From contig JAWPHD010000130.1 in assembly GCA_037043455.1 (NCBI GenBank), positions 186,001 to 250,000 of the forward strand: a stretch of 64,000 nucleotides of DNA, read 5' to 3'. Both the position numbers and the translations under genes were made by a program. Of the stretch, positions 1 to 64,000 are shown in pieces; the stretch's first letter is position 1, and the number at the start of each line of letters is the position of its first letter. Origin of the DNA: Cyrtodaria siliqua. Its lineage: Eukaryota; Mollusca; Bivalvia; Adapedonta; Hiatellidae. Under the pieces are notes generated by a model. The model was not told the origin of the DNA and ran no database searches. It saw only the letters and a program-made list of their open reading frames with translations.

Positions 1-101
1 AAGTCACTATTCATTAATCTCTAGTCACATGTCATTAGTCACAAATCACTAATCACTAGTCATTAGTCACAAGTCATTAATCACTAGTCATTAGTCACAA
101 G
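1..101. repeat. 28-bp minisatellite (window edge)
   Basis: About 3.5 imperfect units built on the words CATTAGTCACAAGTCATTAATCACT run in from the left edge of the window. The array is truncated by the window start. No coding potential is seen. Confidence 0.75.
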
Positions 102-256
102 TAAGCCAATTTATAAAAATATTTATAGTAGAATGGTTGTGTTCAATCTTCAGCAACACACATGTCAAAATGCAGGTTGCCGTAAAAAGAAATTGCTAAA
201 TTAAATTAAAGAAAACTTATATTGGTCAGTAGATGGATGGATGATTCCTAATCAAA

Positions 257-331
257 TTCGCTACCGGGGTTTGAACCCACGACCGTAGGTTCCTGAGGCG
301 AGCGCCAAACTTCTGAGCCAATGCCACCACC
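257..331 (-). repeat. tRNA-like SINE head
   Basis: Read on the minus strand, this has an A-box-like TGGCTCAGAAG and, about 35 bases further on, a B-box-like GGGTTCAAACCCC, spaced as in a tRNA-derived pol III promoter. There is no complete cloverleaf that I can fold, so I read it as a SINE head or tRNA pseudogene rather than a working tRNA gene. Confidence 0.5.
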
Positions 332-378
332 AAATGTTTCAAAAGCTATATATCAGTGAAATCAAAGTAGATACAAAA

Positions 379-533
379 GTCGAACAGGAAATACAGCATT
401 CAAGTAAAAACAATCATAGAAATCGACAATAAGTGGATATAATAGTCGAACAAAATACAGCATTCAAGTAAAAACAATCATAGAAATCGACAATAAGTGG
501 ATATAATAGTCGAACAGGAAATGCAGCATTCAA
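379..533. repeat. 66-bp tandem repeat, 2.3 copies
   Basis: The unit beginning GTCGAACAGGAAATACAGC is repeated head to tail. The middle copy has lost a few bases of the GGAAAT portion. The small ORF that starts in the last copy (497-730) shows no recognisable protein and is not called. Confidence 0.8.
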
Positions 534-2514
534 ATACCACAGTTAACTACAAACACGCACAGAAACAAACAACAACTACAAAGACGAATAAAAGGCAAGA
601 AATGACATCGCAACATAAAAGGGTGTACAATAGGGCCTTGGAATGGTCAGTCGTAGAAATAGGCCGATGGGGGTTTAAAACAGATAATCTAATAATAAAA
701 CATTTGACATGCTGTGTATCTCTTTATTAGATGACTGTTACAGATTTACAAAAAAATCAAAGTTCTGAAAGCACTGATGGACTAGGGGCTTTGGAAATTG
801 AACAGTTATGTTGAGTGTACATGGTGTAAGAGCATTTATGAACATAAGTTCTGTGTTCTGTGTCGAAATTGGTTCTGTGTTGACAAAACTGGCGGAAAGC
901 GTCTTTTGAGTTCGAAGGGATCAGATTGCAATTATTAAATTCCTACGCTTGCATCGGATAGAAATATGGGCCGTATGGGTTATACGTTTAGGAAAAATAC
1001 ATCTCATTTTATTATTGTTTACATATTTTTTTTATTGTGTTATGTATTCCATCATTTATTAATTCGGAGCAACATTATTCGTATCTGTACAAAGTCGGAT
1101 TCGAAAAAAATCTTCTCCACTCGATTAATAGTGATCCCGGGTCATAAAATCAACCAATCTCTACCCAGAGTTGTCGTTCCTTGCATACACAAATGTACCA
1201 AGAATCTTGGCAAACGATGAAAAACGGTGGAAATGCAAAATTTCTTGATGACACTAACATTTTTCTGAATTAACTTCATATGAAATGCTTATATTACAAA
1301 GAAAACAATTTTCGGCTTGAATGTTTTAAATATACAGTAAATTATGCTCAGGATTATATTGCGGTAGAATAAAGGTTTGTACTTAAATATCACTCCGCCG
1401 TCAAAACTTTAAAATAGGCACCACCAAATCGTCCACATAGCGTAACATCAAAGCGATTTGCTTACCAGCATTTTCCAGTATCACACAGATATTAACAACA
1501 TACTTAAATTAAAGTACTAACCTATACTATATATCAAAATGTAGATAATAAGTCGTGTTTCTTTCGATTGTTTACATGTCAATCAACGGCCGATAGTTGG
1601 TGGTGTCACGGTGTTTAAATTTCTGTTTCTATTTTTATATTTTAGCTATGGTCATGTGACAAATTATCATGTGATCGCAGACTACTTTCTTAGACGTTGA
1701 CAGAGGTCAATGTAATGCCTCTGGGAGAGATTGGAAATCAACGCGTGATCAGTCTGAAATGCCGCTTCTACACGTAGTAATAAAAAAATTAAATTCTGCA
1801 ATTATAACATTTTGACGAATACTTTCTTTAAGATTGTCTCCATTAGGTGACGGATGTTCCATTTTTCCGCTGATATCGCAAATGTTTACCTCTGTTCTTT
1901 TTTGCTGAAAAATAACTACTTTTGCTCGGAAGCATTGGTCCTTTCGACATTATGCAAATGAGCTACTTTATCCCAGGTTTGCAAAGGTGGATGTACGGGA
2001 TCCAAGCGGGGTTTACATTATTTCGAGATAAAATATATCATACTTGTTTCTTGTCTTAGTAGAAAAAAAGTATAGGCCCAAACATCACATTCTTCAATTT
2101 TCTTTCCATTTCCCACAGCTTATTTACGATATATTTGTCTGATCCGGAGAATTATTTCTTCTCTACACAAGGCCAGGGCGCCTATGAATATGCATACAGT
2201 GAGTGTGTGTGTATAAGCGTTTATTTATCCTCGCTGTATTGCACTAAGCATTTTAGCGAGCAGACCTAGGTTTTAAGTCTCATCCGAAGGACTGGTAAGG
2301 TAGGAAATACTTTTGAAATATTTCGGTAATTAACCCAAATTCGGTCCTGGCTGGGATTGAACGCGCGTTGTGAGTGGGATGTGCTTACCGCTTTTATGCG
2401 AATGAACATCCAATCAAAATGACAGCTGACTGTTAGCGTAGTGAAACATTACGTCAATGAGGATCTGTTGCGGCTTCTGGCGTGCTCGAATTGTGTCGCC
2501 TGCTAAGGACTAGG
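534..2514. other. no gene recognised
   Basis: AT-rich sequence with only short chance ORFs (497-730, 966-1220). Around 2190-2400 a stretch with GGCTGGGATTGAACGCGCG resembles a degenerate tRNA-like B box in a SINE-type repeat, but too weakly to call separately. No splice-bounded exon or RNA gene was found. Confidence 0.5.
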
Positions 2515-3072
2515 GCTTGAAAAGCCCCTAGTCCAAAAAATTAAACAAAAAATGACCCCAAATCCCGCCCGCCCCACCCACCCTGGGCCGACGTTCGAGT
2601 TTGCGAAATATAAAAATCGTTTGATATGTTGTTTATCTTTTATAGACGATTACTTATACCAAGTTATGTGCAAAAATATAAAAAAATGACAGTGTAACCC
2701 CCCCCCCCCCCTGAGGGCCCATGGTCTCAGAGCCAAAAATAATAGTGCTCTTGCACCACGCCGTATCATATGCTGATGTCATACCCCAAGTTTACTTGAA
2801 TTCCGTTCAGCGGTTTAGGAGGAGATGCGGTAACGGACAGACTGGCTGACGGACCCCCCCCCCCCCCACGAGGGCCCCTGGGCTCAGAGCCAAAAATAAT
2901 AGTGCTCTTGCACCACCCCGTATCATATGCTGATGTCATACCCCAAGTTTACTTGAATTCCGTTCAGCGGTTTAGGAGGAGATGCGGTAACGGACAGACG
3001 GGCTGACGGACGGACGGACAGACCGACAAACGGAAGCGATTTTAATATAGCATGTTTTTTTCAAAAACGTGG
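2515..3072 (+). repeat. duplicated ~156-bp core repeat with GGACGG tail
   Basis: Two near-identical ~156-bp monomers (from about 2712 and 2868) each carry a GAGGGCCC word, TTCCGTTCAGCGGTTTAGGA and a poly-C tract. They are followed by a short GGACGGACGGACAGACCGAC tract and the end sequence near 3060. Monomers followed by a GGACGG microsatellite match the design of the Helentron-like elements elsewhere in the window, but neither end can be fixed here. Confidence 0.6.
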
Positions 3073-3075
3073 GTA

Positions 3076-3606
3076 TAAAAAGCCACAAAGCAAGTACTCA
3101 ATGACTTGGCACAAGCCAGGGCAACAAGAGAACAAACTGGTAAGGGTACGACAAGACACGATTCAAGACAAACATCAAACGCTACCATTCTTAGACATCA
3201 TAATGGGGTCCACAATATGTCCGGTTATCGCACAATCAAAGTGGAAAACATATAGTGGCGAACTGTAAAGGGGTCAACAACTTGCAACAACTGTAAAGGG
3301 GTCAATGCATGCAGTGTGTTGCAAAATGATAGGCTCATAACCTCTTTTGATAAACGTTTTAACACGTTTTATAAATATTGTATGAGAGTGATTAGTACCA
3401 AGAATCTTGCGAAGTTTGTAAATCACATCACCATAGAAGTCGGGTTGTGTTAATCCTTGTCGCAGATTACCACAATTACAAGCATACACAAAAGGCACGG
3501 TATATGACATCACAACATAAATTGGTTGACAACAAGGCTACCACCTAGATCAGTGGCAAAAAAAAAAGTCACTGGGTGTTTAAACCAGGTTCTACGGTGA
3601 AACAGC
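3076..3606 (-). pseudogene. 5'-truncated Naiad-type Penelope-like element copy
   Basis: The minus strand encodes a stretch closely matching the C-terminus of the larger element at 12.1-15.3 kb (shared words QPDFYGDVIYKLRKILG and FIKRGY.PIILQ). It is followed by the same 3' untranslated sequence, ending near 3076. Upstream of the truncated coding part, at about 3490-3606, lies sequence matching the far 3' tail of the big element (near 15550-15665). Tail sequence therefore sits in front of a 5'-truncated copy, the pseudo-LTR arrangement known for Penelope-like elements. The ATGATG and TTTGATGTTTGTC words that flank the SECIS-like hairpin in the big copy are present, but the hairpin between them is shortened. 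Non-functional remnant. Confidence 0.8.
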
Positions 3607-3782
3607 AGAATTATGGCTCTTGATTTGTTGAAAAATGCTGTTCTTTGCTTTGTTAAACTTAAACATAATTACCTAATATTTTCTGTTGTCATTACTTTTC
3701 ATACTAATAGCATAGAAGCAGTAGGTATAACAGTCTAATAGGAAATTTAGGTCTATGAAAGTCATAAAACCGCAATATCCCA

Positions 3783-5801
3783 CCTTAAAGACCCAACATC
3801 CGATCAGACCTTCGGATGTAAATTAACTCTGCTGTGTGTGTGTTTTATCAGTGAGTGGCAATACAGTGTTAGCTAAAAATAGATTGGGGGATTGCAGCCG
3901 ACAGAAAACACATTGTTTACCTGTTGATTGTTAGTAATTCCCATGAGTTTTAAACAGATACGACATAATTTTCTCTTCCAAGTGATTAAATACATGTAGA
4001 CTTGTATGTCCCATACACTAAAAATGTACACAATAACTGTATTTATAATATTCAGTAGTTTTATTATTCTAAAACATAGTCCACATAATTCAGCCAAACC
4101 AATGGAATGTTTTTCTTTTGAGCACTTTTATTTTATTTTTTTTCTTGACAAATTGTCATCCATTAGTATATGTTTAATGAATGTGTAATCTGTATACAGC
4201 AACACTGTTCCACAAATACCAGGCATAATCAGTATATATATGTCAACACCTGTGATAAGGTTGCATTGTAAGTATCATGTTCTGCTGGTCCAATTAGCCT
4301 GAATCATAATTGGACAATTCCATTACAAGTAAGGTAGAGGATCCATTTCTGCACTTTTATTTTCCCATTTGTTTTATTCATTTCTCATCATACATTCTAA
4401 ACAAACATATGCGTAATCTAATTACTCGCATGTCATCTCTAAATATGTTTATTTTATGTTATTTAAACGCTCTAAATAATAAAAGAAATAGTTGATTAAC
4501 CTATATAAATTGAACTCCACCATACTGTTCTTGGCGGCATGTTGGCATTTTAATAAAATGCGGTGAAGTGATATGTTTTAGAAATTGATGAAAACGTGTT
4601 ATATTTTTATTTTGTGTGTGATGGATACATCCAAAATATTTGTGTTATCATTATTAGTTAACGAAGAGAAAAAACTTACAGCTGAAGCTCTTTTTAATCA
4701 TTACAATTGGAATTTTATTGAAATAAACAAATCACCAGAACAACAAAATAATGACAATGTGCAACATGAGCTACCAATTAATTCAATTCAAGAAAGTGGG
4801 TCTATTCAAACAGGAACATGATGCTCAAGTTTTATCAATTAACGATGTTACAGAAACAGATTTGATGACAAATGTAGATGATTCTTGTGATTACACATGA
4901 ACTATCATGGCTTGGAAGTGGGTCAAGACCACATGCCAAAAATAAAATTTAAAGAAGGGTAAGATACAAGAAATGTTGGTCAATGCTCGACAGAAGAAAT
5001 GCTTGGTGCAAAACTAAGTAACTTGTTAGAAAGGCTAGATTAATAAAAAGGGACCACGTAGATGAGTGTTGTTAGAATTCAAAGAGAGATAATGCCAGAA
5101 TGTGTATTAAACTTAGTAAGATCTCGCTATCCTAACCTACCAGAAGAGCCTTATACCGGTCAGTGTTGGTAATACAACACAATTGTGATATAATTTTAAT
5201 ATATGTACTGTTGCACAGATTATTCAATAAAAGGATATGTGTATACATCAGTATTTGAGCAACAAAACACAAACAGTATAATACTAAAATTGTAAAAATG
5301 ATGCAAACTTCGACTTGTGAAAACATTAGTAAATGTTTAGAAATATGGATATAAAATGCTGCAACACAAATGTACATGTATTTGGAGAATTTCACAAATT
5401 AAAAACATCCAAAGTAAGTGCTAAGCATGTTTATTATACACATTTTACTAACCTGTACAGCAATAACATACTACCATGTGTTTCTTGTTCATTTGTTTAC
5501 AAACAGTGGAGTCACATGATCTCATGAATACTTAGCTCCTCCCATAAATTTGAAATTTGAAATTTTGGTTTGATGATTTTATTTAATTATGAAAATCAGA
5601 AAGAACCATATAACACTATTTTCATAATAATGAAAGGAAATCAATTAAACTTCAAGCATATATTTTTTGAAAGATAACTATAACTGTTTTTATGAGTTTT
5701 TAAAGAAAAAGTGTCCCTGACATGAAACATGTTCAAATATACAAGGGAAACCACCCCCAGCCATTACCTCCCTTATATACCCCAGTTGGGTCTTTAAATG
5801 A
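3783..5801 (+). mobile_element. ~2-kb DNA transposon-like element with TTAA termini
   Basis: The ends read TTAAAGACCCAAC (3783 on) and GTTGGGTCTTTAA (to 5801), a perfect 13-bp inverted repeat including TTAA. The tetranucleotide could be a piggyBac-type target duplication or part of the TIR. The interior is AT-rich with broken coding remnants at 4588-5172. Superfamily is not established. Confidence 0.5.
4588..5172 (+). pseudogene. degenerate ORF inside the TTAA element
   Basis: An open stretch of about 77 codons (4588-4821) is followed after stops by a second stretch near 5070-5172 that translates with a protein-like composition, including VLNLVRSRYPNLPEEPYTG. I do not recognise the family. 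Its position inside inverted termini suggests a decayed transposon-encoded protein. Chance ORFs on the minus strand overlap the region. Confidence 0.35.
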
Positions 5802-6496
5802 TCTTGTTATATAAACATGATTGAAAACCAATAAAAATCAATTATGTGCTGTAATTCTAATGACACGTCCTTTGTATCTTATATTTGCATAAATCGTTAG
5901 ATTTTAGTTTATCTGTTTAGTTTATTTATTGACTAAATAGTACCATGCAGTCAAACTTAACCAATACAGTACCACAGGCCTCTTACAAATGATGACCTAT
6001 GGATACATTTGCTCCGAAAGAATATGGCCATGATCTGAGAAGAAAATATATGGTTTGTGGATAAACACCCAGATCATCATAAGTTTTTATTGGTCGTCCC
6101 CACAACTTGTATTTGTTTGTTTGCATTTTTCCCCCAGTTTTACACTTTGTTACCTGTTTTAGAGTTTAAACTGAGTTTTTGGACTTTAATAGATTTATTA
6201 AAAATGTATGCATAACGCTGTTTTTATTTCTTCCTACATCACATATTACGTTCAGTTATAGATATCGTAAGATCTGTCGAGAAATGTAAACCATAATTCC
6301 AGAGTGGAAATAGGGGATGCGGGATTATTCCGTTACAGCATTTGTATGAAACACGAAACAATTTTCTGACATGGAAATTGTTTTGTATTAGTATTGTTTA
6401 TCTAAATAGCTAACTCCGAAACGCATCATTTTCTTTCGCATTTGCATGGCTTTTTACTTTTAAGTATACAATGATCCACTGTGTTTGCATACCTTT
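5802..6496. other. no gene recognised
   Basis: AT-rich unique-looking sequence between two mobile elements. No coding region, RNA gene or clear repeat is visible. Confidence 0.5.
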
Positions 6497-6502
6497 CATG
6501 CT

Positions 6503-8042
6503 AGTAGTACTGTGGACGCTTTGGCATCACGACTGCGCAGGCGCGGGTGCCCTTTTGTTTTCTAAAAACAGAACGTGGTATAAAGTTGGTCACTCCTCAT
6601 TTGCATATGAATGTATTGTGGGTAGAGAGGATTAGTGACAGGATGTTCTAACAAAGGATATTGACTTAATCCTTTAGCGTACCCACGCGATAGGATGAGT
6701 GTCATAGGTTAATCCCTCTATTTAATCGACACTATTGAGAGACAGGATGTCGGAGTTCATTTTGTATAAAAACCGCAGAGGGGATTACTGACAGGATGCT
6801 CGTACAAAAGGTATTGACATTTAGACTTAATCTATGGACATTATAGAGACAGGATGTCTGAGTTCCTTTTGTATAAAAACCGCAGAGAGGATTACTGCCA
6901 GGATGTTGGAACAAAAGGTATTGACATTTAGACTTAATCTGTGGACATTATAGACAGGATGTCTGATTTGAAAACAAGATTTGACATGTTAAGACCTTCA
7001 ATAACTAGACTTGACGTTGATTTCTATAGCACAAACGGACACGACCGCTATGGAAATCGTGAACAAAATACCGGAAACACTATTATACTAATATTTTGAA
7101 CACAATATTTGACATTTAGGACTCGACTGTAGACGTTCATTAATTTTAATTACTTATTGGCAGTTAATTAACAAGTGATACACATGTATACAAAAGTCTC
7201 CTCAATGAGTAGTTGAATCCACGGAGTGATTTTGTACTAGCTTAATGAAACTCGCATATCCAATCTCATCACCACCACCAACACACCACCAACAACATCA
7301 GCGACACCAAACACAACAACAGCAACAACAACAACAACAACAATATCAGCAACAACAACAACTACAACAACAACAATACCACCAACAACGACACCACTAC
7401 CAACAATTAACCACACCACCATCAACAACAGCAACAACATCCAACACCCACTGACATTTCTAAAATTTCATCTAAACACATCCATGATCACTTATGAAAT
7501 GTACTTTAATAGAAGTCGTATTCTACATAACTAGAATTGTACATGTTGATACATGTATTGTCCAAATATTGTGATTTGAACTTGGCTTAACAAGTCACTG
7601 AAGTCATTTCTATAGAAAGTTGATCATGTATTTACTTTAAGTATTAAGTCGCCCAGGTAACGGATTAACTTTTGACCATTAGGGGATTAAATCGTAAATT
7701 TTTTACCGAGTTAAAGAATTCATGTTTATACGTTATAAAAATGATATCCGTACATGTTCAACATTTTTATACCTAGCTACGTATATTTATATACCAAAAT
7801 GTTCGGAATTTCGCGCGCTATCTGATGGTATAACAAATGTGAAACTTTTGATTCGGACTTAAAATCAGTTTTATAACCTTAGGGTATCATTTAATGTCTA
7901 ATGTTCAATTGTATTTCATTTTCTAACACATCTCACAATGGCCTTTCGAATAAACCTTGTAATTTAAACCATATACAACTGATACCATTTGATAGATATG
8001 TTTACGCTGATTCTAAAAATGTATACTTTTGTTTATCTATCT
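6503..8042 (+). repeat. left terminal inverted repeat of the Polinton-like element
   Basis: Matches the reverse complement of 9764-11375 throughout, with scattered substitutions and small indels (for example the repeated ACAGGATGTC / GACATCCTGTC words and the CAA-rich tract). It contains internal ~120-bp near-duplicates around 6745-6965 with the words GACAGGATGTC and GTATTGACATTTAGACTTAATC. Confidence 0.8.
7245..7454 (+). repeat. (CAA)n/(CCA)n microsatellite in the left TIR
   Basis: Trinucleotide-rich tract. Because the period is three it opens ORFs on both strands (poly-Gln/His on plus, Val-rich on minus) that are artefacts. The mirrored tract lies in the right TIR at about 10440-10625. Confidence 0.85.
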
Positions 8043-8770
8043 CATTTGGGAGCTCAGTGAGCTTAAGGGTACTGTCAGGATACTGACCACCACCACCACC
8101 ACCACTACCATAACCACAACCACCACCACCACCATAACCATCACCATAACCACCACAACTCACCACCACCAACCACCACCACCACCATCCAACAATACCA
8201 CCACCTTAGAAGCACCCCTGTAGCACCCCTACAGCACACCTGCAGCACCCCTACATCACCCCTGCAGCACCCCTGCAGCACCCCTACAGCAGCCCCTGCA
8301 GCACCCCTAAAATCAATTAGTCAGCGTTAGGTACGATTCTAAACGATTTCCGGACTTATTTCTCATTCCTCCTCAATACTCCTCTGCCTCCTCCTCCTTC
8401 TCATTGCTCCTCAATGCTCCTCCTCCTCCTCCACAATCATCTTCCTCCTCAATCCTCCTCCTCTTCCTCTTCAAATAATTTTACATTACCCTTACTGTAC
8501 CCTTATAGTACCCTGATAGTACCCCACAGTACCCTCACATTAACCTCACCTCAGTACCCCCACAGTACCCTCACAGTACCCACAGTAACCCACAGTACCC
8601 CCCACAGTACCCTCACAGTACCACGACAATACCCTTACTCCTCCGCCTCCTCACTCTTCCTCCTCAATCCTCACAGTACCCTAACAGTACCCCCACAGTA
8701 CCCTCACAGTACCCACAGAACCTCACAGTATCCCCTCAGTACCTTTACGCTCACGGAGCTCCCAAATGAG
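8041..8770. repeat. nested inverted repeat enclosing simple repeats
   Basis: A perfect 15-bp inverted pair (CTCATTTGGGAGCTC at 8041-8055 and its complement at 8756-8770) encloses a run of simple arrays: (ACC)n at 8086-8215, CAGCACCCCT units at 8216-8310, CTCCTC-rich sequence at 8360-8465 and ~11-bp CAGTACCCTCA units at 8480-8745. A small element or cassette may have been inserted here. The ORFs at 8029-8872 only reflect these arrays. Confidence 0.6.
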
Positions 8771-8938
8771 CTCCGGTTCTCCCAATATTCGTATTCTGTC
8801 ATCCAACCAATGCAATATTTCAGACCAATCAAAACATCTCTTTTTTTTGTGGCCGATCTGAGCACAGTGTAAATAACTAAAGTCTGAAAGAATACGTAAG
8901 AAATCCGAGAGACTTATTAGAGAGACAATTCTACAAAT

Positions 8939-9361
8939 ATGGGTTTCTACCTAATCGTAACTTCCCAGGCCAAGACCTACATTTACCCTAATACTCCTGC
9001 GGACTTTACGGTACCGTGTCCCGTGGCTACACAGTTTGAAAGGAAATTGGGAGTGTGACCTCGTCGAAATATCGTTGGAGTGCGAATTTACTCCAAAAAG
9101 CGACAGACTTTACATTTGCGGCATTTTTTTGGAGAGACGTACATCAACCTTCACAGAAGTCAGGTGCTGAAGAACGTCGAGATTCGGGGAAATTATAAAA
9201 TATACTTATCTGAGCGGTATGACAACCCTACATACGTTCCGCTTATTCAAGTGGGGCAAGAATGCGTTCGTTTTTACTTCCTATACGAAGACTTGAAGAC
9301 GGTGAACTTTACGTCTAATGCTCTCCATTGTGTCTTACACGTCAGACAACAGATTGGCTGA
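8939..9361 (+). pseudogene. broken ORF, possible Polinton-associated capsid-type protein
   Basis: The spacer carries protein-like coding sequence starting at the ATG at 8939 and ending at a TGA at 9359-9361. Continuity needs at least two frame changes (near 9055 and 9170). AATAAA follows near 9466. The reading resembles, from memory, proteins often found beside Polinton structural genes in invertebrate genomes, but the middle of that family is missing and I cannot confirm it by alignment. With only remnants left it cannot make a complete protein. Treat function as unproven. Confidence 0.4.
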
Positions 9362-9763
9362 TTTCTACATGCAGTCAATTTAAACAATTACTATAAACTG
9401 TATATGTGACATGTATATATATATATAGTTTTATCAATGTTAAATCTGTTATGTGTTGAGTTTAAAATAAAAATAGTCAAATCAATGACAGTGTGTTATT
9501 ATTTTACATTCTCTTGTATTTACGGACTTGAAAAAAAAAAGACACCAAATATGTGTAAATAAGACTGAAAATGTGAAAGATATGTCACTTCCGGTTGTAT
9601 TCTGAACTACTTCCGGTTTGGTCTACAATCAAATATCGTTCGAAAATACCTTTAAAATGATACGATTCAGTCCATTAATTAGATAGTTATGGATAAAGTT
9701 TGGACCAATCAGAGGCTACGATTATGTCACGTGACCCCTAAACAGTAATATCACCGTAACTAT

Positions 9764-11375
9764 AACAGATAGGTAAACAAAAGTATACATTTTTAGAATC
9801 AGCGTGAACAGATATATCAAATGGTATCAGTTGTATACGGTTTAAATTACAAAATAAGTTTTTTTTAATGCTCTTATGCAATAATTTTAAAAGTAAACAA
9901 AATCGACCCGAGAACCCTAGGTTTATTCGAAAGTTCATTGTGAGATGTATAAGAAAAATGAAAAAAAAAAGAACATTAGACATTAAATGATACCCTAAGG
10001 CTATAAAACTCATTTTTAGTTATTTTCCGAATCAAAAGTTTCACATTGGTTTATACCATCAGATAGCGCGCAAAATTCCGAACATTTTGGTATATAAATA
10101 TACGTAGCTAGGTAGAAAAAAAATTGAAAATAGACGGGTATCATTTTTATAACGTATGAACATGAATTCTATAACTCGGTGAAAATTTACGATTTAATCC
10201 CTTAATGGTCAAAAGTTAATCAGTTACCTGGGCGACTTACTATTTAAAGTAAATACATGATCAACTTTCTGTAGAAATGACTTCAGTGACTTGTTAAGCC
10301 GAGTTCAAATCACAATTTTTGGGCAATACATGTATCAACATGTACAATTATTGTTATGTAGAATACGACTTCTATTAAAGACAGAGTACATTTCATAAAT
10401 GATCATGGATGTGTTTAGATGAGTTTTAGAAATGTCAGTGGGTGTTGATGTTGTTGCTGTTGTTGATGGTGGAGTGGTTTAATTGTTGGTAGTGGTGTCG
10501 TTGTTGATGGCATAGTTGTTGTTGTAGTTGTTGTTGTTGCTGATATTGTTGTTGTTGTTGTTGCTGTTGTTGTGTTTGGTGATGCTACTGTTGTTGTTGG
10601 TGGTGGTTGTGTTGGTGTTAGGTGATGAGATTGGATATGCGAGTTTTATTAAGCTAGTACAAAATCACTCCATGGATTCAACTACTCATTGAGGAGACTT
10701 GTGTATACATGTATAACACTTGTTAATTAACTGTCAATAAGCAATTAAAATTATGAACGTCTACAGTCGAGTGTCACATGTCAAATATTGTGTTCAAAAT
10801 ATTGGTATAATAGTGTTTCCGGTCCTTTGTTCACGTTTTCCATTGCGGTCTTGTCTGTTTGTGCTATTTATAGAAATCAAAGTCAAAAAAAGTATGATAA
10901 TGGACCTTTGGAAACGGCCGAGCACGACACATACGAAATATTGCAGTCTCGGTTTGATTGAGACTGTTCAAGTCTATTTATAGAAGGTCTTAACATATCA
11001 AATCTTGTTTTCAAATCAGACATCCTGTCTCTATAATGTCCACAGATTAAGTCTAAATGCCAATACCTTTTGTACGAGCATCCTGTCAGTAATCCCCCTC
11101 TGCGGTTTATATACAAAAGGAACTCAGACATCCTGTCTCTCAATAGTGTGGATTGAATAGAGGGATTAACCTATGACACTCGCCCTATCGCGTGGGTACG
11201 CTAAAGGATTAAGTCAATATCCTTTGTTAGAACATACTGTCACTAATCCCCTCTACCCACAATACATTCATATGCAAATGAGGAGTGACCTACTTTATAC
11301 CACGTTCTATTTTTAGAAAACAAAATGGCGCCCGCGCATGCGCAGTAGTGATACCAAAGCGTCCACAGTACTACT
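9764..11375 (-). repeat. right terminal inverted repeat of the Polinton-like element
   Basis: Reverse-complement partner of 6503-8042. It is about 70 bp longer overall because of small insertions and deletions such as the A-rich stretch near 9860-9970. Divergence from the left arm suggests an old insertion. Chance ORFs here (9738-10013, 10753-10983, 10883-11143) are not supported. Confidence 0.8.
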
Positions 11376-11584
11376 CATGATGTTACCTAAATGTGTAAGA
11401 ATTAGCTTACAATAACAATACACCTGTCGCAACAGATCTTTCGACATCTATAATTATACATATTAATGAGCTCCCTGTCTACGTTCAAAGCGGCATCAAC
11501 ATATGTGGAAAGTTAAACATTTGGCTTCAGGAGGTAATACAACTCTTTAATTTCAGTTGAACATGATTGTTTTAGAGATGCATG

Positions 11585-11701
11585 GATTTCGGTAGACAAG
11601 TCGATCAGGAAGACGTAAGTGCTTGTTTGGATGCATACATCTACAAACTCGCACTTATGTATCCAAGCACGCACTTCCTGGTCGACTTGGCTACCGAAAT
11701 C
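11585..11701. repeat. ~117-bp hairpin (MITE-like inverted repeat)
   Basis: Arms of about 46 bp (from GATTTCGGTAGACAAGTCGA and its complement ending CTACCGAAATC) flank a short loop, with a few mismatches. No target duplication is evident. It lies upstream of the large Naiad element and is probably independent of it. Confidence 0.65.
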
Positions 11702-11920
11702 TCGACCACCAATTGAAATAGCTCAAAATCCATTAATTCGGGCTTGGCATAAGGAATATCAGCGCTCATATGAGCTCATATAATGTGGATGTTCAAGTGC
11801 AGGGCAATAGTATCAAGCTCTGCTTGGACCAGCCCCATGAAGCTTTATTTTAAAAATTCGCAACATATCGGATACGTTTCATTAACCAGGTTTTAAAAAA
11901 CAAATGCACCATCGAATCTC

Positions 11921-12109
11921 TTGACGCCGAAATATTTCCCACCAGGCTTTTATGCGTCAATTAGAGATACTCTTGTCGTAAACAATCACGGAATAGAAAA
12001 AAATGGCTCAGGAATTTTTATTTTATTTTTTCTGTTCCCGTATAACAACGCAAAATACGTGGTGAAATACCATTATTTCCAAAACTTTCAAGGAAATATG
12101 TTTCAATAA
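11921..12109 (+). pseudogene. small ORF of unknown origin upstream of the Naiad ORF
   Basis: A 62-codon ORF starting at a TTG, in a different frame from the Naiad ORF that follows. Its composition is protein-like (it includes PPGFYASI). It may be a fragment of the same structural-protein family as 8939-9361, but that is only an impression. Confidence 0.2.
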
Positions 12110-12464
12110 CTGAGGGATGATTATTGCTGGATGCCAATCCATCTACCTGCCATATATAATAACTACACCTTTAAATCTTCATTCGGCAACCTCGTTTCAT
12201 GTTCCTTCTAATAATATTACTAGGATTTTTAATAATGGCTCAAAAGATTCCGTAACTCCTCTAGGATCACCTGTTTTGAGGAAATACCATATAAAGTCTC
12301 CTTTCAGAAATAAGTTAGTTCATTCAAGACGCAGGGTGTTTCCCTCTATTAATAAGTGCAATGCTAAGAGGTGCAGTTGTTGCAGTTATTTGTCTTGCAA
12401 GTCCACCATTAAATCAGCTGTTAATGGTAGATTGTTTAATGTATGTCTAGCTTCAAATGTTGAT

Positions 12465-12467
12465 TGA
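12465..12467 (+). other. in-frame UGA, candidate Sec codon 1
   Basis: The reading continues in the same frame from SNVD through this TGA into RTIHVIYIL. Penelope-type endonucleases often have a Cys shortly before the hydrophobic strand that forms the GIY half of the motif, so Sec replacing Cys is plausible. Mutation to a stop remains possible. Confidence 0.55.
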
Positions 12468-12497
12468 CGTACTATTCACGTCATTTATATTCTGACT

Positions 12498-12500
12498 TGA
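12498..12500 (+). other. in-frame UGA, candidate Sec codon 2 (zinc-site position)
   Basis: Reads VIYILT-UGA-NAPRCGIQYVGQT. In EN+ Penelope elements a Cys at this point, with a second Cys just before the YIG half, forms the CCHH zinc site. The second Cys (12513-12515) is intact, so only the first is UGA. This is the strongest of the three recoding candidates. Confidence 0.65.
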
Positions 12501-13775
12501 AATGCACCACGTTGCGGTATACAATATGTTGGACAAACAGGTCGATCCTTAAAAGTTCGATTTCGTGAACACAAATATAATGCGAGTAATCCTAAAAAGT
12601 TATATAATTACTTGTACCAACACTTTCGTCAGTCAGGTCATAATTTTCATTACGTAACTGTTCAACCGGTTGAATATATTTTTTTTGATAATGATGCTAC
12701 TAAAAGCTTCAAAATAAAAGCTAGACATATTGCAGAACTTAAGTGGATGAAAAACTTACAGACACCTTATCCACTCGGCCTTAATGACAATATTTACCAA
12801 GAAGGAAATATTTCTAAAGATCCTAATATTGACATTTTTTCTATATTTTCTATTCGAAAGCGTAAATCTAGGTCTCATGGTCTTAGGTGTAATGGTAACA
12901 TCAAACGTAAATCACGTGTAATTATTTCTGTCGCTGATTTACATACTATTTTTAAACAGTCTGGAAAGCACTCTATGCTTTCACGGCTCACCTCTTTGTC
13001 CTTTTCTTCACTTAAGTTGATCGACGAAGAAGCAGACAAAATCTTCATTCGTACAGATCCCTTGTATAACACTGCTTCCATAGTTCAAAGCTACACACAA
13101 CATGTTCTCCGACCCCATATTGACAAGGAGTCTGATCACGTCAGGCATTTTCTAAAACTACTATATATTAATAAAGGTATTGATTTCATTGACATGCCTA
13201 GTATTTTTCGGGATACTCATGTAGTTGATTCTATCCCAAAATATTTCAAAAATTCCGAAAGTCCTGTAATTTGTTATAATTAGAAAAAGCCTATTAGAAA
13301 TATTATTTTCAACTACAATAAAATAGTTTCTGACCTTGATATAGTACATAATACTCCTAAGGAATGTGAATGCAACACATCACAATGTTGCTATGCCCCA
13401 GCAGGTCATGTCATCACTGGTAATTTTGATATTGTTGATAAACGTATTCGGCATTTGTTTTCGAAAGGTCCTAAATATAGATTACCTTCAACTATTGATT
13501 TTAATGCCTGTCGTGCCCAGATCGCCCACTCCATTGAAGATTTTAGTATAAAATGGTGTCGTAGAGAACATGCGGACCCAAACTCGCTTTCTACTTGGAA
13601 AAAGTCAATTCTTAAAATTATAGATACACGTATTAACTTTTATAATGCTAACCCCTCTTTACTTCCTCCGAGACCTAGGTTTTCGTTTCGTAATTTAAAA
13701 TCGGGAATTCAGGAGTTTCATAATAAATTTGTTTTAGTTCCTGCAGATAAAGCAGCTAATAATGTAATTATTGTT

Positions 13776-13778
13776 TGA
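13776..13778 (+). other. in-frame UGA, candidate Sec codon 3 (RT entry)
   Basis: Follows NNVIIV and precedes RLHY in the RT N-terminal motif. Related elements, as I recall them, usually carry Cys here. The frame stays open for about 170 bases on both sides until the separate 8-bp duplication at 13948. Confidence 0.6.
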
Positions 13779-15248
13779 CGCCTACATTACGTCAGTGTTT
13801 TCTCTCTGGAACTCGGCAGCACCAAATCGTATACTCCAGTTAATTCTACTGAGGATGATGTTGTTTCCGCACATATCACTCGGTGCACTACTTTCAAGGC
13901 TGGTGTAAACGATAAGCCAAATAAACTGCCTACCATGTACTGGATTCCTAAATTACTAAATTACATAAAAATCCGTATAAGGCTCGCTTTATTTCTAATT
14001 CTAGTGCCTGCACCACAACAAACATCTCCAAACTGTTAATTTCTTGTCTTACTGCCGTTAAAGATCACGTTAAACTATATTGTGATAAAACTTATGAAAA
14101 TTCTGGGATTAATTTATTTTGGTCTATAAAAAATTCAGGAGACGTTCTGGATAAAATTTTCGATAAAGGTCAAGTTTCATCAATAAGCACTTATGACTTC
14201 TCTACACTATATACAACCTTACCACATCACCTTATTAAAGACAAGCTAATTTCTCTTATTCAAAAAACATTCGTTAGAGAAAATACTACATTTTTGGCAT
14301 GTAATAATATTAAAGCGTTTTTTACTAACGGCAGTTTAGATAATTATACTATGTGGACTTGCTATGAAGTTTGTGAAGCACTCATCTTCCTATTAGATAA
14401 TATTTTCGTCAGGTATGGTACCGTTTATAGACAAATTGTTGGTATCCCTGTGGGTACGAACTGTGCACCACTTGTCGCAGATTTGTTTTTATTTTGCTAT
14501 GAAAGAGATTTCATGTTGAGTTTTACACCAGATACCCAGGCAGATGTTATTGAATCTTTTAATGACACCTCTCGGTATCTGGATGACATACTGAACATTG
14601 ACAACCCTTTCTTTCCAACTATGGTTGATAATATTTATCCTAAAAAACGTCAGCTTAATAAGAAAATATATCTGATAATAACGCTTCTTTTCTTGATTTA
14701 GATCTCTCGACTGAAAATGGTAAAATAATTATCAAAATCTATGACAAGAGAGATGATTTTAATTTTGACATTGTTAATTATCCCCACTTGGATGGGGATG
14801 TTCCCCGAGCAACTTCTTATGGGGTGTATCAGTCTCAACTTATTCGTTTTTCTAGAGCTTGTACTCGAGTTGAGGACTTTAATATTCGTAATCTTTGTAT
14901 AACCAAAAAGTTACCAAATCAGGGTTTCCGTTACCATAAACTTCGTAAAACCTTTGCAAAATGTTATTATCGTAACCCTGATCTTCTTTACAAATATAAA
15001 TGTAATTTAAGGACTCTTCTGCGACAAGGACTATCACAACCTGACTTCTATGGTGATGTGATTTATAAACTTCGTAAGATTCTTGGTCATGATCACTTTC
15101 ATACTATCTTTGTTAAACTTGTTAAAAAGTTTATCAAAAGAGGTTATGACCCTATCATTTTGCAACGTACTGCATGCTTGGTGGTGGACCCTTTTACAGT
15201 TCGCCACTATGCTTTCCTCTTTAATTGTACGATGACCGGACAGGCTGT

Positions 15249-15307
15249 GGACCCTATGATGACGCCTACCTAAAGCCCATTGGGACGGTGGCGTTTGATG
15301 TTTGTCC
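15249..15307 (+). ncRNA. SECIS-like hairpin overlapping the stop codon (form II-like)
   Basis: Helix I is GGAC (15249-15252) with GTCC (15304-15307). An internal loop follows, then the quartet ATGA (15256-15259) opposite GAT (15297-15299). Helix II is 15260-15270 with 15287-15296, including GACGCC/GGCGTT and ACC/GGT with one bulged T. Unpaired AAA lies at 15272-15274, 12 nt after the ATGA. An apical mini-stem CCC-ATT-GGG spans 15276-15284. Quartet, spacing and apical adenosines fit the eukaryotic SECIS pattern, form II. The TAA stop (15271-15273) overlaps the conserved adenosines. Such an element would let all upstream UGAs be read as selenocysteine. Drawn by eye, not scored. Confidence 0.65.
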
Positions 15308-15830
15308 ATGATTTTTCTTGTCGTGCCCTTAATGGTTTATTCTCTTACTGGGTTCTGCCAAGTCATTGAGTACCTTCATTGTGGCTTTCTAGGCTATTGT
15401 TTTTTGTATTATATTTACACGAGCATATTTGTGTTTTACTTATATTGCCTATTGATGCTGCCTTGTTGGCTAGAGATTAGATTATGGCGGGGATTTTTTT
15501 ATTTACACTGTCCTGTTTTAATGGGATGACAGTAGGGTAAGTGTGAGGTTTGGTGCACCCTAGAACCGGTTTAAACCCCCAGTGGCCTACTTTGCTACTG
15601 ACCGTTCCAAGGCGGTAGCCCTATTGTCAACCCTTTTGAGTTTGTGATGTCGTTTACTTTTATTATTACTTTTGCCTTCTTGTTTGTCTGTTTCCATGTT
15701 TGTTTCTGTGTTTTGTGGTTGACTGTCCTCCTTGAATGCTACTTTCCCTGTCCGATCTTTTTATATTTCTTTGTTACCATGGCAACCACCTTTCTTATGC
15801 GAGTTTACCCAAAAGGGGAGAAGACTTCGG
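15274..15830 (+). other. Naiad 3' untranslated region with pseudo-LTR sequence
   Basis: Non-coding tail. Positions 15310-15400 match the 3' end of the copy at 3.08-3.17 kb. Positions about 15550-15665 (around AGAACCGGTTTAAACCCCC and GGTAGCCCTATTGTCAACC) match sequence lying upstream of the truncated coding part in that copy. The exact 3' end is not visible. ORFs at 15302-16065 are chance. Confidence 0.6.
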
Positions 15831-16654
15831 GATGGACCGACCGACATTTGCAAAGCAATATGCACCCCCGCACCCGCACCCGCACCCCCTCCCCCTTACG
15901 CCCCACGTTCACGTCTGCTTAACTGTCTGCTGCGGTCAAAATACAAATGGAGAATCATCCCCCACCCCGTTCACGTCTGCTGCGTCAGAATTGTTCGTCA
16001 AGGGAAGTAACTTTGGCAAAAAACGTTTTCGGCTTTCAAGCATTCTCGCCCTCGATCGATACTAGTATCATCTCTCGTATTTGGCACTTGGAATTATGGG
16101 GGAAAAAGTAGTCCGGTCAGGTGATTTGCATATATATAGCTAGGGACCAAACCCCAAGTTTTATGACCCAATCTAGACACGCCAGACAAAAGCATCAAAC
16201 GTTCCTCAAATGTGTGTTTTATATTATATGTATTTTTAAAAGGGTCCCCAAAGATTCGTGAATCCCTAAATGTATTAGGATTATATGCACCGAATTACCG
16301 CACCGCGGATGAAGTCCTGAAATATCAGGAGGGCACCTGCCGAATATCAGTGATGAATTTGAAAAATTCGAAATGACGTCAGTATGGCTTTCAAGAACAT
16401 TTATATCGCTAATAAATGCGAACTACTTTCTTTTGCTAACATATTGACTTCCTAAATTGACAAGTATATAATATATTGTGTATATATATATATGTAGTTC
16501 AAATGCTTGATCCACGATGCATAAATTCCTCGAACATTACCGCGTGTATGCAACTAGCATAGCCCCTAATTAATACAGCAGTTGGGCGGAAACTATAAGG
16601 ATAGTATAAGTAGCTGTATTTGTTTATTAAACGCATTAGTTGCATGACAAATGG
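15831..16654. other. no gene recognised
   Basis: Starts with a C-rich CACCCGCACCCGCACC run (15866-15900) and continues as AT-rich sequence. No domain-bearing ORF or RNA gene was seen. Confidence 0.45.
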
Positions 16655-17530
16655 TAAACCTTGTCGCCTGAACTCTTTTTACAGTTTTAACAGATCGTTT
16701 CTAAATATAGTACAGATATTTGTATGTGTAGCTGTGCACATGGCAACAGGATTTTAATCCGACATTTGTTTGCCTTTTTTCGACCTAGAGTTTCTATGTT
16801 CATTGCCTACACATGACTAAACTTGTCGCCTTTACTACTCCTATATTATTATTGTTGTTGTTTGTTTCCAGAATTCTTTCCAAACTGTGTACTCCTTTAA
16901 ACATCATGTGACAGCATGACATCAGGATTTTGATCCGATATGTTTATTCAGAGTTAGCCCCTTTTCGACATAAATTTTCTATACTCATTCATTGCCTATA
17001 AATGACTCGCATGAACTCCTTCTACAGTTTTTACCGTTGCTTCCAAACTTTGTAGCATGCTCAATGTGCATCTAGCAAAGGATTGTGATCTGACATGGTT
17101 ATTTTGCAGCGGTATGGTCAGTTTTTTACTTAGATATTATGTGTTCATTGCCTTTAAAGGACATCCGTTGTCGCCTGAACTCTTCCTACAGATTTTTACG
17201 GATTTCTTCCAAACTTCACACAGGTCTTCGGCATCATGTGCAGACACCATTTTGTTTTATCCGACAATCCTTAAGTAGCAGAGTCATTTATACTTACATA
17301 TGTGTATGCTTCCATTGCAACTATTGTCTCCTAATCTCCTCCTACACTTGTTACGAATTTGCTTCCAAACTGTGCAATTCTTCAACAGCATGCACAGGTT
17401 GTGCACCGGGTATCATATGTGATCTAACCACGTTTGACAGAGTCGTGGCCCTTTTTCAGCTTAGATTGTCTATATGTGATCATGCCTTTTTCAACTTAGA
17501 TTGTCTATATGTGAAGATGCCTACAAAAAA
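16655..17530 (+). repeat. diverged ~155-180-bp tandem repeat, 5 units
   Basis: The phrase GTCGCCTGAACTC followed by TTCCAAACT and GTGATCTGACATG-like words recurs from about 16663, 16825, 17006, 17170 and 17325. The spacing fits a pearl/Helentron core monomer, but no termini are recognised. The ORFs at 17057-17552 run through it and are not credible genes. Confidence 0.6.
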
Positions 17531-17879
17531 ATTTTTACGCAATTTAAAGTAGATATCCCGCCAACCACAGACAAATTTAAGAACAGATGTACACAGTTTC
17601 TAAACCTACTGACGACGAGGTATCCATATAACTTACATACATGTATTTTTAGAATCCAAACTCTATAGACACAATACAAACGGCTTTAATAACCAGCCAG
17701 TGCAAACCGCGATACTGGAGCGTCGAATTAACAGTAACCAACTCATAATTCACTTCACGCATATTCAATCACATGTATTTTAAAAACTCGTCAATAAAAA
17801 CTTTACATTTAATCGGCACATATACATTATTTTATGACCTGAACACCTGGAAAGAGTTTTGGTTCGTGTAATTTTTCCA

Positions 17880-18391
17880 AATTTTCTCAAAAGTTCAGCC
17901 ACTCTTGGAGGTCAAAATTGTGTCACAGATATAACTTTAAAAGTACTGAAGAAAATTTCATGAAACTTCACGCAATTATGAGAAGGCTTGACGCGTACAA
18001 TAATCAGTCACGCTCTTCAAAAGTCAGGTCACATTTTGGAGGTCAAAGTTCCAACGAGTCAAACTCGTGTTTCAGCAGTAACTCCTAAATTACTGAAGGG
18101 ATTTTGATAAAACTATACATACATGGTCAGCATCACGAGAAAGATTCTCAAACAAGAATCAGGTCTGTACCTTAAAGGTATAAACGTCAAACTTGTGTTT
18201 CAGTCGTAACTCCTAAACTACTGAAGTAATTTTGATAAAAACATATAGAAATATTCAGCACATATACATTATTGAGAAGATGTGTCATGCATTTGAATCT
18301 GGTCTATCTCAAAGGTCAAGGTCACACTTAGAGGTCAAAGATCAAAATCGTGTCTCAGTCATAACTTTGAAAGTACTGAATGGAATTTGTG
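17880..18391 (-). repeat. ~160-bp diverged core monomers
   Basis: Three to four units share GTGTTTCAGTCGTAACTCC, TACTGAAG.GATTTTGATAAAAC and GAGGTCAAAG words. They abut the 25-bp minisatellite and probably form the interior of the same minus-strand Helentron-like element that begins near 19008. Confidence 0.55.
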
Positions 18392-18966
18392 AAATCTCCT
18401 GATACAAGGGCCATGTAAATCTCCTGATACAAGGGCCATGTAAATCTCCTGATACAAGAGCCATGTAAATCTCCTGATACAAGGGCCATGTAAATCTCCT
18501 GATACAAGGGTCATGTAAATCTCCTGATACAAGAGCCATGTAAATCACCTGACACAAGGGCCATGTAAATCTCCTGATACAAGAGCCAGGTAAATCTCCT
18601 GATACAAGGGCCATGCAAATCTCCTGATACAAGGGCCATGTAAATCTCCTGATACAAGAGCCATGTAAATCTCCTGATACAAGGGCCATGTAAATCTCCT
18701 GATACAAGAGCCATGTAAATCTCCTGATACAAGGGCCATGTAAATCTCCTGATAGAAGGGCCATGTAAATCTCCTGATACATGGGCCATGTAAATCTCCT
18801 GATACAAGGGCCATGTAAATCTCCTGATACAAGAGCCATGTAAATCTCCTGATACAAGGGCCATGTAAATCTCCTGATACAAGGGCCATGTAAATCTCCT
18901 GATACAAGGGCCATGTAAATATCCTGATACAAGAGCCATGTAAATCTCCTGATACAAGAGCCATGT
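18392..18966 (-). repeat. 25-bp minisatellite, ~23 copies
   Basis: Unit AAATCTCCTGATACAAGGGCCATGT in plus orientation, with AAGGGCC and AAGAGCC variants interspersed. A period of 25 (one more than a multiple of three) makes all three minus-strand frames open, giving rotating 25-residue repeats that are artefacts. The minus-strand unit starts CATGGCTCTTGTA, the same words that follow the 5' end of the Helentron-like family, so the array seems seeded from that terminus. Confidence 0.85.
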
Positions 18967-19008
18967 TAGCCAACAGAGCATCCACATGCCCCCACAGGCC
19001 CTCTGGTT
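18958..19008 (-). mobile_element. 5' terminus of a Helentron-like element (minus strand)
   Basis: The reverse complement reads AGAGGGCCTGTGG...GATGCTCTGTTGGCTAACATGGC, matching the family-1 start (AACAAGAGGCCCAAGAGGGC... GCTCTACTGGCTAACATGG) at 45018, 54139 and 54323. The element extends leftwards through the minisatellite. Its 3' end is not recognised. Confidence 0.6.
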
Positions 19009-19626
19009 TATTTTAGATTCGCTTTGACTACATTATAATCGCATAGAAATATGGCTGTTTGTATATAATAACCCCAGAAGCTCCTGAAGTAACATAACCT
19101 CACACGTTGGTAAATGACTCTATTTAAAAGCCTTAATTAAGTTTTACCACTTGCATTACAAATAACAGAAAACCCTTTTCATACGATGGATTTATTTAAT
19201 GTGCACTCTATATCCCAATGTTTGTCTTGTTATTTTTTCTAAAAGAGTAGATAAATCGTATTAATTTAAACAATCGGTTTTCGGTGCAATAAAAGGAGAT
19301 AAGGCATTCGAAAACAAGTATTTAAATACTATCTTTTATTGACAAATAATGTTCTTTTTTTCCCACCGTTTCTCTGATGGTGTTTTTATTCTATATATTT
19401 TTTTAAATATCTCAGTAATTTGTGTGTGAAATATATACAATGTAACATTCCTGATGAATGTGAAGGTCTGTAATTATTATAGAAAGGAATATAACATCTG
19501 GCTTTATATGCTTAGTAACAGAGCGGTCTTAGAAATCTGTTCATAAATACTATTGACCGAGATAAAACATGTCTATATTTAATGTTAGCGATATGAAACA
19601 TTACATTAACAGATTTTCCAAAACTA
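19009..19626. other. no gene recognised
   Basis: AT-rich sequence without recognisable repeats, exons or RNA genes. Confidence 0.5.
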
Positions 19627-19751
19627 CGACACAAATTGAATTGAACAGAATTGGGTTTTTACGAGGCAACAACACAAAAACGTTATACGGTGCCAACAGG
19701 AATGAACATTCCAGTCTCACTCTCCATTTACAAATATGCACACAACTTTGA
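19627..19751 (-). repeat. SINE fragment (AATTC-tailed family)
   Basis: Diverged copy of the tail half of the SINE-like family seen at 23.78, 29.53, 30.39 and 33.9 kb: AATTGAATTG, a CCAACA-like word, GTTATACGGTGCC and AACAGGAATGAACAT in that order. The family reads as a SINE on the minus strand ending in (AATTC)n. Confidence 0.6.
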
Positions 19752-19854
19752 TACTTATGATAAGAAAGTCAAATATTAAGGAAATTATGCATGATCGTGT
19801 CCTCATTACTTATTTTGATCAAGCTTTAAATGAATGACATTGGAAGCAAAATCT

Positions 19855-20160
19855 ATACTGACTGTCACTGAAAACACACCAGCAGATTTTATGGGTGCTA
19901 AATTTTACTGCTTAAGTAATTTATAATAATAAGTGCATATTTTGAAATTGAAGGATATTACTTAACAATTGTCTCAGAATTCCTAAATATGTTGTATAGT
20001 GATCAATTAACGTCACATGGGTTACACAGTTCCTAGGAAATAATCCCGACGTCACGTTATTCAGATAACGTCACTTAACTCGAGCTGAATGTGGCCTGGT
20101 GTTTTCTTGCTGGAAAAACTTGATGTCAGGATAATTTCCTAGGAATGGTTGGACATGCCC
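19855..20160 (+). repeat. dispersed repeat, partner of 33662-33870
   Basis: The order GACTGTCACTGAAAAC, CACCAG, TTTATGG, AATAAGTGCA, TTGTCTCAGAATTCCTAAA matches the reverse complement of 33662-33865, so this is an interspersed family. Type unknown. It also contains a GACGTCACGTTATTCAGATAACGTCAC near-palindrome at about 20048-20075. Confidence 0.55.
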
Positions 20161-20638
20161 GGTATTAAAATGTGTGACTTTTGTTTTTTACATTATGTAA
20201 GGGGTATTTAAAGGCATTTGCTGTAGTTTTACTATGTGCTTAGAAAGTTTAAAAAAATTCTGTTATTGGGAACATACAAAAAAAAAAGGAAAGTATATCA
20301 TTATGGGCTAATTTGTGCATAAATTGTGGTATTTATGGTCTCAACAGATTTTGTAAAAAAATATAGGTTTTACATAAAGATGAGCTTTAAATATTATTGT
20401 AATTAAATTTTCTTTACTTTAATACAATTTTAGCAGAATTGTGACCAATGAATAAATGATTAGACTTCAAAAATATCTTATTTAGCTATTTCATGGACTT
20501 GTTCAACTTTTTGGACAGATTGACATGACGGTGGCATTACATATTATTTTTTAAAATTTTAACAAGCATGGTGACCTACCATTATTTTTGCCTTTTCTGT
20601 CTATATATATAATAGACTTACTGTACAAAAAGTTTAAA
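20161..20638. other. no gene recognised
   Basis: AT-rich. Nothing recognisable. Confidence 0.5.
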
Positions 20639-21125
20639 GAAAATCTGTTATGCAGAAAAAACTATAGAAAATGTCTTTAACTCGGGTTATTTTCCAGATA
20701 AATGGTCAACAATTAATGTTAATCTAAATCATTACCTAATTAATCAGACAAATAAATTCAACACTTTTACTAGACTTGGCCATAACTTAAGAAATGATGA
20801 CCTGTTTTCGGGCATTAAAATCCTTACCAAAACTACAACCAGACTTATTACCTGCGAGTCATTAAGGATCTTTCCAAAAACTGTCCTTCCTGCTCGGTCC
20901 CATACACCACTGAACACTTTTTTCTTGAATGCAGTCAGCTTGACACAAAACGGGACGAATTAAAATCTAAACTCCAGCAGATTTCAATTCCTCTAAACCT
21001 TAATAATTGACTCGATCCCGAGAAAAGACAAAAGCAGTTGGTTTTCAGCGTTCTTAATGACTATATTAAAGTCACCCACTTCGATCTCAGTTCCCCCATC
21101 TTGTTACCATATCCTACAGCATAAC
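20639..21125 (+). pseudogene. LINE (non-LTR retrotransposon) remnant, internally deleted
   Basis: The first part translates with the pre-RT phrase FNSGYFPDKWS typical of LINE reverse transcriptases. After a deletion the C-terminal zinc knuckle follows: CPSCSVPYTTEHFFLEC at about 20880-20935, then QLDTKRDELKSKL and a stop near 21009. The RT catalytic core is absent. The following 3' sequence (21100-21245) recurs at 25.57-25.66 and 25.9-25.96 kb and marks this family's tail. Confidence 0.65.
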
Positions 21126-21345
21126 CCCCATTGTATAAAAGTAATAAACTACTTATGACTTTATTGAACATATCCCATATTTACAATATTTCCCAATTTC
21201 CATATAATACCCAATATTTAGTGAATAAATCGGTCTGAATACTTTTGAGAGAGACATGGGATGCGCTTGTAATTTTAGGCATCCTAGGTGTCCCTCAATT
21301 GCTATAAAAGACCTTCCTCAATATGGAACGCCAAACATGACTTTG
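21126..21345 (+). repeat. LINE 3' tail and flank of the minisatellite palindrome
   Basis: Positions 21169-21240 (ending ATTTAGTGAATAAATCGGTC) match 25591-25664. The segment around 21313-21350 (ATGGAACGCCAAACATGACT) is the inverted partner of about 24478-24515, the outer flank of the minisatellite palindrome. Confidence 0.6.
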
Positions 21346-22833
21346 ATGGTCATTTTCCATTATGATGTGGTCACTTTCATTATGATGTGGTCGCTTTACA
21401 GTATGATGTGGTCATTTGTCATTATGATGTGGTCACTTTCAATTATGATGTGGTCATTTGTCATTATGATGTGGTCATTTTCCATTATGATGAGGTCACT
21501 TTTCATTATGATATGGTCACTTTACATTATGATGTGGTTACTTTTCATTATGATGTTGTAAGTGTATATTATGATGTGATCATTTTCCATTATGATGTTG
21601 TCATTTGTCATTATGATGTGGTCATTTTCCATTATGATGTGGTCACTTTACATTATGATGTGGTTACTTTTCATTATGATGTGGTAAGTGTCTATTATGA
21701 TGTGGTCACTTTACATTATGATGTGGTCACTTTTAATTATGATGTGGTTACTTTCCATTATGATGTGGTTACTTTGTATTATGATGTGGTCGCTTTTCAT
21801 TATGATGTGGTCACTTTACATTATGATGTGGTCGGTTTTAATTATGATGTGGTAAGTTTCTATTATGATGTGGTCACTTTACATTATGATGTGTCACTTT
21901 TCATTATGATGTGGTTACTTTTCATTATGATGTGGTAAGTGTCTATTATGATGTGGTCAATTTACATTATGATGTGGTCACTTTTCATTATGATGTGGTT
22001 ACTTTCCATTATGATGTGGTTACATTGTATTATGATGTGGTCGCTTTTCATTATGATGTGGTCACTTTACATTATGATGTGGTTACTTTCCATTATGATG
22101 TGTTTACTTTGTATTATGATGTGGTCGCTTTTCATTATGATGTGGTCACTTTACATTATGATGTGGTCTGTTTTAATTATGATGTGGTAAGTGTCTATTA
22201 TGATGTGGTCACTTTTCATTATGATGTGGTTACTTTCTATTATGATTTGGTTACTTTGTATTGTGATGTGGCCGCTTTTCATTATGATTTGGTCACTTTA
22301 CATTATGATGTGGTTTGTTTTAGTTATACTGTGGTAAGTTTCTATTATGATGTGGTCACTTTACATTATGATGTGGTCACTTTTCATTATGATATGGTTA
22401 CTTTCCATTATGCTGTGGTCACTTTCCATTATGATGTGGTCACTTTCCATTATGATGTGGTTACTTTACATTATGATGTGGTCAGTTTATATTATGATGT
22501 GGTCACTTTCATTATGATGTGGTCAATTTTCATTATGATGTGGTTACTTTCCATTATGATGTGGTTACTTTGTATTATGTTGTGGTCGCTTTTCATTATG
22601 ATGTGGTCACTTTACATTATGATGTGGTCTGTTTTAATTATGATGTGGTAAGTTTCTATAATGATGTGGTCACTTTACATTATGATGTGGTTACTTTCCA
22701 TTATGATATGGTCGCTTTTCATTATGATGTGGTCACTTTACATTATGATGTGGTCACTTTTCATTATGATGTGGTCACTTTACATTATGATGTGGTCTGT
22801 TTTCATTATGATGTGGTAAGTTTCTATTATTTT
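21346..22833 (+). repeat. 21-bp minisatellite, ~71 copies (plus orientation)
   Basis: Unit CATTATGATGTGGTCACTTTT with variants at the last six bases (TTACAT, TTTCAT, AGTGTCTATT and others) that recur in multi-unit patterns, pointing to higher-order duplication. Because 21 is a multiple of three, long ORFs encoding a seven-residue repeat (HYDVVTF) appear. They start and stop only at array defects and are not called as genes. Confidence 0.9.
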
Positions 22834-22874
22834 ACTCTTCTTCTAAAAATCTTACACAAGCTTCATCGGATACT

Positions 22875-23378
22875 TTAAAGGGACAATGTCCGTAACTTTT
22901 AGCTTATAAAACACACACTTATTATGTTCGCAAACATTACACACTAAACATTATTGAATATTTACTAATTAAAAGCAAGATTGTTTGACGGAATTCAATC
23001 GCGGTACAAAAAAAAGAAAAACCGCTTCGGGCATTTAACTCGCAGCCCAAACTAAAAATACACTTGCGGTAATAATAACGCCGTGAGCGTTAAGTTGTCC
23101 ACCGCTCCCGACTGAGCTAAGTATTACTCAATACATACTATGGTGAAAACCTAATGCGCTAATAAAAGTCACGTGATCGTAGAAAGGTAAATATTGTTGG
23201 TCCCACTTTATTTACAAATAATAATTAAAGCTTCTTTTTTTTTAAACTCACGAATGTATTACTACAGACTTCTTAGGGTCTATCCTCATGTTTTCATGTA
23301 TACATTTCACTGAATAAAAGTCAGACGGTTATTTGGTTATGCTCAATATCTGCTTACTTACGGACAGTGTCCCTTTAA
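22875..23378. mobile_element. 504-bp MITE with TTAA-AGGGACA termini
   Basis: Ends are TTAAAGGGACAATGTCCG and CGGACAGTGTCCCTTTAA, an imperfect ~20-bp inverted repeat bounded by TTAA. The interior includes, on the minus strand, TAGCTCAGTCGGGAGCGG, an A-box-like tRNA word. The element sits at the centre of the inverted minisatellite pair. Confidence 0.7.
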
Positions 23379-23469
23379 CATAATTTAGGATTTCTATCAT
23401 TGTCGCCATTTTGAATTCTACAAGCAGTGTCAATAGATGGCGCTATTTGAAGAAAAACCATGTGACCAC

Positions 23470-23779
23470 ACATACCACATCATAATAGAAACTTACAACA
23501 TCATAATGAAAACAGACCACATCATAATGTAAAGTGACCACATCATAATGAAAAGCGACCACATCATAATGGAAAGTAACCACATCATAATGAAAAGTAA
23601 CCACATCATAATGAAAAGTGACCACATCATAATGTAAAGTGACCACATCATAATGTAAAGTGACCACATCATAATGTAAAGTGACCACATCATAATAGAC
23701 ACTTACCACATCATAATGGAAAGTGACCACATCATAATACAAAGTAACCACATCATATTGGAAAGTAACCACATCATAA
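23470..23779 (-). repeat. 21-bp minisatellite, minus orientation (block 1)
   Basis: Same unit as 21346-22833 but inverted (CACATCATAATGAAAAGTGAC). About 15 copies, ending where a SINE-like unit is inserted. Confidence 0.9.
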
Positions 23780-24171
23780 TGAATTGAATTGATTTGGGGT
23801 TTTAAGGCGCACCAACTCATGTAAAGGTTATATGGCGCCTAAAAGGCATGAACATGCCATGTACATCGAGATAAAATATGGAAATTGGGCCTAGAACCTT
23901 CTCACCCTGAACTGCAGAGTTGCTGCAAATTCTATCGTAGAAACTCCATTTACGCTGGAGCCACGTTATTGTTTTTCTGCCACTGCTCTTTTGATGCGAG
24001 CGAGATAGCACCTGAAACAATGCAGGGATCATGATGAAGACCTTTAATGAACATGAACAAAAAATGATAAAATGAACATGAATTTGGGGGGATTCTACCC
24101 CTCTGCCTACCCCTCCAAAGGGATCTGCAGTGGCCGTATTCTTTGCCCCGTGACCAAACGGGGCCCCGTGC
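23780..24171 (-). mobile_element. SINE-like element inserted in the minisatellite
   Basis: A ~390-bp unit lies between two CATAATG words that could be a short target duplication, although the array itself repeats this word. On the minus strand it runs from a CCCCGTTTGGTCACGGGGC head, through a conserved body (AGTTTCTACGATAGAATTTGC), to an (AATTC)n tail, a microsatellite tail as in SINEs. It is the most complete undisturbed copy of the family in the window. Confidence 0.65.
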
Positions 24172-24482
24172 ATAATGAAAATTGACCACATCATAATGAA
24201 AGTGACCACATCATAATATAAACTGACCACATCATAATGTAAAGTAACCACATCATAATGGAAAGTGACCACATCATAATGTAAAGTAACCAATTCATAA
24301 CGGAAAGTGACCACATCGTAATGACAAATGACCACATCATAATGTAAAGTGACCACATCATAATGAAAAGTGACCACATCATAATGACAAATGACCACAT
24401 CATAATGTAAAGCGACCACATCATAATGGAAAGTGACCACATCATAATGCAAGTGACCACATCATAATGGAAAATGACCATC
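24172..24482 (-). repeat. 21-bp minisatellite, minus orientation (block 2)
   Basis: Continuation of the inverted array after the SINE, about 15 copies. It ends at a flank (GGAAAATGACCATCAAAGTCG) that mirrors the left flank of the plus-oriented array. Confidence 0.9.
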
Positions 24483-24650
24483 AAAGTCGTGTTTGGCGTT
24501 CCATACCTCAATAGGTGATATACCTCCTTCATGTACCTATAAGGTAATAAGATCACTCCACTTATACTACTGTGGAAAACAATTCCATAATTGATATAGG
24601 TAAAATATGTTGGTGTTTCCCCCCTCCCCCACGACTGAATACTCTCTAAT

Positions 24651-24965
24651 TTAAAGGGACACACGGAAACCTTGATTTTTAAAAACTTGCGACGTCCCGT
24701 TAGTTTTTCTACATAACATGCATTATTTCAATCATTAATATTAATTATAAAAATATTTTTAAGCAATTTGTTTTTGTATATTTCGATAACATTGCCCCAA
24801 TAATATATTTCAACATTTGATAAAATAACGATGAAAATTGAAAACTCAAAATTTTATTTAATGATATGCAAGCAGGTTTAAAGTCAAGATGTCACTGAAT
24901 TAATAAATCGAGAAGATAATTTTGATGTTTGATAAAAACTTCAAGATTGCTGTGTGTCCCTTTAA
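24651..24965. mobile_element. 315-bp MITE with TTAA-AGGGACAC termini
   Basis: TTAAAGGGACACACGG...CCTTGATTTTT at one end and AACTTCAAGATTGCTGTGTGTCC-type sequence at the other form ~28-bp inverted repeats bounded by TTAA. It shares internal words (GTTAGTTTTTCTACATAA, TTAATAAATCGAG) with 34738-35433. Confidence 0.75.
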
Positions 24966-25569
24966 AGCTGAGTACTGAATACTCGTTCATTTTAGACCCG
25001 AGTACTGAATAATATTTAACAGGAATTTCTTGGTTAGGGTTAGGGGTTCATAAAAATTAACCAATTTGCTATTTATTCGTCTAATTTTATGAAGATGTAA
25101 CTTACTGTATCTTATTTTTCCGAGGCCAATGGTAAGCCTAATATAAAAGTACAAAAGGTTGTATCTCACCATTTTGCTGTTTTGGGGTCAATCATTAAAT
25201 CTAAATATGATGTCCTACGATTTTTTGTGGATTTCAACAGGGTTTTTTTACACAGAAAACATAGTTTGAAGGCATGTACCTAATTTTTATGCATACTGAA
25301 TACTAAGTAATGTAATTTGCGGGTACTGGTACCCGGGCCGTGGATACTGAATACTCTCTAAATTTGCCCTGAATACTGCGTACCAAAAGGGAGAGAAACA
25401 CCCCATAACATGGGACTGATCCGGTGGACGCGTTGGGGCGATTTTTGAGTCTGATGACAACGCAGGCACAACGGTCCAGGATCAATCACATACTCTCATA
25501 TATATAATGTAATAAAACCCACTGTTTGACGGCCCAGTGGATCAGCTTGTAAGTTTTGTCTGCTGGGCT
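24966..25569. other. no gene recognised
   Basis: Contains scattered copies of a GAGTACTGAATA word on both sides of the preceding MITE. Minus-strand ORFs at 24987-25485 have no recognisable features. Confidence 0.45.
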
Positions 25570-25985
25570 CGAAAACACTGACATTATTGAACATATACCA
25601 TATCTACCATATCTCCCAAGTTCCATATAATACCCAATATTTAGTGAGTAAATCGGTCTGAATTGTTTGTCATTTAGTTAGAAGGTCGTTGAACTAGTTT
25701 TCTATCTGGTAATCAATTTGGAGTTTTCTAAATTATATTGATTGGGTTACTTTAATGCAAATTTAGGTTACTGTTCTTAGCTGGCCTAGACGGTCTTAGT
25801 ACTGGCTTTCTAGTACAGACCAACGACATATCTATTTTCTGCAAGTATACACGTATATTCATCGTCATCATTTTGTTTTCTGTTGTTCAATACATCCATC
25901 TTTTAAACATATCCTACAGCATAACCCACATTGTATAAACTACCCCATGACAATATCATATCCCATATTTACTATACACCTCCTC
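25570..25985 (+). repeat. LINE 3'-tail fragments
   Basis: Positions 25591-25664 (ATATAATACCCAATATTTAG and flanks) and 25905-25960 (ATATCCTACAGCATAACCCA) match the 3' end following the LINE remnant at 20.6-21.2 kb, so two tail pieces lie here. The sequence between them is not recognised. Confidence 0.55.
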
Positions 25986-26884
25986 AATAGGAGATATACC
26001 TCCTTCATGTACCTCTTTTCATTTAACTATCTTTGGAAGGAAATAATCCACCTATGCTTTTAATATATCTAAAGCCTGCTCTAACCATTTTTATAATTAT
26101 GTTTAAAGAGTGAGTGGATGCCACATATGTTTACAGTACACTTAAACATTGAATATCCCATTGCGCGCATTAATATCTCCGACAAAAAATTAGTTGTATA
26201 TACACATTTTAATACCTATTATCACTTGTTTTACCAGAAGCATCGGAGATTTTAGTTTTATCTATAGGCAGTCATTCATTATTCAGGCTTCTATTCCACT
26301 ATATCAAATAATATCTATGTACATCTTTGATCATTGCCCTCCCTAGTGTGGCCTCCACGTGTCTCTGTGTGGACAGACACCCTTCCTCAGACGAAGGTCT
26401 CTAGACGGTATTAAGATAATTCGGATGCTGAGGACGGGTGCCTGACAAACCGAACTGCGTATTTTTATCATTTTTTTATAACATTTTATAGCCAATATAT
26501 TTTAAACATTTCAGTAAATTAAACAAGGGAGCAATGATCAGACAAAATATGGATAATGTACATATATAAATAAATATTTAGAATATTTTTAACTTACTAG
26601 AGACTATTTTGATAGTTCACACATCCATGACCATACCCCCAGCTGGTACCCTTTTTCGATGGCCTGGCTATTTGATGTAAATTATTTAAAACAAAAAAAC
26701 AACTTTGGTGAACCCCATAATCTTCCTTGGGCATATATTAAAGTGTCTGCTTTGTTCTTGTCATTTCTTGAAAGATGCTAACGTTAAAATAATCTCCTTA
26801 GAATAATTATAATTCATGAATACATAAAATAAACTACCTAGAAAGGCCTAGTGCCATAGGGCGAGCAAAAATAAAAACGTATAG
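25986..26884. other. no gene recognised
   Basis: AT-rich. Short similarity at about 25985-26015 (GATATACCTCCTTCATGTACC) to 24510-24535. No coding exon seen. Confidence 0.45.
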
Positions 26885-27757
26885 TAGTAGATAAATGGTC
26901 TGAAGGCATTATCATTCCGCTATTCAAGAAAAATGACCCAGACAACGTAAATAATTATCGAGCCATAACATTAGTTAGCTGCTTATCAAATTTTTTTACA
27001 GGTATTTTAAATAAAAGAATTAGCATGTGGTGTGATGAAAAGAATATCTTATCAGATGCTCAGTTCGGTTTTAGCTGGGATGATAATTAAAAGCCCTGGT
27101 TTTAGACAAGGTCGCTCCACCATTGATGCCATATTTGTTTTGAATTGTGTTATACAGAAAGTACTGAATGAAAACTAGCGGTTATATTGTACGTTTATGG
27201 ACCTAAAGAAGGCTTTCGACAGTATATATAGAGATGTCCGTTGGCTAAAACTTTTTAAGATAGGAATTAAAGGTAAATTGTTAAGAATTATACGGGAAAT
27301 GTATGACAAAGCGAAATCTTATGAACGACATTGTAATCATTTTTCGAACGTGCAATCGGTCTCAAGCAAGGGAAGGTAATCTCTCCAAGGTCTGGAATTG
27401 TTCTTACAAGATAGTAATAAATCTGGACTTACAACAGATGATATAACTTTTTATTTTTTTTACTTTTCGCAGATGATATTATTTTGTTTGGAAAATCACC
27501 GTCTGAGTTACAAGAACGTTTAAATTTGTTGAAAGAATACTGCGACAAATGGGGATTAGAGGTTAACGCGGAAAAGACAAAAGTTAATTATGTTTTTTTA
27601 GAAAAAGGGGTCATCTTTTAGTTAATGAGACATGGGTATATAATGGAAATAATTTAGAAGTTGTTAACGATTTTAACTACCTCGGAACTGTTTTTAATTA
27701 TAGGGGTTCATATAATTTAAATCAAGAGATTTTAGCAGGTAAAGGATTAAAAGCTTT
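26885..27757 (+). pseudogene. LINE reverse transcriptase, segment 1 of 4
   Basis: Reads WSEGIIIPLFKKND, NNYRAITLVSCLSN and SDAQFGF (RT entry motifs), then FMDLKKAFDSI at about 27196-27228 (RT motif A with the first catalytic Asp) and FADDIILFGKS at about 27464-27496 (catalytic FADD box), followed by WGLEVNAEKTK. Several stops and frame changes break it, and the part between motif A and FADD is shortened. It is the 5' part of a non-LTR retrotransposon that resumes at 27969, 29263 and 33325. The N-terminal endonuclease is absent, consistent with 5' truncation. Confidence 0.8.
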
Positions 27758-27968
27758 GAATTGAATTGAATTGGGGTTTTACTGTGCACCAACACAAGAA
27801 AGGTTATATCAAAGACATATTAATATGTTATTAGGTCTGTGGTTGTATGGCGCCAAACAGGGATGAATATGACAGGCTCATCCTCCATTAATTGCACATG
27901 TAAAAAAAACACAATTTTAAACCAGGACCCGTCTGTATATGAGTCCTTGTTTAAACCAAAAACATTTT
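27758..27968 (-). mobile_element. SINE-like fragment inserted in the LINE
   Basis: Starts (TTGAA)n then GGGGTTTTACTGTGCACCAACA, the tail end of the AATTC-tailed family in inverted orientation. The LINE reading frame resumes just after, at SILSYGSEI. Confidence 0.65.
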
Positions 27969-28174
27969 GCCTGGTTCTATATTAAGCTATGGATCAGAAA
28001 TATTTGGGTTTACAAAGTCAAAGGAGAGCGAAAGAATACATTTGAAATTTTGTAAATACTTCTTAAGAGTTAAAACTTCTACTAGTAATGCCGGTATTTA
28101 TGGATAACTAGGTAGATACCCATTGTATATTTTAAGGTACGTACAAATAAAGTATTGGAGTAAGGTGGTCGATT
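27969..28174 (+). pseudogene. LINE reverse transcriptase, segment 2 of 4
   Basis: Translates SILSYGSEIFGFTKSKESER..., LKFCKYFLRVK and KYWSKVVD, the thumb/C-terminal region of this LINE type. One in-frame stop lies inside the NAGIYG-LGRYPL phrase. Interrupted at 28174 by a Helentron-like element. Confidence 0.75.
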
Positions 28175-29256
28175 AAACAAGAGGGCCTGTGAAAGCTCTA
28201 CTGGCTTAAACGGCTCTTATATCAACGGTTGTCACAAAATTCACATCAGTACTACTTTTAAAACATTGCAAAAACAAGAGGGCCTGAGTATGGCCCTAAG
28301 GGGTAAAAACTGTTAACTCCATCAACAATCAACGAGCTGGAAAAAAACCCGCAATAGGCACAACTAGAAATCATACCAATGCTTCCTGCTAAGTTTCGTC
28401 AAACCCAACAAGGTTAAAAGAAATAAGTAATTAAACCAATTTAAACAATGAAAAATCAAAAAAAAAATCAAAAGAAATAAACAAAAAATAACATAAAAAA
28501 GAAAGAAAATATTTAACAAAAAAAAAATAATATGAAAATAACATTAAAAAAAAACTCTGCTGTTACTGGTCCGATCAGGCTGGTTTTCGAACTTGTCCGA
28601 GCTTTCATTGATATTAACAATCTGGAAAAGGTTGGTAAAGATCGGATTAAACATGAAGGCCCTATCGTCTTAACGAGGCAAAATATAGCATTTTTAACTA
28701 ATTCAAGGGCCATAACTCCACTGCTACTTGTCAGATCTGGCTGTTTTCATATTTGTCCGAGCTTTCATTGACATTAACAATCTGGTAAAGTGTGGTAAAG
28801 ATCGGATGAAAAATGAAGTCCCTATCGTCTTAACGAGGCAAAATATAGCATTTTAAATAAATCAAGGGCCATAACTCTGCTGTTACTGGTCTGATCTGGC
28901 TGGTTTTCACACTTGTCCGAGCTTTCCTTGACATTAACAATCTGGCAAAGTTTGGTAAAGATCGGATGATAAATGAAGGCCCTATCATCTTAACGAGGCA
29001 AAATATAGTATTTTTAACTAATTCAAGGGCCATAACTCCGCTGTTACTGGTCCGATCTTGCTGGTTTTCGAACTTGTGCGAGCTTTCATTGATAACAATC
29101 TGTTAAAGTTTGGTAAAGTTCAGATGAAAAATGAAGGCCCTAGCGTCTTAACGAGAAAAAGTTAAAGGACGACGGACGATGAATGATGGACGACGACGAC
29201 GGACGACGGCCAACTCGCCATCCCATAAGCTCTGCTGGCCTTTGGCCAATAGAGCT
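28175..29256 (+). mobile_element. Helentron-like element, family 1, inserted in the LINE
   Basis: Starts AAACAAGAGGGCCTGTG with GCTCTACTGGCT just inside. Ends in the hairpin AGCTCTGCTGGCC-TTT-GGCCAATAGAGCT followed by AAAAA. The interior has four ~160-bp monomers (from about 28559, 28720, 28880 and 29041) and a GACGACGGACGACGG microsatellite. A second start-like AACAAGAGGGCCTGAG at 28274 suggests an internal nested terminus. LINE codons continue on each side (SKVVD, then ILTSTFYIDAV), so the boundaries are set by the host ORF. No target duplication of any length is visible. No protein is encoded, so it is non-autonomous. Confidence 0.75.
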
Positions 29257-29262
29257 AAAAAC

Positions 29263-29453
29263 ATTTTAACATCAACTTTTTATATAGATGCTGTGAGAGA
29301 TTGTGAAAGAGGAATGAAGAATTGGGCCAGCAATGTTAAAACCATTTTAACTGACTGTGGCTATAATTATGTTTCGAACGAACGACCCAGCTTGTATTGA
29401 TACGAAAACGTTTTATTTATTGATTAAACAAAAACTAATAGATTGTTTTGTTC
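29263..29453 (+). pseudogene. LINE C-terminal region, segment 3 of 4
   Basis: Resumes the LINE with ILTSTFYIDAVRDCERGMKN, then WASNVKTILTDCGYN, and after a frame change KQKLIDCFVQ, a conserved C-terminal phrase. It breaks off in the VQ codons at 29453, where another insertion starts. The expected W-N continues at 33330. Confidence 0.75.
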
Positions 29454-29530
29454 AACAAGAAATCCGCGGATTCACATGTCTCGCCTAACGGGGGTGGGAC
29501 TTAAAATAATAAACGATGCTTAAATGAATT

Positions 29531-29938
29531 TATTGAATTGGGGTTTTAAGGCACACCAACATATGAAAGTTTATATGACGCCTAACAGGAATGAACATGC
29601 CAGGCTCATCCTCCATGTACATCGAGATAAAATATGGAGAACGGGCCTAAAACCGTCTCACCCTGAACTGCAGAGTTGCTGCAAATTCTATTGTAGACAC
29701 TCCATTTACGCTGGAGCCACGTTATAGTTTTTCTGCCACTGCTCTAGTGATATGAGCGAGATGGCACCTGAAACAATGCAGGGTCATGATGAAGACCTTT
29801 AATGAACATGAACAAAAATGATCAAATGAACATGAATTTGTGGGGATTCTACCCCTCCGCCTACCCCTCCAAAGGGATTTGCAGTGGCCCTATTATTTGC
29901 CCCGTGACCAAACGGGGGCCCCCGAGAATCACATAGGG
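29531..29938 (-). mobile_element. SINE-like element (AATTC-tailed family)
   Basis: A nearly complete copy running on plus coordinates from TTGAATTGGGGTTTTAAGGC to CCAAACGGGGGCCCCCGAG. Head and tail orientation indicate minus-strand insertion. ORFs at 29524-30070 run through it and are not genes. Confidence 0.65.
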
Positions 29939-30682
29939 GCCAATCAAAATGAACTTTGGTTAGGACTAACTACATGTTGTGCCAGTCATTTTGGTAAAGG
30001 TTTCAAATCAATATCATTTATGGTTTTTGAGAAGTCGTCACAAAATCGCATTTTTAAAATCTATTTTTAGCCGTGGTCACCATCTTGAATTTCCGGCCAA
30101 CCTGAATTTTTGCTAAATAGACCTGACATCAAGAGCAACATTGTTGTGAAGTTTCGTGAAAATCCGTCGAGTAGTTTCAGAGGAGTAGTCACTACAAGTT
30201 TTTCCTATATAACTCTATGTAAACAAAGATGGCCACTGGCAGCCATGTTTGACATCCAATCAAAATGAACTTTGGTTAGGACCAACTACATGTCGTGCCA
30301 GTAATTTTGGTAAAGGTTTCAAATCAATATCACTTATGGTTTTTGAGAAGTAGTCTTGAATTTTTGCTAGGATCAACAAGACATCAAGAGCAATTGAATT
30401 GAATTGGGATTTTAAGGCGCACCAACACATGAAAAGGTTATATGGCACCTAACAGGCATGAACATGCCAGGCTCATCTTCCATGTACATCGAGATAAAAT
30501 ATGGAAAATGGGCCTAGAACCTTCTCACCCTGAACTGCAGAGTTGCTGCAAATTCTATCGTAGAAACTCCATTTACGCTGGAGCCACGTTATTGTTTTTT
30601 TTGCCACTGCTCTTTTGATGCAAGCGAGATAGCACCTGAAACAATGCAGGGATCATATTGAAGACCTTTAATGAACATGAAC

Positions 30683-32112
30683 AAACAAGAGCTGTCGGAG
30701 AACAGCGCAGCTCGACTATTCGATTTTTCGGAGAATAATAAATTTATAGATAGCTAGTATATACCATCAGAAAACAAGGCTACAACAATGTGGGTTGGGG
30801 TTGGGAGCACAACATAACTATGTGTAAGAATTGACCAAAACTACACAGAAATATGTAAAAAAAAAAAAAAAATAATAAAAAAAAATCGAGTTTTGAGTTG
30901 GGTGCGAGAGAGAGGCAGGGGTGGATAGTGGGGTGAGTGAGGGCAACATATATGTGTAAGAAGCTATGTAATAATTCAGCAAAACAACACAAAAATATGA
31001 AGAAAAAAAATAATTTAAAATATCGAGTTTGGGTGGGGATGGGGTAGAGGCATGGGGTGGGGAGGGCAACATGTGTAAGAATTGACTAAATCAACAAAGA
31101 AATATGTAAAAAACAAAAAAACAAAATCAAGTGGGGCGGGTGGGGGAGGGGTTTTGGGCCAATATATGTGTAAGAATTGACAAAAGCAACAAAGAAATAT
31201 GTAGAAAAAATAAAATAAAATAATAGTTTCAAGTGGGGGTTGGGTTGGGGGAGCGGGAGGGGGTAGAGGCGGGAGTCAGTTTGGGGCTGGGGGGGAGGGT
31301 GCAACATATATGTGTAAGAATTGACTAAAACAACAAAGAAATATGTAGAAAAATAAAAATTATAGTGTGGTGTGGGGGGGGGGAGGGGGGGGGGGGGGGT
31401 GAGAGCGGGTGTAGGTGGGGTGGAGGGGGCGGTGAGGGGGCAACATATATGTGTAAGAATTGACAAAAGCAACACAGAAATATGTAAAAAAAAAGTTTCA
31501 AGTGGGGGTGAGGTGTGGGGGAGAGCGGGGGGAGAGGTGGGAGTGGATTGGGGGCGGGGGATGGGGCAACATATATGTGTAAGAATTGACTAAAACAACA
31601 AAGAAATATGTAAAAAAAATAATAATAAAAAAATTCAAGTTGGGGGGGGGGGGGGAGTAGGTGAGAGGCGGGTGGTGGGGGGGGGGGGGGGGGAGGGGGG
31701 GGGTGCGGGGAAGTTTGCAACATATATGTGTAAGAAATGACTAAAACAACACAGAAATATGTAAAAAAAAAAAATAGATTTTCAAGTGCAACATATATGT
31801 GTAAGAATTGAATAAAACAACACAGAAATATGTAAAAAAAAATAATTCAAGTCTGGGGCGGGTTGGGGGGTTGATAGGGTGAGAGGAGGGGGTGGGGTGT
31901 TGGGGGCGGGGAGGGGTTGCAACATATATGTGTAATAATTGACTAAAACAACACAGAAATATTTTTTTTTAAAAAAGTTATATGTGAATAAAAAAAAAAA
32001 AAATCCCACGATATTATAAACACAGTCTAACATTTTTATACCAGATTTTCAAGTTTTCCCCACTTTCTAAGGATGATTACATAAGCTCTCTTATTCTTCG
32101 AATAGTCGAGCT
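30683..32112 (+). mobile_element. Helentron-like element, AGCTCGACTATTCGA family, G-rich core
   Basis: Starts AAACAAGAGCTGTCGG. A perfect 15-bp internal inverted repeat is AGCTCGACTATTCGA (30709-30723) with its complement at 32098-32112, the latter followed by AAAAA. Inserted in the A-run of the SINE without a duplication. Non-coding. Confidence 0.8.
30780..31985 (+). repeat. G-rich tandem repeat, ~10 units of ~95-150 bp
   Basis: Each unit pairs a constant AT-rich block (CAACATATATGTGTAAGAAT...AACACAGAAATATGTAAAAA) with a G-rich block of variable length carrying many runs of three or more G. The G-rich blocks could form G-quadruplexes on the plus strand. Pro/Phe-rich minus-strand ORFs here are artefacts. 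Confidence 0.8.
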
Positions 32113-32635
32113 AAAAATGATAAAATGAACATGAATTTGGGGGGATTCTACCCCTCTGCCTACCCCCTCCGAAGGGATCTGCAGTGGCCCCTATTCTTTG
32201 CCCCTTGACCAAACGGGGGCCCCTGGGAACCACACGGGGATCACATCAAGGGCAACATTCCTGTGAAGTCAAGAGCAACATTCCTGTGAAGTTTCATGAA
32301 AATCCGTCAAGTAGTTTCACAGGAGTAGTCGCCGCACAAAAAAAGTTCTGCTGATCTTTGATAGTAGAGCTAAAAACAATGGAGTTTACCGTTTGCTGAG
32401 ATGACATTTAAGAGCATTTGTTGAAAACAAAATGCCATTCTATAAAAAAAAATCAATAAAAAAATAATCATCAGTTCCAAAAAGTAGGTCAAGGTCATAG
32501 ATGAAATACACAACTATGTCAAAATAAACGTTTTGTCTTCCAAAGATAAAGTTATGAACTAGGTTTAAATCATCTAGTGCATAATTATAGTTCAGAGAAA
32601 GTGATGTAAATGTAGCCAATTAAAAGTTATCTGCC

Positions 32636-33245
32636 CTTTGCTTGGATGGTGAAAGTCACATCCACATTTGCTTTTTGACACATTGTGATGTACTACCCAA
32701 GAGACAACTACATGTAAGCGACAGTTTGAAAGGTCGAATGCATAAAGTTTGTGAGAAAGTGACCCAAATGCAAATACTGAAGGTAAAAAATATTAAGTTA
32801 TATGTCCCTGTGCTTGGAGGGTCAAGGTCACATCCACATTTGCTTTGTCACGTTGCGATGTACCACTCAAGATACAACTATAAGCAAAGTTTGAAAGATG
32901 TTTGCGTGAAATTGACCACAACGCAAAAGCTGAAGGTAAAAATTATTTAAGTTATCTGCCCTTTGCTTGGATGGTCAAGGTCACTTACACATTTGCTTTG
33001 TCAGGTTGCAATGTACCACCCAAGATACAACTATAAGCAAAGTTTGAAAGGTCTAGTGCGTATAGTTTGTGAAAAAGTGACCTTAACGCAAAAGTTGAAC
33101 GTAAAAATTAAGTTATCTGCCCTTTGCTTGGACGGTCAAGATCACTTCCACATTCGCTTTGTCACGTTGCGATGTACCATCCAAGATACAACTATAAGCA
33201 AGTTTGAAAACACATATAGTTTGTGAGAAAATGACCTAAACGCAA
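32636..33245 (+). repeat. ~158-bp tandem core of the GAGAC-family element
   Basis: Four units with the phrases TTATCTGCCCTTTGCTTGGA, GTCACATCCACATTTGCTTT, GATACAACTATAAGCAAAG and GTGAGAAAGTGACC. ORFs such as 32642-32950 span it and are not supported. Confidence 0.75.
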
Positions 33246-33324
33246 AACTTGAATGTTGACGCCTTCGCCGCCGTCGCTGGAAAAGCAACACCAATGTCTC
33301 TTTTTTTCTTCTGAAAGGCGAGAC

Positions 33325-33657
33325 AAAAATGGAACACTGATGTTGAAAATAATCGAGTTTTATGTTTGTATACATTTTAAAACCTCATTCTCATATGAAG
33401 TGTATCTAGATATATTGCCATTGAAATTAAGAACTGCCATGTTGAGGATAAGATTAACCTCCCACAGACTTAGAATTGAAACTGGCAGATATTCACAAAA
33501 TAGAAATGATAGAACTTTGTACTTTTTCATTGTTAATGTAAAAACTGCATTGATCTGTCACATATTAATAAATGTAATATGTATTTATATGACGAGAAAC
33601 ATTTGTTTAAGTCATAAAGAAAGAATAAAGAATACATTCTGTTCTGTTCTGTGACTT
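33325..33657 (+). pseudogene. LINE C-terminus, segment 4 of 4
   Basis: Reads WNTDVENNRVLC, then after one frameshift KTSFSYEVYLDI and LRTAMLRIRLTSHRLRIETG, the conserved C-terminal block of this LINE type. A degenerate zinc-knuckle region follows, and the copy ends in a short (TTCTG)n-like tail at about 33640-33655. It continues the ORF interrupted at 29453. Confidence 0.75.
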
Positions 33658-33661
33658 TAAT

Positions 33662-33870
33662 GCATACAGATTGTCTCAAAATTCCTAAACATGGTGTATA
33701 GTGATACACCATGTTTAGGAATGTTGAGACAATCTGTGTTTACAACTGTTAATTAATATCATTACATTTCATCTGCACTTATTGTTATAAATTTATTTTG
33801 CAATAAAATTTAACAGCCATAAACTCCACTGGTGCGTTTTCATTGACTGTCAGTATATTTCTCTAATGCT
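33662..33870 (-). repeat. dispersed repeat with 70-bp near-perfect hairpin
   Basis: Positions 33667-33736 form an inverted repeat of two 33-bp arms with one mismatch around AGTG (words CAGATTGTCTC, CCTAAACATGGTGTAT). The remainder matches 19855-20010 in inverted orientation. The hairpin may be a junction of two inverted copies. Confidence 0.7.
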
Positions 33871-33896
33871 AAGCTTTATCTTTTTTAATGGAACTT

Positions 33897-34136
33897 AATT
33901 GGGTTTTAAGGCGCACCAACACATGAAAGGATATATGGCGCCTAACAGGAATGAACGTGCCAGGCTCATCCTCCATTTACATCAAGATAAAAACATGGAG
34001 AATGGGCCTAGAACTTTCTTACCTGCAGAATTTGGGGGTGGTGGGGGTGGGGCGGGGTACCCCTCTGCATGTGACAGTGTGTTTGTGAGATTGTAGTGGT
34101 TGTATTCTACCCCGGCAACCACACGGGGCTTTTTTA
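33897..34136 (-). mobile_element. SINE-like element, shortened copy
   Basis: Tail half matches the AATTC-tailed family (TTTTAAGGCGCACCAACAC, AGGCTCATCCTCCAT). The head half differs, with a G-rich GGGGGTGGTGGGGGTGGGGC tract and GGCAACCACACGGGGC at the end, so this is a subfamily variant. Confidence 0.6.
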
Positions 34137-34737
34137 ATGGTTTTCATATTAAGAGTCAACTAAGAAAAACAATTTTAAAATACATTTATTAAAACTGTTC
34201 TTCAAACATGTATTGCACATTTGATTGAGACCAAAAACAATCGTACATAACAAAACATTTAAAAATGAAGGACATTTAGAATAATCTCTGAATGTAAATA
34301 CACAGAAAACATTGTTTTGGCAAGAATCTATCTCGACTTGAGAATTACAAGATAAAACATTTATCAAAAATCAATTTATACCTATATACAAGTTGATACA
34401 AATGAGGCCAGCGTATCACATAAACAGCATTCAACAATGAGTGTACATTGGCAAAGTACCAAATAAATAACATAGATTATTTCAAACTACATTCTGAAAT
34501 GTAATCTTAATGTAACAGTAACCTTATAAGATAAATATCTACTGCAAATAGGCCTGGGTATTGTCAATATTAATGTGTTTATTTATCTAAAGTTGTGTCA
34601 TGCGCCGGCTCAGTTATGAACAAGAAGAAGCAGTCAACAATATCCTACACAATCATCTTTCTTTTTTTATTAAATCCATAATCAAAATTTACAAGTTTAC
34701 CTGAGATTTTTTTTCCAAAGAGATAAAATTAGAAAAA
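34137..34737. other. no gene recognised
   Basis: AT-rich. The minus-strand ORF at 34149-34367 has no splice context or recognisable motif. Confidence 0.45.
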
Positions 34738-35433
34738 TTAAAGGGACACATGGCAATCTTGATTTTTTAAAAACTTGTGGCATCCCATTAGTTTTTTCTA
34801 CATAAATTGCATTTGTTCAATCATTAAAATTAATTATAAGAATTGTATAAAACAAATGCACATTAATAAATGTTGATTTCATTTCACCAGTAATATATTT
34901 TAAGGCCAGGGTTGAGTATAAAAAACCCAAAATGGCCCCAGAGAAATTTTTCTGATCATTTTATGCATTATGCTGCTCAGAGAGGTTTAATCACAAATTT
35001 CTGTATAATAAACATTTTTAAACCATAAAATTTGGCATGTAAATACATTAAACATTATATACAGATATATCAAAATAATTATATAATGTATTTATTTCTA
35101 TATTTTGTAGAACAAAACTTTTCCTGTCAAATTTTGAATTTGGTGCATCTATTAATAGCTGTACCTGTAAAAATAAGATCAGTGATTGGTCAGAGTGCTG
35201 AAATCTTTGTCTTGAAGCAGACGAAATACTAACTGGCTAGTGTATACATAAAGACGGTAGGCTCTACCTAATGGTGGGGTTTAAACAGATGGTAGAATAA
35301 CGAAAAAAGCTGAAACCTAAAAATTGTATTTAAATATATGCAAGCACATTTAAAGTCAAAGATACTGGATTAATAAATCGAGGTTAATTTTAACGCTTGA
35401 TAAAAAACTCAACATTGCCGTGTGTCCCTTTAA
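34738..35433. mobile_element. 696-bp MITE with TTAA-AGGGACAC termini
   Basis: Begins TTAAAGGGACACATGGCAAT and ends TTGCCGTGTGTCCCTTTAA. It is a longer relative of 24651-24965, with extra internal sequence around 34900-35290. Confidence 0.7.
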
Positions 35434-35968
35434 TGTATGCTATTCAATATGGACAACTGACACATTAATCAATTGAATTGTTATGGGTTATTTTATTTGT
35501 ATTGGGATACACTAGCTCTTCTGCGCATTAATATTGCATGACTTTAGAAGTGCACTATTTATCTGTGAAAGAACAAGTGCATATATCCCAAAACAAATCT
35601 AATAACATTTTTATCGCATACGCATGAAAAAAACAAAAACAATAATGATAACAAAAACCTAATTTTTTAACTTTTTTTTCCCATCAAAAACATTCATTTG
35701 AAACAAATATGTTTATAATATCGTGGGATTTTTTTTTTTTTTTTTTTTACGTGACATACTTGTTATAATGCGTAAAATATGAAATGAACATTGCACGAAT
35801 CCCAAACAGTTATGCAAAAGTACAGGTTACGCGGCACTAATACAGGAAGTGAACTTTCTGGATACAAACCTTGTTTATTTTGATATAAAAACATGAGATA
35901 TATTTCAGATCATCTGCAACGCTTGGTTTCTTTTTTATTTAAAGACAAATGTCTATAAGCTTTCTTCT
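35434..35968. other. no gene recognised
   Basis: AT-rich, with a 20-base poly-T at about 35730-35750. Nothing coding. Confidence 0.45.
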
Positions 35969-37677
35969 AAACAAGAGGTCAATGACCTTGAAGCTCTACT
36001 GATAGGTTTTGATAGCTAGATCAGCCATGGGAACCTGTGAAGTTTTATAAAAATAGGACCAGCACTTTCAGAGAAGTAGTCGCCACAAGTTTCTCCTATA
36101 TATCTCTATGTAAACAAAGATGGCCATTGGCTGTGGCCATGTTCGAATAATGTTTAGGACCTACTGTCATGCCAGTCATTTTAGTAAAGGTTCCACATCA
36201 ATACCACTTATGGTTTTTGAAAAGTAGTGGCTTCAAAGTTGTATTTTTAAAATCTATTTATACCTATGGCGGCCATCTTGAATTACCGGCCACCCGGGTT
36301 TTTACTTAGGACCAACTAGACATCAAGAGCAACATTCCTGTGAAGTCTCATGGACATCTGTCAAGTGGTTTCAGAGGAGTAGTCGCTACAAGTTTTTACT
36401 ATATAACTCTATATGAACAATGATGGCTACTGGCAGCCATCTTTAACGTCGAATACTGGCAGCCATCTTTAACGTTGAATCAAAATAGTCCCATATCAAT
36501 ATCACTTACAGTTTTCAAGAAGTAGTCGCTACAAATTTGTAAAAATTATTTTTAGCCGTGGCTGCCATCTTGAATTTCCCACCAACTGGAAATTTTGCTA
36601 GGATCAACTAGAATCAAAGAGTAACATTTTTCATGGAAATCCTTCATGTTGTTTCAGAGGAGTAGTCGCTACAAGTTTTTACTATATAACTCTTTGTAAA
36701 TAAAGATGGTCTCTGGCAGCCATCTTTAATGTCGGATCCAAATGATTTTCGACAAGGACCAACACCATGTCATGCTGATCATTTTAGAAAAAGTCCCATA
36801 TCAATATCACTTTAAAGAAGTAGTTGATACAAACTTGTTTTTAAAAATCTATTTTTAGCCATGGCAGCCATCTTGGATTTCCGGCCGAGCTGAAATTTTG
36901 ATAATTTTCAATCTAGACATCAAGTGCAACATTCCTGTGAGGTTTCATGAAAATCTGTCAAGTAGTTTCAGAGAAGGAGTCGCTACAAGTTTTTACTATA
37001 TAACTCTATGTAAACAAAGATGACCGCTGGCAGCCATGTTTAACGTCGAATAAAAATGATTTTCAACAAGGACCAACGTCATGTCATGCTGATCATTTTA
37101 GAAAAAGTCCCATATCAATATCACTTATAATTTTCAAGAAGTAGTCGCTACAATCTCGTTTTAAAAAATCTATTTTTAGCTCTGGTGGCCACCTTTAATT
37201 TCCGGCTGAATTTAAAGGATCAACTAGATATCAAGAGCAACATTCCTGTGAAGTTTCATGAAAATCTGGCAAGTAGTTTTAGAGGAGTAGTCGCTACAAG
37301 TTTTTACTATACAACTCTATGTAAACAAAGATGGCCGCTGGCAGCCATGTTTAAGGTGACAAGGACCAACATCATGTCATGCTGATAATTTTAGAAAAAG
37401 CCCCATATCAATATTACATATAGTTTTCAAGAAGTAGTCGCTACAAACTTGTTTTTTAAAAATCTATTTTTGGCTGTGGTGGCCATCTTGAATTTCCAGC
37501 CGACCTGAACTTTTTCTAGGATCAATTAAACATTCCTGTGAAGTTCATGAAAATCCATCAAGTAGTTTCAGAGGAGTAGTCGCTGTCAAAAAAAGTTTAT
37601 GGACAAACAAATGGACGGACGCCACACCACGGCGTAAGCTCTGCTGATCTGATCTTTGATCAGTAGACAGTAGAGCT
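35969..37677 (+). mobile_element. Helentron-like element, family 2, complete
   Basis: Starts AAACAAGAGGTCAATGACC with GAAGCTCTACTGATAGG. Ends with the hairpin AGCTCTGCTGATC...GATCAGTAGACAGTAGAGCT followed by AAAAA. The interior has about five ~300-bp monomers (near 36270, 36564, 36867, 37190 and 37481), each pairing a GCCATCTTGAATTTCC half with an AGTAGTTTCAGAGGAGTAGTCGC half. Just before the hairpin is GGACAAACAAATGGACGGACG. Non-coding, despite several short ORFs. Confidence 0.75.
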
Positions 37678-40262
37678 AAAAAATTGAAGCTGCATCCATT
37701 TAAATGAAATACTGGTATGTTTCTGATTGACACAGACACACCAGACAGAACGATATAAAGACAATCTACTTTTTCATAAATAATAAATAAATAAAGAGGA
37801 AAATTTCATTATTAATTGATATCTACAAGCTAAATGTAAATGTTCAAACCTACAACTAATAACAAATAATAAGTATGGACGTGGTTCCAATTTCAATTTT
37901 TTTTTTGCACAAAGAGTTAAGACGTTTGTATCTAAAATCAAGGTGGAATATGATCACGACCAGTCAACTTTTAACACTCTCTTTGTCGCCGCTTACAACC
38001 ATGCAGGTGATGCACTGACATCCATTCTTGGTCCTCCTGACAGCCCCAAAACCACACGGGGCCTTTGGATTTAGACACTGTTCAAGCCAAAACCACAAGG
38101 GGGCCATTGATTAAATATGATATATATAGGGTCTTAAATGAGTTGCAATTCCATATAAGATTTAGGAAACGAGTTGTGAATTATTTAAATTTTAACGAGC
38201 CTTTTGGCCAGTTAAAAGTAAAAATGATTCATAATGAGTTTCATATATTTTATATGTAATGGGGGGTTTAAGATGCTTTTATCACATAGCATTTAAATCA
38301 AATGTGCAAACAATAATAAGACTAACATAAAAGAGCTGTTACGTCAGACAAACTTATTTATTATGAGCCGTTAGTCAATAGAAAGTTTACGACTTGGATA
38401 AAAATGAATTTGTGATAGATAAAATAGTTTCATTTAACAAAATTTACGTAGTGTTACGGACTGAATGCATTGTGTGTCCAACAAATCAAAACCGTTACAG
38501 CTATTATAACACATGTGTACATATCATATAATATTAAATGGGTGAAATGAAACGTTAGACATTGACGCAGCAGTATATAAATGGGATGTGGTTACTATCA
38601 AAATGGTAGGTCATAGTTTACAAAGTTCAACTTTCATAATAAAACAATTCAAGTTTAAATATAGTATATTTTTGATAAGCCATACAACTGCATCATAACA
38701 GCCTACTTTTGATTAGATTAGATCAGATCACTTGGGCTTTAGAAGAATATAATATATATGGAGTAATGTCTGGGTTATGAAAAAACAGCAACAGTAGGCA
38801 TGTCACTAGAAATGAAATAAACACATTTGGTTTATGAGTTTGGTGAAAAATGGAGTAATGAAATGATTGGTTTGGGTATCTCATCATGTTTTAGGGGTAT
38901 GAAAATATATCAAACTATCGGTATATCGCAGAAGTCGCTGAGACCACACGCCACCTATTACTAGTATTGCAATGGTATGTTTACCGAAAGTAATAGTATC
39001 GCAACTGTAAAGAGTATGCGCAACAATCACCCCACCATGTGTGAGGATATGCTGGCTCTGGTGATGCAAAGTGTCTACAAAACTGGGTTGATATGACCTC
39101 AGTGAGATTATCAGATAACCGCTTGTATGTTCATGACCTTAAATTGTCAATAGAGCATTACATATCTACCTTCATTTATCAATCTTGTTAACTTATGTAA
39201 ACTAAATTCACTGAACTTGACTTTAAAACTAGGTCGTCATTGTGAAAACATAATTATAAACATAATTATGTTATAAATAAATTATTTATTAAAGGGACAC
39301 ATCAATCTTGAAGTTTTTATCAAGCATTAAAATTAAAGACACAATTTATTAATCCAGTATCATTTTAACTTGAAACCTGCTTGCATATATTAACCCTTAA
39401 CTCGCTAAATATATATAATGGACTGTTCTTTCTTTGAATTAAGACCATTCCATTTATGTGATGGAAGGGTGTTTTGGGGGAAATGACTGATCAGCAGCTG
39501 GACATTGTAAACCCTGATCAGCTTGCGAGTTACTTGCAGGCTAATCTGGGTTTACAATGGACGTAAAGGCTATTATAGTCATGCTTAGCAGGTTAAAATA
39601 CATTTATTTGTCCAAATATTTCAATTCTCCCTAATTTCAGCATATCAGGAAACCTTACTTTTCTCCGTAAATAAAATCTTGGAAAACAAGTGAAATATCT
39701 ATGAACATAGGAAATTTAGTACACTGATTTCCCATGCCAGATTTGCAGTGCTGCATAAACAATTTCTAAATCATTTGCGTCCCTGTATTTTCGCTGAACA
39801 AAATAAGATATCTAGTTGTAACATTTTAACTCATGTCATGACAGATGACGAGACGGGACCTCGGCTCATAAGAATACAAGCCATCAATTCCACATTCAAC
39901 AAGAGCACAACCAAAATATGAAAGACTGCTACCATTTAGCCTATGTTTACAGCATGGATAGGCCATTTTTGTTTAAATACAAATGGGAATGGCACCCTTT
40001 ATCTGTACCACTTGTATAAGGGGTGGGGATGGGGGGAACCTTTGCTATGAAAATGTCGCAAAATTCCACTCCCTTAGGGCCCTGGCCCCATTCCCCTAAA
40101 AGTTAACTAGTGCCCTTGATCTCCATGTACCATTATTTATATTTAATACCACTGATAGCGAAGGACAATAAGTTACAATATATACATTTTTCTAATGTCA
40201 CTTTTGAAAGACTGCATACTCTATTTGACTGTTATCTATCAAAATCCATTTCAACCAATCAA
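37678..40262. other. mostly unrecognised sequence
   Basis: Positions 37920-38060 translate on plus with a protein-like stretch (VEYDHDQSTFNTLFVAAYN) and may be a decayed transposon ORF. ACCACACGGGGCC words at 38048 and a related ACCACAAGGGGGCC at 38091 resemble the SINE head. Around 39450-39600 a CTGATCAGCTTGCGAGTTAC block looks like a dispersed repeat. No exon with convincing splice sites was seen. Confidence 0.4.
39289..39395 (-). mobile_element. solo end of the TTAA-AGGGACAC MITE
   Basis: TTAAAGGGACACATCAATCTTG and the following ~90 bases match the right end of 24651-24965 and 34738-35433 in inverted orientation. The other end is missing. Confidence 0.6.
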
Positions 40263-40430
40263 ATATATAGAGGATATTTGTTGGTTTGGAGCGAATATAG
40301 GATTTATTTTCATCGAGAAGTGAGAAAACTTATATTTTCATGAGAACGAGTGAAAATATAAGTTTTCTCACTTCGAGATGAAAACAAATTCTATATTCAC
40401 GACAAACCAACAAATATTCTATTCATTATA
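40263..40430. repeat. ~168-bp long hairpin
   Basis: Nearly continuous inverted repeat with ~80-bp arms. The inner part GTGAGAAAACTTATATTTTC pairs perfectly with its complement and the outer part pairs GATATTTGTTGGTTTG with CAAACCAACAAATATTC. Foldback/MITE-like. The ORF 40110-40343 reads into one arm and is rejected. Confidence 0.75.
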
Positions 40431-40649
40431 TACTTTTTATCATGCAACACTACCAAACTGTTTCAAACAGAAAATACGTTTCGTTCCAACAGTTCCCCTT
40501 TAACGTATTCGCGGATAAATATAGTAACGCCAGTGCGTGAGGCGATTTACATATATTTAGTGCGCATAGAATATAGCTCTAAACTTTGACACGAATTATG
40601 ACTGTTATAAGCAAATGTAGAGAAAAGTAGTTCCATTTTTTCCGGCAGT

Positions 40650-40770
40650 GAGAATATAAGTTCTTAATATTCTCACTGTGAAAATATAAACAATGAGAAT
40701 ATAAGGTTTATTCTAACCATACAATCCACTATTTCAGGTTTATTCTAACCATACAATCCACTATTTCACT
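40650..40770. repeat. short hairpin plus 32-bp tandem duplication
   Basis: CAGTGAGAATATAAG pairs with CTTAATATTCTCACTG at 40650-40682, echoing the GTGAGAA words of the neighbouring long hairpin. Then GGTTTATTCTAACCATACAA with its following 12 bases is duplicated head to tail (40705-40768). Confidence 0.65.
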
Positions 40771-40874
40771 GGGAAGTATATAATAAATATAATAATACCT
40801 CCACAAACATTAGCATGTACAACTGTATTATAATTCAACCTATTCTCATTAAACTCTGACATTGACAATAGGGC

Positions 40875-41316
40875 AGATATATGAGCCGAAACACGCGAAA
40901 ACGTCCCTTCAGACAAAAAATTCACACTTTATGTTTTTTGATGTTTATGAAACACGGTGATTTTCTCTTTCAAAATCTCTTTATTTTATGTTGATATCCT
41001 AATTAAAAATGATTTTATCTCAATTTGAAAATTAAAGATTGTATTCACCATTAATTCTGACGCTGACGTCGTCGTCTTGGACAACGTCGTTCATTAAATA
41101 ACAACAAAAAACATAAACAATTACCATTTTCTATAGCATCAACTATTTATATTAAGAAACATATTCCCTATGAAATAATAATTACGTAAAACACAGAAGT
41201 GGCGAGAAATTTGATTAGTAATTAACTGATTACCGGCCGACGTCATAAATTGTTACGTTATGACGTTGTCGTCTAAACGTCCGAAGGGACATTTTCGCGT
41301 GTTGCGGCTCATATCT
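40875..41316. mobile_element. 442-bp MITE with ~38-bp TIRs
   Basis: Left AGATATATGAGCCGAAACAC and right GTTGCGGCTCATATCT arms extend through CGCGAAAACGTCCCTTC and its complement GAAGGGACATTTTCGCG. No protein and no clear target duplication. Superfamily not assigned. Confidence 0.75.
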
Positions 41317-41677
41317 AACTACTGGTATAAGGTGAGCTGTCAAATCATAGACCCCGTAGTTATTATTCATTTATATAGGTGTTTGCATTTATATATGCTG
41401 TTCTTTCTCTTTGGTCTCATGAATGCACGCACATGACTGCTATCTAGTCACAAATTTCCATGTACAATAAACAACCAGCTTCTCCTCTGACCTGCCTCTA
41501 TTCAAATTAATTTTACCATGTACAACACATGGCTGTTCCTTTGACCATCTCTATTTCTACGTACAACAATCACATGTTGGTTTAACCTCCCTATTTTCAC
41601 ATTAATAATTTACAGCAGCTGTTCCTTTGACCTAACTCTATTCACATTTTTACAGCAGCTGTTCCTTTGACCTAACT
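41317..41677. repeat. tandem duplication in intron or flank
   Basis: TTTTACAGCAGCTGTTCCTTTGACC with the following CTAACTCTATTCACA is present twice head to tail near 41610-41690. Looser relatives (GGCTGTTCCTTTGACC) occur upstream from about 41530. No gene otherwise. Confidence 0.55.
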
Positions 41678-41720
41678 CTATTCACATTTATCATGAATAA
41701 CAAACTGCTGTTCTTTCCAC

Positions 41721-41850
41721 CAGGTGTCCACATCAGGTGACACGTGCCTCCCAGTGAGGAGGTAGTGTTCCTCGTCTGCAGCGGCTGAATTGTAATCAGA
41801 GGATACATCACTTAAATGTCCCAGACTCAGTCCCGCCCCCAGGGTTTTAC
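41721..41850 (-). CDS. candidate host exon C (minus strand)
   Basis: A TTATTTCAG acceptor precedes an open frame giving GKTLGAGLSLGHLSDVSS then DYNSAAADEEHYLLTGRHV and SPDVDTWW. Codon usage and Ser/Asp-rich composition look like real coding sequence in a repeat desert. The phase fits exon B exactly: B ends in the first base of a Gly codon and C supplies the other two. The 3' end is uncertain. A CTG|GTGGAA donor would end it at 41721, but the frame stays open to a TAG at 41678-41680, so it could be a terminal exon. Protein family not recognised. Confidence 0.6.
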
Positions 41851-42320
41851 CTGAAATAACAAACAGTGATGGGAAATTAGTTAAAATTTACAATCAATCA
41901 TTGGTTATAATGAGTTAGTCAATATGAAGTGCGTGCCAGTTTGTGTTTCAGACATTTAACTTACAATTATTTCTGTTTAAGTATACATTCTTTCCTGTCT
42001 TGTTTCTTATGCCATTGTTATTTTATTTTAATCAGCGAAAGAATTAGAACTGATATGAATGTGTTTATTTGTATATATGCTCATTTTCACACGTGTATTT
42101 CCAATTCGCAAACTGCCGTCTCCTGAATAATCATATTTCTAACATTAATTAAAGTATAGTTTTACATTTTACGAATGATCGACTGCAGACTTCCATAATC
42201 TATCATCATAATTGAATGCCTAAGTAACTGATGATCAGCTACAATTGATTAATCGGTACATCACTAACAACAACTACAGCAAATGAAGTCATTCTCAAAA
42301 TCTGTTATATCACACACAAT
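41851..42320. other. intron sequence, no gene recognised
   Basis: AT-rich. The plus-strand ORF at 41929-42126 lacks support. Confidence 0.45.
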
Positions 42321-43697
42321 CTTGTAAAGGCAAAGTATAGTATATAGAGTGGAGTCTTGGAGTGGAGTGAATAATTGGAGTGACCTTGGAGTCACATTTT
42401 GGAGTGACTTTAGAATCAAATTTAGACCGAATATTTTGGAGTCAATTTTTGGAGTCTAAATAAATCTGGAGTCTCTTATTTTTTCGTACAATTAGTAACT
42501 TTTTAGAAACTAATATATAGTTCTGACTGTTGTTCTTTGTTTATCCTTATGACAGACGGACAACTATTTTTATTGACTTAGATATTTTTATTTACTTTTG
42601 TGATATATAGAATCTTACATTCCTAAATGAGTATACATTCTTTGGATAAAATCAATAACACATTATAACACATAATACAGAATAATACTGATGTAAGATC
42701 ATCTGTATATTTAATTCATTGGAAAAAGAATCATAACCTGATCTTATTAGAAAATCCAGGATAATCATGTGAAAATAAGCTTCCACCACCCTCCAAATAT
42801 GAATCAGTTAATGTACCGCTGTTTTGAGAGATAAAGTAAACATAGTCTTGGGTTCGGACAGCAAAAATGGCCGATAACAGTCAAATGCTTGTTTTATTTC
42901 TATTAATCTACTGTATCTTAATCTCTCTCTGAGCAATACGCAGCAAGACAATTAAGACCAGTCTCACTGATGATTTAAATTAATTTTCGCCTCCCATTAC
43001 AGACGTCAAATTGTCTGACATTCAGTGTCAGTGTATACATAGTTCCAATATGTCAGTCAAATCAATATCATATAGAACATGTAGTAACAGTGCCCAAGTT
43101 AAATTAGATTTGCAGTTTTGAAATTATTTATTAATGGATTAAATTTCATTAAAATGCATTTTAACTAAATTTAATCAATTAATAAATAATTGCATGTGCA
43201 AATGAAGTAACTCAAGTAAATGTATTAGTTTCTAAAAAGTTATTAATTGTAAGGAAAATTAAGATTCCAAATTTAGACTAAACAAGAGGCCCAAGAGGGC
43301 CTGTATCGCTGTACTTGCTATAATTATGGTGTCCACGGTGGGGTGGTGGTAGACTGGGTGGGTAAGGGGTGGGTGGGGGGATAGAAGGATTCTGTGTCAG
43401 ATATGGCAATATCAAACTAGTTTTATATAAACTGTCTTCAATTACCAAGATATGGGGGAGGATGTATTTGGCTCAAGTTTGGCTGTCTTTAAAACAAATC
43501 AAACTTTCGACCACATATTTGACCACACGGTCACCATTTGAACAAACTTGGTAGAGGACCATAAGCTGAATGTAAATACAAAATATTAAACTGTTGGCAC
43601 TTGTAATTTCAGAGAAGAAGATTTTTCAAGTTTGTCCCTATATAAGTCTATATAAAACATGTGACCCCGAGGATAGGGCCAAATTTGACTAAAGGGT

Positions 43698-43790
43698 CAC
43701 CATTTGAATGAATGAATGAATGAATGAATGAATGGTGTTTTATGGCACGTCGACACATAAATAGGACATATTGTGCGCAAAAAACGAGGA
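43698..43790 (-). mobile_element. SINE tail with (ATTC)n, inserted in a monomer
   Basis: (GAAT)n followed by GGTGTTTTATGGCACGTCGA, lying between two ACCATTTG words that look like an 8-bp target duplication. On the minus strand it ends in an (ATTC)n tail. Confidence 0.65.
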
Positions 43791-45017
43791 ACCATTTGTA
43801 CAAACTTGGTGGATGACCATAAGCTGATGGTAAATACAATACAACGTATTAAAACTCTTGCTCTTGTAGTTTCAGAGAAGAAGATTGTTTTTAAAGTTTT
43901 TCCCTATTAGGGTCCAAATTTGATCCCTATAACTGCTTATAGCAAATGCAAATATTAAACCCCTGGCTCTTGCAGTTTCAGAGAAGATGATTTTTTCAGT
44001 TTTTCCCTATACATGTCTATGTAAAACATGTGACGCTTGGGGCGGGGTCAAATGTGACCCCAGGGTCACCATTTGAACAAACTTGGTAAAGGACCATAAG
44101 CTTATAGCAACAGCAAAATATTAAACCTTGGCTCCTGCAGTTTCAGAGAAGAATATTTTTTAAGTTTTTCACTATACATGTCTATGTAAAACATGTGACC
44201 CTTGGGCCGGGGCCAAATGTGACCCCAGGGTCATCATTTGAACAAACTTGGTAAAGGACCATAGGCTTATAGCAACAGCAACATATTAAACCTCTGGCTC
44301 TTGCAGTTTCAGAGAAGAAGATTTTTTAAGTTTTTCACTATACATGTCTATGTAAAACATGTGACCCTTGGGGCGGGGCCAAATGTGACCCCAGGGTCAC
44401 CATTTGAACAAATTTAGTAGAGGACCATAAGCTGATGCTACATGTAATACATGAGAGCTCTGTGCCATGTGGTTCCTGAGAAGAAGATTTTTTTCAGTTT
44501 TTCCCTATACAAGCCTATGTAAAACTGTGACCACCGGGGTGGGGCCAAATGTGACCACTGGGTCACCATTTGAACAAACTTGGTAGAGGACCACAAGCTT
44601 ATAGCAAATGCAAAATATTAAACCTCTGGCTCTTGCAGTTTCAGAGAAGAAGATTTTTTTAAGTTTTTCCCTATAAATGTCTATGTAAAACATGTGACCC
44701 TTGGGGCGGGGCCAAATGTGACCCGAGGGTCACCATTTGAACAAACTTGGTAAAGGATCATAACCTTATAGTAAATGCAAAATATCAAACCTCTGGCTGT
44801 TGTAGTTTCCGAGAAGAAGATTTTTTAAAAAAAAATCCTATATAAGTCTATGTAAAACTGTGACCCCGGGGCGGGGACAAATTTTACCCCAGGGTCACCA
44901 TTTGAACAAAATTAGTAGTGGACCATAAGATGATGATACATGTAATACATGAGAGCTCTGTGCCTTGTGGTTTCAGAAAAGAAGATTTTTTAAAGTTTTT
45001 TCCTATATGTCTATATG

Positions 45018-45293
45018 AACAAGAGGCCCAAGAGGGCCTGTGGACGCTCTACTGGCTAACATGGCTCTTATAACATCAATGAAGTGAGTGACTGCCATTT
45101 ACGTTTTTTTGAAAGTTTCGGGCAAAAAACAGCTTTTTAACTAAATCAAAGGCCATAACTAAAGAATCTGGTAAAGTTTGGTAAAGATCAGATGAAAAAT
45201 GAAGGCCCAACCGTATAAACGAGGCAACATATAGCATGTTTAACTAAATCAAGAACACCTCTGTTACTGGTCCGACTGGTCGAACATAGAGCT
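45018..45293 (+). mobile_element. short Helentron-like element, family 1, nested
   Basis: AACAAGAGGCCCAAGAGGGC start with GGACGCTCTACTGGCTAACA, one core monomer remnant, and an ACATAGAGCT-AAAAA end lacking the full hairpin. It is the sister of 54323-54606, which has the same internal structure and the same shortened end. Confidence 0.7.
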
Positions 45294-45490
45294 AAAAAAA
45301 TGCAAAAAAAATGCAAAAAAAATGCAAAAAAAAAAAAGAAAATTAAAAAAAAAAAAAAAAAATTGCAAAAAAATAAATAAATTGCAAAACATTTAAAAAA
45401 AAAAGAAGATATTTCAAAAAAAAAAAAAATCAAAAAAAAAAAATTAAAAAAAAAAAAAATCAAAAAAAAAAAATTAAAAAAAATAAAAAT
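45294..45490. repeat. A-rich low-complexity tract
   Basis: Poly-A runs broken by TGC, GAAA and TTAAA. Gives a Phe-rich minus-strand ORF that is an artefact. A similar tract follows the sister element at 54607-54768. Confidence 0.85.
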
Positions 45491-47422
45491 ATCTCTATAC
45501 ATGTCTATGTAAAACATGTGACCCGAGGGTTACCATTTGAACAAACTTGGTAAAGGACCATAAACTTACAGCAAATGCAAAATATTAAACCTCTGGCTCT
45601 TGCAGTTCCAGAGAAGAAGATTTTTTTCAGTTTTTCCCTATACAAGCATTTATGTAAAACTGTGACCCCCGGGGCGGGGCCAGATGTGACCCCAGGGTCC
45701 CCATTTGAACAAAATTGGTAAAGGACCATAAGCTTATAGCAACAGCAAAATATTAAACCTCTGGCTCTTGCAGTTTCAGAGAAGAAGATTTTTTAAGTTT
45801 TTCCCTATACATGTCTATGTAAAACATGTGACCCTTGGGGCGGGGCCAAATGTGACCCCAGGGTCACCATTTGAACAAACTTGGTAAAGGACCATAAGCT
45901 TTTAGCAAATGCAAAATATTAAACCTCTGGCTCTTGCAGTTCCAGAGAAGATTTTTTTTCTTCAGTTTTTCCCTCTACAAGCATTTATGTAAAACTGTGA
46001 ATCCCCGGGGCAGGGCCAGATGTGACCCCAGGGTCCCCATTTGAACAAAATAGGTAAAGGACCATAAGCTTATAGCAACACCAAAATATTAAACCTCTGG
46101 CTCTTGCAGTTTCAGAGAAGAAGATTTTTTAAGTTTTTCCCTATACATGTCTATGTAAAACATGTGACCCTTGGGGCGGGACCAAATGTGACCCCAGGGT
46201 CACTATTGTCACTATTTGAACAAACTTGGTAAAGGACCATAAGCTTATAATAAATGTAACATATCAAACCTCTGACTCTTGTAGTTGGCGAGAAGAAGAT
46301 TTTTAAAAAAAAAATCCTATATAAGTCTATGTAAAACTGTGACCCTCGGGGCGGGGACAAATTTGACCCCCGGGTCACCATTTGAACAAACTTAGTAGAG
46401 GACCATAAGCTGATGCTACATGTATTACATGAGAGCTCTGTGCCATGTGGTTCCAGAGAAGAAGATTTTTTTCAGTTTTTCCCTATACAAGCCTATGTAA
46501 AACTGTGACCCCCGGGGTGGGGCCAAATGTGACCCCTGGGTCACCATTTGAACAAACTTGATAGAGGACCACAAGCTTATAGCAAATGCAAAATATTAAA
46601 CCTCTGGCTCTTGCAGTTTCAGAGAAGAAGATTTTTTAAGTTTTTCCCTATACATGTCTATGTAAAACATGTGACCCTTGGGGCGGGGCCAAAAGTGACC
46701 CGAGGGTCACCATTTGAACAAACTTGGTAAAGGACCATAAGCTTATAGTAAATGCAAAATATCAAACCTCTGGCTCTTGTAGTTTCCGAGAAGAAGATTT
46801 TTAAAAAAAAAATCCTATATAAGTCTATGTAAAACTGTGACCCCCGGGGCGGGGACAAATTTGACCCCAGGGTCACCATTTGAACAAACTTAGTAGAGGA
46901 CCATAAGCTGATGCTACATGTAATACATGAGAGCTCTGTGCCTTGTGGTTTCAGAGAAGAAGATTTTTTAAAGTTTTTTCCTATATGTCTATATGAAAAA
47001 CATGCAAAACCTCAATATACAAATTTTGGACCCCCGGGGCACGGCCATTTTTGACCCCGGGGACTTTATTTGAACAAACTTGATAGTCTAGGCGTTGGCG
47101 ATCATTTTAAAAGAAAAACTGTTGAAATCTGTCCAGCGGTTCTGGAGAAGAAGATTTTTTAAGGTTTCGACCATATATGGTAATGGCAGCCATCTTGGAT
47201 GTAGCATTGACCTAATTTTAACAAATCTAAAAAGCATTCAACTAAGGATCATCCACGTGAAGTTTGGTCAAAATTAGCCAAGCGGTTTCTGAGAAGAAGT
47301 CGTTTGAAGAAAAGTTAACGGACGACAGACGACAGACAGACGACAGACGACAGACAGACAGACGACGGACGACGGACAACACAGCATCCCATAAGCTCTG
47401 CTGGCCCTTGGCCAGTAGAGCT

Positions 47423-47836
47423 AAAAACAGGCAAAACCTCAATATACAAACTTTGGACCCCCAGGGCACGGCCATTATTGACCCCGGGGACTTTATTTGA
47501 ACAAACTTGATAGTCTAGGCATTGGCGATCATTTTAAAAGAAAAACTGTTGAAATCTGTCCAGCGGTTCTGGAGAAGAAGATTTTTTAAGGTTTCGACCA
47601 TATATTTTCGACCATATATGGTAATGGCAGCCATCTTGGATGTAGCGCTGACCTAATTTTAACAAATCTAAAAAGCATTCATCTAAGGATCATCCAAGTG
47701 AAGTTTGGTCAAAATTAGCCAAGCGGTTTCTGAGGAGAAGTCGTTTGAAGAAAAGTTAACGGACGGATGGACGGACGACGGAAGACACACCATCCCATAA
47801 GCTCTGCTGGCCCTTGGCCCCTTGGCCAGTAGAGCT
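47423..47836 (+). repeat. tandem duplicate of a Helentron-like 3' end
   Basis: Repeats the last ~410 bp of the preceding element (GGCAAAACCTCAATATACAA to GGCCAGTAGAGCT) including a second microsatellite and terminal hairpin. A 3' end in tandem is consistent with rolling-circle end bypass, but unequal exchange is also possible. Confidence 0.7.
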
Positions 47837-48585
47837 AAAAATAAAGAAGATTTGAACCCACGTCCCCTGGGGTTTCCAGTGTACATTACCAAATATTGAA
47901 AAAGGGCCATAACTCCGGTATTACTGGTTCGATCTGGCTGATTTTCCAACTCGTCCAAGCTTTCATTGATATCAACATGTGGCCAAGTTTGGAAAAGATC
48001 GAATACAAAATGAAGGCGCTAGAGTGTTCACAAGGCTGAAAATTGCATTTTTCATAATTCAAGGGTACATAACTCTGGTGTTCCTTCTCCGATACAGTTG
48101 GTTTTTGAAACTGTCCGAGCTTTCTTTGATATTAACAATCTGTGAAAGTTTGGTAAAGATCAAATAATAAATGAAGGTGCTAGAGTGTTCACAAGGCATA
48201 AAATGGCATTTTCCAGAAAAAAACAAGGGCCATAACTCTGGTGTTACTGATCCAATTTAGCTGATTTTCAAACTTGTCCAAGCTTTCATTTGTATTAACA
48301 ATCTGTGCAAGTTTGGTAAAGATCAAATAATAAATGAAGGTGCTTGAGTATTCACAAGGCTTAATATGGCATTTTTCAGCAAAACAAGGGCCATAATTCC
48401 GGTGAAACTAATCCGACCAGGCTGGTTTTCGAACTTGTCTGAGCTTTCATTGATATAAAGACACTGGCAAAGTTTCGTAAAGATCCAATTACTAATGAAG
48501 GCCCTGGAGTGTTCACAATGCAAAAGTTAATGGAAGACGGATGTATGGCCGGCCGGAAGCCTGACAACTCGATATCCCATAAAAA
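47837..48585 (+). mobile_element. truncated family-1 Helentron-like core
   Basis: Four to five ~163-bp monomers (GGGCCATAACTC, CAAACTTGTCCAAGCTTTCA, AAGTTTGGTAAAGATCAAAT), then GGAAGACGGATGTATGGCC and CATCCCATAA-like sequence where the terminal hairpin should begin. Here the sequence returns to the TIR element. Confidence 0.6.
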
Positions 48586-48850
48586 TCGACTCCAAAATAT
48601 TCACTCCATTTTTGGAGTTAAGAACAAAAGAACATAACAAAGAACAGAAGTCAGAACTATTTATTAGTTTCTAAAAAGTTATTAACTGTACGGAACAATA
48701 AGACTCCAAATTTAGACTCCAAAAATTGACTCCAAATTTGACTCCAAGGTATCTCCGAAATGTGATTCCAAGGTCACTCCACTTATTCACTCCACTCGCG
48801 ACTCCACACCAAGACTCCACTTTATATAATATACTATGCCTCTTGTAAAG

Positions 48851-49124
48851 CGGGTCACAGTACTAATAGCTCAGTTGCTGGAATTAATATTGTACTGTCA
48901 GATAGGCTTACAAACTTGTCAATGTGAATAGTTTATTTCATCCTTATCTAAAACCAGACATTTCATTGTAATTACATCTAAAACCAGATATTAAATTGTA
49001 ATTACAAATCCCCCGACCCCAACACCTTGATGATGGTTACAGAATGTTGTATTGATTTGGAACCTGTAGATATTATGTTACAATGTCCCACATAATATCT
49101 TTTGGTGTCAGGTAGGATGTGGGA
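48851..49124. other. intron sequence, no gene recognised
   Basis: Short AT-rich stretch with a local duplication of ATCTAAAACCAGA.. (about 48950-48990). Confidence 0.45.
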
Positions 49125-51618
49125 TGTAGACTGGGATGGGGTGAGGGGATGGGGGACATTATCAGTATGAATGTGGGAGGGGGTAGGTCATCAGTAGGTA
49201 CAGGGGAGGATGGAAGGTCTCAGAATTTATGGGGGAGTGGGAAGTTCATCAGTATGTATTGGGGAGGGGAAGATCATCAGTATGTATGGGGGAGTGGGAA
49301 GTTCATCAGTATGTATGGGGGAGGGGGAAGGTCATCAGTATGTATGGGGGAGTGGGAAGTTCATCAGTATGTATGGGGGAGGGGAAGATCATCAGTATGT
49401 ATGGGAAAGGGGGAAGGTCATCAGTATGTATGGGGGAGGGGAGATCATCAGTATGTATGGGGGAGGGGGAGATCATCAGTATGTATGGGGGAGGGGAGGT
49501 ATGTATGGGGGAGGGGGATATCATCAGTATGTATGGGGTAGGGGGAGATCATCAGTATGTATGGGGGAGGGGAAGAGCATCAGTATGTATGGTGGAGGGG
49601 GAAGGTCATCAGTATGTATGCATGGGTGAGGAGGAAGGTCAACAGTATGTATGGGGGAGGGGTACGTTTATCGGTACGTATGAGGGAGGGGAAGGTCATC
49701 AGAATGTACGAGGGAGGGAGGGGGAAGGTCATCAGTATGTATGGGGGAGGGATAAGATCATCAGTATGTATGGGGGAGGGATAAGATCATCAGTATATAT
49801 GGCGGAGAGGAAGGTCATAAGTATGTATGGGTGAGGGGGACGTTTATCAGTATGTATGAGGGAGGGGAAGGTCATCAGCATGTATGCGGGAGGAAGGGGG
49901 AAGGTCATCAGTATGTATGGGGGATGGAGAAGATCAGTATATATAGGGGAGAGTGAAGATCATCAGTATATATGGGGGGAGGGTAAAGGTCATCAGAATG
50001 TATGGGGGAGGGTTATCAGTATATATGGGGGAGGGAGAAGGTCATCTGTATGTATGGGGGAAGGTCATCAGTATATATGGGGGAGAGTGAAGATCATCAG
50101 TATATATGGGGGAAGGTCAACACTATGTATGAGGGAGGGAAGGTCATCAGTATATATGGGAGAGGGGGAAGGTCATCACTATGTATGAGGGAGGGGGAAG
50201 GTCATCAGTACATATGGGGGAGGTGGAAGGTCATCAGTATGTATAGGGGAGAGTGAAGATCATCAGTATGTATGGGGGAGGGGAAGATCATCAGTATGTT
50301 TGGGGGAGGGGGAAGCTCATCAGTATGTATGGGGGAGGGGGAGATCATCAGTATGTATGGGGGAGGGGGAGATCATCAGTATGTATGGGGGAGGGGGAGA
50401 TCATCAGTATGTATGGGGGAGGGGGAGATCATCAGTATGTATGGGGGAGGGGAAGTATGTATAGGGGAGGGGGAGATCATCAGTATGTATGGGGGAGGGG
50501 AAGTATGTATGGGGTAGGGGGAGATCATCAGTATGTATGGGGGAGGGGAAGAGCATCAGTATGTATGGTGGAGGGGGAAGGTCATCAGTATGTAAGCATG
50601 GGTGAGGAGGAAGGTCATCAGTATGTATGGGGGAGGGGTACGTTTATCGGTACGTATGAGGGAGGGGAAGGTCATCAGCATGTACGAGGGAGGGAGGGGG
50701 AAGGTCATCAGTATGTATGGGGGAGGGATAAGATCATCAGTATGTATGGGGGAGGGATAAGATCATCAATATATATGGCGGAGAGGAAGGTCATAAGTAT
50801 GTATGGGTGAGGGGGAAGGTCATCAGTATGTATGGGGGAGGGGAAGGTCATCAGCATGTATGCGGGAGGGAGGGGGAAGGTCATCAGTATGTATGGGGGA
50901 TGGAGAAGATTATCAGTATGTCTGGGGGAAGGTCATCAGTATATATGGGGGAGAGGAAGGTCATAAGTATGTATGGGGGAGAGTGAAGATCAGTAGTATA
51001 TATGGGGAGGGGGAAGGTCATCAGTATGTATGGGACAGGGACATCAGTATATATGGGGGAGAGTGAAGATCATCAGTATATATGGGAGGAGGGTAAAGGT
51101 CATCAGAATGTATGGGGGAGGGTTATCAGTATATATGGGGGAGGGGGAAGGTCATCTGTATGTATGGGGGAAGGTCATCAGTATATATGGGGGAGAGTGA
51201 AAATTATCAGTATATATGGGAGAGGGGGAAGGTCATCAGTACATATGGGGGAGGGTGAAGGTCATCAGTATGTATGGGGGAGAGTGAAGTTCATCAGTAA
51301 ATATGGGGGAGGGGGAAGGTCATCAGCATGTATAGGAGAGAGAAGATCATCAGTATATATGGGGGAGGTGGAAGGTCATCAGCATGTATGGGGGAGAGTG
51401 AAGATCATCAGTAAATATGGGGGAGGGGGAAGGTCATCAGCATGTATGGGGGAGAGTGAAGATCATCAGTATATATGGAGGAGGGGGAAGGTCATCAGTA
51501 TGTATGGGGGAGAGTGAAGATCATCAGTAAATATGGGGGAGGGGGAAGGTCATCAGCATGTATGGGGGAGAGTGAAGATCATCAGGTTATATGGGGGAGG
51601 GGGAAGGTCATCAGTATG
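49125..51618 (+). repeat. G-rich 26-29-bp minisatellite, ~90 copies, higher-order
   Basis: Unit approximates GATCATCAGTATGTATGGGG-GAGGGG with length changes in the G-run. Blocks around 49490-49840 and 50450-50830 match unit by unit, as do 49940-50130 and 51050-51230, showing ~1-kb segmental duplications inside the array. The G-runs on plus could form quadruplexes. Gly/Met/Val-rich ORFs are artefacts. Confidence 0.9.
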
Positions 51619-51925
51619 TAAGTACATAACACATTTGCACACCATAGGACTTACAGTGTAAAATAAAACCAGACAAGCGAACAACGATGATAGTGTTACA
51701 GGTACAAAAAGTACATGAGCCCGGATACATTACCAACCTGTATACAAAGGGGTTATCTATACATTACTATGCTGAGCACAATATTTAAGTTGCTACATGT
51801 GCATGTCCTTGTATCTAACCGATTTAATATGTGTAATTTACATGTATATATCTGGCTGTACACTACATGTTGTGTATCCTGGGTGAGTCAATGCTCGATA
51901 TATTGTGTGTTACATTTGTATTCCT

Positions 51926-52618
51926 TCACACACAATCATATTTTTTTTACTTTATTAACAGACTGATGTCGAGGATGTGTTCCTTCACACACAATCATAT
52001 TTTACTACTTTATTAACAGACTGATGTCGAGGATGTGTTCCTTCACACACAATAATATTTTACTACTTTATTAACAGACTGATGTCGAGGATGTGTTCCT
52101 TCACACACAATCATATTTTACTACTTTGTTAACAGACTGATGTCGAGGATGAGTTCCTTCACACACTATCATATTTTACTACTTTATTAACAGACTGATG
52201 TCGAGGATGTGTTCCTTCACACACAATCATATTTTACTACTTTATTAACAGACTGATGTCGAGGATGTGTTCCTTCACACACAATCATATTTTACTACTT
52301 TTTTAACAGACTGATGTCGAGGATGTGTTCTTTCACACACTATCATATTTTACTACTTGATTAACAGACTGATGTCGAGGATGAGTTCCTTCACACACAA
52401 TCATATTTTACTACTTTTTTAACAGACTGATGTCGAGGATGTGTTCTTTCACACACTATCATATTTTACTACTTGATTAACAGACTGATGTCGAGGATGA
52501 GTTCCTTCACACACTATCATATTTTACTACTTTATTAACAGACTGATGTCGAGGATGAGTTCCTTCACACACAATCATATTTTACTACTTTGTTAACAGA
52601 ATGATGTCGAGGATGAGT
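51926..52618 (+). repeat. 58-bp minisatellite, 12 copies
   Basis: Unit has TCACACACAATCATATTTTA, CTACTTTATTAACAG and ACTGATGTCGAGGATGTGTT. Copies differ at a few bases (GAGTTC/GTGTTC, TATCAT/AATCAT), and at least one two-unit combination (TTTTTTAACAG with TTCTTTCACAC, then TTGATTAACAG) is repeated. Each unit carries a plus-strand polypyrimidine-AG that looks like a 3' splice site. Confidence 0.9.
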
Positions 52619-53593
52619 TCAATTCCGCCTTGATTATGATATATCCTGTCTTTTAATAGTTTTTACAACTTTGACATACAATAACCTCTATCGAACATTT
52701 TGAAGAAATCAATTTCTAACATATGCATACCATCTAGCTGACAATTTGAGGAAAGCAGGGACTGATGGTATAATATTTATTACATGTCCACCTAAATATA
52801 GTTAACACATTTGCTATTAAACATTTTGTATTATGAAGTCTCTCGACTCATTATGGGATTTCGACCCTCGCACAGCAGGGCCAAAAAGCGATAATAATGC
52901 GGTTTGAAAATGTGATGTCACCAACGTTAATACCGACGTCATCATAGACTCGACATGGTAAAATTAGAAATTTTAACTGTCCATAACTTTTAAAATATGT
53001 GACTGATTTCAATAAACTACGACTCATTTTCTTATTTATGTTATTTTCAATCCAACGGTACAACTATTAAAACAAGGTTTTTTGATCATTTTCAGTGTTC
53101 ATCGAGAGGATTCTGTCAATATTAACATTCTTAAGATCTTATAACACCAGTCCTGTCAAACACTCCGTTGAATTTAGCTTATATTTAGGTACACGTAATA
53201 AGAAGGTTAATTCATGGCTGAGCAGTGTCTTTCAGTGATAATAGACCCGAAGTGCAATAATGGCCATTATCATACTGCTGAGGCTATTATCACTGAGGGC
53301 ACTGCTCCGCCATGTATTAACTTGTAATTACTATACACCATGTTTTTATAAACCGCCAGTTAGGACTATAGTCTGCACTCTTCTAGTTACTAATCAACCA
53401 TCATGTATAGCGACTAATAATAACTAGAACTATCACTGAAGGTGATCAATACCCACGCCTAAATTCTAAATCCATCAAAGGGCCATACTTCTGTAATAAA
53501 TTAGGTAATCAACAGTGGGTGATGTAGAGGTTGTTATATGTATATGAAGTTTGGGAACGACCCATTCAAACTTGCTTGAGGAATACAAGTAAT
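52619..53593. other. no gene; one hairpin
   Basis: Positions 53206-53321 form a hairpin with ~40-bp imperfect arms (GTTAATTCATGGCTGAGCAG and its complement CTGCTCCGCCATGTATTAAC). A minus-strand ORF at 52851-53063 has no support. Confidence 0.55.
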
Positions 53594-54120
53594 AACAAGA
53601 ACTCAGTCGTGTCTCACCCCCCCGTGGCAAACAGCATATGAAATATTTGATTAAATTTGTGTTTAAATGATGTCAACCAAAGACAACACTTCAAATGATC
53701 AAGTATCAAACAAATACAAGCAAAGTAATCATAAGAAGTTAAGTTACTGAGGTTAAGTGGTTTAACCAGGGTGTAGTTTTGGGAAAATAACGCAAAAATA
53801 TGACCTTGACATTGGTATTTTTTGTCATTCAGCGATGTCCACCAATGCCAACAATACATATGACCAAGCATCAGACATAAAGTGAGGCAATCACATAAAG
53901 TTAACTGAGGTTGTTACCTAACCAAGGTTAAGTTTTGGGAAAATAACCCAAAATATGACCTTGACCTTGGTAATTAGGTGATGTCCCATGACCCAACAAA
54001 GCATCTGACAAAGTTTCAGAAAAACTCGAGCAGCGGTTGTTGAGATATAGTTGATTTAAAATGTGGCCGCAGCCTGAAAAGTGACTGCTATGTTTCGCTA
54101 ACCACTTTCGTGGGCGAGAC
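53594..54120 (+). mobile_element. short Helentron-like element, GAGAC family
   Basis: Starts AACAAGAACTCAGTCGTG then TCTCACCCCCCCGTGGC. Ends CCACTTTCGTGGGCGAGAC-AAAAA. It contains two ~165-bp monomers (TATGACCTTGAC.TTGGTA, GATGTCC, AACAATACAT). No microsatellite, no ORF. A relative starts at 63479. Confidence 0.65.
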
Positions 54121-54138
54121 AAAAATGTGTAAAAAGAT

Positions 54139-54319
54139 AACAAGAGGCCCAAGAGGGCCTGTGGACGCTCTACTGGCTAATATGGCTCTTATAACATCAA
54201 TGAAGCGAGTGACTATCGTCTTAAAGAGGCAAAATATAACATTTTTAACTAAATCAAGAGCCATAACTCCGCCGTTACTGGTCCAATCTGGCTGGTTTTC
54301 GAACTTGGCCAGTAGAGAT
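54139..54319 (+). mobile_element. 181-bp minimal Helentron-like element
   Basis: Complete family-1 start (AACAAGAGGCCCAAGAGGGC), part of one monomer and a GGCCAGTAGAGAT end, immediately followed by the start of the next element. The terminal hairpin is reduced to one arm, which pairs instead with GCTCTACTGGCT at the start. Confidence 0.65.
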
Positions 54320-54322
54320 AAT

Positions 54323-55931
54323 AACAAGAGGCCCAAGAGGGCCTGTGGACGCTCTACTGGCTAACATGGCTCTTATAACATCTATGAAGCGAGTGAGTGA
54401 CTGCCATTTACGTTTTTTTGGAAGTTTCGGGCAAAAAACAGATTTTGAACTAAATCAGGGCCATAACTAAAGAATCTGTTAAAGTTTGGTAAAGATCAGA
54501 TGAAAATGAAGGCTCTACCGTATTAACGAGGCAAAATATAGCATTTTTAAATAAATCAAGAGCCATAACTCCTCTGTTACTGGTCCGCCTGGTCCAACAT
54601 AGAGCTAAAAAAAAAAATATTAATAAAAAAAAAAAAAAAGAAAAAAAAAAAAAAAAAAATTAAAAAAAAAAAAAAAAAATTAAAAAAAAAAAAATTAAAA
54701 TTAAAAAATTAAAAAAAATATGAAATAAAAAAATATATATATTAATTAAAAAAAAAAATTAAAAGAATAAAAGTTTGGTAACGATCGGATGAAAAATGAA
54801 GGCCCTCTCGTCTTAACGAGGCAAAATATAGCATTTTTAACTAAATCAAGTGCCATAACTCCGCTGTTCCTGTTCCGATATGGCTAGTTTTTGAACTTGC
54901 TCGAGCTTTCATTGATATTAACAATCTGATAAAGTTTGGTAAAGATCAAATGAACAATGAAGCCCCTATCGTCTTAACGAGGCAAAATATAGAATTTTTA
55001 ACTAAATCAAGGGCCACAACTCCGCTGTTACTGGTCCGATATGGTTGGTTTTCGAACTTGTTCGAGCTTTAATGACATTTTAATGACATTAACAATCTGA
55101 TTAAGTTTGATAAAGATCGGATGAACAATGAAGCCCCTATCGTCTTAACGAGGCAAAATATAGCATTTTTAACTAAATCAAGGGCCATAACTCCGCTCTT
55201 ACTATTCCGATATGGCTGGTTTTCGAACTTGTCCGAGCTTTCATTGATATTAACCATCTGATAAAGTTTGGTAAAGATTGGATGAAGAATGAAGCCCCTA
55301 GCGTCTTAACGAGGCAAAATATAGCATTTTTAACTAAATCAAGGGCCAGAACTCCGCTGTTAGTGAGTGTTACTAGTCCGATATGGCTGGTTTGGTTTTC
55401 GAACTTGTCCGAGCTTTCATTGATATTAACAATGTGGTAAAGTTTGGTAAAGATATGATGAAAAACGAAGGCCCTATCATCTTAACGAGGCAAAATATAG
55501 CAATATAGCATTTTCAACTAAATCAAGGACCATAACTCTGGTGTAACTGGTCCAATCTGGCTGGTTTTCGAACTTTTTCGAGCTTTCATTGATATTAACA
55601 ATGTGGTAAAGTTTGGTAAAGATAGGTTGAAAAATGAAGGCCCTATCGTCTTAACGAGGCAAAATATAGCAATATAGCATTTTTAACTAAATCAAGGGCC
55701 ACAACTCCGCTGTTACTTGGCCGATCTGGCTGGTTTTCGAACTCATCCGAGCTTTCATTGATATTAACAACCTGTTAAAGTTTGGTAAAGATTAGATGAA
55801 AAATGAAGGCCCTATCGTCTTAACGAGACCAAAGTTAACAACGGACGACGGACGGACGGACGACGGACGACGGACGATCGACGGACAACTCGGCATCCCA
55901 TAAGCTCTGCTGGCCTTCGGCCAGTAGAGCT
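54323..55931 (+). mobile_element. Helentron-like element, family 1, full structure
   Basis: Order: AACAAGAGG start; start-proximal GCTCTACTGGCTAACATGG; an internal ACATAGAGCT-AAAAA end (54602-54606); an A-rich tract (54607-54768); about six ~163-bp monomers (GCATTTTTAACTAAATCAAG, GGTTTTCGAACTTGTCCGAG, AGTTTGGTAAAGATCGGATG); a GGACGACGGACGGACGGAC microsatellite (55838-55888); and the hairpin AGCTCTGCTGGCC-TTC-GGCCAGTAGAGCT followed by AAAAA. The internal end suggests one element inserted into or fused with another. Non-coding. Confidence 0.75.
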
Positions 55932-56195
55932 AAAAATGAAAAAAAAAAAAAAAAAAAAGAGTAAAAAGATCTGGTAAAGTTTGGTAAAGATCAGATTAAA
56001 AATGAAGGCCCTATTGCCTTAACAAGGCAAAATATAGCATTTTTAATGAAATCAAGGGCCATAACTCCGCTGTTACTGGTCCGATCTGGCTGTTTTCCGA
56101 AATTGTACGAGCTTTTATTGACATTAACAATCTGGTAAAGTTTGGTAAAGATCGGATGAAAAATGAAGGCCCTATCGTCTTTGGCCAGTAGAGCT
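55932..56195 (+). repeat. extra Helentron-like 3' portion in tandem
   Basis: After a poly-A run, 1.3 monomers are followed directly by GGCCAGTAGAGCT-AAAAA with no microsatellite or left hairpin arm. A third case of a repeated 3' terminus. Confidence 0.6.
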
Positions 56196-56397
56196 AAAAA
56201 TGTGTTACGCGACGCGACCAACAACGTGACTCCTATATAGTTCTCACTTTACTTTGCGAAAGCAGGGGTATAATCAAGCAGGATATATTGATTTGAGGTC
56301 CTTACCAATTCTTTCTTGCATCAAGCTGTAACTGAATATAGGCAAAAATAATAATAACAATTTTATAACACATGACTCAAAGTTGTGTGATCCGTAC

Positions 56398-56500
56398 CTG
56401 TACTAAGACGAGTGGATTTCTTCTTCACACCCATTCTGTCTTTCTCACGGGCTGAGGCATCACTTAGTTGTGGAGTCAGGTACCGCCTCATGTTGGGTGA
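56398..56500 (-). CDS. candidate host exon B (minus strand)
   Basis: Acceptor CTATTTGCAG and donor ACAG|GTACGG bound a 103-base open exon encoding SPNMRRYLTPQLSDASAREK then DRMGVKKKSTRLST. It starts in phase 0, matching the end of exon A, and ends in phase 1, matching exon C. Composition is basic and Ser-rich, probably a cytoplasmic or disordered segment. The upstream copy at 56545-56616 retains most of the same coding sequence. I do not recognise the family. Confidence 0.7.
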
Positions 56501-56544
56501 CTGCAAATAGAGAACTAACATAAAACACTTGTACTATAACACCC

Positions 56545-56616
56545 ATCCATTCTGTCTTTCTCACGGGCTGAGGCGTCACTTAGTTGTGGGGTTAGGTACC
56601 GCCTCATTTTGGGTGA
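56545..56616 (-). pseudogene. partial tandem duplicate of exon B
   Basis: The 5' 70 bases of exon B with its acceptor and ~45 intronic bases are repeated 116 bp away. There are four differences in the shared coding part, three synonymous. It lacks the last third of the exon and its donor. A GG|GTGTTA site nearby would give an incompatible phase, so it probably is not spliced in. Confidence 0.6.
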
Positions 56617-56869
56617 CTGCAAATAGAGAACTAACATAAAACACTTGTACAATAACACACACCAATTAAGCAAATTCTGACACAATGTTTATGTATCAAA
56701 ATTTTGATGAAGAATATGAAGAAATGATAGTTATACCCAATGTTAAAGTTTTTTTTGTGACCAAAAAACACAACAACAATTGAACCCCGAATCTGACCTT
56801 GACTGTGTCTTGAAATGTATATACAGAAAGTTATGAATAACTAAAAAATGTGTCCATGGGACCCGAATG
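56617..56869. other. intron sequence, no gene recognised
   Basis: AT-rich. The 5' end of the family-4 element probably lies here but no AACAAG-type start is recognisable. Confidence 0.4.
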
Positions 56870-57302
56870 CCCGCTAAAGGATTATTGGTTGCTTACAAAA
56901 TGGAGTAACAAAATGTTAAGTTAATAATAAAAGGCAAGTTATATGGACCTGATTTGGGTAGGAACATAATGGTGCCATATAGATGTATGTGTGTATGAAG
57001 TTTGAATAATGTAAGGCTTTTGGTATGTGAGTAATTGACTTAAATTAATAAACAAGGGGGCAAGATGGTCCTTAATAGGGTCAAGATGGCCCTAAATCGA
57101 TCACCTGAGTACTGGACCATTATCAAACTTCTTCGAAATCTTATGGTCATATACAACAGGTTTTTTTTTTGGCTGTTTTTATAGCGTGCCAATCCAATGA
57201 TTGGGGTTCAAAAGCTTAAATAAATGCTTGTGTTTATCTTGGTGTACAAAAAACAGTATTAAAGATATAATTATGAAAGGAATGCTTTACTTTATATTTT
57301 TC

Positions 57303-57400
57303 CGAATTTTATTAAAAATCACGCTAAAATTCCCAATTTTATGAAAAATCACGCTAAAATTCCCAATTTTATGAAAAATCACGCTAAAATTCCCAATTCC
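57303..57400. repeat. 30-bp tandem repeat, 3 copies
   Basis: Unit AAAAATCACGCTAAAATTCCC with AATTTTATG, three times with minor changes. Confidence 0.8.
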
Positions 57401-57480
57401 ATGGGTACGGGTCATGTTCCCAAAATCATGAAAAAAAGCCGTGTACAATCTTAGCAAGTTTGGTTAAGATTGTTCAAGAA

Positions 57481-57655
57481 ATGTTTGTTTGTTTGTTTGT
57501 ATGGTGTTTTACGTCATTTTCAACACATGTAAGGTTATATATGACGGTCCATTTTTTTGTGGAGGCAGACCAGCCACTTTTCCTGGGTAGAACAGGTACT
57601 GTACACCTCCTGCCATCCGTAAGAATCGACACTTCCTCACTCTGTTGTGTTAACA
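57481..57655 (-). mobile_element. SINE with (CAAA)n tail
   Basis: On the minus strand a body (CTGTTCTACCCAGGAAAAGT, CCGTCATATATAACCTTACA, GTAAAACACCAT) ends in (CAAA)n. A second copy with the tRNA-like head is at 61165-61345. ORFs at 57460-57786 are chance. Confidence 0.65.
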
Positions 57656-59799
57656 ACATTGATATAAAGACACTGACAAAGTTTGGTAAAGATCAAATAC
57701 AAAATGAAGGTGGTAGAACGACACCAGAGCTACATGTATATACGAGAGCTGTGTGCCTTGTGGTTTCAGAGAAGAAGATGTTTTAAGTGTTTCCCTATAC
57801 AAGTCTATGTAAACAGGTGACCCCTGGGGCAGGGCCAAATGGGATCCCAGGGTCACCATTTGAATAAACTTGGTAAGGACCATAAGCTCATAGTAAATGC
57901 AAAATATTAAACCTCTGGCTCTTGTAGTTTCAGAGAAGATTTTTAAAATTGTTTACTATATAAATCTATGTAAAACTGTGACGCCCGTGACGGGGCCAAA
58001 TTTGACCCCAGGGTCACCATTTGAACAAACTTGGTAGAGGACCATAAGCTTATAGCAAATGCAAAATATTAAACCTCTGGCTCCTGCAGTTTCAGAGAAG
58101 AAGATTTTTTAAAAGTGTTTCCCTACACGAGTCTATGTAAAACATGTGACCGCTGGGGCGGGGCCAAATGTGACCCCAGGGTCACCATTTAAACAAACTT
58201 GGTAAAGGACCATAAGCTTATAGTAAATATTAAACCTCTGGCTCTTGTAGTTTCAGAGAAGATTTAAAAAAAAAAAATCTATGTAAAACTGAGACGCCTG
58301 GGACGGGGCCAAATGTGACCCCCATGGTCACCATTTGAACAAACTTGGTAGAGGACCATTAGCTGATGCTACTTGTAATATATGAGAGTTCTGCGCCTGT
58401 GGTTTCAGAAAAGAAGATTTTTTAAAGTTTTTTCCTATGTAAGTCTATGATAAACATGCAAAATCTCAATATACAAACATTGGACCTCCGGGTCACGGCC
58501 ATTTTTGATCCCGGGGACTTCATTCGAACAAACTTGACAGTCTAGGAATGGACGATCATTTTAAAAGAAAAACTGTCGAAATCTGTCCATTGGTTCTTGA
58601 GAAGAATATTTTTTAAGGTTTCGACCATAATATGGTAAATCTTGGACGTCGCGTTGACCTAATTTTAATAAATCTAAAAAACATTCATCTAAGGTTCATC
58701 CAAGTGAAGTTTGGTCAAAATTGGCCTAGCGGATTCTGAGAAGAAGTCGTTTGAAGCAAAAGTTAACGACGACTGACGAAGAGTGATCCTAATAGATCAC
58801 CTTGAGCTGAAGCTTCAGCTCTGGTGATCTAAAAACGTCAATGTAAAATTTTAATGTAAATTAACAAAGTGTAAAAAGTAGGTCAATGTCATTTATATTG
58901 ACCTGATTTGGGTAGGAACATATTGCTGTCATACAGATGTAAGTGTGTATCAAGTTTAAAAGCTGTATGGCTTTTAGTATCTGAGAAACTGAGTTAATAA
59001 AAAACTTGAATGTAAAACTTGAATGTAAATTAACAAAGTGCCAAAGGTAGATCAAGGTAATTCATATTGACCCACTTTTCATTGGAACATATCGCTGTCA
59101 TGTTATCAACATTTGTAAAGTTTGAATGCTCTAAGGCATCTGGTGTTGGAGAAATTGATTTAACAAAAAACTTTGATGTAAAAAACTTGAATGATAAACT
59201 TTGATGTAAATTAACAAAGTGTAAAAACCGGGTTAAGGTCATTTATACTGACCTGATTTGGGTAGGAACATATTGCCGTCATACAGATGTAAGTGTGTAT
59301 GAAGTTTGGAAACTGTATGGCTTTTGGTATCTGAAAAGCTGAGTTAATAAAAAAACTTGAATGTAAAACTTCTATGTAAATTAACAGTGTAAAAAGTAGG
59401 CCAAGGTCATTTATACTGACACACTTTTCATTGAAACATATCGCTGTCATTTAGTTATCAACATTTGTAAAGTTTGAAAGCTCTATGGCATCTGGTGTTG
59501 GAGAAATGTAAATTAACAGTGTAAAAAGTAGGTCAAGGTGTTGGTAAGAACATATAGATGTAAGTGTGTATACTTTGAAAACTGTACAGCTTTTGGTATC
59601 TTGAGAAATTGACTTGATAAAAAACTTGGATGTAAAAACGGGACGTATGGACATGACGTACGTCCGGACGGACAAGGGTAACACTATACGCCCGCACCAC
59701 TTTCGTGGCGGGGCATAAAAAAGAAGAAATGAAAAAGTTACATCTGAAAAAGTTATATCTAAAGTTATATCTGAAATGTTATACTGGTAGAACAAACTA

Positions 59800-60388
59800 C
59801 TAAAGTAAGAGGAACACACTTCAGAAGTAAGAGGAACAACTTCTGAAGTAAGTGAAAAAAACTTTTGAAGTTAGAGGAACACATTTCTGAAGTAAGAGGA
59901 ACAAATGTTGGAAGTAAGAGGAACAAACTCTGAAGTAAGAGGAACAAACATCTGAAGTAAGAGGAACAAACATCTGAAGTAAGAGGAACAAACTCCTGAA
60001 GAAAGAGGAACAAACATCTGAAGTAAGAGGAACAAACATCTGAAGTAAGAGGAACAAACTCCTGAAGAAAGAGGAACAAACATCTGAAGTAAGAGGAACA
60101 AACATCTGAAGTAAGAGGAACAAACTCCTGAAGAAAGAGGAACTAACTCTTTAAGTAAGAGAAACAAACTCCTGAAGAAAGAAGAACAAACTTCTGAAGA
60201 AAGAAGAACAAACTCCTGAAGAAAGAGGAACTAACTCTTTAAGTAAGAGAAACAAACTTCTGAAGAAAGAAGAACAAACTTCTGAAGAAAGAAGAACAAA
60301 CTCCTGAAGAAAGAGGAACTAACTCTTTAAGTAAGAGAAACAAACTTCTGAAGAAAGAAGAACAAACTTCTGAAGTAAGAGGAACAAA
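59800..60388 (-). repeat. 22-bp minisatellite, ~26 copies, higher-order
   Basis: Unit GAAGTAAGAGGAACAAACATCT with GAAGAAAG and CTCCT variants. A three-unit pattern (two CATCT units and one CTCCT unit) recurs, then a second pattern with AACTAACTCTTTAAGTAAGAG. All minus frames open because 22 is one more than a multiple of three. No gene. Confidence 0.9.
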
Positions 60389-60563
60389 TTTTCAATAACT
60401 CGCTATACGTTAAGGTTGTGTTTAATTTAAAATTTCATCACTCCATCTTGTATCATGAACTTTAACTGAACTATGTACAGTAAAATAGTCATAGATAATC
60501 AATACAGTGTTAATCTCATTTTAGTGCAGCCACAATCTTCCACAGGTCAAGAAGTGAATAATG

Positions 60564-60918
60564 AACAAGAGGCCCAACAGAACCCTAGGACGATCTACTG
60601 GCTCTTAACAGTACAAGGGACATACCTTTTCTGCCAAACTGATCCAAAAATGAGAAAGTATCATCTGTAAATCTGTATCTGGGAAGTATATTCCTTCATG
60701 TCAATTTGGTGAAAATTGAAACCCACTGGGTTTCCAAGCTGAACATTTTTATATCAATAATCAAGGGCACTAACTCTGAAATGCATGCATTAATATTGCT
60801 TACGGTCAAACTTGTCCAAGATCTTATGGAAACAAACATTTAAATCAAATTTCATGATATTCGGAGTTATTTAAAAAAATCTCAAAGGCAGATGATGGAA
60901 AAAGCACCTAGTAGAGCT
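60564..60918 (+). mobile_element. 355-bp Helentron-like element
   Basis: Starts AACAAGAGGCCCAACAGAAC with GACGATCTACTGGCTCTTA. Ends GCACCTAGTAGAGCT-AAAA. One non-repeated core. The ORF at 60473-60670 crosses the left boundary and is rejected. Confidence 0.65.
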
Positions 60919-61164
60919 AAAATATGACGTTTATTTCAACTTGTACATCCATGAAGCCGGTACAAAGTCTGTACCATGGTCAGCCATTATAAAGAGTCAA
61001 TAAGCCTCTCTTGGTACACAAGAGAGATGAGGGTCTTGACAAACTCAGTATGGACCAGTTTCAGCTGGCACTTAGCAACATAAAACACAAATCTGAAAGA
61101 GCTAGACCAAGAGAGTTCAATTGCTGTCAAAATGATTCGTTTGAATGGTGCTTTCAATCAGTTT

Positions 61165-61345
61165 TAGCATATCTTAGGCCATATACGATAGTTTTTTTGT
61201 GATAGAGGCAGACCACCCCATTTTTTCTGTGTAGAACCAGTACTGTATACTTCTAGCAATCTGTCAAAATCGCCACTTTCTCACTTGACAAGTCGAGCTC
61301 ACAGTGGGATTGGAACCCGCAGTGCTGAGAGCTGAGTGTCAAAAT
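61165..61345 (-). mobile_element. tRNA-headed SINE
   Basis: The minus strand shows a B-box-like GGGTTCCAATCCC (61306-61318) near its head, then GTCAAGTGAGAAAGTGGCGA and a body matching 57520-57640 (TACTGGTTCTACAC..., GGTCTGCCTC). Its tail is lost. The pol III-like head supports the SINE call for the family. Confidence 0.65.
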
Positions 61346-61464
61346 GAAACGACCGGTTTTGTTACCATACTTACTTGCACATTTCCCATCTTACCATTGT
61401 TGTCCATGCCATATATTTTTTGAGAAAACTATTTATGTTGTTGATGAGATTTACCCATTTTACA

Positions 61465-62600
61465 ACCTTACCTTATTGGTAGCCGTAGGGGATGGGGGCT
61501 CTATGTTTATATTACAACCTTACCTTATCGGTAGCCGTAGGGGGTGGGGGCTCTCTGTGTATATTACAACCTTATCTTATTGGTAGCCGTAGGGGGTGGG
61601 GGCTCTATGTGTATATTACAACCTTACCTTATTGGTAGCCGTAGGGGGTGGGGGCTCTATGTGTATATTACAACCTTATCTTATTGGTAGCCGTAGGGGG
61701 TGGGGGCTCTATGTGTATATTACAACCTTACCTTATTGGTAGCCGTAGGGGGGTGGGGGTGGCTCTCTGTGTATATTACAACCTTACCTTATTGGTAGCC
61801 CTAGGGGGGTGGGGGGGGGGTGGGGGCTCTCTGTGTATATTACAACCTTACCTTATTGGTAGCCATAGGGGGTGGGGGCTCTATGTGTATATTACAACCT
61901 TATCTTATTGGTAGCCGTAGGGGGTGGGGGCTCTCTGTGTATATTACAACCTTACCTTATTGGTAGCCGTAGGGGGGTGGGGGGCAGGGGGCTCTCTGTG
62001 TATATTACAACCTTACCTTATTGGTAACCGTAGTGGGGTGGGGGCTCTCTGTGTATATTACAACCTTACCTTATTGGTAGCCGTAGGGGGTGGGGGCTCT
62101 ATGTGTATATTACAACCTTACCTTATTGGTAGCCGTAGTGGGTGGGGGCTCTATGTGTATATTACAACCTTACCTTATTTGTAGCCGTAGGGGGAGGGGG
62201 CTCTATGTGTATATTACAACCTTACCTTATTGGTAGCCGTAGGGGGTGGGGGCTCTATGTGTATATTACAACCTTACCTTATTGGTAGCCATAGGGGCTC
62301 TATGTGTATATTACAACCTTACCTTATTGGTAGCCGTAGGGGCTCTATGTGTATATTACAACCTTACCTTATTGGTAGCCGTAGGGGCTCTATGTGTATA
62401 TTACAACCTTACCTTATTGGTAGCCGTAGGGGCTCTATGTGTATATTACAACCTTACCTTATTGGTAGCCGTAGTGGGTGGGGGCTCTATGTGTATATTA
62501 CAACCTTACCTTATTGGTAGCCGTAGGGGGTGGGGGCTCTATTTGTATATTACAACCTTACCTTATTGGTAGCCGTAGTGGGTGGGGGCTCTATGTGTAT
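61465..62600 (-). repeat. ~52-bp minisatellite made from an exon-intron junction
   Basis: About 22 units of 45-65 bp. In minus orientation each has ATACACATAGAGCC, a C-rich run, CTACGGCTACCAATAAG|GTAAGG and TTGTAAT. That includes the last ~39 bases of exon A plus the donor and ~13 intronic bases, so a strong 5' splice site recurs ~22 times downstream of the exon. Units near 62280-62460 lack part of the C-rich run. Plus-strand ORFs are artefacts. Confidence 0.85.
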
Positions 62601-62774
62601 ATTTGGAGGGTTGAGTTCCACCGTCCCCTTCTTTCTGCTCCTCGGGGCTGCAGGGTTAGGGGCTTCATCCTTGCTCTCCTCGCTGCTTTCAGCCGCGCTT
62701 GCCGGTAGTTCCGTCACCGTCGTCAGAGGTTCATTCATTGCACGGAGATTGGAGATTAAGTTGGAGTGATTTTT
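62562..62774 (-). CDS. candidate host exon A (minus strand)
   Basis: Acceptor TCTATTAACAG is followed by a 213-base open frame (71 codons) beginning KNHSNLISNLRAMNEPLTT and continuing VTELPASAAESSEESKDEAP, with a basic SRKKGTVELNPPN stretch and a Pro-rich end PPPTTATNK. It ends at AATAAG|GTAAGG, a near-consensus donor, in phase 0. If that donor is skipped the frame meets TAA nine bases later. The segment is acidic/Ser-rich and probably disordered. It joins in phase to exon B. Family not recognised. Confidence 0.65.
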
Positions 62775-63478
62775 CTGTTAATAGAATATATTACTCTATT
62801 AAATGTACTAGTATGTGATAGCGTAAGTAAATACCTAATAATGTTTGATTTTTTTAAGAATACCACCACCAATAAAAATAAACAGCACAACTCTATATAA
62901 GGTTATCCTTGCAAAACTAAAATGAATAAGTCTGGTTCAAACCACGGAGAAATAAACAACCTTGTCTTTGTTTTTTTCTTCTTCATAATTTCAAATCATT
63001 TGAGACTGGCCACAACATGAAAACTTAGAGCTACTTAACATTAGAAGAAATGGTCATTTTAAAACATAAACTTATTTCCTACTTAAACGTTTCTTAATTA
63101 GACTAGGCTAGCATTTCTTATATTCATCAAATGAAAAAAAGTTTGTTACAGAGGAGACTATAAGTAAGTATTTGCTGTGATTGTCATCCATTTAATACAT
63201 ACACCCATTTCGTGGTGTAAACGCAAAACTATTGCAACTGTATATAAATACAGGAAAAGATACAGTAGTTATTGTTGAGACCTCACATTTTGTATTTATG
63301 GGTTAGTACTAGACTAAAGCTTTCAGGTTAAAATGTTAGGGGAATAATGAATACTACAAGTTATAATGAAATGAGTTGCTCAGAAGAGATAAAACTAAAA
63401 CTGAAGATGATTTTTCATCAGATGTAGACATATATTTCTAAATAAAGTGCAGCGAGGTTGGCCACTGGATGTATACTG
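62775..63478. other. intron sequence, no gene recognised
   Basis: AT-rich. A further upstream exon of the minus-strand gene is expected at or beyond the right side but was not found here. Confidence 0.45.
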
Positions 63479-63914
63479 AATACAAGACCTCGGTCTGAGG
63501 ATGTCTCGCCCACCACGGCAAACCGCATATGAAATATTTTATTAAATTTGTGATTAAATGATGCCCACCAAAGACAACACTTCATATGACCAAGTACCAA
63601 ACAAATAAAAGCGAAGTAATCATAAGAAGTTAGGTTGCTGAGGTTAAGTGGTTTAACCAGGGTGTAGTTTTGGGAAAGTAATACAAAATATGACCTTGAC
63701 CTTGGTATTTTTTGTCATTCAGCGATGTCCACCAATGCCAACAATACATACGACCAAGAATCAAAGACATAAAGTCAGGCAATCATAAAGTTAACTGAGT
63801 TTAAGTTACCTAACCAAGGTTGTTACCTAAGTAAGGTTAAGTTTGGGGGAAATAATGCAAAATATGACATTGACATTGGTATTTTTTGTCATCCAGTGAT
63901 GTCCACCAATGCCA
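63479..63914 (+). mobile_element. Helentron-like element, GAGAC family, interrupted
   Basis: Begins ATACAAGACCTCGG then GTCTCGCCCACCACGGC and follows 53594-54120 monomer by monomer (GCATATGAAATATTT, ACCAAAGACAACACTTC, GTGTAGTTTTGGGAAA). It breaks off near 63914 at the start of another terminus. Confidence 0.65.
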
Positions 63915-64000
63915 ACTAGAGCTGTCGCCTTTTAAGGGCGACAAATAAACCCCCAATTCCAGTCTCCCCATTCCCCACCCTACTGTTGAGTAAAGATTGA
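63915..64000 (+). mobile_element. start of another Helentron-like element, runs off the window
   Basis: ACTAGAGCTGTCGCCTTTTAAGGGCGACAAATAAA includes an inverted repeat GTCGCC...GGCGAC next to the GAGCT word. It resembles the AAACAAGAGCTGTCGG start at 30683. Confidence 0.5.

Follow-up and report, generated by a model that had tools for sequence, protein, structure and literature searches.

A form II SECIS element that encloses the stop codon of a presumed Naiad-type Penelope-like retroelement in Cyrtodaria siliqua

The window, that is, the whole stretch of 64,000 nucleotides analysed here (C130:186001-250000 of the host's own assembly, which comprises 2.88 Gb in 26,948 contigs), carries on its forward strand a copy of what we take to be a Naiad-type Penelope-like retroelement. 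Its open reading frame (ORF) is broken and consists of the following parts:

11997-13283, + strand: N-terminal part of the ORF with TGA read as open, encoding a GIY-YIG nuclease (PF01541, 23.5 bits, cut-off 22.6) and ending at a TAG
13284-15273, + strand: remaining broken ORF (reverse transcriptase (RT) part and C-terminus) in three overlapping frames, delimited from the frames and from homologs

The domain search on the window's own fragments gave this PF01541 match and no match to an RT family. PF01541 and PF00078 are found together in some full-length homologs, e.g. P0280, and the element has the order by which a Naiad element is recognized, a GIY-YIG domain followed by RT. Further marks of Naiads are a CxC linker motif and a pseudo-LTR structure; the window element contains CEC within KECECNTSQCC, a candidate for the motif, and a piece of 3' UTR, which may be a trace of the pseudo-LTR structure, lies upstream of a truncated second copy of the element. 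The window copy is dead, interrupted by a TAG at 13281 and by two or more frame changes; the TAG is absent in all 11 readable sequences among 20 fetched copies. For comparisons with other proteins, three queries were used, which found 3314 homologs (C-terminal 203 aa), 1098 homologs (middle piece) and 173 homologs (joined query), and the best 120 of each were evaluated.

At the end of the ORF, a hairpin was found that has the following parts:

15248-15308, + strand: form II SECIS element (Rfam SECIS_1, 39.4 bits, full model 1-64)
15249-15252 with 15304-15307, + strand: basal helix GGAC/GTCC, from sequence and fold
15256-15259, + strand: 5' quartet AUGA, coding, spaced 12 nt from the AAA
15271-15273, + strand: TAA stop codon of the frame 14662-15273, in the SECIS apical loop
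15272-15274, + strand: apical AAA, 12 nt after ATGA
15274-15284, + strand: third apical A and mini-stem of CCC (15276-15278) and GGG (15282-15284), the mark of form II, from fold and Rfam
15296-15299, + strand: 3' quartet UGAU (TGAT), from the Rfam alignment

A sequence-only reading of this DNA had proposed a form II SECIS layout with these basal helix, quartet, AAA and mini-stem parts, all of which are present at the coordinates given above, and the covariance-model search that it had suggested as a check matched 15248-15308 at 39.4 bits, above the curated cut-off of 35 and over all 64 positions of the model. With both strands of the whole 64 kb window searched against 4227 Rfam families, the E value of this match was 2e-4 and no family other than SECIS_1 reached its cut-off; a mir-12 match (28.3 bits, cut-off 55) and a BYDV match (17.1 bits, cut-off 75) were regarded as chance and discarded. 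The structural features of form II, i.e. the AUGA/UGAU quartet, the apical AAA and the mini-stem above it, are all seen. In the minimum-energy fold, the helix has nine pairs (6+3) and a single bulged U at 15267, so that the proposed single bulge stands and the proposed length of about 11 bp does not. The fold energy taken alone is moderately unusual (z = -2.17; 5 of 200 shuffles were equally stable), and the weight of the case therefore lies on the covariance-model match together with conservation in other copies. The hairpin is more than chance. It differs from the usual location of a SECIS, wholly within the 3' UTR, which is not a structural criterion, in that its 5' arm is coding and the TAA stop at 15271-15273 provides two of the three apical adenosines, as had been suspected from the letters alone.

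The frame contains three TGA codons at positions where relatives have cysteine:

12465-12467, + strand: in-frame TGA site 1, Cys in relatives
12498-12500, + strand: in-frame TGA site 2, Cys in relatives, before the GIY-YIG core
13776-13778, + strand: in-frame TGA site 3, Cys in relatives

Two further TGAs (12063 and 12111) precede the likely start, the position of which is uncertain. Among the best 120 of 173 homologs of the joined query, 53 were aligned at all three sites and 49 of these have C,C,C; an in-frame TGA where relatives have Cys is one mark of a selenoprotein gene, and the element shows it at these sites. The four exceptions are P0305 (C,Q,C), P0338 (Y,C,C), P0358 (C,C,W) and P0317 (W,W,W), the last of which is best explained by a gene call in which TGA was taken as Trp. 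At site 3, the best 120 of 1098 middle-piece homologs comprise 59 that end exactly there, 24 with W, 23 with C, 4 with F, L or Y and 10 that end or align elsewhere, in a protein database in which a terminating stop codon is not visible and which is biased to sequences without stops. Seven proteins (P0243, P0247, P0248, P0250, P0254, P0255 and P0258) have the tail DSMMAPT, keeping a SECIS-type tail together with Cys at site 3; in this group we would expect TGA at sites 1 and 2. A contrast in tails between all-Cys homologs (1/49) and the others (12/71) was set aside as weak, because the C-termini were unaligned.

Other copies of the element were sought in the host assembly with the C-terminal protein as query. 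From 124,338 first-look candidates 150 matches were scored, so the copy number is a lower bound. The scored copies, the window itself excepted, are 94-97% identical, and by a count made by hand 30 of the 150 have an open frame of exactly 496 codons, which is the distance from site 3 to the TAA, and 5 more have 495-499 codons. Fifty loci (L062-L111), which are the best matches to the window copy and no random sample, were fetched and gave 39 sequence-distinct copies, window included, after 11 that were identical over the tested stretch had been dropped. In 38 of these 39 the TAA lies in the apical loop, so the overlap of ORF end, stop and SECIS that had been read from a single copy recurs; AAA and the 3' quartet TGAT are each likewise kept in 38/39. 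The 5' quartet is GTGA in 20, ATGA in 18 and TTGA in 1. Of the parts whose loss from other copies had been named as evidence against a SECIS, the adenosines and the 3' quartet are thus retained, and AUGA itself is found in just 18/39. Pairs of the fold are kept in 609 of 624 cases over the 39 copies. A compensatory change in the helix, of the kind that had been proposed as a check, is seen in a diverged older copy in L087, where the pair 15265-15291 is T-A instead of C-G, but the adjacent pair is broken and the 3' quartet altered in this one decayed copy, and the example is weak. Twenty loci were scanned with Rfam and 10 reached the SECIS_1 cut-off, namely 5/7 with AUGA, 5/12 with GUGA (35.6 bits) and 0/1 with UUGA. 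The GUGA quartet is also present in copies with the 496-codon open frame, e.g. L086 and L090 (columns equal to 15256).

The TGA codons recur as well. Among the first 30 loci, site 3 could be read in 15 and is TGA in 14 of these; over all 50 loci, 34 rows were readable, 33 with TGA and 1 with TGG, and when 8 rows for twice-fetched places had been removed by hand, TGA was found in 25/26 places, window included. Sites 1 and 2 are TGA in 4/4 loci that cover them, the window not counted, two of which (L088 and L089) look alike. At such divergence drift after insertion dominates, and conservation among these copies therefore reveals the make-up of the source elements; it does not demonstrate selection on individual sites. 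When P0018 was used as a query for diverged families, 128 matches of 70-72% identity came up, many at known places, and no new family. A scan of the host assembly with RF00031 gave 0 matches; as it also missed the window's own element and gave 0 in 14 control genomes, it was uninformative.

Three distinct diverged neighbours (70-79%) still show a legible TATGATGACGTC, and two continue with TAAA, of which one occurs in L070 as well as L093 and the other in L087; in the third, located in L070, the stretch after TATGATGACGTC is lost. The window itself contains a second copy:

3076-3466, - strand: truncated copy of the element's 3' end, 76% identity, with 13 nt of the apical SECIS lost

Between 3466 and 3076, no SECIS match was obtained up to E = 10. 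Just upstream of this truncated copy lies a minus-strand piece of the 3' UTR (3599-3500), as pseudo-LTR or tandem insertions would give, and another minus-strand piece of the 3' UTR (679-510) is isolated.

Very probably, as judged from comparisons of sequences, a Naiad-type Penelope-like retroelement here codes for a protein with three selenocysteines, and the hairpin is its form II SECIS. Where relatives are intact, their SECIS would bring in the host SECIS-binding protein and the selenocysteine (Sec) elongation factor, the UGAs at 12465, 12498 and 13776 would then be read as selenocysteine where related elements have Cys, and translation would terminate at the UAA within the SECIS apical loop. 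Selenocysteine insertion is what we infer here, from the SECIS match, the correspondence between TGA and Cys and the conservation of both in other copies. Naiads with such properties are reportedly known already: the work of Craig et al. 2021 is said to describe selenoprotein-coding Naiad Penelope-like elements in clams and spiders, with an N-terminal GIY-YIG domain and RT, several in-frame TGAs, a SECIS at the 3' end and very many copies, and the window element is alike in its GIY-YIG and RT, multiple TGAs, 3' SECIS and high copy number. Its hairpin shares with the form II SECIS (Rfam RF00031) the quartet, the 12-nt spacing to AAA, the apical mini-stem and the basal helix; the form II SECIS is normally placed in the 3' UTR, where an excerpt of PMC8310308 also puts cellular SECIS elements, whereas that of the window has a coding 5' arm and a stop in its apical loop. 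An excerpt of PMC8659212 states that in eukaryotes SBP2 binds the SECIS, which is located downstream of the UGA, and quotes a distance of at least 51-111 nt between the two; in the window copy, 15249 is 1473 nt downstream of site 3 and 2784 nt downstream of site 1.

With UAA in the apical loop, the same bases serve the final codons, the stop and the SECIS, and the C-terminal peptide follows from the hairpin. Such a peptide can be recognized in more distant relatives, since an AUGA placed at the 12-nt distance from the A's in UAA gives a tail with M-x at a fixed spacing from the stop, which is itself invisible in protein data. Among the best 120 of 3314 C-terminal homologs, 76 end in M-(M, T, N, K, S, R or I)-x-x-x and 44 do not; the 76, many of which are copies of few families so that independent events are far fewer, are made up of 54 of the 57 with a script-measured tail of 12-16 residues and 22 with the anchor elsewhere. 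Identity to the window protein is 57-60% for the SDSMMVPT proteins, which share the C-terminal pattern that the layout forces. In two of them, P0059 and P0104, the region is read in two frames; when back-translated, they match at 87 of 98 overlapping positions at offset 1, and together they spell ATG?TGGTTCCGACTY?AAG...GGTMGGGGCYTG?TG. When the gaps were filled towards a SECIS, four fillings gave a ten-pair helix and an apical stem with z = -3.1 to -3.8, values that are favoured by the fills themselves. These readings imply for the P0059/P0104 group a putative SECIS of other letters in the same layout. P0081 gives nearly the same reading as P0059 (97/99) and adds no independent support, and for P0065 no ungapped offset fitted (best 56 of 74 positions). 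A TGA stop that lies within the quartet and is read in another frame would, speculatively, fit the tails in GT plus L, Q, R or P (P0036, P0037, P0054, P0057 and P0089).

Two accounts of this layout have to be weighed, both compatible with the SECIS of a selenoprotein-coding Naiad. According to the first, the SECIS arose or was acquired beside the end of the ORF, and the frame simply runs into the hairpin until it reaches a stop; the hairpin would decode UGA and its position would have no function. We hold this to be somewhat more probable than its negation, considering that short-tailed relatives (e.g. P0006 and P0010) stop about eight codons earlier, so that in the family at large the stop has no fixed place; the 76 of 120 C-terminal homologs with the stop-in-apical-loop spacing speak against it, although many of them belong to a few families. 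Also, as far as excerpts of PMC6769590 and PMC8310308 report, the fowlpox GPX4 SECIS, which likewise overlaps coding sequence, works in mammalian cells, so that position need not matter; that SECIS lies inside the ORF of a viral gene, in contrast to that of the window, which extends across the stop of a retroelement that is cellular and has three TGAs.

According to the second account, a ribosome stopping at the UAA would cover the SECIS, and each finished round of translation would then disturb the signal. The size of the ribosome footprint underlies such covering. The layout might in this way act as a self-limiting switch, in which a ribosome that has decoded the three UGAs and terminates at UAA must cover and unfold the SECIS, Sec insertion cannot coincide with termination, the full-length protein stays low and the C-terminal peptide is a by-product of a selected RNA signal. 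We put this forward tentatively and think it rather doubtful; overlap without a function of its own is likelier than regulation.

Two further readings would deprive the hairpin of a role in selenocysteine insertion. That the TGAs are plain stop codons gained as copies decayed, with a hairpin that is a relic or arose by coincidence, is highly improbable. In its favour, the window copy is dead and 5' truncation is seen in most of the fetched copies; against it, the TGAs are common to copies that have diverged by about 4-5% from the window, they fall exactly on positions that are Cys in 49/53 relatives, and the Rfam E value is 2e-4. Least credible of all is a hairpin that serves retrotransposition through template recognition by the reverse transcriptase, with UGA readthrough by another route, since the quartet, the 12-nt spacing, the AAA and the mini-stem are specific for SECIS and the TGAs lie on Cys positions, even though element matches in the genome end at about 15764-15776, which places the hairpin near the element's 3' end, and structured motifs are reportedly known in Penelope-like element RNAs.

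For the selenoprotein-coding Naiad preferred here, what is new is the conserved layout with the stop inside the SECIS, whereas Sec-coding clam Naiads are reportedly already published; the open literature searched, a coverage that did not include Craig et al. 2021, contained no mention of a SECIS overlapping a stop. A retroelement family of many copies with its stop in the SECIS suggests that termination and Sec signalling can share bases, and the layout offers a natural test of whether ribosomes clear a SECIS. The fixed spacing also provides a C-terminal peptide signature by which candidate Sec-coding Naiads may be found in protein data.

An alignment-based scan of viral contigs and scans of phages and plasmids gave no relative; 60 loci in viral contigs found with a DNA pattern (L001-L060) were taken as chance. 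The scan of genome contigs gave one distant locus, L061 in a Thioglobus MAG, with 40% identity over query residues 6-125 and no Rfam match up to E = 1, and the joined-query search found P0335 in a gamma-proteobacterial symbiont of Lucinoma. Stray bivalve host DNA would fit both occurrences.

Several other repeats were observed in the window. About 1.5 kb upstream of the element's ORF lies a TGT microsatellite (10443-10619, 59 units, 68% matches); Naiads have an insertion bias for microsatellites. An inverted repeat (6503-6783 and 11095-11375) has arms of 281 nt that are 94% complementary and 4.3 kb apart. Arrays of a repeat of about 160-167 bp, which presumably recall the bivalve BIV160 satellite, are scattered over the right half of the window at 28399-29210, 43483-48571 and 54213-58431.
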